Source: Coniochaeta sp. PMI_546 (lineage: Eukaryota > Ascomycota > Sordariomycetes > Coniochaetales > Coniochaetaceae). Taken from it: a DNA stretch of 64,000 bases. A program made the translations under genes and the position numbers. Below, one piece after another: positions 1 through 64,000 of the stretch (the first letter of the stretch is position 1; each line of letters opens with the position of its first letter). Under the pieces are notes generated by a model. It had not been told where the DNA came from and did no database searches. It worked only from the letters and a program-made list of their open reading frames with translations. The stretch is taken from positions 1,185,362 through 1,249,361 of the forward strand of contig MU271148.1 of the NCBI GenBank assembly GCA_021432605.1, written 5' to 3'.

Positions 1-119
1 CAAATAATTCTGCTCCAGTACGTACGTACCTTCCCTTAACGATATTTATACCCTGGGTTGGACCCGTGGCTCCTCCCCCACCAGCTCGGTTGTAGAGCGG
101 ACTTGGAATTTTGTTAACA

Positions 120-1666
120 ATGGCGCCAAACGAACCCTTTCCCGCCGAGCATTGCCAGTGGATAGTCCCTTCCACTCTACGCACTCTTCTTGAACCGTAA
201 GTCCGAGATTCTATCAGTTAATAGGTAATTAGTTCATTTTCTCTTGCCCTCTCGATGTGAACAAGCCTAACACTCTCTGAATTGACGGTTTGCAGCCTGA
301 TCTTAGTCGCCCTGATCGTCGCCTACCTGCCTCAGTACACGCGGACAGCGCACCATGGAACGTCAGGCATCTCGTCGCGCTGGACCCTCTGGCTGTGTCT
401 GGCCAGCAACATGCAGCTCGCCAGTCGCCTAGCCGCCATGAGGGGCTGGTTCGGCGTGCAATGCATCCTATGGCCCCCGGGGCCATCCATCCGGGAGCCC
501 TTCTGGTTCCATGTGTTTGGCATTCTCCTCCCGTATATCGAAGTAGCGGTGCAGTGGGCTTGCGCCATGATCTTGTCAGTGCATACCCGAGCTCGCATCC
601 ATCATCCTCTCATCCAAGAGTCATCCAACCTATCGTGGGGACAGACTAACACAGTCTCCACCAGCCTGTACCTCTTCGTCCATCACCGCAGTGCAGATGA
701 CTCGCATGTCCTCTCCCACCAGCCCATGGCAGCCTCTGAGGAGGCGGCCCTACCCGTCGCCAATGAGACCACGCCACTCAACAATAACAACAACAATAAC
801 AACAACTACTACTACTCATACAACAATCCCACGGCGGCGACCTTCATCCCCTCGCACCATATTGTATCCTACGTCACCACCATCTTCATGCTCTTCGTCC
901 CCCTTGCCCTCGTTCTCCTCTTCACCTACTTCCCTTAACCCAATCTCGACTGGGGCGGCGCCCTGTGGCAGGGCTACGTCCGCCTCGTCATACACTTTGT
1001 CTACGTCGCCATCTCGCTGCTCGCCAGCCTATACGCGGCCTACGTACAGATCGCCGATGCGCTGCAGACCCCGCCCGGCCCGCGGCCTCCGCCCGGCCTC
1101 AGCCTGTTGTCGCTAGCCCTGCAGACCGTGGTCCTGCTGGCGCTGGGCGTGCTGCAGCTCCGCGTGGTGCGCCCGGACCCGGCCTACGTGCCGCCGCCGC
1201 CGCCTCAGGATCCGATCAACCAGCCGCCTCAGACGCCCCTCCATTTGCTGTGGACATGGTTCGTCATAGAGGGGAATGTCGGGGTCAATTATCTGATCCT
1301 AGGCGTGGCGCACGCCGTTACTTTCTTAATTCGGGTTAGATAAGACGCCAAATCCGGCTTCTCCGACAGTCGGTCAATTGTTTAGGCTAGCTCCCGGTAC
1401 TTAGTTGTGGCTCAGATCAAAGCGGTAGGTAGCTCTGGGCCAATGACGGAATTAGGATTTGGAGAAGAGGTTCGTTTTCGTCATAACCTCTGTAGGGAAA
1501 CGGCTGGGATGCTTTGTTAGACTTCTTGCGTATTTGGGCATTTAGCGATAGGAGGAAACACGCTGTTCCTGAGAGCGGGACGGCGAATAAGCTGCTTGGG
1601 CTACCAGCACCGCGGAGTGATGTGCGAGCTGCTATTAAGGAGTATCTGGAAAACAGGGACCTGTAG
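120..1666 (+). CDS. PQ-loop-like multi-pass membrane protein, interrupted by an in-frame TAA
   Basis: Exon 1 is 120-196 (ATG at 120, donor GTAAGT at 197) and exon 2 starts at 296 after TTTGCAG. The spliced start reads into a membrane segment followed by LPQYTRTAHHGTSGISS, which resembles the PQ-loop of seven-helix lysosomal/vacuolar transporters. Several further hydrophobic helices follow, and a degenerate second repeat (VQIADALQTPPG...PPGLSLLSLALQ). The same frame runs from 296 to 1343 except for a TAA at 936-938. The stop could be removed by a 60-nt in-phase intron at 912-971 (weak donor GTTCTC, acceptor GTGGCAG) or it could inactivate the gene. A last exon at 1496-1666 is plausible: acceptor CTCTGTAG, frame open to TAG, sequence ending AAIKEYLENRDL; its donor at 1335 (GTTAGA) is also weak. 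Likely a vacuolar or endomembrane solute carrier. The family call is moderate and the exon structure after 900 is uncertain. Confidence 0.55.
780..815 (+). repeat. AAC/TAC trinucleotide run inside the PQ-loop gene
   Basis: An AAC/AAT run followed by TAC codons encodes nine Asn and three Tyr in a hydrophilic loop between two membrane helices. Simple-repeat expansion in a loop is the likely origin. Confidence 0.85.
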
Positions 1667-2218
1667 GTCTATCGCATCTGTTTTCGGCGTCGCGAGATGA
1701 TGTTCATACTATAGCAAGCATATAATACACTGCTCTTACCGAAGTTGATGAATGCTGATGAGGAAGGTGTGGTCATGTTACATCGATTTCAAGCTATGGT
1801 CATGATGCAAGCTGTGGCAACTCTGTCGGAATCGTCAATACAGAAGTTCAAAGCTATAATGGCGAGGCCATTTTTCAGGTCGTCCTCTCCGTAAGCCACT
1901 CTCTATACCATTCAAACTAACCAGTTCCGCCCCCGCCCGAGCCACCACAAGCACCAGAATCGAAACAGGTACAGAGACCAGAGAAGACGGTGTCGCAAAT
2001 GGCTACGCGGGCACCTGTTAGCCTCATCTCAAGGAGCAAACAACGAATCATATAGGGACCTCACCTTTAATAGCCTGCTCTCCCTGCTCCAAAGGTTGAT
2101 CGCCTGCAGACGCCAGCCCATAGAAATAGCAAGCAGCCCAGTTAGCCCATCCGAAAAGTCCACCGCTCCCGGCAACCTGGCACCCTAGTACAATGTCAGC
2201 AACCACTTGAAACACTTT
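1667..2218. other. Intergenic spacer, nothing recognised
   Basis: Spacer between two converging genes (3' end of the PQ-loop gene and 3' end of the secreted-protein gene). No convincing ORF, tRNA or repeat was seen. Confidence 0.6.
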
Positions 2219-2626
2219 TCATATCAAATTCCATCGCTTACAAGCATCCATATAGTCACCCTCGATGCTCCCCGGATCCGAGCCATCCGGCGTCTTGGAC
2301 GGGGGCGGATCGCCGGGACAGGAGACCGGCATGCCCAGGCTTCCGTCCTCCCCGCCGGTGGTGAAGTAACAGGCCCCTCCTTGGCTGTGGCTCAAGGGCG
2401 GCTCGCCGCCTAGGCCCAGGCAGTCGACGCACGCCACGGTGAAGCCGTCGGAGCCGACGCAGTAGAGGTTTCCCTGCGAGTGCGGCCCGAGGTTGTCGTC
2501 GACGCAGTGTTGAGCTGCGTCTTGGCGAAGTGATAGCACTGCATTGTCATGTCTGGATGGTGCTGTTACGACGGGAGAGACATGGAAGCCGAGACTGGCA
2601 ACGGCGATGAGTGTTTGCAGGAGCAT
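2219..2626 (-). CDS. Small secreted cysteine-containing protein (135 aa)
   Basis: Single-exon ORF starting at ATG 2626. Residues 1-21 (MLLQTLIAVASLGFHVSPVV) form a typical signal peptide. The mature part is short, acidic and Gly/Pro-rich, with seven Cys (QHC, YC, VAC-VDC, GAC, VSC, DAC). No known domain was recognised. Size, signal peptide and Cys content fit a secreted effector-like or cell-wall-associated protein, but function is unknown. The frame stays open upstream of the ATG into a 19-bp minisatellite that begins 26 bases before the start codon. The signal peptide argues that translation starts at 2626 and not inside the repeat. Confidence 0.65.
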   Translation of the reverse strand: MLLQTLIAVASLGFHVSPVVTAPSRHDNAVLSLRQDAAQHCVDDNLGPHSQGNLYCVGSDGFTVACVDCLGLGGEPPLSHSQGGACYFTTGGEDGSLGMPVSCPGDPPPSKTPDGSDPGSIEGDYMDACKRWNLI

Positions 2627-2652
2627 TGTCGCTGTATGTTTGTCAAAGTTGT

Positions 2653-2897
2653 GTTCTTGCTGCTTCTCTGTGTTCTTGCTGCTTCTCTGTGTTCTTGCTG
2701 CTTCTCTGTGTTCTTGCTGCTTCTCTGTGTTCTNNNNNNNNNNNNNNNNNNNNNNNNNNNNNNNNNNNNNNNNNNNNNNNNNNNNNNNNNNNNNNNNNNN
2801 NNNNNNNNNNNNNNNNNNTGTGTTCTTGCTGCTTCTCTGTGTTCTTGCTGCTTCTCTGTGTTCTTGCTGCTTCTCTGTGTTCTTGCTGCTTCTCTGT
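2653..2897. repeat. 19-bp minisatellite (gttcttgctgcttctctgt) interrupted by an assembly gap
   Basis: Perfect units start at 2653, 2672, 2691 and 2710, with a partial unit at 2729. They resume at 2822, 2841, 2860 and 2879, and decay at 2898. The unit is 19 bp, so every reading frame cycles through all three phases and stays open on both strands, giving artefactual ORFs. It lies directly upstream of the secreted-protein gene on the minus strand. Confidence 0.97.
2734..2818. other. Assembly gap (85 N)
   Basis: A run of 85 undetermined bases lies inside the minisatellite. The distance between unit starts on its two sides (2729 to 2822, 93 bases) is not a multiple of 19, so the N count is probably not the true missing length. 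Confidence 0.99.
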
Positions 2898-2907
2898 GTT
2901 CTCTCTG

Positions 2908-4161
2908 CTAGACGTGACTATGCTGGTCGAGAAATCGCAGAACAGGCGCGACTTTATATACTTGTGGCTCTCTCAGCTCCTCCATATTGATTGCCTGCCC
3001 AAAGACGCTTGTTGTGGCTGGAAAGGGGCTAATTATGGCAAACCGAATATCGACTGGCGACTTCTTGCCAAGAGAAGTCATCGGTGGAATACGACCAATA
3101 CGAATGATGTTTGGTCTTGAATTTTTCTCTCGATCTACGATCAACACTATGAAGTCATTGTTGACAGAAAATATCACATTTTACTGACGCTGCTGTTCTT
3201 CAATGTCTTGGCGTCCTACCATTGTCAGCATGAGTGGCAGATCGTTCCCTAGACTGTAGATATTCTGAGGCACCCCCAGGTTCCAATGGTGACTTCTCAC
3301 TTACCGTCAGTCTTTTTACAGCATTCGGAGCGCCGTAGCTTGGGTAAGTAGTAGAGGTTGGACCCCTAATAGGGAGATGATTGACCTACAAGACCGTGAT
3401 GTATACGAGATTTGACCAGTAATTGGCTATCTCGTAGTTTCTCCTGAATCTGCACATGCGTCATATCTATTTTAAGCATGCCCAACAGCTCTTGGCAAGG
3501 CGAGACAGTGTCCAGTCCGTCTAACCACGTATTGCGGCACTGCGACTGAGACGTTTTGTCAGGTAGACTCAGACGCGGAACAGAGATATACTTAAGAGAA
3601 CCCATCTGACAACAAGAGACAATGTCGGATGCTAGACTCACAGACGGGTTCCGGTATAACATACGTGCGAAGTCAATGCTGCCTAGATGAACTAGTCAAC
3701 AGGTGATGGGGCCAAGTAACAACGCTGGGGCAAGTGCTAAAGGCCTACAACATCGGCGATTCCTGATGGTAACTCACCTGATTACCAATTCAGCTGTGAC
3801 TCGCTTTCTTTGTCTATAGGAGAGCCAACGGCATATGGAGTACGTATAGTCGCACGTGCTGGAAGAAACGGCTCGAAGAATACTATATGTTAAAGCCAGG
3901 GGAGGAATGCTAATAGAAACTCGCTGACTTGGTTCAGATAATGTAAAAGCCATCCATGGTATCAATAACCGCTTAATGCAAACATGGTCCCGCATACACA
4001 CGAATACATGCAAAGATCCCAGTAATTTTCACCCGTATGCCTTCTTCCTCTTGTGCCGTTCGTGGTGGAATGCTATTCCAATGCAAACCTGCGCGCCAGC
4101 GCAATTTCATAAATCATAACTCGGACCTTATATCATACACTTGCACCTAGTCCAGCCCCTG
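2908..4161. other. Intergenic spacer, nothing recognised
   Basis: Only short ORFs without recognisable domains are present (the longest is 98 codons on the minus strand at 3366-3662). It holds the shared upstream side of the secreted-protein gene and the 3' flank of the rhodopsin-domain gene. Confidence 0.6.
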
Positions 4162-5421
4162 TCAAAGTTTGTGAACACTGGCCATCTCGTAAGTAGTCGT
4201 CTCGCGATGCTGCAGGTCGAAGTCGGAGTCCAGGACACTGGTCGTCATGGTCCCCGGCCAGTTACGTTTGAGAGCACTATCCGGGCTCGTAAGCGGAGTG
4301 GAGAAGTGGCTAAAATCACTGAAGTCGCTCTTCTTTCGCGCAGGGGCAGGTATGGCCAGATGGCCACGGTCCGACGACAAGGCGGAGGGGAGCTGCGATG
4401 ATTGTGACGGTGTCTCGGTTCGGTGATAACGATAGAAATGCGGGACTGAGTAGACTTTCATGGTGTTTTTGATTAGCACACGCAGCGCGGGTATGGATGC
4501 TGCTATAATGGAGAGCGAGATTTCGGCTGTTGCGAGAGTCATGAGAGTAATGGTGGCGATGGTGTCAGGGTTGCTGATGGCGCCGAGGGTGGCCGTCTTC
4601 GCGATGGAAGTTAGTCCGGCGAAGACGCCCATGCTCATAGCGATGAGAACGCCGAGACGTTCCTTTCTATTCAGGCTGAGTCTTCTGATGATGGTCCATG
4701 GTAAGATGGCTAGGCAGAGATCCATTACCCCAGACCAAGCTGGACGCCGTCAGCATATGACGTGTAGCAGCGAAAGAAACGAGCGCTCACTGGAGGAAAA
4801 AGAGTTATAGGTGATGATGACATGCGAGTTCCAGCAAGTTCCCGGCACGGTTGAGTCCCACAACCTCTTGACAGGTGTGCACTGCACGTAGGTGAAGAGG
4901 GCGCTCAGACCGAGGAAAAGGTTGACCGTGATGATACAGAACCACACGAAGCGACGCTTCCAGTTCTGCGAGAAGCGCAAGAGGGTGATGGCGAAAGAGG
5001 TTTTGCTCCATGCAGCAGCCGTAATGGAGCAGACCCCCGTCACATTGGAGACGAATAGGTATGTTGGCCAGTCCGTGATATCCCAGCTGTGCTTTCCAAA
5101 CCCGTAGTGTACGCAGACAGACAGCATTGCGGTCTGGGCTACTAGAGCCGCCTGCGAAGGTTAGTCGGACCACATCTTGCTGACAGTGACGGGCTGAGCT
5201 CTCACCGAGGCAGCAATGAGAACATAGTCGTCCCACCACAAGCCCCTCCTTATGCTGAATTTGCAGTAAAGGCGTAGGCAAAGAAAGACAAGTGCTGCGC
5301 CAGTCAAGATCCAGATGGCAATGTTTAGGTTCGGGCCTAGATTATCGTGAGGCAGGTTCGCGGTGGAAGCACTGTCTCGGGTCTCTAGAAAGACCGTGTC
5401 TGAGGCGACAGTCGGAGCCAT
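4162..5421 (-). CDS. Fungal rhodopsin-domain integral membrane protein (384 aa)
   Basis: Three exons: 5421-5206, 5151-4791 and 4739-4162. The introns are 54 and 51 nt with GTGAGA and GTGAGC donors and CAG acceptors, and all phases agree. The start is the ATG at 5421. The product has about seven hydrophobic helices with family landmarks: LCLRLYCKFSIRRGLWWDDY after helix 1, VHYGFGKH, a WSKTSFAITLLRF segment, and TWSGVMDLCLAILPW followed by KERLGV. This is the fungal rhodopsin-like (Pth11-related) domain that follows N-terminal residues facing outside; no CFEM domain is present. The C-terminal ~100 residues are a Ser/Thr-rich cytoplasmic tail. Members are plasma-membrane proteins, a few of which act in surface sensing; the ligand is unknown here. 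Confidence 0.85.
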
Positions 5422-6989
5422 CAATGCGTCATTGGTGCTGTCCAGACTCGCCGTGCATGGCGAATGGTAGCGACGACAGATTTGATCTTACGTGGGAGCA
5501 TCAAGAATGAACTTGATCCGACCTCAGGGTAAGTCCCCAATATGTAGTCCCGCTACCGGGATCTGAGCCTTACCGGTCTAAGAGAGGTCGGGTCCGATCT
5601 GCTGATCGAAGAGATTTGGCCAGGTTTGGGAAGACGGGCCATTTTGCTAAGTTCGCGCTATTGATGGACCTAAATCTCACGGGCCGCGATGCCAGTGCTA
5701 CCAACGAGACCCGGACGGTGGACTAAGCTCGTTCAAGCTAGGCCGGCCACACGGCGACATGGCACGGACCTGCTTTTCCCCGGCTCTCACTGCCCTTTGG
5801 ATCCATTGCGCCGGGCAACTGGAACAGATTGGTGGTGCTACGAGCTCACCGGAGTGGAGGTCTTGACAAGGGTGCGGAGAACGGTGAACCTGCGGGCTTG
5901 TCTTTGGTCAGAATGGCGGGCATGTGGGCACGACGCGCGACATGCGAAATGCGGGGAGCGTCCGAGAGCGCAGTCGGGGATTTGGTGTTGCAACATTGGA
6001 GACATGGCAGGTTAGAGAGAAAGACTGGTGTGTGCATGTCCTGTTTCAACAGTCAGCTATTTTAGGACTTGAGTGTCAGAATGGCTGGCACAATCACAGC
6101 TCACCATCGAGAGAAGGCTGCTTGTCTCTCTAAATGATGCCTTAGACCTCAACATTACGTGCACGCTCACTTTCACCATGGTAGTGTGAAGTCCCAGCCG
6201 GAATAATGCTGAGACTGGGTGTCGCAGAGCTCCCGGCGAAGTTCTTTCCCAGATTGGACAAGCTGCAGTTCACGGCCGCTCCTTCCCAGGTTACAGCGGA
6301 CGATCTCGGTCCGTGCAACCCTAAAGTGGGTCAAAGTACCTAAGCGAAGCCTCCAGATCCAAGCTATTCAACTGCTCGCGAAGCGCTGTAGCCTGCAGCA
6401 TCGGCAAGCGATTTCGTAACGTTGCTTGGCAGTCGGCACCCTTGGACTCGGTGCCAGTTTTCTTACACGAAGCCTTCGTTAATCTTCTTTGATCTCCTCA
6501 CGGATCGCCGGCAGGGCTGGTTCCTTGAATGCCTGCAGTCGTCCTTGCACTGTTCGATCAGTGACTGTGAGCCTGGTGAACGTCCCGTCTAAACGAATTC
6601 GAAACTCCTGACGTCGAGTTGAGAAGACTGGGCGTGTCTCGCCCCCAAAGCTCAGACATTGCACACGTCCAGCCACCCGCTGTCGCCAGATGTCATCTCA
6701 TGCAGCCACAACGATCATGATCCACGGTGACAATGTGCTGATTTACGGAGGTTCCATGGTTGAAGCGCTGATTTTACACGTGGGAAATGAGCTTCATGGC
6801 CAGTGCTGCATGTCCCTGATATTTCGCTCAATTATCGTTACTCAGCATGTGGCTGGCAAGCATCGCCTTTGCATAGCTAATAGCAAAACAATGGAGATTA
6901 GGTAGTCTAAGTACAAGAGTGGAATGCCCCTTCCCAACGCCTGGAACCCATATATGACTGCGCACCATAGCCATCAGACCTCCGACACT
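5422..6989. other. Intergenic spacer, nothing recognised
   Basis: Spacer upstream of the rhodopsin-domain gene and downstream of the glutathione transferase gene. Overlapping ORFs of 60-110 codons at 5689-6133 show no domain and look like chance frames in GC-rich DNA. Confidence 0.55.
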
Positions 6990-7673
6990 TCAGCTGCTCT
7001 TCTTTGTGAGCTCCTTGCTACGATCAGTTTTTGGCGGATCAGCTCCTAAGAGTAACTCCATCCCCGGATCCGCCTTCGCCATGGCCCTCTGGTAAGCCTC
7101 TCTCTTCCCGATCCGCTGGAGATACCCAAGGATGCCGTCATACCCAGCCCAGCTCAAGCCGGACCAATGCCGCCATGTCGTAAGTGGGAACATGATCATC
7201 ACATCCGCCGCCGTGAACTCATCTCCAGCAAGCCACTCATTCGACTTCAGTCGCTCGTCCAGCAACTTCAGACTTCTCGCAAACCTGTCCTCCGCAATCC
7301 TGGAAGTTGGGCTATCCCCTCCCGTCGCTCTTGCCGCCATGACGCGGATAGTGGTGGGCATGAAACTGGCGTTGCCCCAGTGCCACCAGTACAAAAAGTC
7401 CGGATAGGCTGGATGCGACGGAGGCAGAAATAGTCTGCCGCCGCCGTGCCGGTGAGCGATATACTCAAGACAGGCGCCACTCTCGGCCAGCGTCAGGTCG
7501 CCGTCCTGGATCACCGGCGCGGTGCCCTGCGGGTGCAGCGCCTTGTACTCGGGCGGCGCCATGATCGGCGCACGGTCGTAAAGCTTGAGTTCGTAGTCGA
7601 TGCCGAGTTCCTCGCAAAGCCACGGCACACGCTCCGACTGCGACACGTGCAGGTGGTGCACTGTAAGCACCAT
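6990..7673 (-). CDS. Glutathione S-transferase family protein (227 aa)
   Basis: Intronless ORF from ATG 7673. The N-terminal thioredoxin-like domain (about residues 1-80) contains SQSERVPWLCEELGIDYEL, the cis-Pro motif GTAPVIQDGDLTLAESGACLEYI (written in part) and the conserved ES pair that binds the glutathione gamma-glutamyl group. The helical C-terminal domain (about 95-205) has the capping-box-like region WLAGDEFTAADVMIMFPL. Length is normal for the family. It is most like fungal cytosolic enzymes that conjugate glutathione to electrophiles in detoxification; the substrate cannot be told from sequence. The C-terminus is Lys/Ser rich (DRSKELTKKSS) and is not a clear targeting signal. Confidence 0.92.
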   Translation of the reverse strand: MVLTVHHLHVSQSERVPWLCEELGIDYELKLYDRAPIMAPPEYKALHPQGTAPVIQDGDLTLAESGACLEYIAHRHGGGRLFLPPSHPAYPDFLYWWHWGNASFMPTTIRVMAARATGGDSPTSRIAEDRFARSLKLLDERLKSNEWLAGDEFTAADVMIMFPLTTWRHWSGLSWAGYDGILGYLQRIGKREAYQRAMAKADPGMELLLGADPPKTDRSKELTKKSS

Positions 7674-9151
7674 GGTTCCTGATGTTGCTGATGATGGCCC
7701 CGAGCTTCGAATCTCTGTATATGTTGTTGACTAGTAAGTGCCCTGTTCTATAGAGCGCCTGCGGAGAGGAGAGCGGAGAAGCTGACGTTCAAATAGCTCC
7801 TCGGTTCCCAATTCGCGTACTAGTCAGGGTCTAGTAAAACTCGCCAAGAACTCTAAACGCATCCTTCTCCTGCGAACTTGACATCTCTTCCTGAACTTTC
7901 CTAACCCCGTCGTACCGCCGTTAGGGCCGAATCAATGAACTCTTCAAACGCAGCCATCGTGTCCAGTGTTACGGAATGGAACGGGTTGTGATATGACTCA
8001 CATCGAGAAAAACAATCCCTGAACCAATGATCAATACACTTGATTGTCGACAACTCAACGGGTCATAACTTCAAAACACCAGCATCGATTTTCATGGCAG
8101 TTCACAACAAAACCCGAGCTCACAATGTTCAGAACAGAGACGCGCGACGGGCTGTGAGTCACAGTTCAAGCGTCGACGAGACTCATCAGGTCAGATGAGT
8201 TCGGAGCGCCGCGATGTCCGACAGAGCCATGCCGACTTTCTCTCGATATCTACGATAGTCATTTTCGCTAATCTACTCGGTGCAAAGTCTGGCAATTGGA
8301 GTAAATCTACTTCTTTATCAAACCCGCCAGCCGTCTTCTGTTCTGAATGCTCCAACTGTCCCAAGCCAATCTCAGAATGTGAGAGTTTCCAAAGGCGGTC
8401 TTTCGGCAACACTAGAAGACGTTTTATCAAATTCAATGTGCTCAGCATTCAACAATCTGGCCATATACTCACTGCCCATGCAAGCCACAGTTGAACGCCT
8501 GTCACCACGTACAACCGCCCGACAGTGTCAAATATTCAGGTCGAGACGCGGAAATACGGGATGCACGCGTAAAGTACCGAGCAGGAGTAGGCCCACACGC
8601 ATAGGTAGGTTTAATAAGACATAACGAAGGGTTCATCGTAGCAACGTTAGAGACATACGTTGCTGGTTCATTCTATATTCAATCTTCTTTACTCGTGAAA
8701 TTTAAGTCTATAGCAACCAGCATATCTGCTCAGCGCGATAAGTCGGGCTGGCGACTGCCAGAACAGCAGCTACACTCACAGTACCACGGCTTGACAACCA
8801 AGACTTGTGCCACAATACTCGAGACTCGAGAGTCGTGACATAGGGATGCGTTTGCTATGTACGTCTCGGACATAGTATGGTCCGAAAAGATATATACAGT
8901 CGTGATCGCACTACGCACAAACTTTTCCTTCCAGTCGAGTATTTTTTACAGACTCTCCCCGGCAATTCGAGCTCCCATCTGACACATACTGTCAAGTCGT
9001 TTAGAGCGTCGAGAATGTCCATGAGCTCTGCCAGCTATAGGCTTCGCCCGGGCCGGTGATCTCGGCATCAACGCGTCCCCACTCAGGGCTACACGAGTTC
9101 AAAACGTTAGCAGGCCACCCTCTCACTACCGCAACTACATCCCGGTAAGAC
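7674..9151. other. Intergenic spacer, nothing recognised
   Basis: Upstream region of the glutathione transferase gene and 3' flank of the epimerase gene. Opposite-strand ORFs at 8191-8624 mirror each other and have no domain. Confidence 0.55.
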
Positions 9152-10324
9152 TTACTGGTTGATCCCATCAACATAGTCCTGCGCCTCGATGGCCACACAA
9201 GAGCTACTCGTCACATTCTTATGGCTCGCCGTACCCTGCGTGCTCTTCAGCGGCGCGGTGCCATCACTCCAATAGCACGAGTACACCTGCGCGCCCGTCT
9301 GGTCCGTCCTGAGGTCCGCCCTGATCCCGCTCCACGGACTGGCCAGCGTCAGCACCGACGCGTCCTTCGGGGCATTATCAAAGATCCAGAACCCGTTGTA
9401 CCCGGCACACGTCCCACCGCAGTTACCGGCGAAGCCGGCCGCGCCGACGGCATGTCCGAAGCTGATGTTGCTGGCGCTCGCGAAATCGTTGACGCTCCCC
9501 GGCGCGGCGGTCAGGATCTTGCCCGTCGGCAACGCGCCGTCGTCGAGCTCCAGGTATCGCTTGGAGTAGGGCAGGTGCAGCGTGTGGTCCCAGATCAGGT
9601 CCGAGGCCGGGTTCTTGTAGGCGTCGAGGTTGAAGTACGTGTGCTGGGTGAGCATCAGGGGTGTCTTGGCCTCGGGTGAGATGGCCTGCATCAGAATCTT
9701 CCAGGTGCTGTTGGCGACACTGTAGGTCACGCTGGCGTAGACCTGCCCGATCATGCCGAGGGAGGAGTTGGAGGGGTCCGAGATGTTGAAGGTGATGGAG
9801 TCGGCGGTGAGTGCGGTCACGTTCCAGAAGCGGTAGGACCAGTTGTTTGTCCCGCTGTGCAGCGTGTTGTTGCCGTCATTCACTTGGGTGTGGTATGTCG
9901 TGTTGTCGATCTTGTACGTGGCGTGGCCAATGCGGTTGACGTAGCGGCCCGGGATGGAGTTGTACACTGGGTGCCCAGGGTCCACAGCTGTGCACTGTCA
10001 GCATGTGCTAGTCCAAGTTGTCACAATCCGATGGAGGGGGTTATCATACGATAGTAAGAGATATTGTCATATCCCAGCACGACGTCTACATCCATTCCCA
10101 TTTTGTCCTTGACAAACAGGTTGGTAAGACTAGCTCCATAGTCGATGAACTATTGAAGGGTTAGTCTCGCCTAAACTTATAGTGACTTTCAGGTTACGAA
10201 CTTGAGCTTTGATACCGGGTGCTGAGATGGTATACTTTCCATCTGCTCCCGGTGCAAAGGCCGAGTCCAGGCCCATGACAGCCACCGCTTGCGCGATGAC
10301 TGTGAAGATCGCTGACAAACGCAT
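9152..10324 (-). CDS. Secreted aldose 1-epimerase (mutarotase, 352 aa)
   Basis: Three exons: 10324-10202, 10149-10050 and 9987-9152, with introns of 52 and 62 nt and consistent phases. The N-terminus MRLSAIFTVIAQAVAVMG is a predicted signal peptide. The spliced product reads FIDYGASLTNLFVKDKMG, then DPGHPVYNSIPGRYVNRIG, NNTLHSGTNNWSYRFW, the catalytic His region LTQHTYFNLD and the C-terminal catalytic Glu region SCVAIEAQDY, in the order of galactose mutarotase enzymes. It would interconvert alpha and beta anomers of hexoses outside the cell, helping uptake or oxidation of sugars released from polysaccharides. Length fits the extracellular fungal members. Confidence 0.93.
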
Positions 10325-11695
10325 CCTGAACAACAATGATACTAAGTGCCCTCCTGAAGATAAAAGGGGTCTAGTAACTCTCCAATTCTGGAACAATACG
10401 AATGGGCATACGCCCCTTTTCTACTTTACCAGGACCACAACAGCGGGACAGGCTCGCACACCCTCACTCGTCCATCGTGGGCATCGCGCATATTAAATGT
10501 CCTGAATACAACCCCTAAGCTAAATGAGTCTTACGAAGTGAGGGGAATTGGACGTAAGGCTGGACATCTTAATTGCTTGACATCAGCCTGAGTGCGCTTT
10601 GGCTGCTCAATATCCGAACACTCACCTAACCTCACGCTGGTCAGCTCGCTTATTCGATAGTCAAGAATAGAACTACAAGCCTACATGGCTTGCAATGTTT
10701 GGACAGCTTCAAAGATAAGATTTGTCCTCGGTATATATATATACATCTTTCTGGAAGGGCCTTGGCGCCTATTCGCGACCCGCGTAACCCATGGGCTGCC
10801 GAGGATGCTTATGTAGGTGAAGGTTTGGAGCTACGTGGAGATGAACTGGAGAACGAACGCGGGGGAGTATAAAGTGGATGCCGGTACAGTCCGCAATCAT
10901 CGATACCCAATCTATGCTCAGGTACCATCGACAGATGATGGCTTTAGCCGAATGTAACACCCCATCATTGTATGTCCATTGATTCTTGGCAGATCGGACT
11001 TGATGTAGACCCGAATCTGGGATAATAATAGTTTGTAGGTTGAGGCATTGACGATCGCAACGCTTTCTAAAGTCTAAACTGCGAATCTCTAAGACAACTC
11101 AGAACAGCCTTTTGCAAAAGGGAACAACTGTATATCCTGTCCTAATTGCCATGAGCAGCCTTTGAATAAGAAGGACATACATATGTATTTTAATCTCCTA
11201 GTAGATGGCGCTTATGGTTCGTCAATCGTCTGGCTGGGGTAACCTATTGATTGTATTCCGGCCGGGAGAGCAGGGATGAGTGACAGCCTGTCAATCCCAA
11301 GCGAGCATTCACGCTTGTCTTGCATTTTTTTTTTGTCTGGTTCTCAAGTTCGGGGACGTCCTCTAACAGTTGAAGGGGTTTCCCTCTCACGTCAAATAGT
11401 CAATCATGCCATGTTACATAGCACAAAGGTCAAAGGTTAAATCTCATTCGAGTTGAACTAGGCACCATACGCTAAACTCCTGAGCACCAAGCTTGTCCTA
11501 GGTCATACAAGAACCACGACAGTATGATGACGAACCCAATCCTTAGTCATCTCCTTCGACTCCCTGACCAGGACATCCACCAAACTTAGAAAGACAAAAG
11601 ACACCACCACGAGCCGCAAGGCCACGTTTATGTTTACACCAAGTAAACTAGCCACCGTGGGCGACAATCTTCAGGCGGCCGCATATGCCACTACC
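10325..11695. other. Intergenic spacer with a TA dinucleotide run
   Basis: Upstream side of the epimerase gene and 3' flank of the next minus-strand gene. A TA run lies at 10732-10744 and a T run near 11328. No gene was recognised. Confidence 0.6.
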
Positions 11696-12263
11696 TCAGG
11701 GAAGGAAGCACTGTCCGTTGTTTGGGTCGCCATTGGGGAAGTTGCAGCCTTTGCTCCCGTCAGACGAGGCACAACAAACATCGACGAAATTGTTTATAGT
11801 GCACGGAGAGCCCGGGGTGCCGCATGGAGGAGGTGCTGTTGATGTCGTAGAGGTGGTGGACGTGGTGGAAGTTGACGAGGTGGTAGAAGTTGTTGATGTT
11901 GTTGTTGGTTTCTGCAGAAAATAGTTAGACTCTAGTCGAAGACCGCTTTTAGTCAGAAGCAAAGAGACAAACCGGGACGAAACAAGAGCAAGCAGAGCTA
12001 GCTTGCAGAGCGTCGGTACACTGCGTGAAAGGGGCCACCGCAGTGGCAACCGAAGCCGTGAAGGTGTTGCAGAAGCTGGTCGCAGCAAGTGCGCGGGCCT
12101 TGTAGGCACGGAGGCAGTTGTTGGATGTACAGTCGCGCTTCGCTAGATGGTCCTGGAAGAAGACCACCGACTCGATCGAGCCATCGGCATTGACGGTCGT
12201 ATTGACTGCAGCAAGTGCGCCGCCGGCACAAAAGAGGGCAGCGAAAAGAGTTTGAAGCCTCAT
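11696..12263 (-). CDS. Secreted Cys-rich protein with Ser/Thr linker (168 aa)
   Basis: Two exons: 12263-11973 and 11911-11696, with a 61-nt intron (donor GTTTGT, acceptor CTGCAG, phase 0). Residues 1-18 (MRLQTLFAALFCAGGALA) are a signal peptide. The first domain has six Cys in the pattern DC-NNC-FC-QC-AC-SC, including RDCTSNNCLRAYKARA, a module common in small fungal secreted proteins. A linker of about 25 residues made almost only of Thr and Ser follows and is probably O-mannosylated. A second Cys cluster (PPPCGTPGSPC, DVCCASSDG, KGCNF, GQCFLP) ends the protein. The two-domain, linker-separated layout suggests a cell-wall or matrix protein. Function unknown. Confidence 0.75.
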
Positions 12264-14991
12264 GATGTCGGTTGCTTTGCTTTGGCAGTCTGTGTAAGTG
12301 AGAGTGTCTTCAGTCTGTGTCCCTGGGTCTCATCGCTTCATGGCCGGGTTGGGGGAACATCTTATACGCATTTGGAAGGTTGCCCTAAAGAGACGACAGC
12401 TCAATCGCAATCACCAATCTAAGGGGCCTGTCCAGGTCCTGCTAGCGCTCGATGTTGACGCTTGCGAAAAGCTTGTCTACGCTATGGATCCAATAGTCCC
12501 GTATCGATGACGATGGCGCTCTTTTAGCATCCACAGCTGAGTCTAGACGGTGTTAGAACGCGCTCTCCGCAACGGTACCAAAACAAGATAAAGGCACAGG
12601 AGCTACTGCAGGGCTTATGCGCGGTGAGATTTCATCGATTCAGCTACACACAGGCTGGTGACCGTTGCATTCAGGGACAAAAGGAGACGGGCGTCGGCGT
12701 ACCGACCGGAACGGTCGAGCCGATTGACCAATGCAGCGCTGTTGAAAAAGCCACAGCATTTGCTAGACCCTGAAAACAGCTGAAGCCAACGTCAACGCTG
12801 CTGCAAAGTATCGTATTCTCTGACGGGGAATTTTATAACGCTGATGTGGCTTATTGTTCTAGGATTGTCCGACGGTTGTATTGGGCTCTCCACGATCTTT
12901 TCGGACCGGGGTTCAACCTGCAGCCGTAGCACAAGTCGCATCCCCCTCGACAATAACGGCACACCGCCACAAGTAGTGAACAAGAGAAGGGACTCAAGAC
13001 GCGATTTCCACCCAATACCTAGAGCTACTCGTATTCTCTGTGCATTTCAGCTGGCCAGGAGACTTCTCTAGTCTGAATGACTGCCTCTATAATGGTCGAC
13101 CCCTTGAAAAGCGACGCAGCAGTGCAATTCGCCCAATACTATTTTGTTTCACTTTCATGTAGGGCACCGAGGAAGCTGAGAACTGGTCGGGGCATGCTTA
13201 CTAGATGTCCTGTAAGCGACCGGAAGAGAAATATCCCTGCCCTAAAGAGACCTCAAATCAGAGATGCGCTGAGTTCCAGCCATCAGAATCAGGGTGTCAC
13301 AGGTGCGCATGGACGTACTAGACAGTTCTTTCGTTATTCTTCTCCGATCTTGTCCCCCCTTCTGCCTTCTAATCCTATAACCGGCGAAGTCAGCGTCTTG
13401 GGCTACATGCTCGCATCATCCTAAGTGTTTAACAAGCAGCAACCTGGACTTATAAGCGACTTAGAGATGCCGAGTGCGTGGTACGGATAGTTCTCTGGGA
13501 GTTTCTCGGTTCATCATGAGCGAGCAGACAAAGAATAGAAATTGATCAAGCCAAGGGGCGAGCACTAGCTAGCCTTCAATAACATAAGAACATAGATGTG
13601 TATGCCAATTCAGTGTCTATGTGGTTACAGCACACAGGAATCGCTGGCAATAGACTTGTACCCTTCCTAACTAAGGCCCCCATGCGCCTCACAGAAACTT
13701 GCTTCATTGGGCGGATCACGTCTATGACCCATAAGATGTGCGTTTACTTCTAAACACTTGCTGCATAGGTCATCCGAAGCCGAACGATCTAGACAATGCA
13801 GGTCTTATCACACTCCACAACTATTATCAAGTCCAGCAAGGGACAACTGTGTACTGCTTAAGTCATGATAGGCACTGCTAGGAGCAACAGTTCCAGCAGC
13901 CTAGTTAGCCCAATAGGTAGATCGACTGCCCTTGCGTATGATCTTGATGATAGGTATGATGCGACTCCAGGACAAATTAAAAATTGTAAATATCTGTAGA
14001 CTGGTTGAAAGCCACCTGATTCTACTTTGCTTCGACTCAACGAACAAGGAGCCGAGGGTGAGGTCGCGTGTTAATCGCGGTGGACGTCTCACATCCTGGG
14101 TGCAATCTCTTGTCGTTGACATAGCTACGGCTGATCTGACTGGGAACAGACTTTATCAAAGTTCTGGGGGCTTGGAAACTTCCACATTCCAGTCTCGTGA
14201 ATATATCATCGCATGGCATTGTGAGTACGCAGGTAGGCTGGTGTGTGGGAAGGGCCACCCTTATCCATGGCTGCTTGGTGACTTTATATGATTTGCATGA
14301 GTCTTCGACTGTACGAATGAGGATAGAATATGTCCTGGTAATCAGCTGTCTCGTCGTGACTGATAACCTCGACGCCCATTCTATCCGGCGGCTGCGAATC
14401 GTTATCGACATCGCCATCTCGGCCATCTCGGAGCTTTGTTCTGACACCCATAGCTGACGCTTGTCAGATCTGAGACCTATCCTAATATGGGCTAATTTGT
14501 CCTGTGGTCGTGCTTCAACCGGGTCGGCTTATCTCCCATTTAGACGGAGCGCGAAGAGCCAAAGCCAGCCTCTAATGGCCGAAATTGAGGGGCTCCAGTA
14601 CAGTAAAGTAAATATATTGGCTAAGATGCAAACCAAGCAACGGCAGTTCTGCACAGCGGCGCCGATGATTCCGGGCCAGTCCCGGTGATCGCGTCGCATT
14701 GGTCGACGACAGACATGTCGAGCATCGCATATCTATGAGGCGCATCGTCGAAAGCCCAAGGCGGCTCGTGCATGAGGATTGGGCAAAGGTCTTGGCAACT
14801 AGGAATCTGGAAGATCAAGATACCGCGGGTCATGGCATTGAACCGGGATAAGAATGGCCGTGCCACCCAAAAAGAGAGCTTCACCTGTGATCCCTGAGTC
14901 TCCTTAACGTCCGGTTGGCCATACGTTCCAGTTTCTTTGCACTGCTGTTAGTTGCACATTTTCGGTCGGTAGTCAGCATCATCAAGCCACA
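12264..14991. other. Long intergenic spacer (2.7 kb), nothing recognised
   Basis: Upstream of both flanking genes, which diverge here. ORFs of 60-136 codons on both strands (for example at 13077-13424 and 14037-14447) overlap each other and carry no recognisable domain. No tRNA, repeat or transposon remnant was identified. Confidence 0.5.
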
Positions 14992-16215
14992 ATGCATTGG
15001 AGTACACTGGTCTCTCTGGCCCTCTTGGGGCAAAGTGAAGCCCTCCTTCGATTCGGGTGCTCCCAGCTTGTCGTCGAGCGCCTCGACCCTCTCGTCAACC
15101 CGGGTCTCAACCCGTCGCCGCATCTGCATCAGATCATCGGAGGAGTGAGTCGATGCCCGAAGCCCGTCTTAAGAATGCCAGCTGAAATCCGCCACAGAAC
15201 TCCTTCAATGTAACGATGGCTCCCGACAAAGACATGCCCAATGACTCCACTTGCACGACCTGCCAGTTCTCCGAAGACTTTTCCAACTACTGGACGGCAG
15301 TCCTCTTTTTCAAGGCTCGCAACGGCTCCTTCCACCGCGTGCCGCAGAGAGGCAATGCGGGCTTCGAGAACGCCAACGGCGGCATGACTGTGTATTAGTA
15401 CGTTGCTTTGGTACAAGCGTGGTGGGCGTCCAAAGCTAACCAGCACCAGCATGCAAGACGGCCTGGCAGACTACCAGCAAAAGTCCAAGGTAACGGCTTT
15501 CAAGAAGGGCTTTCGCATGCTTATCGGTGACTCCATGGCTCGCAGCAAGGCCGAGGTGAAGAAATTCCGACAGCTCACCTACACTTGCCTGCAAGATCTT
15601 GGAACACGTTTTCCCGAGACCATGAATCTTCCTAACAAGCCTTGCCCGGCCGGCATCATGGCCAATCTACGCTTCCCCACGTGAGTACAGCAACTTCTCG
15701 GAGACGAACGCAAGCTAAATGGCCATCACACAGCTGTTGGGATGGGAAAAATCTCGATACGCCGAACCACCAGGACCATATGGCATATCCCGCGAGCGGA
15801 ACTTTTGAGTCGCAGGGACCTTGCCCGGCAACGCACCCGGTCAAGGTGCCGCAGCTCATGTACGAGACCATATGGGACACGCGGCAGTTCAACGACCAGT
15901 TTGACTGGTCTGTGAACGGCACGCAGCCCTTCTACTGGAGCATGGGAGACAACACCGGCTACGGTACGCACGGCGACTACGTCTTTGGGTGGAAGGATGA
16001 CGCGCTGCAGCGGGCTATGGACTCGCCGTGCTACGTCAACTGCCCCACGCTGAAGACGCAGTCCATGACGGCCATGAACTCGTGCTCGGTGAAGGATGTT
16101 GTTGAGGAGCAGATTGATGGATGTGAGCACATGTCTTTAGCCAATTTCAGGGCCGTGCAATGCTAACCACCGGACAGGGCTCGATGCTATTCCAGGGAAT
16201 CCTGCGCTATCATGA
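14992..16215 (+). CDS. Secreted DUF1996 protein (336 aa)
   Basis: Five exons: 14992-15144, 15198-15397, 15450-15680, 15734-16122 and 16178-16215. Introns are 52-55 nt with GTGAGT, GTACGT, GTGAGT and GTGAGC donors. All phases agree, and the last exon gives DGWLDAIPGNPALS before TGA. A short signal peptide (MHWSTLVSLALLGQSEA) precedes the DUF1996 signature LLRFGCSQLVVERLDPLVNPG, H-LH-QIIGGNSFNVTM (given in pieces), then CTTCQFSEDFSNYWTAVLFF, GGMTVYYMQ, FRMLIGDS, CPAGIMANLRFPTCWDGKNLD and the HQDHMAYP motif. Conserved His and Cys residues suggest a metal- or carbohydrate-related extracellular role, but the family has no settled biochemical function. The C-terminal Ser/Thr tail or WSC domain seen in some relatives is absent. 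Confidence 0.9.
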
Positions 16216-16672
16216 GAAACCAGTCCATGACACAAAGTCGGTGTGGGAGGGACGTACGGATCGGTGCTCAAATTGTGGGAGGATGACCCGACAAATCGCA
16301 AGGGAGACGGGACTGTGGGGCGTTGATATCCGCTCACATCTGTGCCTTCCGTTTTGCCAAGATTGTGATAGAATATAGAATCCGAACCAACTGGCATATC
16401 TGAAGAGATAAGCCTAAACATAATGTCATGCTCATCGCCTTGTCACTGGGTCTGTGAAGCTGGATGTTTCTTCTGGGATTCAGTTAGCAGCTCAAAGCTT
16501 CGTCAGCGAGATTCTGGTGATCCACTTTACTTCAGCACGTGACTTACCTCGTGGCTTTGTTTATTTCGGCACCCACCTTCCAACCGTGATCAAAGTCGTT
16601 GCTCCCTTGAGTCACGGAGCGTTCCTTCGAGCAGGGAAGAACAGGTTAGTCCAGCCCAGCCAAACATTCACC
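16216..16672. other. Intergenic spacer, nothing recognised
   Basis: Between the DUF1996 gene and the tRNA gene. It presumably holds the 3' UTR and polyadenylation region of the former; no other signal was identified. Confidence 0.6.
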
Positions 16673-16800
16673 AGCTGCGTGGCGCAGTGGAAGCGCGGTA
16701 AGTCCTGGAAACTCGCTAGTGATGACATGAGCACCATAACTAATTCGCCTCAGCCGGGCTCATAACCCGGAGGTCCTCCGATCGAAACGGAGCGCAGCTA
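16673..16800 (+). tRNA. Initiator tRNA-Met (CAU) interrupted by a 56-nt insert at position 26/27
   Basis: The 5' part (16673-16697) is AGCTGCG-TG-GCGC-AGTGGAA-GCGC-G: acceptor strand, D-arm and base 26. The 3' part (16754-16800) is CCGGG-CTCATAA-CCCGG-AGGTC-CTCCG-ATCGAAA-CGGAG-CGCAGCT-A. Joined, they make a 72-nt tRNA with perfect acceptor, D, anticodon and T stems. Initiator hallmarks are present: a 1-72 A-U pair, an AUCGAAA T-loop starting with A54, and anticodon CAU. The insert (16698-16753) starts GTAAGT and ends CCTCAG with AACTAAT upstream, as in a spliceosomal intron. The usual tRNA intron site (37/38) is uninterrupted. Box A and box B are intact and a T5 run follows. Whether a mature tRNA is made is unknown. 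Confidence 0.85.
16698..16753 (+). other. Spliceosomal-like 56-nt insert inside the tRNA gene
   Basis: The insert has 5' GTAAGT, a branch-like AACTAAT near 16738-16744 and 3' CAG. Its length matches the protein-gene introns of this window (51-88 nt). The boundary is ambiguous by one base because G occurs on both sides. Confidence 0.7.
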
Positions 16801-16805
16801 CTCCA

Positions 16806-16810
16806 TTTTT
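16806..16810 (+). terminator. RNA polymerase III terminator of the tRNA gene
   Basis: A run of five T lies five bases after the discriminator base, as expected for Pol III termination. Confidence 0.8.
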
Positions 16811-17617
16811 GCCCTCTTTCTTTTCCTTTTGCAATGCTTTCTTGCAATTGTGTCAAAGAATCCAATCGCATTTCGGGATCTGACTTACAATAAATTTGAC
16901 CAGCGGAACCATGTTCAAGTTGTTATGACGCGCATGATCACATCCACAGCAAATAATGCCCCGCGACAAATGGCGAGTATGTGCTGTAAACAAGTCAATC
17001 CACTCCAATCGCGATTCAACTGCGCACTAATATGCCAGGCCTCTATTATCACTCGCTCCAGGTAAAGCTGTAAGAGGCACCGTTATGTTCCTGCCGTCAA
17101 ATTTTCAAGATTTGACAAGCAAACCGTCATAAAACATACGACCCATCGCATCAAGTTCGGTAGTCAGTCCGTGTGTTGGTGTTGCCGAGTACGTCCTATT
17201 AACTTTTCCACAAGTGATGCTAAGGAAGGAATGACTGTCTGTCGAGCCGCCTCCTGAGCCCGGCACTGCCCCAGGTCTTGTTTCCTAGACTAATAATAGG
17301 TTGTATGATACTGGCCCGAACGAAGAAGCACCCTCACGGAGACAGCCATCCATATGCCACTGACTAAAGAGCCACATATGCGATACTGTCGACTGTTCTA
17401 TCTTGTCTATTCGCCCCTGCAGCACTCGAAGATGCCTTACCTTGCCTGTGAAGATCTCTTTAGTAAGTTGAGTTCAGGACGATCATCGTGCACCTTTTCC
17501 ATGGTATACTGGAAAAGTAGACCGAGACAACTGGACTCGGCCGAAACCAAGACTCGATCTTTGCACCAATTCGTCTACATGGCAACGATGATGCTACTGC
17601 TGGTGATGGTCATGATC
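16811..17617. other. Intergenic spacer, nothing recognised
   Basis: Between the tRNA gene and the 3' end of the F-box-like gene. Only short ORFs without domains were seen. Confidence 0.6.
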
Positions 17618-19170
17618 TCACGCCCGTAACCTATCTTCGCTGAGTATTTGTCGCAGCGAGACAGGCCTAACGACCTCTGTCGTGAGTCCCAGCTGGCGGA
17701 TCGCATCGCCGTGGCATCGAATGACATCTGGATCGATCAAAGATGTTTGCACGACGACCCTACCCTGGCAACGCCGGCGAGCGACCACATCCCAAGCTTG
17801 CTTGGTCGCAATCCTTATAGTAAGCTCCGATGTCCCCCGTATCGTGATGATGGCTAACTGTCCATCTCGAGCCCTCTGGTAGCGAAAGAGCATTGCCACA
17901 CCCCGTCTGCCGTTCCATAGCTCCATCGTGTCAAGTTTCGGCATCTTGAGCGCTGCGAGAGCGGCGTCTTGGAGCATGTTGTTGATACCCGAGGTGTCCG
18001 CATCATTAGTGAGGATCCTTGAAGTCAGCGCTAGAGATGTGAGCTTATCCCACGTCCATGAATCTTGACACGCTGCGAAGAAGTGTCCGGCGTCGGCAAT
18101 GAAAGAGGCGGATAGCGTCTTGAGGTGCAGGCTGGCATAGGCAAGTTTGCGACTCACGGCCGGGTTCGGCACCCTAATAGCGGGACACCGGAAATATATC
18201 CCCGGATATGACTCGTTGAAGTTCTCGAATATCGTCAGCTTGCACAATTTCGTCCCGGGAAAAGACTCAATCAGTGTCTGGTTGTCTGTATTCTGCTCGG
18301 TCAGCGGCTGCGTCGACTGAGTTGCCAGGTGTCGAGCAAGCACTTGCGTTCATCGGTTTGCCTCTCAATTGCAGTCCACTCCCTCCAGGGTTCGTAGCAA
18401 AGCTCCTTCATGTTAGGGAACCGCGTGAGCATGTTGGCAAGTGCAACCGGCTTCCAACGTCGGCGGGTCTGCTGACGAAGGAGCACAACCCCGACAACGG
18501 GTACGAAGGGGAGGCCCCGCCACCACTGCATCTCGGGTTCCTCGTCGTCGAAAGGCCCCTCGCCCATGATCTCGTCGAATGTCTGTTCGATGGCGGACTC
18601 TTCAGGACCAAGAACCTGCTGCCCGGCCACCCAGCCATGAGCCAGGTCATTGATCAGGGTCGTTCCTTGTCCGTGTCCAGGACGAGACGAGTACTCGCCT
18701 AGGTTGGTGTCTGAGCAGAAGCTGAGGTACTTGAACCAGTGCTGGTTGTCACTGGGCGAGTAGACACTGACATCAAGGACCAAGTCACCGCGAGGCTCCC
18801 ATGCGCTGAGAGTGGTAAACAAGCTTTCAAACGCGTCCGCGATGAATTGGTTGTCGGCATTATCTAAGCCCCAACGGTCCTCGTCGGTGTTAGCACATTG
18901 GCTGCAATCGTACTCCTTCAGTTCCACGCGAAACCAGATATAGCGGATCTGGCTTCTCTTCCGGAACAGAATAGCTTGAGAGTTGAGATCAGCGAGGCGC
19001 GGTGCCGTCAGACTGATCTCGGCAAAGTTGAGCGGCTCGATAATTGATTGCCAGTCTCGGGCAACGGTCGCGAGCATGCTGCACTTCCCGCCGAGATCTG
19101 GCAGGAAACCAATGATCTCGTTTCGAATCTCTGGAGGTAGGCGATTCCAAGAGATTTTGTATGCAGACAT
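17618..19170 (-). CDS. F-box-like protein gene split by a frameshift
   Basis: The first part runs from ATG 19170 to a TGA at 18301 (289 codons). It begins with MSAYKISWNRLPPEIRNEII, the Leu-Pro-Pro-Glu-Ile core of an F-box-like motif of Pezizomycotina proteins, and continues to LCYEPWREWTAIERQTDERK. The family-typical continuation (TKLCKLTIFENFNESYPG and the rest of a leucine-rich-type C-terminus) is in another frame, from about 18343 to 17618. The two frames overlap at 18343-18301. An intron would need a length of 2 modulo 3; every GT-AG pair checked near the junction gives another remainder or only 32 nt, so a frameshift or a sequence error is likelier. If intact, the protein would be a substrate receptor of an SCF ubiquitin ligase. 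Substrate unknown. Confidence 0.6.
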
Positions 19171-20028
19171 CTCTGATCAGGCGTGCAGTAGGTTGAGTGT
19201 GAAGAATCGCGGTTTGATGTGGACTGAGAAGGATGGGATGGGATGGAATAGCTCGAAGTTCGAGACCTGTATTTGGGGCTTTGAAGAGTGGGAGAGATAT
19301 CAGACACTTCACATCCTCCTGGAGAAGGGTTTGCATTCATATTTATAGGTACAAGCTTTCAGCTATGCAGCTGAAAGCTTGAGAATAGGCAACTGTATGA
19401 TTATCGGGATATAATGACCATGAAGGTTTTCGAGTTCAGCACAAAGTATAACAGTAAGCGAGCAAGGGACTGAATTGTTTCACAATTCGGCATGGAGCAT
19501 AAGATATGGTTCTGCCTGTTTGTTTACAGTGCAATAATCGTAAAGCATAGTAGAAGAATCTCTCCACAACTTCAAGGTTGATCTGACCTTCTTGCTTCCG
19601 GCCGAGACAAGCACTTAGGCAACTCAACCTCTCGAACAATGGAATCACAAGCGAGATTTTCAATACCCTCATACCCAGCAATATGAGTACACAGGTCCCG
19701 TGGTCCTTTCAATACAGCATGTTCCTATCCGGATCATAAGTTTCATAACAATTATTTTCCGCCATCGCGTATCGTCAGCCAACTGCTTTCTAACACTTTA
19801 AGTATTGCAATATATAAACATTATCATGCACCATGTAGACACATTTTCCATCATTTTTCCATTCAAATAAGTATCCCTTGTTGGCCACTAAACCTCGGAG
19901 CCCGTTCTTTAACTGGGACATATCAAGAGCAAGCGAGTCGTCCTTGTCCCAGAGACATCAGTCTCTTCTGGCGCATCTACATCGAGATGGGCCAAGAGGT
20001 GCAAACACAGACAGCTATATACAGTTCG
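19171..20028. other. Intergenic spacer with a perfect hairpin
   Basis: Upstream of the F-box-like gene and 3' flank of the MFS gene. Apart from the hairpin at 19352-19381 nothing was recognised. Confidence 0.6.
19352..19381. repeat. Perfect 13-bp inverted repeat with 4-nt loop
   Basis: The arm caagctttcagct (19352-19364) is followed by the loop atgc and the exact reverse complement agctgaaagcttg (19369-19381). It lies about 180 bp upstream of the F-box-like start codon. Confidence 0.9.
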
Positions 20029-21760
20029 CTAGTGAGCGAAACGGAAATCCAATCTCTTGAGCCCCTCATCCTTGCTGTTCAGCACATAATCCTCCTGCTG
20101 CTCCGGCGTAAGGGCATTCCATTTCCGGTCTCGAACCTTGTTTCTCCAGATATAAAACGCCTTGACGAAGTAAAACAAGAATATATTGAACACTGTGATT
20201 CCCAGCAAGATTCTATTTCCCCTCAGGTAGAGCGGCTGGTCGTCATCGCGGTAGATGTTGCTGCCGATGATGTTCCCACTCTGCACAAACATATTGTACA
20301 GCGCCGCCGACACAGCCCGCGTCCGGACGGAGTTACTGTTCCTCGCATTCCAACTGACGAGAATGGCGTGGCAGTACGGATACGACAAGAGTCCTGTCAG
20401 CAGCGCGTACCTTGTCCAAGGTGATGCTGATGCAGGTAACGTCACGAGTGCCACAAGCCAGGGCAGAATCCAGATGTTGGAGATGGAACTGATTATAGAC
20501 CGCTCTTTGACTTTCTCCGAGACCCAAGTCACTATGACAAGGTTCACAGCGAAGAGAAACTGCGACGGGATGGCGAGCAGATTAGACTGGAATACGGAGA
20601 AGCCGAGTTTTCGCAGGATGTAAGAGAGGTATGTCGTCGGTGGCGAAGGCGGGATGTACGCCGTCAGCCCGATGAGATAGAGCGGCCACATCTCCCAGTC
20701 CTTGGCCGCCTTCCAGAGTCGTTTCGGGCCGACGGCCTGCCTGTTATTCATGTCGCCCTTGCTCGGATCATCCCTCAGCAGGCGGTTGACCATGATGTAC
20801 TCTTCGTGCTCGGTGAACCAGCCATCCTTGCGGCCGCGGAACCAATTGCGCGTCTGGCATGGGCCGGGCGGCATTACGCCCCAAGAGAAGATGCCGATGA
20901 TCAGCGTGACGATGGCTTCCAGGAGGAAGAGCCACTGCCACCCGGACCAGCCGTTGATACCTCTCATCTGTAGTACGCCGGCGGCTATAAGGGAGCCGAG
21001 AATGTTGACAGTGCTCAGGGCTGTCCAGAACCAGGCAAGCCGCAGGGGCAGTTCGTTGGATTTGTAGAAGTAGGTCAGCCAGAGCACAATGTCGGGGATG
21101 AAACCACCCATGAAGAGGCCCAGCAGGGCCTTGATGGCGTAGAAGCCGGCTCGGTTCTTGAGGAAGGCTTGTGAGCCAGCTACAATGGACCAGCAGCACA
21201 TGATGGTCGGGATCCATCTGTCGGCACCGAGCTTCTTGCTGATCAGACCACTAGGGAGCTCGGCGGCTAGGAAGCAGGCGAGGAAGATGGTTTGACCGTA
21301 GTTGAAGTCGTTGGTGTTCATACCTGGGAACGAATTAGTCCCTGAGTCATTGTATCTGTACAGTAAGGGAACGAGGCCTACCAATCTCTGCGAGCATATT
21401 GTCCGAGATGGCGCGGTTGATATTTCGACGATGCAGGTCGAGGGCAAGGAACATAACCCAGGCCCAGATCATGATTCGCAGGTCAATCTTGCGCACCAGC
21501 TTCTTCTCCTCCTCGGCAGTCCACTTGTAATTTGGATCGAAGCGGTGTCGGTTCTCATATCTGGCCTTCTCGTACACACCTCGCCAGTACTCAGCCAAAG
21601 ACGGGTCGCTGAAGATGTGCTCGTCTGACGAGCCATAGCCAGCTCCGTCGCCGCCGGCTCGCTCGTCGACTGAGGCGCCGTCGCTTGACGTGGCGGCGAG
21701 TTTCTTCTCGTCTCCAGTGCGAGTGACTGACTCTTTGTGGGAGGGTTCAATGACAGGCAT
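20029..21760 (-). CDS. MFS transporter of the allantoate permease (Dal5) type, 557 aa
   Basis: Two exons: 21760-21382 and 21323-20029, with a 58-nt intron (donor GTAGGC, acceptor CCCAG, phase 1). A hydrophilic N-terminus of about 95 residues ends with FDPNYKWTAEEEKKLVRKID, the usual lead-in of the anion:cation symporter family. TM1 and the loop LDLHRRNINRAISDNM match its D-R-N signature. GMNTNDFNYGQTIFLACFLAAELPS (in part) corresponds to TM2, and about 12 helices are seen overall. The C-terminus has the usual NKVRDRKWNALTPEQQEDYVL tail. Relatives carry allantoate, ureidosuccinate, nicotinate, pantothenate or other small carboxylates into the cell by proton symport; the substrate here is not predictable. 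A TA run at 21896-21907, about 140 bp upstream of the start, could serve as a TATA element. Confidence 0.92.
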
Positions 21761-22813
21761 GGCGGCTGGTCAATGTAGGCTGTATGAAATACGGCGCTAT
21801 TGCGACAAGTCCGTGGGGAATATAGAGCCTAGCAGGAACTAACCCCTGGAGGATGCACTAGGCCATATTCCTAGTTCCAGAGCCGCGGTTGTGGGATATA
21901 TATATATTGCTCTCCCACACCTCGCATAAACGCGAGTTTTGACCATATGGCTCGGCCAGAGCATCGTAGACCAGATCAAGCAGTCCATAATGTTGCAACC
22001 AGTACCAAGCCTTGCAACATTGCAAGGTGAGTGGCACATATGGCTTCCCCAGACTTCTTATCGATGGCGCAATACATGCACAACGCCTCTTGATGTTGTA
22101 TTCCCCCTTCTTGGCGTCACACGTGAGGTCGCTTATCTCTTGGTCTTTGTGTTACCGCTCGGCAGGGATATGTTCCCCGAGTCACTGCAGGCTATTGCAG
22201 GAATTCGGGAAAGTTCTGGACCTCTTTGACTGCCTATTGTATGCTTCATCATTCTTACTGCGTTGCAGGGACTTAGTCTGTCCCTCATCTACCATCACAA
22301 GGCCCAAGATCTAGACATCAGCTTAAGAAGGCGATAAGTGCTGTATGTCACAGCGGAGCGACGACGAATGTGCTAATAGCGAGAAAAAGCTCATAGGCTG
22401 AGATTCCTACATATTCTTGAAGCCTAGAATATATGTTAGCAGCTGAGTTAATGCTTTCCCTCGATCGTGATGAGATCAAACTGAATTGCAACGCCGCACG
22501 TGGGATGTCATCGTGCCAAGGAATGATGTGATCAAGCCCTCATACGAAGCCAGTTTCGTAGAAAGATAATGGGTCTTTGAATAATAGCCAAGAAGTGATT
22601 GAAGAAAACTTTTAAGGTAGTTACGCTTTTACTCAGGCTGGGCGTGGAAATCGAACTCGGATGTCGCAATCCAACCTCAATTCGGCTATGCCGCGTTTCG
22701 CAGTATGTAATTCTAGGCGGAAAATCCCAACAGAACCGGCGATGCCCTGAACCCTTGGCCCGTCTAGCGATCAGAAGATCCCTCTTCTCTTTTCTTTGCC
22801 CAGTCCTGCTTTT
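21761..22813. other. Intergenic spacer with a tRNA-like fragment
   Basis: Upstream of the MFS gene and 3' flank of the SET-domain gene. It contains a TA run (21896-21907) and, on the minus strand near 22702-22640, box A-like TAGCCGAATTG and box B-like AGTTCGATTTC words without a foldable tRNA. No protein gene was recognised. Confidence 0.5.
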
Positions 22814-24046
22814 CTACTTGCGAAGTTGCCCCAAGCCAAGGAGGATATCCTTCAGTTCTGCGATTGTGGCACCGTAGACATCCTCTCCGCCATACTTCTC
22901 CAGATCAATGATGGCCAGCCGAGCATACTTCTCCGTGTTGGCTGCATCTCGAACAGCATAATACAGTCTGGCCAAGACCTCGTAGTGCTCGCCGAGATGG
23001 GCAACGAGCTCCTCCTTCAACACCAGGTCAATCATCTCCTTGCTCATGGATATGGCTCGTTCGAACTGCTTGGCCTGCACCAGCTCGACGATCTCTTGCC
23101 TAATCTCTCCAATCCTACCGCGACGCCGATCAGATGCGATGAGTACTTCAGATGGTGCCGTGCAGAGCGCGCAGGTACAGCGGAAACCCCAGTTGTGCAG
23201 GAGCGAATGTTGCCGTTGTCCATACATTGTCCCAAACTCAGCATAGCTGATTGTGATTTCCTCGCCTGCTTCAATGTCGCGAAGGGAAACAGCGGACATT
23301 GTCAGGTACCGTTGCGAGAACCTGGTATGCGCATTGGGCTTGCACGCGTGATTTATCCTCGAGATCTGAGGGAAAAGACCCATCCACGGCCTGTCATTCA
23401 GAGTGATGGAGAAGCTATTCGTTCTCATGACGTCTTCCATCAGAGCCCGGTCCGTCGAGCTGCTCCGTGCCAAAGACAAGACTCTCTGTGGATCCGGTAA
23501 CTGCTCGACAGCTTTCTCCAATAGCATGTGACCCTGGAACCTGGGCATTTTCTCGGGAAACTCGACCGCTGCGATGATACTGGCATAGTCGACCATGAAC
23601 ACAGACCCTCGGTCGATCCTTCGACTTGCCACAACGCCCTTGCCCTTGCCCGCCATATCCACAATATGAAAAAGGTCAGACTTGGTCCCGTTTGAGCCCT
23701 GAATGGCGGTAAGAGGCATCCCGAATGAGTTTTCCAGCACATCGAGAGAGCTGGATGCGACCTCTGGAGTGCTGATAAAACTGACACCATGGTCGCTCTT
23801 GCCGTGAAACTTGGAGTTCGTAAAGACACAGTAGTCAGAGCTAGCGCAGTACGGCCGATGGGTCCAGGGACTCCAGCTCTTTGGCTCTGAGCTTGCATCT
23901 TCGTCTAGTGGGCGAGGGCAAAGAGGGCGACAGCGAAGCAGGGAGTGGCTCGTGTCAGCGGGACCGCATTGTTCAGTAGCTTCAGCCCAATGAGCCAAAG
24001 CGAATCCCGCAAGAATGGTAAGCTGAAGTGCAGTCGATAAAGTCAT
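22814..24046 (-). CDS. SET-domain protein with predicted signal peptide (410 aa)
   Basis: Intronless ORF; the first in-frame ATG is at 24046. Residues 1-23 (MTLSTALQLTILAGFALAHW and on) look like a signal peptide, followed by a Cys-containing stretch. The SET domain begins near residue 135 with MAGKGKGVVASRRIDRGSVF. It contains the cofactor/active-site motif ISRINHACKPNAHTRFS, then the GEEITISYAEF motif and a post-SET Cys cluster FRCTCALC. A helical C-terminal region of about 100 residues follows, as in SMYD-like proteins. The family transfers methyl groups from S-adenosylmethionine to protein lysines. A secretory-pathway location is unusual for such an enzyme, and the target is unknown. The Asn-His and the SET Tyr are both present, so activity is plausible. 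Confidence 0.88.
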   Translation of the reverse strand: MTLSTALQLTILAGFALAHWAEATEQCGPADTSHSLLRCRPLCPRPLDEDASSEPKSWSPWTHRPYCASSDYCVFTNSKFHGKSDHGVSFISTPEVASSSLDVLENSFGMPLTAIQGSNGTKSDLFHIVDMAGKGKGVVASRRIDRGSVFMVDYASIIAAVEFPEKMPRFQGHMLLEKAVEQLPDPQRVLSLARSSSTDRALMEDVMRTNSFSITLNDRPWMGLFPQISRINHACKPNAHTRFSQRYLTMSAVSLRDIEAGEEITISYAEFGTMYGQRQHSLLHNWGFRCTCALCTAPSEVLIASDRRRGRIGEIRQEIVELVQAKQFERAISMSKEMIDLVLKEELVAHLGEHYEVLARLYYAVRDAANTEKYARLAIIDLEKYGGEDVYGATIAELKDILLGLGQLRK

Positions 24047-26250
24047 TGTCGATGAACTCGAGGAGTAAGTCCTGAAGAAGCGTGAGAACAAACATTATGC
24101 CAGCCTTCCAGTGTGTTCAGCTCTTTACGCAGAGAGGCAAGAATGAGTTGATGCTCAAATCCGCACAATTAGCCATTCAACTTGTCAATGCGGTTCAGTT
24201 TCACCCAAATAGTTGCCCAGCCGTGTATATGCTCGCAGTATGCGCCGAGAGCCACTCAGGTGCAATTAGCCGTTGAGCTCTTGCCATCTCTCCACAAAAC
24301 AGAGTGCAATACAAGAGGATACCATAAGATCTGCAAGCCGAAAGACCTTGGATATGCTTGCCAACGGCTAGAGTAGGCTCACTTTGCCCATCTTCATATC
24401 CTCAACGGGGGGGTTTCCCGACATGACAGAGCTGTGGAGCGGCGGCAGCTGCAGTTGCACAAGAAGACGGACGAAGAATTATCTGACTCGGACAGATATT
24501 GCAAAGGATAAGCCACTAGCCCTTTACGCATGTCTTTTCTGGACTCCAGTTGTCCTCTGGTTTGCCGAAATACTGACGTCCACTGTCTTGACCTGAGAAA
24601 GTCGCCAGTTCAGAACATCTGACCACGTCTGCCAAGGCAACGGCATCAACCTTTCGCAGACATCGTGGAGTTCTGCCACTTGGCGCTGCACTCACAGCCA
24701 CAGCGAGAGACGGTGGCGACTGAACACATGACACCGCCACTGCTGTTCAGTCAGGCAAAAGTCACGTGGCTTGTCTCCTCCGGCTTGTTCCCGAGCCCCG
24801 TGTTGAAAGACGATGCAGCGAACTGAAGGCACAGTTTATCTTTCGAGAGAGCTGAACAGAACCCCCTTGTTCGCCTCGATGGCGCAGGGAGGCTCGACTC
24901 TAAACTCGTCGCGAACCCCTTGACAAAGTTCAGCTAGACATGGGCAGATGGGGTGATCGAAATGGCTCCTCGAAGTGATCCGCATAGGGATTGGAAATTA
25001 GCGTCAATCATGCCAAAGACCTCAGTGTCGAAGATCTTGTTCATTACGAGCAGTGTTGCCGGTGATTCTGTGACATTGGACGGAATTTCCCATCGTCCCT
25101 ACTAACCATCTGTGTCAGAGCTATTTTGGTCGTAGTGTAGATACGGGTCCGACCATGCCATCGGAGCAAAAGTGGAATCGGACTTCGTGGTCTCCGCGAT
25201 GCCGACCGGAGCACTGGACAGAAAACTGTGCTGTGTGACAGCGGTCACGGTGCACAATTTTGTCCAATATTCGTAGACGGTCTTCGGAAAGAACGGGCGT
25301 CCAGGGCATCGGGTTCCTGGCGCTCCATGATACCCGCTTGTGGAGAGTGGTGTGGAAATCGCTCCATTGTGGTGGCTGTGCAACTGAGTTCTGATCGTGC
25401 TCAAAAACGCTCTCTCGGTCTTTGCTGTTTTGCTTGCTTTGTTTCGGACTGGGATTCAATTGGCAGATTGAAGATGCTAACGCAAAAAATGGTGAAACCT
25501 CCGTTCCGTCCCTGGATGAGTCGAGAGAATGGTGACTTAGAATACGCGTATACATAGAATTGAACATGTGCGGCATTCCGGCGACTGAACTGCAATGGAA
25601 GGGACTCCATCTTGGATTGGAAGTTGAGTATTGCGTGGCAGTGCTTGTTGCAAATATTGAGACAGGCGGACGTTCTGCAGGAGGAACTTCCTCAGACATT
25701 TCGCAACTGCTGATGTTGTGCTCGCGCGCCCAATGGCGCGCATCCATCTGTCGTCTCAAGTCCGAGTTGTTCAGGACTCAGAATAATCCTGACTTGGCTC
25801 AAGTCTTCTATATTATCGCGCTACTGCATCAACTTCGTAGGCTACCGTCATCAGTCGTGGAAGAAGTAACACCATCCCAACTTTCAGTCTCAAGTCTTGC
25901 GTCGTCCAAACGTTCTTGTGGCCCAAAACGGCAGTTGGCTTGAAATGGGCTTCGTCATCCTCAGGCCGCAGAGTTCCAGGAAGGATTCTCGGGAGCGGAA
26001 CCTTGATGGACTCACAGCCTGGCCGTATTTCTGGGCAGGGAGGAAGTATATCTGATGTACTCCGATGTGGGCCGGCGCAATGCGTACCGCCGAGAGAGGC
26101 TAAATGCCATGCCCATAGCCGCTGATTCGCTGTGGATCCGGCTTCGTTCTCTGGGCTTCTTCGCAGGGGACGCGTAATCCCCCCCTCCTTCGAAGCGACC
26201 TAGCCCCCTGCCTACCCTACGGTCACCGTTCCTGCTCCTTGCTGCGGTCA
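24047..26250. other. Long intergenic spacer (2.2 kb)
   Basis: Upstream of both the SET gene and the bZIP gene, which diverge. A 212-codon minus ORF at 25121-25759 has no domain, no start context and overlapping open frames on both strands, so it was not called. No repeat or RNA gene was seen. Confidence 0.5.
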
Positions 26251-26667
26251 ATGTCCGTTGGACTTCATCTCAAGTCTAACCCGCCGAAACCACGTTGTGG
26301 TTTCCTCTTTACTTTCTCCCACTCTAACCTTCTTTCACCCTTCGACTTTTTGAAGATCAACTCGGCCTCGAACCATATTAACGATCCCTCAGTGGCGAGT
26401 GCAGTGAATACAGCAAACCTTGCCTCATCACTGCAAACTGAAGGGCAATTCCCATCGTTGTCAAACTTCCGCCGACGACACATTTCCTCCGACGGCTGCA
26501 CGTACATCGCCACGGCCAAACAGACGCTGAGGTCGATTTCAAACCTTTGTCAACCACAGAGGAACCCGAGGATCCAACATCAGCGAGAAAAGGAATATTC
26601 GCATTGCGAAGGAGCACTTCGAGGGCCACTTAGCGAGTCTCATTGCGACACGGGTCCCTCATCATGA
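26251..26667 (+). other. Upstream ORF in the bZIP leader, stop overlapping the bZIP start
   Basis: An ORF of 138 codons starts at ATG 26251. Its TGA (26665-26667) overlaps the bZIP ATG (26664) as ATGA. The sequence is Ser/Pro/Arg-rich without a known domain. It may be a leader ORF affecting bZIP translation, or a chance open frame if the transcript starts further downstream. Confidence 0.35.
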
Positions 26668-28505
26668 ACACCAACAACCCTTTCAACCTGTACACCAATC
26701 TTGATATGGCCCAATATCAACTACTATCACCATCTGGGTCGCCCGCAGAGGCTGCCAAAAACACCATTCTCAACCGGCCGGTGAAGAGCGAATCGCTTAC
26801 CGGATCGTTGCTCCCGGCCCAGAATATGAGCGGTCCCAGCTTTGATTACGAATCTTATCAGCAACACACAGGCCTCGTGGCCGGCTCCATCGCAAACACG
26901 CACGCCATCAACCAGTCGCTGTTGTACGGCAACGGGTATCTGTCCAACACGGACAGTGGAATGGACTTCAACTTCAACTCACCACTACCACAGGCCTCAC
27001 CCTTCGGCTCTCCAATCACGGATACTATGGACGCAACCAAAGCGAGCCCCGTCCGGCAGACCGTCGATCCCAGCCGTCTACAATCGGAGACATCACCGTC
27101 ATCTCTGACCTCGACAAACATGCGTGTGTACAATGGCTACCATACAAACCAGGCCGCGGCTGCTGCAGAGGCAGCCAAGTCCAAGATCAAAGTCGAGGCC
27201 CAGCAGATACAGCAACAACAAATAATACAACAGCAGCAGCAGCAGCAGCAAAGGCACGCTGCCCAATCTGCGAAGCCTCAGAAGCCCAGGGTGCAGCCAC
27301 CAGCCGACCCACTGCTCGACCAAAAGATTACCCAAGTGCTGAATCAGTTCCGCCAGCAGGAATCTTCGAATATGGATCTTCAGAGCCCCGAGTCGCCCGA
27401 GGACGCGAACCGAAGCCAGAGCAAGGATCTGGATGACATGGATGAGGACGAGAGGTTATTAAACAGTGAGGAGGGCAAGAAGCTCAGCCCCAAGGAGCGC
27501 AGGCAGCTCCGGAATAAAGTATCAGCACGTCACTTCCGCAAACGGAGAAAGGGTAAGCTCATGTACCCGTACTTGCATATTGTACCACTGTGCTAACAAA
27601 ACATTATAGAAATGATTGTGGATCTCGAGGTCGTCAACCAGAGCTTGTCGCGCGAGGTCGACACTTTGAAAATGGAGAAGGAGAAATTGATCTCTGACTA
27701 CCAGAACCTGAGAAAGTTCGTCGAGCACATGATCTCGACGCCCAACTTTGCCGGCTACATGCAAGAACAAGTGCTCGGCCTCGGCGCACAGCAAAACCCT
27801 ATCGCCAGCCCCCAGGTCGCGCAACCGCGCCAGCGACAGAGGTCACAGCAAACACCACAGTACGGCCTGCCCATGATCCCGGAGCAGAATCAGACTCTGC
27901 AGCTCGCAGATGTTCTGACGGATGACGCGCTCTTCACCGAGGATTCCCTGAATGACTTCGGGAGCATGCCTATGCTGAGCACACAAAACTCCAACGACTT
28001 CGACATGTTCGGCGAGAACACTGGGATCTTCGCGGTGTTGGATACGCCGCAACCGTCCATCGACATCTCTACCCTCTCCGGCAAGACATCCAACTTCGTT
28101 GGCCAACAAGAGGAGTTCGAATCGCACGAGGAGAAGGTTGAGATGCCTCCACTCGAGAAGGGCCCCGCACCCGTCCCACGGCCGACTGTCATCGCGAAGG
28201 TTGAGACATCCTCAGTCATCGACGAGGACTTTGATAATGACCCTGCCTTCGCTTTGTATCACGACAGTTCCGACGCCGCAGAGCTCGACTCCAGTGATAA
28301 GCCCGTCGAATTTGATACCGATGGCTTGTCGCACGTCGACATCTTCGGCGGCATTGAGCTCGAGAAGGTTTTCGAGCGGTACGAGCTCGTCGACGCCTCT
28401 GAGGAAGAGGTCGGAGCCGCTCTGGCTATGGAGCGGGTGCAGCGTATCAGCTCTACGGTAGAGAATGTGATGGCGCGGCTGGAGCTTATGACGATCAACC
28501 TGTGA
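26664..28505 (+). CDS. bZIP transcription factor (594 aa)
   Basis: Two exons: 26664-27552 and 27610-28505. The 57-nt intron (GTAAGC...TATAG, phase 1) falls inside the bZIP domain, between RKRRK and EMIVDLE. The N-terminal half is Ser/Pro/Gln-rich with a polyglutamine run encoded by CAG repeats (around 27223-27250). The acidic stretch MDEDERLLNSEEGKKLSPKE (residues about 256-275) leads into the basic region RRQLRNKVSARHFRKRRK. Then comes a leucine zipper (LEVVNQSLSREVDTLKMEKE and on). The basic region has N-x7-R (NKVSARHFR), giving DNA contact residues Asn and Arg. The C-terminus is acidic, suggesting activation. It matches a conserved, largely uncharacterised fungal bZIP group with the KLSPKERRQLRNKVSAR signature; no gene name is assigned. 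Confidence 0.9.
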
Positions 28506-29370
28506 TGATGTAGCGTTTGTGATAGACTTTTGGATTCCGCTTGGATACTCCCGGTTCCGGCGTTTTTGGGTGCGGTGGTCTCTCACGCCTGTATCTTGCC
28601 CTCATGGGCATTTCCTTTGTGTTTAGCGAGGCTTGCATATCGTGCGGATAACCCTTTGTCCTTCTTATCTACCGGCTGCTGCCTTCATGGCTACACAGCT
28701 CTTGTTTCTACTTGATACAGAACGCCACTCGATTTGGGTATCACGATGTACTTGGGGGCCGACTCAAGCGGAGGATGGTTACGACGTGCCATCGACATTC
28801 CAGATAGAACCTTCGAATCAATGATTAACTCCTACAAACCACGCCGTATCGTGTCTCATTGCTTGTGATGAAATCGTGGCCTTGATTTTCTGACGAAGTT
28901 CGCCTTTATCATTCTCCCCCTTGATGCATGAAAAATCGCCTGGATGACGTCAGGTATCGCAACCCGCAATACTACAATTTAGGCATGGAATAACGCAGGT
29001 CATTGACGATAGAGTGATGGAGTAAGCGAAATAAATGTCAATGCAAGCAGGGCTGGCTTGGCTCATTGGAAAAGGGGTTGTCATCGAAGCGCAGCATGCA
29101 AAGTTCCCCCATGTCAGGCGCGAGGGTTGCCCCAACAACAGCAATGCCGACATCAACAAACCACTGCGGCAAGTTGGCCAACCACGTCACCTCCAGACAC
29201 AACTGCCACCACAGCCCAGTCAATCAAAACACTACCGTATCTACCATTGGCAAGTCATCTTGGAGTTGCTGCAGAAAGATACCTGAATCCAATTGGCACG
29301 TGGTTGCTGCAGTTATCGCTGCAGACAGCAACCTCTAATAAAATAAACAGAAGCAGCCGCCCAAGGCACG
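28506..29370. other. Intergenic spacer, nothing recognised
   Basis: 3' flank of the bZIP gene and promoter side of the 1167-aa protein gene, both on the plus strand. No RNA gene or repeat was seen. Confidence 0.6.
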
Positions 29371-32300
29371 ATGCCACGCAAATCGCCAGACCTGGACTTT
29401 GACTTCAACATATTTGTCGATCCCTCCTGTCTGAGTGCTCCAATGGATGAACCCACGCCTTTGCCCCAGCAAATTCAAGACATTCCCGTTGTTGCCGAAC
29501 CTGTCGAGGGGAATAATTCAGACGTCGACGAGGCTCAGGAATGCAACGAGATAAGGTGGAAAGATATCCACTTGGGTCCCAGCCGAGGACCAAGTAGACC
29601 TCAGTCTGCGATGGACGCTTCTACAGTTGAAGATACGATAGACGACTTGCTCGAGGAAATTCAGGTTGCGGACCACGATAGATACGATGGAGACGACGAA
29701 TCCGCTTACGGAGACGGCCACGATAATGTCGACATAGCTTCCAGTGATGAGGCAACGAACCGGTCGAATATTGGCGGTGACGACCCAAAACACCCACCTG
29801 CACCTGAGTCAGACAACGACAATGTTGAAGTCAACGGGGAAGTAGACGGAAGCGGCGTCAACTCGAGCAATACAGATGATCCTGACAAGCAAGAAAACAC
29901 CGCGACCCGAGACCACGAAGCACACGAAGATGACTATCGAGAGGAGTTGTCTGTCCAGGCAGAAATTTCCTGCATCGATGACAGAACTCAGCCTGTAGTG
30001 CTCGATGAGGATACACTTAATAATGGGAAGAAAGAAGATGGCAGCCACCACGATGACGCCTCTGTTCACCCTGCGACTTTGCAAGAGGAGGAGTCTACTC
30101 TCCATGACGAACCGAGTGCATTAAAGGACCAGCCTTCGCTTGGGGAAGAACTTGCCAAGGATTATGACGATGCGCATGAAGAAGCGAATGACCAACACAA
30201 CGACGATAGCGTCTTAGACGAGGGAGACCTCAAAGCCACTTCTCGCAGAACTTCAACCCTCTCAGATCGACGTGGCTCCTTACGCACAGAAGCCCTCATC
30301 CAAGCCGCCGCTCGCGCAGTGGTTGCCCAGATTGAGGAGAGAGCCATCGCCGCCGTCCACAGTCACAGAAATTCCATTGCTCAAATGGAACGCGGCGTCT
30401 CCGTCCTCAGCACCGCTTCCCACGACGAAGACGACCTGACCCACGACCACATGGACATGACCGTCGGCGACTCACCAACTAGTAGACGTCAATTCTCCAA
30501 CTCCTCGGGCTCTCAAGTCCACCACCAGTCCACCGCCTCCCTCTCAGGTGACGAAGCGGGCGACAGCAGCTCCCACCACGAAGCAGAAGACGACGTTTTC
30601 AGCGACCGCAGCGCCCGCAGCTCACTCGGTTCCCTCGACGGTGCGTCCGCCGAGGAGGACACGATCAAGACACCCGTGCGCCGCAGCGAGCATAGCCGCT
30701 CAAACTCGCCTCGTCTGTCCGGCGTGTCAAGCCTCTCACAGTACGAGAAGGACGAGTTTGTCCCCACGACGAGTCGGAGTCGCGATGCGCCCCGCATGCC
30801 CTTCCGCACACCGTCTGATGTGCGTGCGATCCAGATGTCCTCGCCTACACCGTCTGTTTTCAACGGTGCGTCACCTCGTTCTGGTAAAAGGAATGGCCTT
30901 AGCAGTGGATTACCTACGGTCTCGAGATTAGGCAGTCCGACCGTGTCGGCACAGTACTCGCCCAAGGGCCGGTCCACTCCCCCGCGGTTCAAGATGCGCA
31001 AGGAGGCGCCGCCGCTGGTGCTGCTGCATGTTACGCTGTTGCCCTTGAGGTGGGCGTGGGGTGATGTTCTTGATGGACTGGATGCTGCCGCTGGCAAGAG
31101 CGGACCTGGAATTGGGAAGGATGCCTTTGAGCCATCTGACGAACTAACGACGCTCCGAGACGCGTGGCGCCAGCTTCAGGATCGGGTGGGCGACACAGTT
31201 CTTGAGCGAGGCATCTTGCTCCCACATCCGCAGAATGATTATGAAGTGCTGGAAGAGCGTCTGCTCGAGGCACTGGAGCTGCCCCTGCGACGGCGCGCCA
31301 GAATCCTGGAGTGTGGCCACTACCTTGGCCCAGCCAACGAAATGGCCGACGACGGCGAAAGTGAATCCGAGGATGAATATAGCCTCCAGACTGGGCGCTT
31401 CCAACGCGGCGAACGCCGACACTGGTGCAGTACCTGCAGGGGAGAGATCAAGTACGAGGATCTCGGACCGGGCAAAGTCTTCCGCGTCAAGGTCTACGCC
31501 AGCAATGGTCTGATGAAGGCCGGTGCCTGGGCTGCCTGCTGGAAGGAGATGGAGCGAGTCGATGTCGAGGTCGAACCCATCGTTGGGACGGAGCTGCATC
31601 GCGAATTGGAACGGCTGTCAGCTTACCAGGTCGAGCAGGAGGAACGACGCCAGAGGGAACTGGAGGATGAAGAGCAGGCGCGCCACGAGGAGGAGATGGG
31701 AGCTGAAGATGATGCTCACCTGCCCACTGTACCGCAACGGGCCGCGTACGACGACCACCACCACGGCCAACCAGACATTCTTTCCTCCCCTCTGCCGCCA
31801 ACTATCCATGCCTCACCTCCATCTCCCCTCCAGACAACCTCTCCGATCCCCGTCGCCCGTTCACCTTCGCCCTTTCTCCAGGAACCAATCGACACAAGCG
31901 AAGCCCGCCGCCGCCGCGACGAAGCCCGTCTCCGCGAGATCTACGGGATGAGTCCCCCTCCGGCTCCGCAGTTCGACCACCTGGACGACACCCTCTCGTC
32001 ATCCATGCACCCAGAACCACCCACGTCATCCATCCCGGCTGGTCTTGGCTCAGAGCCAGATGACACGGCACACACCACATCCTCCTACGTCCCGCCTCCA
32101 AGCCCGCGCTCGCCATCGGAGGAAGCCCACGAGCGCCGCACGCAGCGTCGTACCGGCACCTACCAGAGCGCCTCGCTGCCGGAGCTGATGCTTGAGGCTG
32201 TCAAGGTGTTGATGATGGACCGTAAGAATGTGGCTATTGCTGTCCTGGGTTTCTTTGTGCTGCTCCTTGCGCTCCGGCCCGGAAAGGAGGCGGACGTGAG

Positions 32301-32874
32301 CGCATACCGGGTTGGGGTCCCTGTCGCGCAGGTGCTGAGGGATGAGGCCAGGATGGAGATCGGAAAGGGAGCAGTGGGGGAGGAGGAAGGGCAACATCTT
32401 TCGACTGCGGATGCTAGTACGCTGGACACAGTCGTTTCGCTGACGGCTGCCAGCAGTTCTCTGGAGAGTGTGCTTGCGGGCTCAAGCTCTGTCGAGCCTA
32501 TAGCCCCAAGTGTCAGCCCGGAGCTTGGGACAGATACTGTGGCTCATGCCGAGCATGAAGCTGAAGCTTCCTCGGTGGGCGACACCAGCTCCGTAGACAG
32601 CGCCCCGACATCTTCGCCGCCGCCAGAGGAGACAGTCATGGAGAAAAAGATCGTCCGTGTCGTGGAGACTGTCACTGAGACGGTCAGGGTCACGACTACC
32701 GAGTCTATCGTCGTTCCCCAGCAGACGGTAGATACGGCCGGGTCCGAGATGCAAGCTCAAGTCAATTCCGAGGCAGATGTCGTCGTCACCGAAGCCAACT
32801 ATATTACTTGGCGGGCTGAGTCCAAGCTGGCGGTGTGTCCCCTTGAGCCGGCAGACGTGTGTGCGGCATATTAG
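29371..32874 (+). CDS. Large acidic protein with C-terminal membrane segment (1167 aa)
   Basis: Intronless ORF from ATG 29371 (MPRKSPDLDFDFNIFVDPS). Residues 1-300 are strongly acidic and low in complexity; 300-560 are Ser-rich and probably phosphorylated. A conserved-looking core spans about residues 545-790: APPLVLLHVTLLPLRWAWGD, then PHPQNDYEVLEERLLEALEL, RARILECGHYLGP, a Cys pair HWCSTCRGEIKYEDLGPG and VKVYASNGLMKAGAWAACWK. A charged coiled coil follows (about 770-810). One hydrophobic segment near 953-970 (VAIAVLGFFVLLLAL) could anchor it in a membrane, leaving a Thr/Ser-rich tail. Proteins of this build are often labelled pathway-specific nitrogen regulator in fungal genomes; I recall the label only from memory and see nothing here that shows such a role. 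Possible nuclear-envelope or ER protein. Confidence 0.75.
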   Translation: MPRKSPDLDFDFNIFVDPSCLSAPMDEPTPLPQQIQDIPVVAEPVEGNNSDVDEAQECNEIRWKDIHLGPSRGPSRPQSAMDASTVEDTIDDLLEEIQVADHDRYDGDDESAYGDGHDNVDIASSDEATNRSNIGGDDPKHPPAPESDNDNVEVNGEVDGSGVNSSNTDDPDKQENTATRDHEAHEDDYREELSVQAEISCIDDRTQPVVLDEDTLNNGKKEDGSHHDDASVHPATLQEEESTLHDEPSALKDQPSLGEELAKDYDDAHEEANDQHNDDSVLDEGDLKATSRRTSTLSDRRGSLRTEALIQAAARAVVAQIEERAIAAVHSHRNSIAQMERGVSVLSTASHDEDDLTHDHMDMTVGDSPTSRRQFSNSSGSQVHHQSTASLSGDEAGDSSSHHEAEDDVFSDRSARSSLGSLDGASAEEDTIKTPVRRSEHSRSNSPRLSGVSSLSQYEKDEFVPTTSRSRDAPRMPFRTPSDVRAIQMSSPTPSVFNGASPRSGKRNGLSSGLPTVSRLGSPTVSAQYSPKGRSTPPRFKMRKEAPPLVLLHVTLLPLRWAWGDVLDGLDAAAGKSGPGIGKDAFEPSDELTTLRDAWRQLQDRVGDTVLERGILLPHPQNDYEVLEERLLEALELPLRRRARILECGHYLGPANEMADDGESESEDEYSLQTGRFQRGERRHWCSTCRGEIKYEDLGPGKVFRVKVYASNGLMKAGAWAACWKEMERVDVEVEPIVGTELHRELERLSAYQVEQEERRQRELEDEEQARHEEEMGAEDDAHLPTVPQRAAYDDHHHGQPDILSSPLPPTIHASPPSPLQTTSPIPVARSPSPFLQEPIDTSEARRRRDEARLREIYGMSPPPAPQFDHLDDTLSSSMHPEPPTSSIPAGLGSEPDDTAHTTSSYVPPPSPRSPSEEAHERRTQRRTGTYQSASLPELMLEAVKVLMMDRKNVAIAVLGFFVLLLALRPGKEADVSAYRVGVPVAQVLRDEARMEIGKGAVGEEEGQHLSTADASTLDTVVSLTAASSSLESVLAGSSSVEPIAPSVSPELGTDTVAHAEHEAEASSVGDTSSVDSAPTSSPPPEETVMEKKIVRVVETVTETVRVTTTESIVVPQQTVDTAGSEMQAQVNSEADVVVTEANYITWRAESKLAVCPLEPADVCAAY

Positions 32875-33250
32875 GGTCTGATGGGTCTTGTTTTCTGAGT
32901 GGGTTGTTTTATGCAGTGAGCGTTCTCGCGGAACAGTTGCCTTTGGGTTCAGATTGACATTACTGTGGATATTGAGGAACAGATGGCGAAGGATGCACAT
33001 AGGATGACGGAGATCGATAGCAGGTTGTTCAAGTTCTTGTGATTTGCCACTACGCCCTCGTTCGTAATGCCCTCATGACTGAGTACATAGAACAGATACC
33101 AATTTGAGAAGTTAGCCAGAACATATGCTTGAAATAATCTTGTGTTTCTATATCATAATAAAGGAACTGGGTATCCGCAAGAAAGAGCAACATCCAAAAA
33201 CGACCACGCTGTTTCCAAATGCCATATCATTCAACGCCCGCTTGACCTAT
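32875..33250. other. Convergent intergenic spacer
   Basis: Between the 3' ends of two convergent genes. A/T-rich stretches near 33120-33170 could hold polyadenylation signals; nothing else was seen. Confidence 0.6.
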
Positions 33251-36200
33251 TCACAGTATTGTTGCTTTATCTTTCTCGGTAAGCAAGCCCGAGCCTCCAG
33301 ACGCACCTGTTCCTTCCGCCAAGATGGATGAAGCCTGACTGGCACCGTCGTCCGGGAGCCGGTCCAGCCCTATGTTTGGAGATGTCTTCAGAACCTTCCT
33401 CTTTACTCTGTCCACCATGTCCACCAGTTTCCTCTTCCGGCTGGACGTCACAATTTCAGGCTCCTGTCCGGGACTTATAACATCAAGCACTGTTTCGGCT
33501 TCTATTGGCGACCCGACAGAACGAATCGACGACTCGTCCGCAGGATTCGACGCTTGTGTCTCGCTGTCATCGAAACTTCCCGAGAGCTGGCTACGTCCAG
33601 AGGAAGAATCAATGCTCGTCCCGAGTCCGCTGTCTGGTGGCTCCAGCATCTTCTGGTCCTGGCTGGCCTGGTGTCCCAGACGGAAAGGCACTCTCCAGTT
33701 GTGGGAAAATATCACGGCGCCTTGGCTCTCGAGATTGGTCGGACTCGCGAAGCCGCGTCCCCACAGCTTGGGATAGGTGCTGGGCAGAAGAACCTGGACT
33801 CGATCACGCGGTTTTGATCCTTTGCTGGCGTGGGCACACTGGCAAGGGTCGAACAGAGCCCCGGGCGTGTGCCAGTATATGTCGTCTGCCAGACACCATG
33901 GCACGCTCTCCGTGCTGCCTCTGGTCGTCAGAATCCGCTCGACAAGGCTCACACACGTGGCGAGATAGTCTCTTCCGATAGGCAGACTGATCCCGTATCC
34001 ACAGCCGTCACATGGAGGGTCGATAACGTTGCTAGTCGATGGAGAAATCAGCTCGCCAAAACCCTTTCCAAAGAGGGTGATAGCTTGGATGGACCGCAAC
34101 AAATCTGTCCACCCTCTACCCGACTCGCAGATATTGAGCTTGATCATGTGTGGTCTGAGAGGCGCATTGCTCGTGGCCACGTCCATGAAGTCGAAACCTT
34201 CGAGAATGTTCCGAGGCGTCCCGCGAAGACGGAAGCCAACGCCCCCTTCGGACTGCACGTTGTTGAGGTGGTCGATCATCTTCTCCAATAGGGAGAATAC
34301 CTCCAGCACCTTGTCCCTCAGACAGTAGTAAGTGACCTTTCGCTTCGAGATGACCTCTTTGACTGTCTCAGTCCCCTGGGCTCCGTTGTGCTGCCTCTCG
34401 GTCTCTTCGTCCCACGTGTCTTCACTCTCAGTGTAAAGTTTGAGTGAATAGTTCTCAGGGTTGAAGAGCACAGCCGCAGCGGCATCGAGTCCATGCATCG
34501 ATGCTAGGCATTCCTTGATCTGCCCTTGTTTGTACAGGAAGAATGAGTTGAACACGTCCCGCTGATCATGCTCCAACGAAGCTCGCACCAGATGAAGCAG
34601 GGCGCTGAGACCATCGACGAGCCATGCTCGCCTATCGCCCAGGTCGTACAGCACGACGTACTGCTTTGCGATGAACTTCAGCCTAGAAGTGTAACCTCCT
34701 AGCGCCCCGGAAAAGATGCCCTTGTCTTTCTTTCCAATCACAAAGCTCGCGCTTACACCTACAGGATCGCCGCCGGAGATGATGACCTTCTCCCAAGCAT
34801 GACGCTCTCTGGGTTTTCCGAGGCCGGACCATTTGATATGATAATTTGCGTCCGGTGACCCCGTATTGTTCCTAGCGTGAGTAACCCATCCCAGGATGTG
34901 GCGAGCTTGTTTGACCGCAGTCGTTTGGATATGGTCGAGCGCGGCAAGGCGGCAGTCGGTGTAGGAAATGCGGGCTCCGTCCTCATTGTAGAGCAGGTGC
35001 CAGAGGATCAAGTCGTCCACTTGTCTTGTAGGAATAAGCATCGCCGAATATCCCTTTATGAAGAGTCTGCCGTCGAATTCAGATAGACCGCTTGCGTCTG
35101 TCAACGCTACCAGCATGTCCAATGGGATTTCTAGGCCGGTCCCAGTAATGACCTCCTGTCGACGCGGGATGGGATAACCCCACACAACGACAGGGTTTCG
35201 GAACAACTTCTGCCAGCATTTGCCGTTTCTCGCCCCTGGTCCAACTGGGGCGTCTTCGTATCCTACCAAGGACGCGCTGATGTTGAAGGAGAACGGCAGC
35301 GTTGGGTCCGCACCGCTTTGAGATATTTCAACGGTCGGACAGTAAACGGCTATCCTCCCTCCGTCTGTGGATGATCGAAGAGCAGTGGTCAACCACCCGA
35401 GTTGCTCCCCGATTTCAACCATTGAAAATGCCGTTCCTGATGCCTCAAGGGTCAAGGTCTGGCCAGAGTATGTCGCTGTAATCCGTGTGTTGTCGGCCAG
35501 AATATCTACCAGTAAAGGGGATGTTAGCTAAATATAAACAAAGGTCAAGCCATGTCATGGGGCACCCACAGGTACGCCGCTCCGGAGTACTTCGAGAATG
35601 TGGTTCTTTCGTTTGAATGGTATCCCCGATAATACGCAGCATGTGCCTCCCCGTAGATGGCCAAGTCTGGCAGAGGTACTGTTCGCAGGTCGCAGCCTGC
35701 ACGTCCGCAGATGATCCCGTCAGGGTGATAACTTTGCCAAGAATATCCCCGATATCAGGATCGTATCCCTGCTCTTCGATGAAGGATATGGGATCCCATG
35801 GGGCTGTGAAGATGACCTGGACAGAAGGGACTGCATGCTTTCTGCTCACATGGCGAGGAGACGGCAGACCCTGCAACATTTTCCTCCTGATATACATCAT
35901 CCCAACAGCAGCGGAGTTGGCCAAGTGGATTTCGCGCTGCATGCTACCGACCAACCAGTCAAAAGCTGGGCTTGCCATGATGAGCGAATGATAGCGATAG
36001 AGCTCATTGACATCAAGCTCGTCTTCCAACGGTTCGATGTCTAATAAGTCGTCCGCTTCGTATTCGTGATTCGGCTCGGCATCGGTTGCTTTTTGCGCCC
36101 ATAAATGAAGTTTGTCATCCAGGGACATGCCGCCGATGTCTGTCCCACGATCTTCGACCTCGGCAAGGGTATGGGCTTGTTCCTGCTTTAGGCGATCCTG

Positions 36201-39200
36201 GAGTGACAGAGTAATAGCCCTATGAGACGTGAGTTAGTTGGGTATAGCAAAAAGCAGAGCATGGGATACAGCATACCTTCGATGCTTGTGCACAAAATAC
36301 ATCACTTCGAAGTTCCCTCTGGTTGATGGGGACTGCCCGACCTTGAGAGCGAAAGCCTGGAGCAACTCCGGCAAACAATCAATGAGACTTGATGCGCTGC
36401 AGGCCTCCATCTGGTGCCTGATTTTGCCGAAGAGGTGATCAACAAACTCAGAAATATAGCACTGGGTTCTCGTAATCGTGGTCTGACTCCTGTCGTCTGA
36501 GTAGATAGTCCCAACATCGTTGTCGTCGTCCCCAATTCCTGTATTGGTGTGGGCACCTGGTGATGACTCTTTTGACCCCAGAGGCTCAATGGGAGGTCCT
36601 CCTTCTTTTCCTCGAGTAAGTGACGCATATCCAGAATCTGTCTGCGCTGCCATAGCTCGGACATCCCGGTGTGAAGGGTAACCTAGCTCAGAATTCCCTA
36701 GTATGCTGCCTTCTACCTTTTCATACACGGCTGATGCATATCCAGAACTTGTTTGCGCTAATGGACCTTGGACATCTTGACGAGGGAGAGGGCTCAATTC
36801 GCGATGACCATTGGCGGCAGGCCACGAGGAGAGCGATATCTTGAAATCGTCGTCGTCGACAGGTTCAACCTCGGTCAATGTTGGCATTTCCAAGAATCCT
36901 CTTTCCAGGTCAAAATCAGAAGGCCTGCTGGCCGTGCTGTCTGTACCTTGTTTCTCTACCCGGGTATCTCGGTTGTCCTTGGCCTGGATTGCGTTATCCT
37001 CATGGGCAGCTTCAGGTGACGCTGTAGCAATAGCCTGATCCTCGAACCCAAAAGTACCAGGTACAGTTTCCACAAACATAGGTGCACGGTGTCTTGGCTC
37101 CGATTGATCGTACGCAGAGGCCTCATCTCGCAGTGGGACAAATCGGGGCGGGGGCAGCGGGGGCGGAGGCCAGGCATGGTCACTCGTCTTCGGTCTGGAG
37201 CTGACGATCGGTGACGATGCAGACGTTCCGGACATCCGGACCAGATCCTCATATAAACGAACCTGGTACTCCTCCTTGCTCGGCTCCTCCGAAAGGCGCG
37301 TTTGCAGCAGCTCTTTGTGGTTTGGATTACCCAGCTTCTCCATACGCGTGGCTACGACAAGCTCCTCCTCCACCACTAGGCGCCGCTCCTCCTCGATTAG
37401 CTGTAGCGATGTGCGAAATTTCTCTTCCAATTTCTCCTTGTCGATGCGCTCCTTGGGGTCACTAATTAGATCCACGGCAAGCGGAAGCTTCCCTTCTTTC
37501 AAAGCTCGCTCTCTCTCCTCCAAGATATTCATCCGCGCCTCCTCGATTCGCCGTCGCTGCTGCTTCAGCTTCAGGCTCTCGGCTTTCAACAAGATCTGGT
37601 CTCTGTCCTGTGGCACTAGCGTTTCGCTTGATTTCGACATTGAGAACACATGCTCCGGCGAATCACGGTGATACCCAAAGAGTTTGGTAAACTCTTGCGT
37701 TCCAATACCAGGAACTGCCACCTTCTCCTTAGCGCCTGTCGCAGGGGTTGTGGTGATATCGATGGACGGCGCGTGGCATTGCGGACACAGCAAATCGGTC
37801 TCCCGTTTTCGGTACCATTCATGTCCGCAAGAAGAGCAGTACACTACTTCTTCCCGGACAACTGAAGACTTGCCGGTCACCCCAAAATTGTCATATCCTT
37901 CGTCAAATAAGTCACTGTTAGTCGGCTGTTTGCGCGCTGAGGGTTGCGTTTTAACCCAGTGAAGAAATGGCATATGTATCTCTATATGCCTTGTGGCAGA
38001 ACTGGAGGACCCATGCGGAGCCGGTGATATCGAAGATATGCTATGATTCGGCCCAGGAACTGCGTTCAAACCATGCTGGAACGGTGACCCATCAGTCGAC
38101 GGGCCTACCTCCGGGGAAAGAACAGCGCTGATAAATTCACTGTTCGCAGCCGATTGATATTGTGAACAGACCCCGTTACCTGACGGAACAACGACCTGGC
38201 TGGGCGAAGTAGTGGCTCTTGTGGAGGCCGGGTAGAACATCCCGGCGTAGTGGTGGGCATCTTCGTCCTGGGGAAAGAGGACAACACTATCGGATGCATC
38301 AAGTGCTTGCTGCGGGGCTTCTGGTCCACGCAACAACGGTGTCTCTCCCACGCCTTCACGACTTCGGTGGCCGAGCCGTGATTCTTCCAACTGAGCTGAG
38401 GGAGCCTTGAGCGTCGCATCGACAGAGGCGAATTGGACCTCCGCCATATCAGCGACACGCCGCAAGCAGGCAGGAGAAGACTTGCCGGACACTTCTTCCA
38501 TACGAATCGGTTGCACAGATAGAGTGTGGCCTTCTTCGCAGTGTTGAAGGAGGTCATGCAACGTGGGCCAAGTCCGATCGCAGCAGGTGAAGTTGCGCAT
38601 GAATTTCTCTTCCAACTCTGGGAGATAAGAAGTAGAGTCCACAGCGACAGGCCGCAAGGCAGTAGAAAACTCGCCGGGCGCTTCATCCACGCGCGCCGTC
38701 TCCACAAATTGAGTGTGGCCTTCTTCGTAGTGTTGAACGAGGTCATGCAGCGTGGGCCAAGTCCGATCGCAGCAGGTGAAATCGTGTATGAATTTCTCTT
38801 CCGACTTTGGGAAATGAAAATATCCCACTGAGGTTGACTGCTCCCATACTCGAGACTCCCTCACGTCAGGCAAGGTCTGGTCCTCGATCGTCGTAGACAC
38901 TCTTTCCATGGTCTCTTCGGCCCTGTCGTTTGGCCTAGCAAACGTGTCATACAAGATGCCGTGCTTATCAAGAGTCGTCAACTCTAGCGTCTTGCACTGG
39001 TGTATCAAGTGTGTAGAGAGGTCGGTTGCCGTCCCGAAAGTCTTCCAACACTTCCTGCACATGCCCGCCTTTCGCAAGGGCGGGACCGTGGGGCCGACGT
39101 TGAATGATGATATAGTCCTCAATGTGACCTCGAGGCCATGGACCGGCTCAGACAGATGGCGGCTTTCAGGTGTCAGTGTCAAGCAGCACCATATGCCGTG

Positions 39201-39792
39201 AAGTCTAAAACAAGACTTACATCAGTGACAATATGTCCCCGTGCAACATACGGCAAGAAGCGTATGGGTCATCGCTGTCATTTTGAGGCAGTTTGGGATT
39301 AGCCAGCCGAAAAGGGCACACCATGCGGTGGGGGTCAAATCTGTGTCCAGTGCTTGTTGATGACGAGGTTGGGACACCGGCCTTCCTCCTAGATCGATCG
39401 CTGCCCGGTGGGACGGATGAGGATTGCTCTCCCGTGTCCCGACCAGACGCCGTGCGCCTGCTGGATTTCAAAAAGTCCTCGGGCCCGGCTTGGTTGCCGA
39501 ATTTTCGAGCTTTGAGATCCGCATCCTTTTGGTCTTGCGCGTGCTTCAGGGAGTGCTCGTCGACTTCCGATTCTGTTGCGGACCAGTAAGGGCACGACTC
39601 GAAGGTACACATATATCCCGAATGCGCCAGTTCCAAGTGAAGTCGGAACATGCTTATGTCCGCATAGTGCGTTTTGCAGAGGGCGCACTTGTAGGGATGG
39701 TACGGTCTGTTCACATGCTTGGTCAAGGCAGCCTGCGTCGCGAAGTTCCTGCCGCACGACGAGCAGCCAAATGAGTCCGTCCATCCCGTCAT
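33251..39792 (-). CDS. Large C2H2 zinc-finger protein of unknown function (2120 aa)
   Basis: Four exons: 39792-39221, 39162-36277, 36219-35570 and 35505-33251. Introns are 58, 57 and 64 nt (donors GTAAGT, GTATGC, GTGGGT); phases agree throughout. Exon 1 has three C2H2-like fingers (FGCSSCGRNF...H, YKCALCKTHY...H, YMCTFESCPYW...H). Exon 2 adds MCRKCWKTFGTATDLSTHLIH and two nearly identical FTCCDRTWPTLHDL fingers of the Sfp1-like type, made by a 189-nt tandem duplication. Then come a zinc ribbon YCSSCGHEWYRKRETDLLCP and a long Lys/Glu-rich helix. Exons 3-4 hold a conserved-looking region of about 950 residues containing FSMVEIGEQLGWLTTALRSS and VTYYCLRDKVLEVFSLLEKM, shared by many paralogous fungal proteins. 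DNA- or protein-binding by the fingers is likely; the role is unknown. Confidence 0.8.
38524..38810 (-). repeat. 189-nt in-frame tandem duplication of a zinc-finger unit
   Basis: Positions 38524-38621 and 38713-38810 match closely at 189-nt spacing (63 codons), encoding two copies of F-TCCDRTWPTLHDL-QH-EEGH. Confidence 0.9.
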
Positions 39793-40472
39793 ATCGCTAC
39801 GACGCGAGCCTTGGATTCTTCCTTTACTTTGAATAAAGAGAGTCGTGTTCGCTCGTAGGCGGGAATTGCGCTCGCGGGAGACGTTTCGACTCGGTGGAAT
39901 CAGTGCTGCTTGAGAGAGAAAGATGCCTTCCTCGTTCTAAAACGAGGATGTTGAGGGTCATTAACCAAGCGCTTAAGCATCCTTGTTTTCGCGTTGGGCT
40001 CCTGTCTGCCCTGTCCTGCACCTGCGCCTCAGCTCCTTTGGCACAGCCTCGCAGGCTCGATGCTGTAGTCGCCCTCGGATCATCGTTGTCGGACGCCACA
40101 GACGCCTGCACTTTGCTTGGCGCGACTCGCCTACTTAAGACGGAATACATGATTCATTCTGTCTGATCATTAGTACTGTGTACACTTTGGATCTGTATTT
40201 TTTGGGCCTCCATCCACGTGGTTTGGAATGGAGTTGAAGCAATAGCCATCCATTCAATTGCGGCATCGGCAGATCCCGACACCTCAGTCAACGACCCCGC
40301 AGAATCCGACGGGCGATATCCTGCAATCAAACATAGAGAGCTCCACGATTCGCCTCGCACCATCGCCTGTCAAGCCAGTCAGTCACTCACGCACCACTAC
40401 GCTACTTGTCCTTTGGCCCAAAAATCATGGAATGCACCCTATCACGATGACCGACAGTGACGGTCTCCGACG
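39793..40472. other. Divergent intergenic spacer
   Basis: Shared upstream region of the 2120-aa C2H2 gene (minus) and the histidine phosphatase gene (plus). No regulatory motif could be assigned. Confidence 0.6.
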
Positions 40473-41463
40473 ATGCGCTTATTTCTCGTCCGTCACGGCG
40501 AGTCCGTCGATAACGTAGCCGGTCTCTAGTATGTCACTTGTTGCTCTCCCCCTCAATGTCGTAGCGGCGTGTTTGTCAGAGCTTGGACTGACCGATGGCC
40601 ATTCCAACAGTGCTGGCTCTCGCGATTCCCCCTTGACTACCCACGGCGTCCTCCAGACCCGCCGCCTCGGAGCTCATCTGTCCACGGTGACTTGCTCGAT
40701 GCCAATACGTCATGTCTTCTCTTCGGACCTTCAGCGAGCCGCGATGACCGCCCAGGCCATCGTCGACGCCCATCGGCCGGTTGAGTCGTCTTCAGTGCAG
40801 CCGGAGAGGAGCATCTCCGTCGTCCAGCTACCTGACCTGAGAGAGCGCGACTTCAGGTCTCTGGAGGGAACAAAAGTCGGGGCTCGACCACCGTCAGGCA
40901 CCGGCGGATATCGGTTCCGGGATCCGGAGACCCATGCCGAGATGGCTGTCCGAGTGGACAGGTTCATCAGTGTACATCTCAATCCGATCCTTGAGCCTGT
41001 GCAATCCTCCAGCGAGATGAGTCACGCGAGTGTGGTCATCGTTGCCCATGGAATGCTCCTCAACGTCCTCCTCAGACGTCTGCTGACGAGGTTCTCGACC
41101 CCTGCAGACGTAGACAGGCTGTTCCCAGGGCGGTCAAGTTCGGATTGGCTGGCCTCTTGGAGGAATACGGCCTACCTCGAAGCAGTTGTTACCCAGAAGA
41201 CGGTCAACACGATATGTACCTCTTCCGCACACGGAAGTGCGCCGCAGGGGCCTACTGTCGTTACTGGAGCCTCAAGCCATCGATGTGACCCGCTTGTCCG
41301 GCTCAGCATCACTGGAGTCAATCGAGTTGATCATCTCCAAGGGCTGAAAAAGACTCGAGGGGGGATTGGCAGCGCCAGATTCGACAGCAAGCAAAAGAGG
41401 GTCGATTCCTTCTTCAAAGCGAGTCCAAAGAAGGGGCTTACTGACACGAGTATTGGTGGCTGA
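40473..41463 (+). CDS. Histidine phosphatase (phosphoglycerate mutase-like), 302 aa
   Basis: Two exons: 40473-40528 and 40611-41463, with an 82-nt intron (GTATGT...CAACAG, phase 2). The spliced start reads MRLFLVRHGESVDNVAGLYA then GSRDSPLTTHGVLQTRRLG. It contains the catalytic RHGE motif (residues 7-10), SSDLQRAAMTAQAI with the second phosphate-binding Arg, and the C-terminal catalytic His in VVIVAHGMLLNVLLRRLL. The Glu/Asp general acid region LPDLRERDFRSLEG is present. This layout fits the cofactor-independent phosphatase branch of the superfamily (fructose-2,6-bisphosphatase or TIGAR-like and fungal relatives). The last 70 residues are basic and less conserved (SKQKRVDSFFKASPKKG). That segment resembles a PCNA-interacting peptide (Q-x-x-V-D-S-F-F), which is noted as inference only. 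Confidence 0.9.
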
Positions 41464-41996
41464 ACGGCATGAGAGGACCATCGTGCCAATCACGCTCGCC
41501 CTACTCGTTCATTATCTGGCAGTACTACTCAATAACAGTGTGAAAGATATGGTGGAATGTCCGGTCTCACTTCCTGCAATGATCGTGTACCCCGGGCCAT
41601 AGACCTGCTCTCGATACTGTGTGATCGAACTAGTGCAACCGCTATTTAGGAAACTCGACTTCTTGCCTAACCATGAATTGTTGCCTTCTTGATTGATGCT
41701 GTTGATGCCACGAGGGCGTTCAATAGCTACTTGGGCTATAGTGCCATCAGAGCCCGCTGCTCACCATCACTCTAGATGTCTCAACCTCATGGGAGTTTCA
41801 GTAATTCATCATCCGACCTTGACTATCACTACAGTTCCTCCTCGCTTGTACTAGCTTCGTGCTCGGACTGCAAAATCGGATCGGGCTGCCGGTTTCGTCC
41901 TCAGGTGTGCACCACACTATCACCAGGATAGTGCAACGATGCTTCATCATGATACTCGATGTTAGACCTAGAGAATGAGGGCAGAGCGATGACTAC
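41464..41996. other. Convergent intergenic spacer
   Basis: Between the 3' ends of the phosphatase and ankyrin genes. Nothing was recognised. Confidence 0.6.
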
Positions 41997-43116
41997 CTAT
42001 CTTGTGTACGATCGTAACAAGTCTGCCACTGTTTCAGAAGCCGCGTCTATCAAGCTTCGGCCCCATCTATTCTTTATGTCAGTTTTGGCCCCATTGTCGA
42101 GGAGTAACCGCACGACACCCCTGTGCCCAGCCTCGGCAGCCTTATATAGTGGTGTCCGTCCGAAGTCGTTCTTTGACTCGACGTTGGCCCCCTTATCGAG
42201 AAGCAACCTTATAACACCTTCATATCCAGCCTCAGTAGCCCCATATAGTGGTGTAAATCCATAGCAGTTCTTTGACTCGACGTTGGCCCCCTTATCGAGA
42301 AGTAATCTCACGATATCCTCGTAACCGCTGGTAGCAGCGTGCCATAGCGGTGTGTAGAAAGACCCAACTGCTGAGTCCACAAGAGCCCCCATTGTAAGAA
42401 GTAGTTCAACTACACTCATATGCCCATTCTCCGCGGCAAGACATAATGCGACTGTTAGGCGGTCGTTGTCTAGGCACTCGGCCTGACCACCAGATTCGAT
42501 CAAGATGTTGACCACGGACAAGTGTCCCATTCTGGATGCAACATGCAATGGCGTCAATCCATCCGCAGAAGTGGAGTTGACTTGTCCACCGTTAGAAATC
42601 AGCTCCTTCAACTTCTCCTCGTCACCTTCACCTGCAGCTTGCAGCATATCAAGTCGAAGTTCCGCTGCCTCATCTGCATTTGCTTCCTTGTATTCCTGGC
42701 GGTATTGAATGACTTCGTCATCCGCAGTGCCTTCATTCCAACCATGGGCTCGTCTCAGATGCCTGAGCAGGTGGTCCTTCCGCTTTGTACGCCAGTAACG
42801 GCATTCTGAATGGGGGCAAAGCAGCTCCGGACGAGAGCCGTCGTGGACAGCTCTCAGGTGTCGTCTCAGGTCCGCGGTGAGCGCGAAGGCCGCCTTGCCG
42901 CAAATAAAGCATTTGTGGGGACGGTTATGTGTCTTGCGGTGCCGGCTGGAAGAGAATAGATATGTCAGAACATTCAATGCAGTGGAGAGCCAGGTACTGC
43001 GAGGTGCTAGCCAGGAGTGATTGAGATACGTACTTATAGTCACGTCTGGAATCGAATGTCTTGGGGCAATCCGAACACGCAAAGAGCTCGCTCTTCCTGT
43101 CTCCCATCTTGCTCAT
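41997..43116 (-). CDS. C2H2 zinc-finger and ankyrin-repeat protein (343 aa)
   Basis: Two exons: 43116-43034 and 42945-41997, with an 88-nt intron (GTACGT...TTCCAG, phase 2) that splits the first finger. Spliced N-terminus: FACSDCPKTFDSRRDYNRH-RKTH, then HKCFICGKAAFALTADLRRH and LLCPHSECRYWRTKRKDHLLRH, a three-finger array typical of Pezizomycotina. A short helical linker follows, then about six ankyrin repeats of 33 residues (for example DGLTPLHVASRMGHLSVVNIL and FTPLYGATEAGYEGVIRLLL). Two neighbouring repeats share a 36-nt identical block at 99-nt spacing (42168-42203 and 42267-42302), so the array has grown recently by unit duplication. Such fingers may bind DNA and the ankyrins proteins; the cellular role is unknown. 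Confidence 0.88.
42168..42302 (-). repeat. 99-nt ankyrin-unit duplication
   Basis: Identical 36-nt blocks at 42168-42203 and 42267-42302, one 33-codon repeat apart, encode RLLLDKGANVESKN twice. Confidence 0.9.
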
Positions 43117-43496
43117 GCACTTCTGGGCGAGTAATTAAACTTCAGACTTTTCTTACGAGCACAATATTATATCATGTATTTTCAGATTGCCCGAGAGCTT
43201 CGGTGTTGAGGGAGCGGGGGTGGCCTATCCTTACTCTTGACAACGACGGTACCAGGGCGAGGGGCGCAAGGGGCGCAAGAGGGCGGTATGGCTGTCCACC
43301 ACACGGTTCTAACACTCATTGCTGCCTGACTCTAGCCGCCCAAGGTAGTATGCCTAAGGTAGTATAGTATACCTTATACTTGGAGACCTGAGTAAAATCT
43401 ATTCTCCATTCCTTCATCCCTCCACATCTTCTCTTCCACCCTCAGAACATCACCTCTTCTCTCGTCAAAGCCAGCGGTCAGACGTACTCGATCAAC
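43117..43496. promoter_or_regulatory. Shared divergent promoter region of two C2H2 genes
   Basis: The 380 bp separate two outward-reading C2H2 genes. They contain repeats of aaggtagtat near 43344-43372 and a near-palindromic aaggtagtatagtatacctt at 43358-43377. No specific factor site can be named. Confidence 0.4.
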
Positions 43497-44094
43497 ATGG
43501 CTTCGGAGACGACATATGAAACAATGAACTTTCAACATCCCTCCTGTTTCTGCGGCGAATGCATCTGCGTTTGTCGTTGCGTTTTCAACAGTTGCATCTG
43601 TCCGTCTGTCTGCGCCGGCGACAGTGTCTCTGTCTCCCACTCTGTCCCTGACGTACCGCGGTGAGCTCTTTTTTTTTAGTAGGCTAATGGTATGCCCCAG
43701 TGAGGATTTTCTCAGGGTAAATCCACCGACGGTGAGCCCAGGGGACATCTTGCTTGCGCCCGGCGCCACTGGCCGCCTCAACTTGAACACGAACCAACCA
43801 GCAACCGGGCACGACCCCACAGCTGCACCCGGATTCGCGGCTGCCCCTGGTCATGCTGCATCTGCCACACCAAGCACGACCACAGTCATGGCATCCTCTG
43901 ACCGCGCCCGTCATGCCTGCTCTTCCTGTGACAAGTCCTTCGGGCGTCCCGCCGACCTCCGCCGCCACATGCGCATACATAATCCTCAGGCTCCTCGGCT
44001 ATCTTGCCCCTTTGAGTACTGCGATCGCAAGGGTGATAAGGGATTCCTCAGGGCCGACAAGCTGAAGGAACATCGCCGGGCTCTGGGTCATTAG
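43497..44094 (+). CDS. Small C2H2 zinc-finger protein with Cys-rich N-terminus (180 aa)
   Basis: Two exons: 43497-43660 and 43716-44094, with a 55-nt intron (GTGAGC...TCTCAG, phase 2). Residues 17-39 hold nine Cys in a CFC-GEC-IC-VC-RC...C-IC...C pattern reminiscent of metallothionein C-x-C clusters. An Ala/Thr/Pro-rich linker follows. The C-terminus has one good finger, HACSSCDKSFGRPADLRRHM-RIH, and a second finger with a longer loop, LSCPFEYCDRKGD...LKEHRRALGH. This is the same finger arrangement as in the neighbouring ankyrin gene, which points to a common origin of the finger part. The exon 1 call depends on the splice join; without it only the finger part would be coding. Function unknown. 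Confidence 0.7.
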
Positions 44095-44525
44095 GATGGC
44101 GCATTTCAACGGGGTGTCTGTTATGCAGGAGGAGAAGGAGGCGACGATACTGCACTTTTCATTCTCAGCTTACCGTCTTGGGGTTTCGAACTACACACAT
44201 TCACTTAGCACACCAAAATTAACACTCGTTCATCTCACTCTATGACACTTGCATGGTGCCCTTTATTACGATCCGTTGAATTGTGACCACGAGCGGCAAT
44301 GATATAGTGGATTCCGAGACAGCTGTGGGCCATTTAACTTCTGCGGCCCGCTCCGTCCCGCCGCTGATGGATCAAGACGGACGGACGATCTACCACGATG
44401 TAACCGCTCGCCTAACGCAACACTCGCCGAATATAACCCATGCCTCGTTCAAAAATGGATGGCCCAAATAACTCCTCCCATCTTGGTCTAGCCGATGCGT
44501 TCATCTCAAGCTAAATCTTCAATCC
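44095..44525. other. Convergent intergenic spacer
   Basis: Between the small C2H2 gene and the last exon of the RBR ligase gene. Nothing was recognised. Confidence 0.55.
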
Positions 44526-44647
44526 TCAATCCTTGATATTGCTCGGATGCCAAGGACAGCTCTCCGAATGGACGCTGTTATCCTCCTCCACAATCTTCCG
44601 GTGGTCGGCGAGGCAATCCCAGCAGAATTGGTGGGAGCATTTGATAC
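44526..44647 (-). other. Candidate terminal exon B of the RBR gene
   Basis: Acceptor GGCTGCAG at 44655-44648. The exon reads in phase with the microexon as C-IKCSHQFCWDCLADHRKI and ends HSESCPWHPSNIKD before TGA. This is the family-typical RING2 end, so it is probably the ancestral exon. Confidence 0.75.
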
Positions 44648-46911
44648 CTGCAGCCGAAGAGAGTCTCAGCAACAGCAACAGCTAGGTTGAATTTTTTCTT
44701 CCTTTCTTCAGTTTCTTCTTCATCCACCTTTTTGGGTTTTTCAACGACCTCCCTGACAACGCGTGCTGTGGTTGCGCTGCCAGACGGCGTTGCAGCCCCA
44801 GCAGAACTCGTGCCGACACTTGATACCTGAACGAGGATCAACTTCTGCCTGACATGGGACGGTAAACCCCCAACGGTCGACAGCCAACAAGACTAAGGGA
44901 TAATGGGGCTTGGATAGCTAGCTCACTTGAGCGGCCGCAAAATTGTGAACGAGCAGGATAGATGGAAAGAAGAGAGAAAGGGTTCTTACACGTCATATGG
45001 GCACTGTAACATAGTGTTAGTCAACCGCATCGAAAAGTCTCGCCACAGAGGTAGGATGGGAACAAAACTCACCAGCCGGCATTCTTCTCGATAGCCCACC
45101 CACAGCCAGGGCAGGGCTTCGTCGTTTTCGCAACCGTCGCGGCACTCTTCTCCTCCTCCCTCTTCTTCCTCAGCACCTCGGCCCTCATCGCCTCCGTCGC
45201 CCGCCTCCTCTCCTCTCTCAACCTCTCCTCCCTCTCCCTGGCCTCTCTTGCAACCCTCTCCTGCCTAGCGACCTCCTCGGCCCTCAGCTCCTCGGCAACC
45301 AGGCTCTGCGCGTACACCCGGTCCGCATCCTCCTGCGCCCGCCGGAGCCGCTCCTCCTCCTCCGCAGCCTCGTTCTCGAGCTCAAACCGGCTCCGGAAAT
45401 TCGCCGGGTCGGCCTGCAGCGCATCGTACTCGTCGCAGCTCAGGTTCTCGTGCCACGCCACCCGGTGCCCGAAGCACGTCCTCTGGCCGCACAGCAGGCA
45501 GATCACTATCGGCGACTCCGCCCCGCCGTCGTGGACCTGCCCGTAGCCGCACCCGGACGTGCACCAGATGAAGTTGTCTGCCTCGGACAGGGCATATCGG
45601 AAGGAGAGGGTCTGATACCGATCCCGCGTTTCCGGGTCGGCGTAGCGCTGCACGTCGTCATAGTGGAGAGTCTCGCGGCATTCCGGGCAGCGTATCTCGT
45701 TCCACAGCCTGTTGTTGAGGTCTGACCTGATGCACGCCGCCACGCAGTCCAGGCAGGTGCTGGGTGGGTGGGTGCACGTCTTGGTCAACGTCGCGCCCGG
45801 GAAATGGGCCACTGGCTTGCTGTCGGTGCAAACTGCGCACTCGATGTCGCCGCTCAGGACTTCGGGGGTCATGCGCTGGTTTGTGACTACTACTTGCGCT
45901 GTCTGGTTGGCGAGTTGATACCGCTGGCCGAACCTGGTGATTTGTCAGTGACAGCAATCAACAAGGCTTCATAAGGTGGTAGGCTTACCCATACTCGTCG
46001 CCCGGATAGGGAGGAAGTTCACCGCCCGCGAGGCTGTCCTGGCTCCGGAGAAAGTTCGTCGTCATGGCATTCTGTCGAGCTTCGATCAGTCCTGCGTAGG
46101 GATTACTTGACCCCGCTGGTGTTATCGAAGCTAAAGCTGGCGTAGTCTGTGACTGCATTCGAGGAGGTCCGGTCTGACTCGGCCTCAGGCCTATGTTCAT
46201 TGCTCGACGCGGTTGCGAGACCTCTTCAAAATCCGAAGCTCGAGCTTGCGGCGGTGGCCGGTAGCCCGGTCTGGCGTTCGTGCTACTGGTAGGCTCTGGT
46301 AGCTGTCCATCACTGGCTGTCCTCCGATTTGATGGCGCATTTTCTGATAAATCGTTTCCAAAGTCGCTCAATATCGCAGGGTTTGTTGCTCGGTATTGGA
46401 AAACCAGCCGAGGTGGAGGCTGGCTGTTCGGTTCGAGAGGTATAGACGGTACCCTGCTCGTGGAACTCACCGTAACTCTTGAGTCGGACGCGTCTCGCTC
46501 TGCCTCTGGCTCAAAACCGTCCAAGATCGATGGGTTGACCGGGCGATAGTAGCCTCTTGCGACTGCCGAAGACGCCATAGCTGTAGGTAATCTGGGTGCC
46601 AAACCTGGACTTTCCTGGTCTGTGACCGTGCGTGGTTTCGAAGATGGTGTTATTTCAGTCGCTCCCGCCTGTGGTTGACCCTGGACTTGATCAGTATCAG
46701 GTGGGTTAAATCCGCCATCAGAGGCAGCAGTGTCCGACTTTACGCCGTCATCAACAGCGTCGGTACTCAAGCCAGCGAAGTACTTGGGAATATCGGAGTA
46801 TTCTCTAGAAGGTGGTGGACTGCAGTCAGGCTTGGACAGCGGTGAGAGATCCTTCTTGTCGCCGCCTCGCTGAAACACACGACTCGCCTTCTGCCTGAGA
46901 CGACGCAGCAT
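44526..46911 (-). CDS. RBR (RING-IBR-RING) E3 ubiquitin ligase with two candidate last exons
   Basis: Exons: 46911-45989, 45933-45073, a 14-nt microexon 45003-44990, then either 44826-44741 (627 aa) or 44647-44526 (639 aa). Phases agree for both versions. The N-terminal 300 residues are disordered. RING1 starts at Cys340 (ECAVCTDSKPVAHFPG...RCPEC). The IBR includes WCTSGCGYGQVHDGG and ICLLCGQRTCFGHRVAWH. A Glu/Arg coiled coil follows. RING2 is CPGCGWAIEKNAGCAHMTC plus the end supplied by either last exon. The expected catalytic Cys595 (GC-AHM) has its codon split TG/T by the intron before the microexon. Last exon A gives IKCRHEFCWGCNAVW and stops early. Last exon B gives IKCSHQFCWDCLADHRKI and an H...C...H tail as in typical fungal RBR proteins. 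Such enzymes accept ubiquitin on the RING2 Cys and pass it to substrates. Confidence 0.88.
44741..44826 (-). other. Candidate terminal exon A of the RBR gene (duplicate)
   Basis: Acceptor CTCGTTCAG. In phase as C-IKCRHEFCWGCNAVWQ, ending NHSTRCQGGR before TGA. Of the first 35 bases, 26 equal exon B, and both start GTATCAA directly after AG. Confidence 0.75.
44990..45003 (-). other. 14-nt microexon encoding the RING2 catalytic core
   Basis: Bounded by acceptor GTTACAG and donor GTAAGA. It supplies T-GCC-CAT-ATG-ACG-T, so both flanking Cys codons of C-AHMT-C are completed across introns. Confidence 0.85.
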
Positions 46912-47788
46912 TGTCTGTTCACTTGATCGGCCTTGACCCGGCTGTTATATTACAGCGCACTGCATTTTCTACCAAGAACACCAGAAAGAACCAAAGCGAA
47001 AGGAATTGGACAGAAACACAAGGCTCTGAAAGTGCTCAAATGTGAGCATGCACTTACACAATGAGAGCCTATTGATCAGGCTGGGATGTTAGGACGAAGT
47101 GTGGTCAAGCCAGGGAACACCGAGGTAAACCAGGGATCAGACCGGGACACAGGAGAGACGGACAAATCTTCATGTCATACAACAGTCGGTGTCCAAAAGC
47201 ACTGCAAGAAACAAATCGTCGGTTACGAGGATTTCAAGGCGTCCCGGTCACAATTCGGGGGCCGGCTTACCAGGAAGGCACCGGCCAGCCAGTTCGCCGC
47301 AAGGCGGACAGGCAGAAAGCACTAAAGTTGAATGGCTCCCCTCTACCTTAGGTAAGGCAGACTTAAATGGTCAAGTTTCAGAGTGCCCAGTCGCGCTAAC
47401 CGCCCTGTAAATCGTCTACTTACACAGCCTGCAGGTCTAATGCTCGCAACCTCGTTGAAGTACCGGTACATCGCATACATCTGAGAGCAGGCTGGAATGG
47501 TATTGGAATGCCTATCTGTATATCTCTCTTCTCAACTGTTTCATTATTCGCAGCCTGACGCCCAGAGGTACCTTACCTCCTGTACCGAGGTCAAGTGGCG
47601 GGCTGAGAGAAGAACAAAAAGCTACGTGCAAACCGAGGCAAATCCCCCCAAAATCAGGCCGTCACATACGCTTCGCATGCTGTGGATCGTCACGTCAGAG
47701 ATAATCAAGCACCTTTGCGATCGCCTTTCTCGCACGGCAACAGATTCCGAGCACCCCTGCGATCCCATACCTAACCACGCTGAAGATT
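46912..47788. other. Intergenic spacer with CCTTAGG-type palindrome
   Basis: Upstream of the RBR gene and 3' flank of the coiled-coil gene. ctaccttaggtaagg lies at 47342-47356 and gaggtaccttacctc at 47566-47580, short palindromic words also seen near other start sites in this window. No gene was recognised. Confidence 0.5.
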
Positions 47789-49693
47789 CTAGCCCCAAGC
47801 GATGTGCCGCCACGCAGTCCAAGGGCTCTCCGCCGTTCGGTCCCTCTCCTTCTGCGCGAAATAGATGTAGCTGAGCAAGGTGCGCTGGCCCTTATCCATA
47901 AACTTATGCTTCTTCTCCGGGGACCCGTAGGCGACCAATACCTGCTGCTTCCTCACTACTATCGGCGCCTTGATCGCGTCCCCCTTTCCGACCTGTCTCA
48001 TGTACAAGCCTGGAACGACGGTAAGCACGTTTGTGAGGTTTGCTTTTAGATCGTCGAGCGTCGGCGCCGGGTCCAGCTTCTCGACGTTGAAGTGCTTCCG
48101 GTTATGCAGGATGTTGTCACACTGCAGCTTGTCCAGGTTCTCGAAGAAATCCGGGCTCATTTCCAGGTCTCGCTGATGGTTCCACACAATGTGCGGGTTG
48201 ATGTCGAGGTAAAAGTGATTTGTCGATGTCAGGAATTTCTCGTGGAGCCGCAGAGCTGGCTTGATAACTGTGTCCTGACAGTTGATACAAAAGGCCACAA
48301 AATCCTTCTCCTTGCGAAACAGCTTGAATCCAGCAACGAGGTTCAAGGTCAACTCTTTCATCCACGTTTTCCGCTCTGCGTGGTAATCGGGTGAGCATAT
48401 AATTGCATTGAAAGCCTCGCCGCGCCATGTACGGATGGCGAACTGATCTATGAGCGATGAAGTCAGTAAATGCAGCCATCGGATTGCACCAGAATCGAAG
48501 GAGGCTCACCTCTCTTCGGCTCCACGTATGATTGCATTGAGCCTTCAATCTGGGAAACGGCCTCGCCCAAATGCTGAACCGCCCCTGGAAGACCTTTCTG
48601 GAAGACGTTGTCGTTGAGGTAGCGAAGGACCACTGAGATGAGAATGTCGACGTCCGTCTCAGGATATAAGCATCCGTGAATGAGGTCGGGATGATTTCCA
48701 ATAAACCGCCGAAGCTTTGCAACGTCCTCCGGACTCCTTCTCGCTCTCGAGATGGCATGTTGGAAGTGTTCGTCGTCATCGACTATTGGATCAGCGAACT
48801 TCTGCACCCACTCGCTGACGTTCGTGACCAGATCGTCGAAATCCTGCCCCAGCACATAGTTCAGCCTCTGTACGTCTGTGTCATGGCCAGGGATGCCATA
48901 TCTCGCAACGGGATCTGCTTACCTGCTCGACTTCCTTGGGCGTCAGCTCCTGTCTGTACGGTTGGAGACTGAATATGTGAGACCGGGCATCGTCCAGTTC
49001 AGCTCTGAGACCCTGGTTCTCTTTGCGCAGCTTGGTGGCTTCCTGGCCAAGAGCGTCGGAATCATTGGCAACGGCAAGCATGCTGGACTGGAGCTGCAGC
49101 TCTTTGGTTCTGCTATATGTGCGCAGCTCTTCGGCCACCCGCTCGGCCTGCGCCGCGCGGTTCTTCTCAAACTCGAGAGCTTGTCGTAGGTCGGCGTTTT
49201 CGCGCCAAAGCTTCAACTCCACGTTCATCTGGGCGTGACTGGTGCTAGCGGCACCTGCCGCAACATCCGCGTCGTCTCGAGACTGTGGCAGCCTTTGTGT
49301 GTCGGAAGCAGTGTTAGTCGACGAAGGTGGCATAGTGTTGAGTCGTTCAATAGGAAAGTTGGGGTGAAAGGTATAGTGGTAAGGCGTCTCGGGCCTAAGA
49401 CAGAACTTGGTGTCATCTAACCTTTCGCCTTGCGGCTTCCTCACTCGGTCAGTGCCCTGACTGACGCTGTCTGCTACGTCGCCGGTGTTCCGACGAGGAT
49501 TACCATTTGCCTCATGTCCATGATGGTGTCTCTTGCTCTTCGGCAAATCGACGTTGTCGGCGCTGGGGCTCAAGGCAACCTTGTCTGGAAGTTTGGGCGG
49601 CCGCATCTCTGTGCTGTCTTGCGGCACATCTCGAGGCGGCATGTTGCCAGTCTCTGGCTCCTGTACGATTTCCCAGGGTTGATCTTCGTCCAT
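47789..49693 (-). CDS. Coiled-coil protein of unknown function (595 aa)
   Basis: Three exons: 49693-48923, 48867-48510 and 48447-47789, with introns of 55 and 62 nt (GTAAGC and GTGAGC donors), phases consistent. The N-terminal 150 residues are hydrophilic and probably disordered (MDEDQPWEIVQEPE start). A coiled coil spans about residues 155-250 (VELKLWRENADLRQALEFEK then ATKLRKENQGLRAELDD). The C-terminal two thirds is globular-looking: VTNVSEWVQKFADPIVDDDE, KLRRFIGNHPDLIHGC, ETDVDILISVVLRYLNDNVF and KTWMKELTLNLVAGFKLF. Such proteins are common in Pezizomycotina, often in expanded families, without known function. No catalytic motif or membrane segment was seen. Confidence 0.75.
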
Positions 49694-51551
49694 GACGGTG
49701 AGTATGAGTCGACAAGTTTGTAAGAGGCAGGAGGAGGGATGAGGTGGACAGTTGCTGTTCTAGGAGGGGGCAAATGTCAAAGGAACTTGGAGAATGTCAA
49801 GTGTAGGTCGAAGGAGCCCAGACCTGCACTCCTGGGACAGGACTCGAGCTAAACTTGCACCTGCTCTGGGCTGTGTAAGACGTCCGACCCAAGTCGAGAG
49901 GACGTGGGGCATTGCGGAAGTGGAGGGAGCTTCGTGTATCTGTACCTCAAGCATGAGGTCAACGCGAGCCTGCCTGTTTCGGCGCCGTACCCGGGTGTGC
50001 ACGCAAGCAAATCTTCCAGCATCTGAAAGCAGGCGACACAAAGGGTTATGATACCAGAGCTTCAGCACCCATATCAGAGTCAGCAATACACATCAACTTT
50101 GACGTTGAGCCCCTAGTTGAATTGATACATCTGCACAATAGACACTGACTGAAAGGAGTGAATGAAATGAATGCTCCGCCAAGCCTCGATATCGTCTGGG
50201 GACATTGCAATTTTCTTCAGATTGAATATATGCTGCAGCGTGCCTGCCCCCTAAGCATGTCTTGTACAGTTGTACAAATTAGATTCAAGATGAAACAGTC
50301 GAGTGCTGCTTTTGCTATATATACGTTAGATAACTGTAGTACCTTGCTGGATGATCACCGCTGTGAATCTGGAAGCTGCGGGCATGCGTCGATATGTTCT
50401 GCGAGCATAAGACTCCCCATAAAATGGTAGAGGATGCCTCGTTCGGAGCCAGCTCATCACGCGAGCGTGATTTCTATGGGCGCCGAATGGCGGCTGACCA
50501 GCAATGACTTGCGACATATCAGATAGTGCCCACTAGTATGCGTGCTTCTCAAAACAAGGTCAACGACTTTGACCTGAGAGCCAAAGTCCACGGTGGCTTG
50601 GTATCTACTAGGCTGTTCAGGTCGTGCCAGAAGCGTAAAGACCAGTCCTCCCGTCGTCATTCTGGTTTGTACATTGCATCGAATGGTGAAAGTCGAACAT
50701 ACCGGTATGTGGGTTTGATACCAAAGCTAGGTACAGTGATCGAGGTTGTCCTTAGAAGCAGTTACTAGAAACACAGCCCGGGTGGGACTGCCAGTCCGCC
50801 TGCAACCCAGCCCTGCATCAGCTCCCCACAACCCCCACCGCTAGCCGCTACCCCCCTTGTTCACCACGGTCGCAGTCCTACAACAGTGACCCGCTCCTGG
50901 CGAGCTTCGGCCAGAGAGATCTCGACGTGAGACACCCTCTCAGTGTTAGTCAAATGTCGTGTCAATATCTGAGGCTGAATACGCTTGGTAACAGGCTCTC
51001 CTGTCAACCAGGCAGACTCGGCGGCAGGCTCTGGAAATGGAAAACTTGCCTGCAGTTAGTTCGCTGCCTTTTCTTGGTGTCCCAAAGCATGTCGATGTTT
51101 GTCCCCGCGGATGGAAGAGGGGACGTCTCAGATGAGGGAAAGGCAAGGTTTACGAGTTACAAGCTCAGCCCAGCCTATGAGCAAACCAAGGTAAAGTCGA
51201 GAAAGGCTGTGCTACCTGATGCCTTGAGTTTTCCGAGCGTCTCAGCCTGCCTCAAAAAGATCGAACATGGGGCACATGGGGGCATTCTAAGTATAGTGAC
51301 CTTACCTTGGTAGGTATCCTTGAGAGCAGAAAAGTAGACCTACCTGGTCTGTTGGTGCATGTTCGTATGGTAGGCAGCCGGTCTTTCGGGAAGGCACGAT
51401 CTACACCTTTCCCTTAAACTGCCGCTTTCGTGCTCTGAGCTTCTTGTCCACTTTCCAAGTGCCCATCTAACTTTCAGCCAACTCTCTGGCATTGGCGCCC
51501 CTCTACCTCTACAAGCAAACATCGTCGACTAGTCGCGCAGATAGGCTGCCC
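49694..51551. other. Long divergent intergenic spacer (1.9 kb)
   Basis: Upstream of the coiled-coil gene (minus) and of the Hsp70-like gene (plus). ORFs up to 128 codons (50927-51313) have no domain. A word cluster accttaccttggtaggta lies at 51299-51316. No RNA gene was recognised. Confidence 0.5.
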
Positions 51552-53566
51552 ATGTCACGCCGGCCAGCAGTTCCATACCTGTTTACCGCCGGAGAGGACA
51601 GCTTACAACCCGAACCTCCTACAGCCATGGAGTTCGAGAAAATCTCGATCGCGGCGCGCAAGATCATCGTTGCCATAGACTTCGGCACCACGTATTCCGG
51701 GGTCGCCTGGGCAGAGACTCAGAGGCCAGACCGCAGAGTCGCCATCACTTCGTGGCCGGTCTCTCGGACTATTCGAGAGGGAGAATCGTCAGACAAGGTC
51801 CCGACAAAACTGCGCTACAATGGAAGCAACGTGGAGTGGGGATTTTCCATCCCAGTAACTGCTCCTCAGGACCAAATTATCGAGTGGTTCAAGCTGTGAG
51901 TGATATCGTGACACCTTCACCTGGCGTAAACCAAGCTTGGCATGAGCTGCACTCACATAGCATCATAGTGACTTAGATCCGTCCCTGCGAGGTATGGGTG
52001 ATGCCGTCACCCAAAACGCAGCTCGAGGTGGCCGCAATGTCGACAAGCTCGTCACCGACTACATCTCGGCACTGGGTGACCATCTGATGTACACTCTGCG
52101 TGAGAAACTCGGCGATGGCGTAGTAGCGTCCACTTCACTGGAGTTCATCGTCACCGTCCCGGCCATCTGGAGCGACCTTGCCAAAGAAAAGACCAAGCAA
52201 GCCTGCCAACGCGCCCCTGGCCTCTCCGCCACTAAGAGCCCCATCCACCTCATTTCAGGTAGCCATCCCATTCATTCCTTCTCTTTTTCCTCGCTACGCT
52301 CGTCCTCATGTGCATTCACTAATACATTCCCACAGAGCCCGAGGCAGCTGCCATCTACGCCCTGCATGGGCTCGACCCGCATGGCCTCAAAATCGGCGAC
52401 AGCTTCGTCATCTGCGACGCCGGCGGCGGCACTGTCGACCTGATCTCGTACACCATCACGAACCTTAGGCCCATACTGGAGGTCCAAGAAGCCACACCAG
52501 GCACCGGCGCTCTCTGCGGTTCGACATACCTCAACATGCGTTTTGCCAAGTTTCTCCGGGCAAAGCTCGGCAAGGAGGACGGCTTCGACGAGGAGGTCAT
52601 GGCCGAGGCCATGGACCGGTTCGAGAAGACGGTCAAGCGTCAATTCACCATGCACGCACCGCCAGACGAGACGTACACCATCCCCGTGGGAGGATTGGCC
52701 AATAACCGCGAACTTGGAATAAGTCGTGGCCGATACGCACTCAAGGCGGCGGACCTGCAAATCATTTTTGAACCGGTCGTGCAAGAGGTCATACAGCTCG
52801 TCAAGGACCAGATCTCGGCTAGTGCCGTACCTATCCGGGCAGTCCTGCTCGTTGGTGGATTTGGCGCCTCTAATTACCTGAAGGAACGGATTCGGAATTC
52901 TGTTGACCGCAAGATCCAGATCATGCAACCGCCAAACGCCTGGCTTGCTGTCGTTCAGGGCGCCGTCATGAAGGGCTTGGCGCAGAGCGCACCCGAGAAG
53001 TTGACTATGGTCAAGGTACAAAACAGGAAGGCGAGGAAGCACTATGGAACGGAGTGGCGGACGCGGTTCGATGAGAAGATCCACCGCCACCTCGACAACA
53101 AGAAACACTGGTGTGGCTTGGACGGCTGCTGGAAGGTGTACACCATGGAGTGGTTCATCAAGAAGGTGAGAGTCATCGCAACTAGAACATGACACGTTCA
53201 AGGTGGCACTAACATCATAACCAGGGCGACTCCGTTTCCGAGAACGAGCCCTTCTTCACCTCCTTCGTCTGGACTGGACCCGTCACCCAAGGCCGCATCC
53301 GGAAGGTCAAGATGGACATCTACGCAGACCGCACTCCCCGCCAGGCACCTGTGGCCAGAGACGAGAACGTATCGCTTCTCTGCCACGTCGAGGCGGACGT
53401 CAGCCACATCCCCGAGAACCAGCTGCAGCGACGGAAGGGTAATGACGGGCAGTGGTACTATGAGCTGAACTGCAAAATTGAGGCGGTCTATCTCTCGGCG
53501 TCGACGCAGTACACTCTGCTGTACAATAACCAGCGTTACAACTCTGTCACGGCCGAGTATGTTTAG
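51552..53566 (+). CDS. Hsp70-like actin-fold ATPase (601 aa)
   Basis: Four exons: 51552-51895, 51969-52258, 52336-53165 and 53225-53566. Introns are 73, 77 and 59 nt, with phases consistent. Translation may start at ATG 51552 or at the in-frame ATG 51627 (576 aa), just before the ATPase domain. Nucleotide-binding motifs of the actin/Hsp70 fold are present: phosphate 1 IIVAIDFGTTYSGVAW, the connect region EPEAAAIYAL, phosphate 2 FVICDAGGGTVDLISY and adenosine VLLVGGFGASNYLKE. The C-terminal region is not the classical Hsp70 substrate-binding domain and lacks a lid and any EEVD-type end. This is the fungal Hsp70-like family related to HSPA12, often expanded in Pezizomycotina. A canonical chaperone role is not established; clients and partners are unknown. 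Confidence 0.88.
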
Positions 53567-54303
53567 GTACAACTAAGAACGATGGGAATTCGTTGCTAGG
53601 GTGTTAGGGAATAATGTTCAGGAGTGCACCCAGCGGCGAGGAGTGCTGGTGCTCCAGGTAGTTTTGTCAACTAGACTCGATGAGTTTGAGATCGTTGACC
53701 ATGTGGTCGTATGAAATGATATACGGACGGTTGGCTTCTTGACTGCTTTACTCCATGCTCAGAGATTTCAATAGCGATGGTAGCGGAACATTTGGCTGAG
53801 TCCAGACTTCCTGAGAGATCTGTCGCCATTTCAAGGTCTCAGCCTGCAAAGATAAAAGACTGAGTGCGGGTCTCACCCAACGACTCAATTAGTTTACCAT
53901 GGTTATATGGAAGCTTCAATTAGTTGCATTATGTCGAGTTTCCTTCGTAGATTCACGGCTTGAAGCCGTGGCTAGGACAGCCGCGTATTCGCCACTGCTC
54001 GCCGGGTCGGCTGTGCTCGTCCGCACCATATTCGATAGGCGACAGCAGCGCGATAGGACCAGGTCCGCCAAACGTCAAGACACTCCTATAGTGTCATGCA
54101 GGAGAACCGCGAAGGCTGCCTTCGACCATGGACTCCCGTTTGGTCACTAAGACGCCTATGTGGCCGCATCTCGCATCTTGCCGGGAGCCTGTATCATCTC
54201 TGACACCCCGTCGACCGACGCTAGAGTCGCATCTTCCAGACCAGATACTGCTCCGTTCAAGAGGCAGTCTTCATGAAATATCATCCATGCAGATCCTCCC
54301 CGT
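53567..54303. other. Convergent intergenic spacer
   Basis: Between the 3' ends of the Hsp70-like gene and the gpi3 gene. Nothing was recognised. Confidence 0.6.
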
Positions 54304-55833
54304 TCATCTCACCCCATCCCTCGGATCCTTCTCCTTCAGCACCTTCCTCGGCCAGTCCGGACAGATGTCAATCTTGTCTCTGGGGAACCAGATCTCCAGG
54401 AACACAAAGATCAGATAATCGATAATCACACACAGGCAGAACAGCTTGCCGGCCCAGATGCCGCACCCGTAGTACCGCTTCAACCTATCGATGAGCGCAA
54501 AGCTCTGGACCCCGGACCGGCCCCTGATGGCACTCCAGCTGTTGCCCCCGGGATAGTTCGCGGCCTCGTAGCCGTAGAACTCGCCCTCGCTGATGTCGCC
54601 GCAGATGCCGTTGTACACCCTCTCGGTGCGCTGGGCGACGTTGGTCCAGCTGTACATGCTCTTGACCTGCTCGTGGAACAGCTCCGTGCGGACCTTGCCC
54701 GCGCGCAGGGCGGCGATGGCGCGTCCCGTGGCGGCGACGAGGTCGTCCTCCTCCGGGCGGGCGAAGACGGTCATGTGCGACGGTAGGACTTCGGGGATGC
54801 CGCCGACCTGCGTGCAGACGACGTACAGTCCGCACGAGGCGGCCTCGACGATGACGGTGCCGAAGGCCTCTGTGAGGGATGGGTGCAGGTAGATGTGCCC
54901 GCGGACCATGACGTCGCGGACTTCCTCGTGGCGGACGGGGCCGAGCATCTCGACGCGGTCTTGGAGGACGTTTTGCTCGATCATCTGCTCGAGGTCGATG
55001 GCTTTGGGACCGGAGCCGGCGATGATGAAGCGGGTGTTGGGGTGATTCTCTAGGATGCGCGGGATGGCGGCTGTGAGGAGGTCGGTGCCTTTGTTGTAGA
55101 AGAGACGGGATATGACGACTATGGTTATTGTGTCGTGGGGTCCGAGATGTTGGCGCGGGGGTGGGGGGTTGGGGTGGATAAAGGAGGCTTGGTTGCTGGG
55201 TTTGTGGGCAGTGTTGTAGGTCGTGTTGGTTTTCGACGGAGGTTCGTATGATAGAGGGCGGAAGTTCTCTGCCACCACGGCGTTGGGTATTACGGAGACC
55301 ATGAGCGGGTCGAGGGAGGCGCGCAGGACGGTGTTCTCCTTGCACGTGTGGCTGACGCAGATGACATGGTCGACGTCGCTGAGAGTGAACTTGAGCAACT
55401 TGTTGGTGAGAATGCTAGCAGCGTCGGCGAAGCCAAACAGGGAGTGATCAGTGAATACGGTGCGAAGGCCCATGGTACGACCGTGGAGGATGGCCTCGTG
55501 GCACAGACTGCTCAGACTTGCGTGGCCGTGGACGATCTCGATACGCTCGCGAAGGACAATGTTGCGGAACATGGGGAAGAAGGAGAAGACAGTCGGAAAG
55601 GTGGAGGAGCGGTAGATGACCAGGAATGGCACATGATAGACCTTGATGCCATTAGTGAGGTAGCGTATGCCGGTGCGACCATCGTAGGCGTGAGTGATGA
55701 TGATGACCTTGTGGCCGCGATCCATCAGCTTGGACGAGAGCTGGTAGATGTGCGACTCGACGCCTCCTGGTTGCGGGAAGAAGAAGTCGCTAACCATGGC
55801 GATGTTGTATGTTCGACGCTTCTTGTCCGGCAT
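54304..55833 (-). CDS. gpi3: Gpi3/PIG-A, catalytic subunit of GPI-GlcNAc transferase (509 aa)
   Basis: Intronless; the first ATG in frame is at 55833 (MPDKKRRTYNIAMVSDFFFP). It catalyses the first step of GPI-anchor synthesis, moving GlcNAc from UDP-GlcNAc to phosphatidylinositol on the cytoplasmic face of the ER, within the Gpi1/2/3/15/19/Eri1 complex. Landmarks: FFFPQPGGVESHIYQLSSKL at residues about 15-35, VHGHASLSSLCHEAILHGRT, FTDHSLFGFADAASI, VISRLFYNKGTDLL and the GT4 family E-x7-E motif in LTEAFGTVIVEAASCG. A C-terminal membrane helix (LFCLCVIIDYLIFVFLEIWF, about 460-480) anchors it, with a short lumenal tail. A Pro/Asn/Thr-rich stretch of about 35 residues lies between the two glycosyltransferase lobes. 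It is divergently paired with dbp6. Confidence 0.96.
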   Translation of the reverse strand: MPDKKRRTYNIAMVSDFFFPQPGGVESHIYQLSSKLMDRGHKVIIITHAYDGRTGIRYLTNGIKVYHVPFLVIYRSSTFPTVFSFFPMFRNIVLRERIEIVHGHASLSSLCHEAILHGRTMGLRTVFTDHSLFGFADAASILTNKLLKFTLSDVDHVICVSHTCKENTVLRASLDPLMVSVIPNAVVAENFRPLSYEPPSKTNTTYNTAHKPSNQASFIHPNPPPPRQHLGPHDTITIVVISRLFYNKGTDLLTAAIPRILENHPNTRFIIAGSGPKAIDLEQMIEQNVLQDRVEMLGPVRHEEVRDVMVRGHIYLHPSLTEAFGTVIVEAASCGLYVVCTQVGGIPEVLPSHMTVFARPEEDDLVAATGRAIAALRAGKVRTELFHEQVKSMYSWTNVAQRTERVYNGICGDISEGEFYGYEAANYPGGNSWSAIRGRSGVQSFALIDRLKRYYGCGIWAGKLFCLCVIIDYLIFVFLEIWFPRDKIDICPDWPRKVLKEKDPRDGVR

Positions 55834-56147
55834 TTTGTGAGGCTTGTCATGATGTTGATGATTATTCGTTGAATTGTTGTGGTCTGGAGAAGAGAGTCTC
55901 CTTCCCAGCCTCAGGTACTCCAATGTCGTCGCATCAAGTTCCGTCGCGTGTCGTTGGAAGCTGGCGGCGATAAGAGACACGATAACGATAAGCACGATCG
56001 ATAAGAGAAGGAAATTGAGCGGTCAAGTGCGGCAATTGGGCATCCCATGTACTAGACTCGACCTCGCTCAAAATATTTGGGCCAAGATGCCATTGACATG
56101 AACCCCACCACAGCTTCGTGACCCAGCTGAGCGACTCTTCCAACAAG
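55834..56147. promoter_or_regulatory. Bidirectional promoter region between gpi3 and dbp6
   Basis: Only 314 bp separate the two outward-reading start codons, so both 5' UTRs and promoters lie here. No TATA element is obvious. Confidence 0.6.
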
Positions 56148-58754
56148 ATGTACGCCCGCTACATTCCTCCCCCGAAGACCAAGGAGGCACCCAAGGTCGA
56201 AGCGCAACCTGCGGCTGCAGCTGGCACTTTTTCGACGACTGCAACAGCACCATACGCTAGGTATATCCCAGCACCGAAGACCAAAGGCGCACCAACAGCA
56301 GCAGCTCCGGGTCCTGCTCCAAAGAAGATTGTGTTCGCTCAAGACGACGAGACTCCGGCGGTTCTTCCGAAGAAGATTGTATTTCAGGATGATGCATCTG
56401 AAGAAAGCCCCAAGAAGCGCAAGCGAAGTGGCGGAAATGACGATGAATCCAGCAACAAGAAGGACAAGAAGTCCAAAAAGTCGAAGTCCGATGATGGTGG
56501 AGAAGGACACATAGAGACCTCTATCAAGAAGATCAAGAGGAAGAAGTCCAAGGTGGATACCGCCGAGCAAGACGACGAGGACGAGACAGCCCGTAAGCAG
56601 GATAAGAAGGAGAGGAAAAAGACGAGGCGATCGCTAGCAGAGGACGGCGAGGAGTCGGTATTGGCGGAACAGGAATCCACAAAACCTGAAGACGAAGCGG
56701 AGCAGGCCCCAGAAGCCGGGGACGGCTCTGCGAAGGTGAAGAAAGAGAAACGAAAGAAGAAGTCCAAAGCAGAGCCCGTTGAGCAGGACGATGACGAGCA
56801 AGAAGACAAACTTGATAAGCGCCACAAAGCCATTTTGGAAAGGAAGGAGAAGGCCTTGAAGCAGCAGAAGAAGCTCAAGGAGAATAGGGAAGACGCAAAT
56901 GAGGACGGTCACGGCATTGCCCCAGAACCAGAAGAGCTGCATGGCCTCGAGCCGCTTCCTCAGCCGGAGCCGGTGGCGTTGGATGGCGCAAAGCCCACTT
57001 ACGATACCCTACCACACTGGCTTTCACATCCTTTTCGGGTCCAGTCTAAAACCAAGGCCGCTTTCACAGATCTAGGGATCGAGTCCGACGCTGCGCAAAT
57101 TCTAGCGAGCAAGGGTTACAGGGAGGCTTTTGCTGTACAAACCGCCGCGATACCGCTGTTATTGCCATCATTGGACAGGCAGGGGGATCTGGTGGTCTCC
57201 GCAGCTACTGGTTCGGGCAAGACGCTCGCTTATGTGCTACCAATGGTTCGGGACATAAGCCAAGGGGTTGTCACCAGACTTAGAGGCTTGATTGTCGTGC
57301 CTACCAGGGAACTGGTTCGCCAGGCCCAGGAAGCCTGCGAGATCTGCGCCGGTGCTTTTTCGCACGGAGGCAGAAAACGCGTCAAAGTCGGAATCTCTAT
57401 GGGTAGCATGGCGTTCAAACAAGCGCAGGCCGCCCTTGTGGAGGAGGAGCAGAAGTACGACCCGTCCGGTTACCAAGCCTATCTCAGGAAGCGAAATCAG
57501 ATCGTCAACCTAGATGACTCAGACGACGAAGATGATTCTAAGCCAACATTAGACCCACAAACGAAACCACTACCTGACCACGTTATCGAGAACGTCTCAA
57601 AGGTCGACATCCTGATTTGTACCCCTGGAAGACTGGTGGAGCACATCAAGCAAACGCCTGGTTTCACACTCGACTATGTCAGGTGGCTGGTCGTGGACGA
57701 AGCGGACAAGCTGCTCGCACAGAGCTTTCAGCAGTGGCTCGACGTCGTCATGAACAAGTTGAGCACTGAGATCCCCGGCGCCCGCGACTTCCCCCACTCG
57801 AATAAGAGCGGTGTGCGCAAGGTCATTCTGAGCGCTACAATGACGCGCGACCTCAGTCTCCTCAACGGACTCAAGCTGCGCAGGCCTAAGCTCGTCTTGC
57901 TGGAGGGCACGAGTGAAGAGGACAACCAGGATGGTGCTGCTCCTGAGGGAGAGCATGTCTTACCCGATCTCCTGAAGGAATTGGTCATCAAGATCCGTGA
58001 CTCGAACCTGAAGCCATTGTACCTAGTTGATTTGCTCAACAGCAAGCACATGGTAGCTATGAACAAGGCGAGCGATACAGAAAAAGCACCTCAGGGCGAT
58101 GAATCAGACGCTTCTTCCTCGTCATCAGCATCAGACTCCGACTCCGACTCCGAATCCGACTCTGACGCCTCCTCCACTTCTTCAGCGGCGCCCAAATCCT
58201 CCATCCCTAACACGTTCGATACCACAGTCCTGATCTTCACCAAATCCAACGAATCCGCCCTCCGCCTCTCCCGCCTCCTCGCAATCCTATCTCCGCACCT
58301 ATCTTCCCTAATCGGCACCCTAACCTCCACGACGCCCACCGCCATCAGGCGGCGCACTCTCGCCTCCTTCAGTCATCGCAAGACACGCATACTCGTCGCC
58401 TCCGATCTTGTAGCCCGCGGAATCGACCTCCCCGACCTCGACCACGTGGTCAACTACGACGTCCCCGGAAGCGCGGCGGCCTACGTACACCGCGTGGGCC
58501 GGACGGCGAGAGCCGGGCGCAAGGGATGCGCCTGGACGCTGGTTAGTAATGCCGAGGCGGCCTGGTTCTTCAGGGAGATTGGCGGGGAGGGCAAGGGAAA
58601 GGAGAGCGGACGGGTTAGACGCAGTGGGAAGGTCGAGCGTGTTAGGATTGGGGACGTGGGTGAGGATGGATTTGGGGAGGAGCGGGTCAAGGCGTATGAG
58701 AGCGCGCTGGAGCAGCTTGGGAAGGAGGCTGGGGAGGGAAGAAGGAGGAAGTGA
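56148..58754 (+). CDS. dbp6: DEAD-box RNA helicase Dbp6 (868 aa)
   Basis: Intronless. The ATG at 56148 gives MYARYIPPPKT, the typical start of fungal Dbp6; the longer open frame upstream has no ATG. It acts in the nucleolus in early 60S pre-ribosome assembly. Residues 1-270 are a Lys/Glu-rich charged extension. The helicase core has FAVQTAAIPLLLPS (Q-like motif), AATGSGKTLAYVLP (motif I, about 350), VPTRELVRQAQE (Ia), ICTPGRLVEH (Ib), VVDEADKLL (II, about 515), SATMTR (III, about 561), VLIFTKSNESALRLSRL (IV), ASDLVARGIDLPD (V) and YVHRVGRTARAGR (VI, about 780). A Ser/Asp run (about 645-680) sits between the two lobes, as in other Dbp6 proteins. It is divergent from gpi3. Confidence 0.96.
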   Translation: MYARYIPPPKTKEAPKVEAQPAAAAGTFSTTATAPYARYIPAPKTKGAPTAAAPGPAPKKIVFAQDDETPAVLPKKIVFQDDASEESPKKRKRSGGNDDESSNKKDKKSKKSKSDDGGEGHIETSIKKIKRKKSKVDTAEQDDEDETARKQDKKERKKTRRSLAEDGEESVLAEQESTKPEDEAEQAPEAGDGSAKVKKEKRKKKSKAEPVEQDDDEQEDKLDKRHKAILERKEKALKQQKKLKENREDANEDGHGIAPEPEELHGLEPLPQPEPVALDGAKPTYDTLPHWLSHPFRVQSKTKAAFTDLGIESDAAQILASKGYREAFAVQTAAIPLLLPSLDRQGDLVVSAATGSGKTLAYVLPMVRDISQGVVTRLRGLIVVPTRELVRQAQEACEICAGAFSHGGRKRVKVGISMGSMAFKQAQAALVEEEQKYDPSGYQAYLRKRNQIVNLDDSDDEDDSKPTLDPQTKPLPDHVIENVSKVDILICTPGRLVEHIKQTPGFTLDYVRWLVVDEADKLLAQSFQQWLDVVMNKLSTEIPGARDFPHSNKSGVRKVILSATMTRDLSLLNGLKLRRPKLVLLEGTSEEDNQDGAAPEGEHVLPDLLKELVIKIRDSNLKPLYLVDLLNSKHMVAMNKASDTEKAPQGDESDASSSSSASDSDSDSESDSDASSTSSAAPKSSIPNTFDTTVLIFTKSNESALRLSRLLAILSPHLSSLIGTLTSTTPTAIRRRTLASFSHRKTRILVASDLVARGIDLPDLDHVVNYDVPGSAAAYVHRVGRTARAGRKGCAWTLVSNAEAAWFFREIGGEGKGKESGRVRRSGKVERVRIGDVGEDGFGEERVKAYESALEQLGKEAGEGRRRK

Positions 58755-59050
58755 GATGAATGTTTGGGACTGCCGGATGGAGTCACTGTGCGGATCAGGC
58801 TAATGGACAGATGGGGTCTTAGATATAATGTACTCCCATTTGTGGCTGCAAGCATGGAGCCATATACTCGCTAGTCTGGTCTGAGCAAATCAAAATATAT
58901 ACCAGCTAAATCGACGCTACTTACACTATATACCAATACCTCGAGGCTAACCTTAACCAACGATAATGGATGGTCCAAATCGAATGACTTGAACACTCTT
59001 CCAATGGTGTTGCTGGCAACACTCCGGACCTGGAAAGCTATCCTACGTGA

Positions 59051-61055
59051 TCACCGCAACAAGCAAAGCATGATGACCAGAGTCCCAAGTATCACGTCAA
59101 ACCGAGGCGTTGAACGACCGCCAGCATTCCCAGCAACATCCGACGGTGTAGTCGTGATGGTAGGGGTAGTGGAAGTCTCCAGCAATGTCGTCGTTGACAA
59201 TGGCACCAAGGACGAGGAAGTTGGAAAAACCGTGGTCGAACTAGCAGGACCTGCGACCGCTTGACAGCCAGCGTCATACACGTTTCCTTTGGCTAAGTTC
59301 GGGCCCGTCTTGTTGCCGTAGGCCAGACGGACAAGACTGGACTCGTCCGCCGAGTACTGCGGCCAGCCGTAGGAGGTGAGTCCATGATAAGGGTCCTTGG
59401 CGAAGGCAGCCCATGCACCTCGAAGGTAAGCTCCTATGGCTTCTTCCTCCGGCGTGTCTGGTAGAGCAAAGGTAGGGGTATTGTTGAAGAGAACTGGTAG
59501 CTATATGCGACTTGTGTCAGTATCTGACGTCCTATAGAGGAGAACGGGATGCTTGCCTCGCTAGCATGCCAAGCACCGCTCTCTGGCTCAGTAGACAAGA
59601 TCAGGTTGGGAAACACCCCAAAGTAGCGATACCTCCACGTAGGATTGCCGTGCCGCACTGATTCAGCAGCCCGGAGCGCAGCGGGACAGGTAAAAGCTCT
59701 GTTGTTGACCACCCGCCAGACAACCTCTGGAACCTGCGGTGCCATTATGCGGAAAAGGCCAGTTTCGTTGTTGGTGTTTCCCACGAGCACTGGCGCCGCG
59801 ATAGGTACACGGTCTGTGTAGTCGGAAAAGACAAGCTCCTCGTCAATCACGGGGCCGAACGGCAAGCCTCCAGCACTGTCAGCAACGGTGTTGGCTGGGA
59901 TATTGGATGCGATTTCCTGTGCTGATTTGGAGAGCATGCACGCATACACCTGTTGGTGGTCATCATTCGCGCCGCCGCAGCCGGTAGCGGCTGTAGCGTT
60001 GAACCAGTTCGCGTTGGCTGTCCGGTTCGTGGGTAGACCGAATCCAGTAGCAGTACCGCTCATGGGAACGAAGGCTTGGGCGATCGGGTCGGCAGTCCAG
60101 ATGTACGAGTACAGGTCTACCGATGCGCCTCCGGCAGATTGTCCGAATAGTGTGATCCGGCCAGGGTCACCGCCGAACTGGGCGATGTTGTCCCTCACCC
60201 ACTCAATAGCGAGGCGTTGGTCTAGCAAGCCCAGATTAGGTCGGCTCAGTGGATTTCCTGGAAAGCCGAAGATGGAAAGACGATAGCTGGTAGTGAAGTG
60301 TGAGCGTATCTTTACAAACATGGACGCTATGCATGTCCACCTACTTGAGAGATACCACAACGACGTCTTCCTTCCCAGCAAGGTATTGGCCGTTGTACCA
60401 TGGGACAGCAGAGCCTCCTATGGAACGGACATCAGCATTATAAATCATCCAGCTGAAAGCAGAAGAATCACCTGAGATGTAGGCTCCGCCATGAATCCAG
60501 ACCAGGACAGCTTTGTTACCTTCGCCGGTCTGCGGTCGCGTCCAGACATTGAGTGTGAGGCAATCTTCGCTCTGGTTGGTAGCCCACTGGTTCATCTCCA
60601 GCAAGAGTTGGACAGCTACAGGCGTAATAGTTATATTGGCGTAACGGCCAGGATCAATAGTTTTGTTGCCCGCAATGCTTGAGGACAAGCATGACGGGCC
60701 CTGAACTTGTCAGTATGGTCCTATCTTTCTCTCTAGGCATAGGACCACGCACAAACGTGTTACCATTTACCGCAGCGGTACCGGCGTACTTGACTGGAGG
60801 CTGGAATCGCAGGCTGCCAACCGGAGGTTGAGCGTACGGAATGCCGAGATACTCTGAGACATCCGTGAGATTAGAGGCAGCATGGCCATGAACCGGGCCG
60901 CTACTCGTATCAACAGTCTGTCCAACAGACCACTGCCTTGTCGAAAGTTGGTGCTGCTGTGGAGATGAACTGAGGCCAGCGTGAACGTCCCCGATACTCG
61001 AAGCATCTCCCCTATATGCCGCGGAAAGCAGAAGCAGCAGGATTGACAACGACAT
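59051..61055 (-). CDS. Type B carboxylesterase/lipase, probably GPI-anchored (594 aa)
   Basis: Five exons: 61055-60753, 60700-60472, 60417-60345, 60286-59557 and 59500-59051. Introns are 52, 54, 58 and 56 nt and all phases agree. The last intron (59556-59501) is GC-AG (GCAAGC...ATATAG), required to join WHASE to LPVLFNNTP. The start [20 protein letters not shown] is a signal peptide. Family landmarks: [59 protein letters not shown], the nucleophile elbow [15 protein letters not shown] and the catalytic His in [10 protein letters not shown]. The C-terminus has a Ser/Thr stretch and ends with a hydrophobic tail ([12 protein letters not shown]) without a cytoplasmic part, as in GPI-anchored proteins. 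It hydrolyses ester bonds at the cell surface; the substrate is unknown. Confidence 0.93.
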
Positions 61056-62286
61056 GATAACATAGGCGATAGGCAATCATGCATAAGAAAAGTCGGTATT
61101 GCAATCATTTGGGTCATAAGAGATAAGAGCCCGGGCTTAAATAAACATCCATGGTCATATGTCGAACGATTGACGGTCTCGACGAGGTAGCATAGCCACC
61201 TTGACAACGCGTTCACTAGAGATAGTAACAACCAAGGAAAACAACAATGTTCCTAAGGACTTATCAAGTTTGACGCAATTGACTGCAACAGACATGGGAC
61301 GTGATGCGAGAACGAAACCTTAAAATCCGTCTGACTGAGAGTTGTCTGGGTGGTGCTGGCGTTCGAGAGATGGTGATAACCTGTAAATACGAAAAACGAG
61401 ACATGAACTCAGTGAGATAGTAATCTTCGGCGTAACAGGAGCCCGTGAATTTGCATTGAGCAGCCTCTCCTATTCTCTAAGCAATTATATAGTACGCACC
61501 CCGATGGAAGAGCATACGCAGTGTAGAAGCAATATTACACATAGAATCCTTGATACATCGAACTGACGGATGTCGGTCAGATCGACGATCTCCAGCAGTG
61601 TAGAAACGGACAACGACTACCTATCTAGCGTCGGCACTGCGATGGAGCCCACGTATGTCTGTTGCCAGCGCCTCAAGCTCGCAAGTGTGGCAACACTATT
61701 GGGCAGCGATCAGCTTCGCGACAAAAGACAACAGGCGAACGACCACAAGACAGCCTCATCATATAATACACTACAGTGAAGAGAGAAGCGCCGGTTGGCT
61801 TTTCTCGACGACCTGAGTTGATGGGAGGTGTACGTACCTGATGTTCTACGGTAAGGTACGTTCGAGAAGGGACGATACCCCACACTCGCGGATCGGATCA
61901 ACCCTTGAATCCGCAGCTTCTTTATGATTGGCTGCATGATTTGGAGAAAGCTCCAGCTGGTTACATCACAGTTGGAGAGCTGGGCTTTTCACAAAGTTGT
62001 CCTTTTTGGTGAGAACAGATATCCAGATTCACCACGTAGCTTGGTACTTATTATGCCACCTAACCATTCCACCCCATTACTGTCTTTCCGAGTTATAACC
62101 TGACGAATTCCACTGGATTGCTCGCCTGCTCCTCGATTGTACCTTCACAGAGCATCAGTCCCTTCTTTTGGCGAGATACTTTAAGGTTCTACTTCGCTGT
62201 AGCACCGCCTTGCATCCACCTCCACTAAGAGCTAGCCTCCCGAATCCGAGCACCAGTCCAGAGAGTTTCATTCTACACACGACATC
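61056..62286. other. Divergent intergenic spacer (1.2 kb)
   Basis: Upstream of the esterase (minus) and of lhs1 (plus). No ORF with a domain, RNA gene or repeat was recognised, and no unfolded-protein-response element could be assigned with confidence. Confidence 0.55.
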
Positions 62287-64000
62287 ATGGCGGGAGGCGC
62301 CACCTCGCCATTGCGCCTGCTCCTCTGTGCCATATTCCTCTTCTCCACACATGTCTTCGCAGTGTCCGCTGTCCTCGGCATAGACCTGGGCACCGAGTAC
62401 ATAAAAGCTGCGCTTGTGAAGCCCGGCATCCCCCTAGAGATCGTCCTGACCAAGGACTCGAGACGGAAAGAAACATCAGCTGTCGCATTCAAGCCCTCCC
62501 CCAATGGCCCGAAGCCCGGTGAGTACCCCGAGAGACTGTACGGCTCCGATGCCATAGCTCTCGCCGCACGGTATCCCGGCGATGTCTACCCGAACCTCAA
62601 GACACTCCTTGGTCTGCCTACAGACCACGCAGCTGTGAAGGAGTACGCTGCGCGGCATCCGGGACTACAATTGGTGGCGCATAAACTTAGGGGGACAGCT
62701 GCCTTCAAGAGCGCCGGCGCATTCACACCTGAGGAGGAGGCATGGATGGTCGAGGAGCTTCTGGCTATGGAGTTGCAGAGCATTCGGGCGAACGCCGAGG
62801 CCCTGGCTGGCCCGTCGAACACCGTTCGGTCTGTCGTCATTACCGCCCCGCCTTTCTACACGGTTGAGGAGAAGCGTGCCCTCGAGTTGGCTGCCGAACT
62901 GGCAGGACTTCGTGTCCTGTCTCTGATCAGCGATGGTATGGCTGTCGGACTCAACTACGCGACCACACGACAGTTCCCCAACATTGTCGAAGGAGGAAAA
63001 CCGGAACACCACTTGGTCTTTGACATGGGCGCAGGTTCCACCAAGGCTACAATCTTGAAGTTCCAGAGCCGCACGGTGAAAGACGTGGGCAAGTTCAACA
63101 AGACGGTTCAGGAAGTCCAGGTACTAGGAAGCGGCTGGGACAAGGCCCTAGGTGGTGACTCTCTCAACTATCTGATTGTCGACGACATGGTCTCGCAGTT
63201 TGTCGAGTCCCCCAAGGCCAAGAAGGCGTCTGTCGCGGTCGAGAGCGTGAAGGCTCACGGCAGGGCGATCGCCAAGCTCACCAAAGAGGCGGAGCGATTG
63301 AGGCACGTTCTGAGCGCCAATCAGGAGGCACATGCCAGCTTCGAGGGCCTCTATGACGATGTCGATTTCAAGTACAAGCTCAGCCGTGCCCAATTCGAGA
63401 CCCTCGCCGAGAGCCATGCGCAGAGGGTCGCTACGGCAATCAATGACGCACTGAGCATGGCAGGCCTTAAGGTCTCGAATCTTGACTCGATCATCCTCCA
63501 CGGAGGCGCGTCTCGTACTCCATTTGTTCAAAAGGAGCTCGAGAAGATCATCGGCGATGCCGAGAAGATCCGTACGAATGTGAACTCTGACGAAGCTGCC
63601 GTTTTCGGCGCCGGCTTCAGAGCGGCCGAGATCAGCCCCAGTTTCCGCGTCAAGGAGATCAGGATCTCCGACATTGCAGCCTACCCGGCCGGCATGAGGT
63701 GGAGCGATGACAAGCAGAAGGCACGGCACCAGAGGCTCTGGACAGCTACCTCCGTCCTTGGCGCGGCACCTAAGGAAGTAACCTTCTCTAACCGGGAGGA
63801 CTTCGCCGTTACATTCTATCAGACCGTCCCCGGCACCGACGATGCTCAGAGCACAGTCGAGGCGGAGACTAAGGTGTTTACTACCAAGAACCTAACAGCG
63901 ACTGTGGGAGAGATCATTGAGAAGCAGGGCTGCAACAAGTCGGACATCCACTTCAAAGTCGCCGTGCGATTGTCACCCGAGAACGGAGAGGTTGAGATCA
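62287..64000 (+). CDS. lhs1: ER chaperone Lhs1/Grp170 (HYOU1-type Hsp70), 5' part
   Basis: Partial: open to the window edge, 571 codons from ATG 62287 with no intron seen. Residues 1-30 (PLRLLLCAIFLFSTHVFAVS within) form a signal peptide. The Hsp70 ATPase domain follows: AVLGIDLGTEYIKAALVKPG (phosphate 1), KTLLGLPTDHAAVKEYAARH, TAPPFYTVEEKRALELAAEL, SLISDGMAVGLNYA, HLVFDMGAGSTKATILKF (phosphate 2) and SIILHGGASRTPFVQKELEK (adenosine). The GTEY variant of the usual GTT motif, the SAVAF segment and the text FRVKEIRISDIAAYPAGMRW just after the ATPase domain fit Lhs1/Grp170 better than BiP/Kar2. In the ER lumen it acts as nucleotide exchange factor for Kar2 and as a holdase for unfolded proteins. 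The extended C-terminal half lies beyond the window. Confidence 0.93.
   Translation, partial: MAGGATSPLRLLLCAIFLFSTHVFAVSAVLGIDLGTEYIKAALVKPGIPLEIVLTKDSRRKETSAVAFKPSPNGPKPGEYPERLYGSDAIALAARYPGDVYPNLKTLLGLPTDHAAVKEYAARHPGLQLVAHKLRGTAAFKSAGAFTPEEEAWMVEELLAMELQSIRANAEALAGPSNTVRSVVITAPPFYTVEEKRALELAAELAGLRVLSLISDGMAVGLNYATTRQFPNIVEGGKPEHHLVFDMGAGSTKATILKFQSRTVKDVGKFNKTVQEVQVLGSGWDKALGGDSLNYLIVDDMVSQFVESPKAKKASVAVESVKAHGRAIAKLTKEAERLRHVLSANQEAHASFEGLYDDVDFKYKLSRAQFETLAESHAQRVATAINDALSMAGLKVSNLDSIILHGGASRTPFVQKELEKIIGDAEKIRTNVNSDEAAVFGAGFRAAEISPSFRVKEIRISDIAAYPAGMRWSDDKQKARHQRLWTATSVLGAAPKEVTFSNREDFAVTFYQTVPGTDDAQSTVEAETKVFTTKNLTATVGEIIEKQGCNKSDIHFKVAVRLSPENGEVEI

Follow-up and report, generated by a model that had tools for sequence, protein, structure and literature searches.

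Initiator tRNA genes of Coniochaeta sp. PMI_546 are split by inserts with the signals of spliceosomal introns

In the fungus Coniochaeta sp. PMI_546, every initiator tRNA-Met gene that could be found in the genome is interrupted at the same base by a short insert with the ends and branch site of an mRNA-type intron. Judging from these signals, we consider it highly probable (about 0.87) that all initiator tRNA of this organism is made by spliceosomal splicing of a precursor transcribed by RNA polymerase III (Pol III), the insert acting as a U2-type GT-AG intron in five genes. With every nuclear copy found being split, the cell probably needs its mRNA-splicing machinery to obtain this essential tRNA. 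It also seems quite likely that eukaryotes have a second route of tRNA splicing, and that all translation initiation would here depend on the major spliceosome excising 56 to 60 nt from a Pol III pre-tRNA. The stretch of DNA in which the first of these genes was annotated, hereafter the window, comprises 64,000 nt (contig MU271148.1 of assembly GCA_021432605.1, positions 1,185,362 to 1,249,361).

The split gene and its copies in the genome

The plus-strand segment 16673-16800 of the window is a perfect 72-nt initiator tRNA-Met interrupted after base 26 by an insert of 56 nt. The 5′ exon (16673-16697; 25 nt) holds an acceptor strand, the D arm and G26, and the 3′ exon (16754-16800; 47 nt) holds the anticodon arm with CAT, the variable loop, the T arm with A54 and the other acceptor strand; both exons are identical at all five loci. 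Between bases 26 and 27 lies the insert (16698-16753), by its sequence signals an intron of the spliceosomal type, which opens with the 5′ splice site GTAAGT (16698-16703), contains an ACTAAT branch site (16739-16744) with the predicted branch A at 16743, 10 nt from the intron end, and closes with the 3′ splice site CAG (16751-16753). The coordinates and exon lengths proposed in the initial annotation proved exact, and its description of the insert ends as those of an intron held, the combination of donor, branch and acceptor being rare by chance and the anatomy recurring at all five loci. The 37/38 site, which it had described as uninterrupted, is indeed so, the anticodon loop CTCATAA being whole and the insert lying at 26/27.

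That the exons join into a complete initiator tRNA, as had also been claimed, is borne out by folding, since the cloverleaf is the minimum-energy fold of the joined 72-mer (−32.1 kcal/mol), and by ARAGORN, which identified the joined form as tRNA-Met(cat) and the unjoined form as nothing or, with introns allowed, as a false tRNA-Arg. Rfam at gathering cut-offs detected no tRNA in the whole window. The joined RNA has the CAT anticodon together with A1-U72, A54 (16781) and a GGG/CCC anticodon stem, the last three of which we take to be features of initiator tRNA-Met. The splice junction is ambiguous by one base, slides of 0 and −1 giving the same joined RNA, and only one of the two placements obeys GT-AG. 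Alternative slid excisions fold equally well or slightly better (−34.2, −33.5 and −32.9 kcal/mol at slides −8, −6 and −7, respectively), so that energy alone cannot choose the junction, which is fixed instead by the tRNA sequence.

The genome searched comprises 33.5 Mb in 24 contigs, with assembly completeness not given. It holds five initiator loci on four contigs (C1:1313712, C2:374049, C2:2601594, C3:2399507 and C6:1202041, the last being the window locus), and pattern searches together with a BLAST-type search placed the split at the same base, 26/27, in all of them. No uninterrupted initiator copy was found in the genome with patterns for the 5′ and 3′ halves or with a BLAST-type search using the joined 72-mer. 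An 18-nt pattern for the 5′ half, allowing up to two mismatches, gave 18 matches; the five exact ones are all initiator loci, and the 13 with two mismatches are either other tRNAs according to ARAGORN (nine) or contain no tRNA (four). A 3′-half pattern with up to three mismatches returned the five initiator loci and nothing else, a second 3′ pattern at the same tolerance returned the same five with no match in the control, and the joined 72-mer produced ten matches, namely both halves of the five loci, and no whole copy.

The initial annotation had left a choice between another splicing route and a single gene copy that had been invaded and silenced. A single dead copy is rejected, all five initiator loci found being split and none whole, and the notion of another splicing route gains support, no uninterrupted gene having been found elsewhere. 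An assembly error is likewise rejected, with five loci on four contigs and inserts that differ in sequence.

When introns were allowed, ARAGORN named the five loci (L009 to L013) Cys, Gln, Glu, Arg and Arg, so that annotations in this group of fungi may lack an initiator tRNA and contain false tRNAs in its place. By eye, L010 and L011 are alike over about 50 upstream bases; L010 and L012 share GTAAAATAACGCA some 20 to 40 bases ahead of the tRNA, where a stretch of L011 ending in GACGCA resembles it. This likeness of L010, L011 and L012 could be a sign of gene duplication or of a common upstream Pol III element.

Searches for further tRNA genes of this kind returned the initiator genes and matches at chance level. 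A first pattern for a tRNA with such an insert matched the genome twice, against one match in the reversed control; a second matched 26 times, against 36 in the reversed control, with six exact matches, five of them the initiator genes, and 20 with one mismatch. ARAGORN recognised no tRNA in the non-initiator matches (2 + 1 + 20), a weak test given that it expects introns near the anticodon and could overlook a tRNA that is split elsewhere. The tRNA search of the genome scored 63 of 897 candidates and 40 of its 62 matches were read, an incomplete inventory with which a second tRNA family carrying such introns would be compatible; none of the 40 matches read is of the methionine type. Two scans of genomic and three of viral contig collections for the initiator pattern gave no eukaryotic initiator gene, but these collections are viral, bacterial and archaeal and thus uninformative about fungi. 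Among 83 loci from two of these scans one (L123) has CTCATAA downstream, and it is an unsplit tRNA-like gene on a short viral contig that shares an 18-nt D-arm stretch, TGGCGCAGTGGAAGCGCG. Another of the viral scans gave at least 119 stretches, and the initiator T loop occurs in none of the 80 matches listed.

Splice signals of the inserts and of host introns

The inserts of the five initiator loci measure 58, 60, 60, 56 and 56 nt. In ten pairwise comparisons of the loci the 72 exon bases were 100% identical in every pair and the inserts 43-67% identical. Conserved within the divergent inserts are the donor, GTAAGT in all five; a single RCTRAY motif in each, ACTGAC in four and ACTAAT in one; the distance from the branch A to the last intron base (13, 14, 13, 13 and 10 nt); and a YAG acceptor, either TAG or CAG. 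The published consensus for fungal introns is GTRWGT, RCTRAY and YAG, with the branch 6-36 nt before the acceptor (PMC5832005), and all five inserts agree with this U2-type consensus in donor, branch site, branch distance and acceptor.

Aligned over 61 columns, the inserts have 16 invariant positions, which account for 12 of the 14 columns in donor, branch and AG against 4 of 47 elsewhere (Fisher p = 8e-8, to be taken as a guide only, the loci being paralogous, the signal columns having been named after looking and the columns counted by eye). Among random 58-mers of the same composition, 4 in 2,000,000 have donor, branch and acceptor together. Because of this rarity, and because the same anatomy is present at five of five initiator loci, we judge the predicted splice-signal anatomy not to be a product of chance. 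Inserts that diverge yet keep their splice signals, between exons that are identical, argue strongly against one dead copy.

For comparison with introns of protein genes, we used an aldose 1-epimerase gene (galactose mutarotase-like) on the minus strand of the window (9004-10324), which, when spliced, reproduces the deposited protein P0241 of Coniochaeta sp. PMI_546 letter for letter (100% identity over 99% of the query). Its three introns (10201-10150, 10049-9988 and 9155-9089, all exact with respect to that protein) are 52, 62 and 67 nt long, with donors GTTCGT, GTATGA and GTAAGT, branch sites ACTAAC, GCTGAC and GCTAAC and acceptors TAG, CAG and TAG; the protein is also obtained if a fourth piece, with GC-AG borders, is taken out at the 3′ end, but this solution is unlikely. 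The initial annotation had stated that the insert matches the protein-gene introns in consensus and length. For this one gene, the statement stands for length, for RCTRAY (3/3) and for YAG (3/3) but not for the donor, GTAAGT being present in one of the three, and the two proven host donors that differ from it count against a spliceosomal reading. The insert lengths of 56-60 nt compare with the 52, 62 and 67 nt of this gene and with 64 and 95 nt in the U3 genes described below, a small sample. Two other genes of the window, encoding a GPI3/PIG-A glycosyltransferase (54307-56022, minus strand) and a Dbp6/DDX51-like RNA helicase (56097-58751, plus strand), consist of single open frames. A window-wide scan for intron-like motifs yielded six with the strict GTAAGT donor, the insert included (shuffles: mean 1.3, maximum 4), and 42 with relaxed donors (shuffles: mean 29.5, maximum 39); neither count was used as evidence.

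Two U3 snoRNA genes were found (L201, C22:196904-197159, minus strand; L202, C22:66553-66809, plus strand), and each is interrupted close to its 5′ end, behind the sequence TCGACAA, by a GT-AG intron; the introns measure 95 and 64 nt, with the exon limits set from the known U3 start. RCTRAY is present in one of these two introns, the 95-nt intron having TCTAAC in its place. Spliceosomal-type introns are thus present in another structured RNA of this genome. Counting against the spliceosomal reading, no intron interrupts the SRP RNA or the U6 match above the cut-off, both of which align from end to end, so that introns are not general among the Pol III RNAs of this genome.

Proposed route of removal and rival explanations

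The window gene contains, on the plus strand and read from its sequence, a box A (TGGCGCAGTGG, 16680-16690), a box B core (GATCGAAAC, 16780-16788) and a terminator-like T5 run (16806-16810), all of them intact as initially annotated, and we take this combination to be that of a Pol III type 2 gene. Both boxes lie within the conserved tRNA and are intact at all five loci, and at each of the five a run of at least five T begins 4-8 nt past the 3′ end of the tRNA (base 73), by eye; at 35 of 40 other tRNA loci a run of four or more T starts within 30 nt. From these boxes and T-runs we infer Pol III transcription of the five split genes, just as we infer the action of the spliceosome from the observed anatomy, the splitting of all five loci, the lack of a whole copy among the loci found and the conservation of the splice signals.

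In the route that we propose, the internal boxes would direct Pol III to transcribe the split gene as far as the T-run. U1 would pair with GTAAGT just 3′ of the D stem and U2 with ACTRAY 10-14 nt before the intron end, and the spliceosome would then join G26 to C27; the cell would have no initiator tRNA other than this product. Splicing could come before or after the trimming of the ends by RNase P and 3′ processing. The insertion site lies between two helices, with the splice sites next to the D stem and the anticodon stem. Predicted folds of the precursor keep all four stems in three of the five genes; those of L009 and L012 disrupt the D stem by rearrangement, which counts against the proposal. 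Pol III transcripts moreover lack the cap and the CTD, the usual aids to the spliceosome, and this too weighs against it.

That the five loci are dead or silenced, and that a whole initiator gene resides in sequence absent from the assembly, would be conceivable for an assembly of 24 contigs of unstated completeness. Dead copies, however, would not be expected to retain donor, branch and acceptor, nor do they fit with 72 exon bases identical at five of five loci while the inserts differ by 33-57%, with T-runs still placed 4-8 nt downstream at all five, or with the finding of no partial or degraded initiator copy within reach of the genome pattern and BLAST-type searches; we regard this explanation as very improbable. 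A self-splicing intron of group I or II was rejected, 56-60 nt being too short and no Rfam match being present in the window at the gathering cut-off; around the locus Rfam gave only a chance lncRNA match (E 0.56).

If the Sen tRNA splicing endonuclease excised the inserts away from its usual position and Trl1 ligated the ends, there would be precedent in some archaea and algae, off-position introns being described in archaea (PMC8450103) and in algal nuclei and nucleomorphs (PMC3978253). Canonical tRNA introns also occur here: 14 of the 40 loci read have an intron, which in 13 begins at ARAGORN positions 37-40. The fungus thus presumably has a working Sen route, yet the inserts of the initiator genes do not fit it. 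They form no bulge-helix-bulge, the best central helix reaching two to three of four pairs at all five loci over 16 registers each, and they conserve GTAAGT, RCTRAY and YAG. With no such motif at any of the five loci and a position other than 37/38, this route is unlikely in the extreme, and we rejected it. A genuine spliceosomal intron might, alternatively, be removed from a precursor made by Pol II, or by both polymerases, from which the tRNA would then be trimmed. A Pol II transcript would explain access to the spliceosome; fungal U3 is such a transcript, and introns of this kind interrupt the two U3 genes found here. Against it stand the two internal promoter boxes, intact in each of the five genes, and the T-runs of five or more that start 4-8 nt after every 3′ end, and we give such a precursor hardly any weight compared with spliceosomal splicing of a Pol III pre-tRNA.

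Implications and relation to known systems

Introns of tRNAs are described as being cut by a dedicated endonuclease and joined by a ligase, a separation from mRNA splicing that an essential and irreplaceable tRNA spliced only by the spliceosome would break, if our reading is true. Splicing of a Pol III transcript whose first exon is very short (the leader plus 25 nt) would then be efficient enough to meet the needs of the whole cell, and splicing capacity would be tied directly to translation initiation and protein synthesis. Gene finders can miss or misname split genes of this type, as ARAGORN did here, and like cases may be hidden in other fungi.

Canonical eukaryotic tRNA introns (Sen and Trl1; available part of PMC4090602) resemble the present ones in lying within a nuclear tRNA gene but differ in their position at 37/38 and in needing neither GT-AG nor a branch site; those that ARAGORN reported here, 14 cases, are 4-35 nt long. 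Off-position introns in archaea and permuted or ectopic tRNA genes in algae are likewise non-standard tRNA genes, the initiator included, but they mostly have bulge-helix-bulge motifs and use the splicing endonuclease, and the available parts of the two reports describe no spliceosomal signals (PMC8450103, PMC3978253). The first of these sources notes that tRNAscan-SE 2.0 seeks off-position introns in archaeal tRNAs (PMC8450103). Among fungi, the accessible text on Aspergillus niger lists two intronless 72-bp tRNA-Met(CAT) genes and does not state whether they are initiator or elongator (PMC6108506), and that on Saccharomycopsis schoenii gives initiator genes without introns (PMC13148404). Both point to fungi with methionine tRNA genes that are not split, and were counted against the proposal.

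Ribosomal RNA is made by Pol I, and the transcription set-up of U3 in fungi differs from that of tRNA genes. The spliceosomal introns reported in fungal nuclear rDNA (available part of PMC11782384) are like the present inserts in interrupting a non-coding transcript that is not an mRNA, but the RNA is ribosomal. The introns of fungal U3 have the same consensus as the present inserts (PMC5832005), and both U3 genes found here are interrupted, although U3 is a snoRNA and not a tRNA. According to the same source, U3 and U6 were in 2017 alone among small structured RNAs in being known to have introns often (PMC5832005). The U6 introns of fission yeast and other fungi offer a parallel in being short mRNA-type introns in a small structured RNA (PMC5832005), one that is transcribed by Pol III according to the consulted part of PMC10484740; U6 differs in being a spliceosome component and not a tRNA, and the U6 gene of the present genome is uninterrupted. 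Our searches of the open-licence full-text literature turned up no tRNA gene with a spliceosomal intron, though a report outside that literature is possible. That a Pol III RNA can contain a spliceosomal intron is a class of mechanism already known from U6; what appears to be new, within the open-licence literature searched, is that the RNA is a tRNA, and that an essential tRNA has the intron in all of its copies found.
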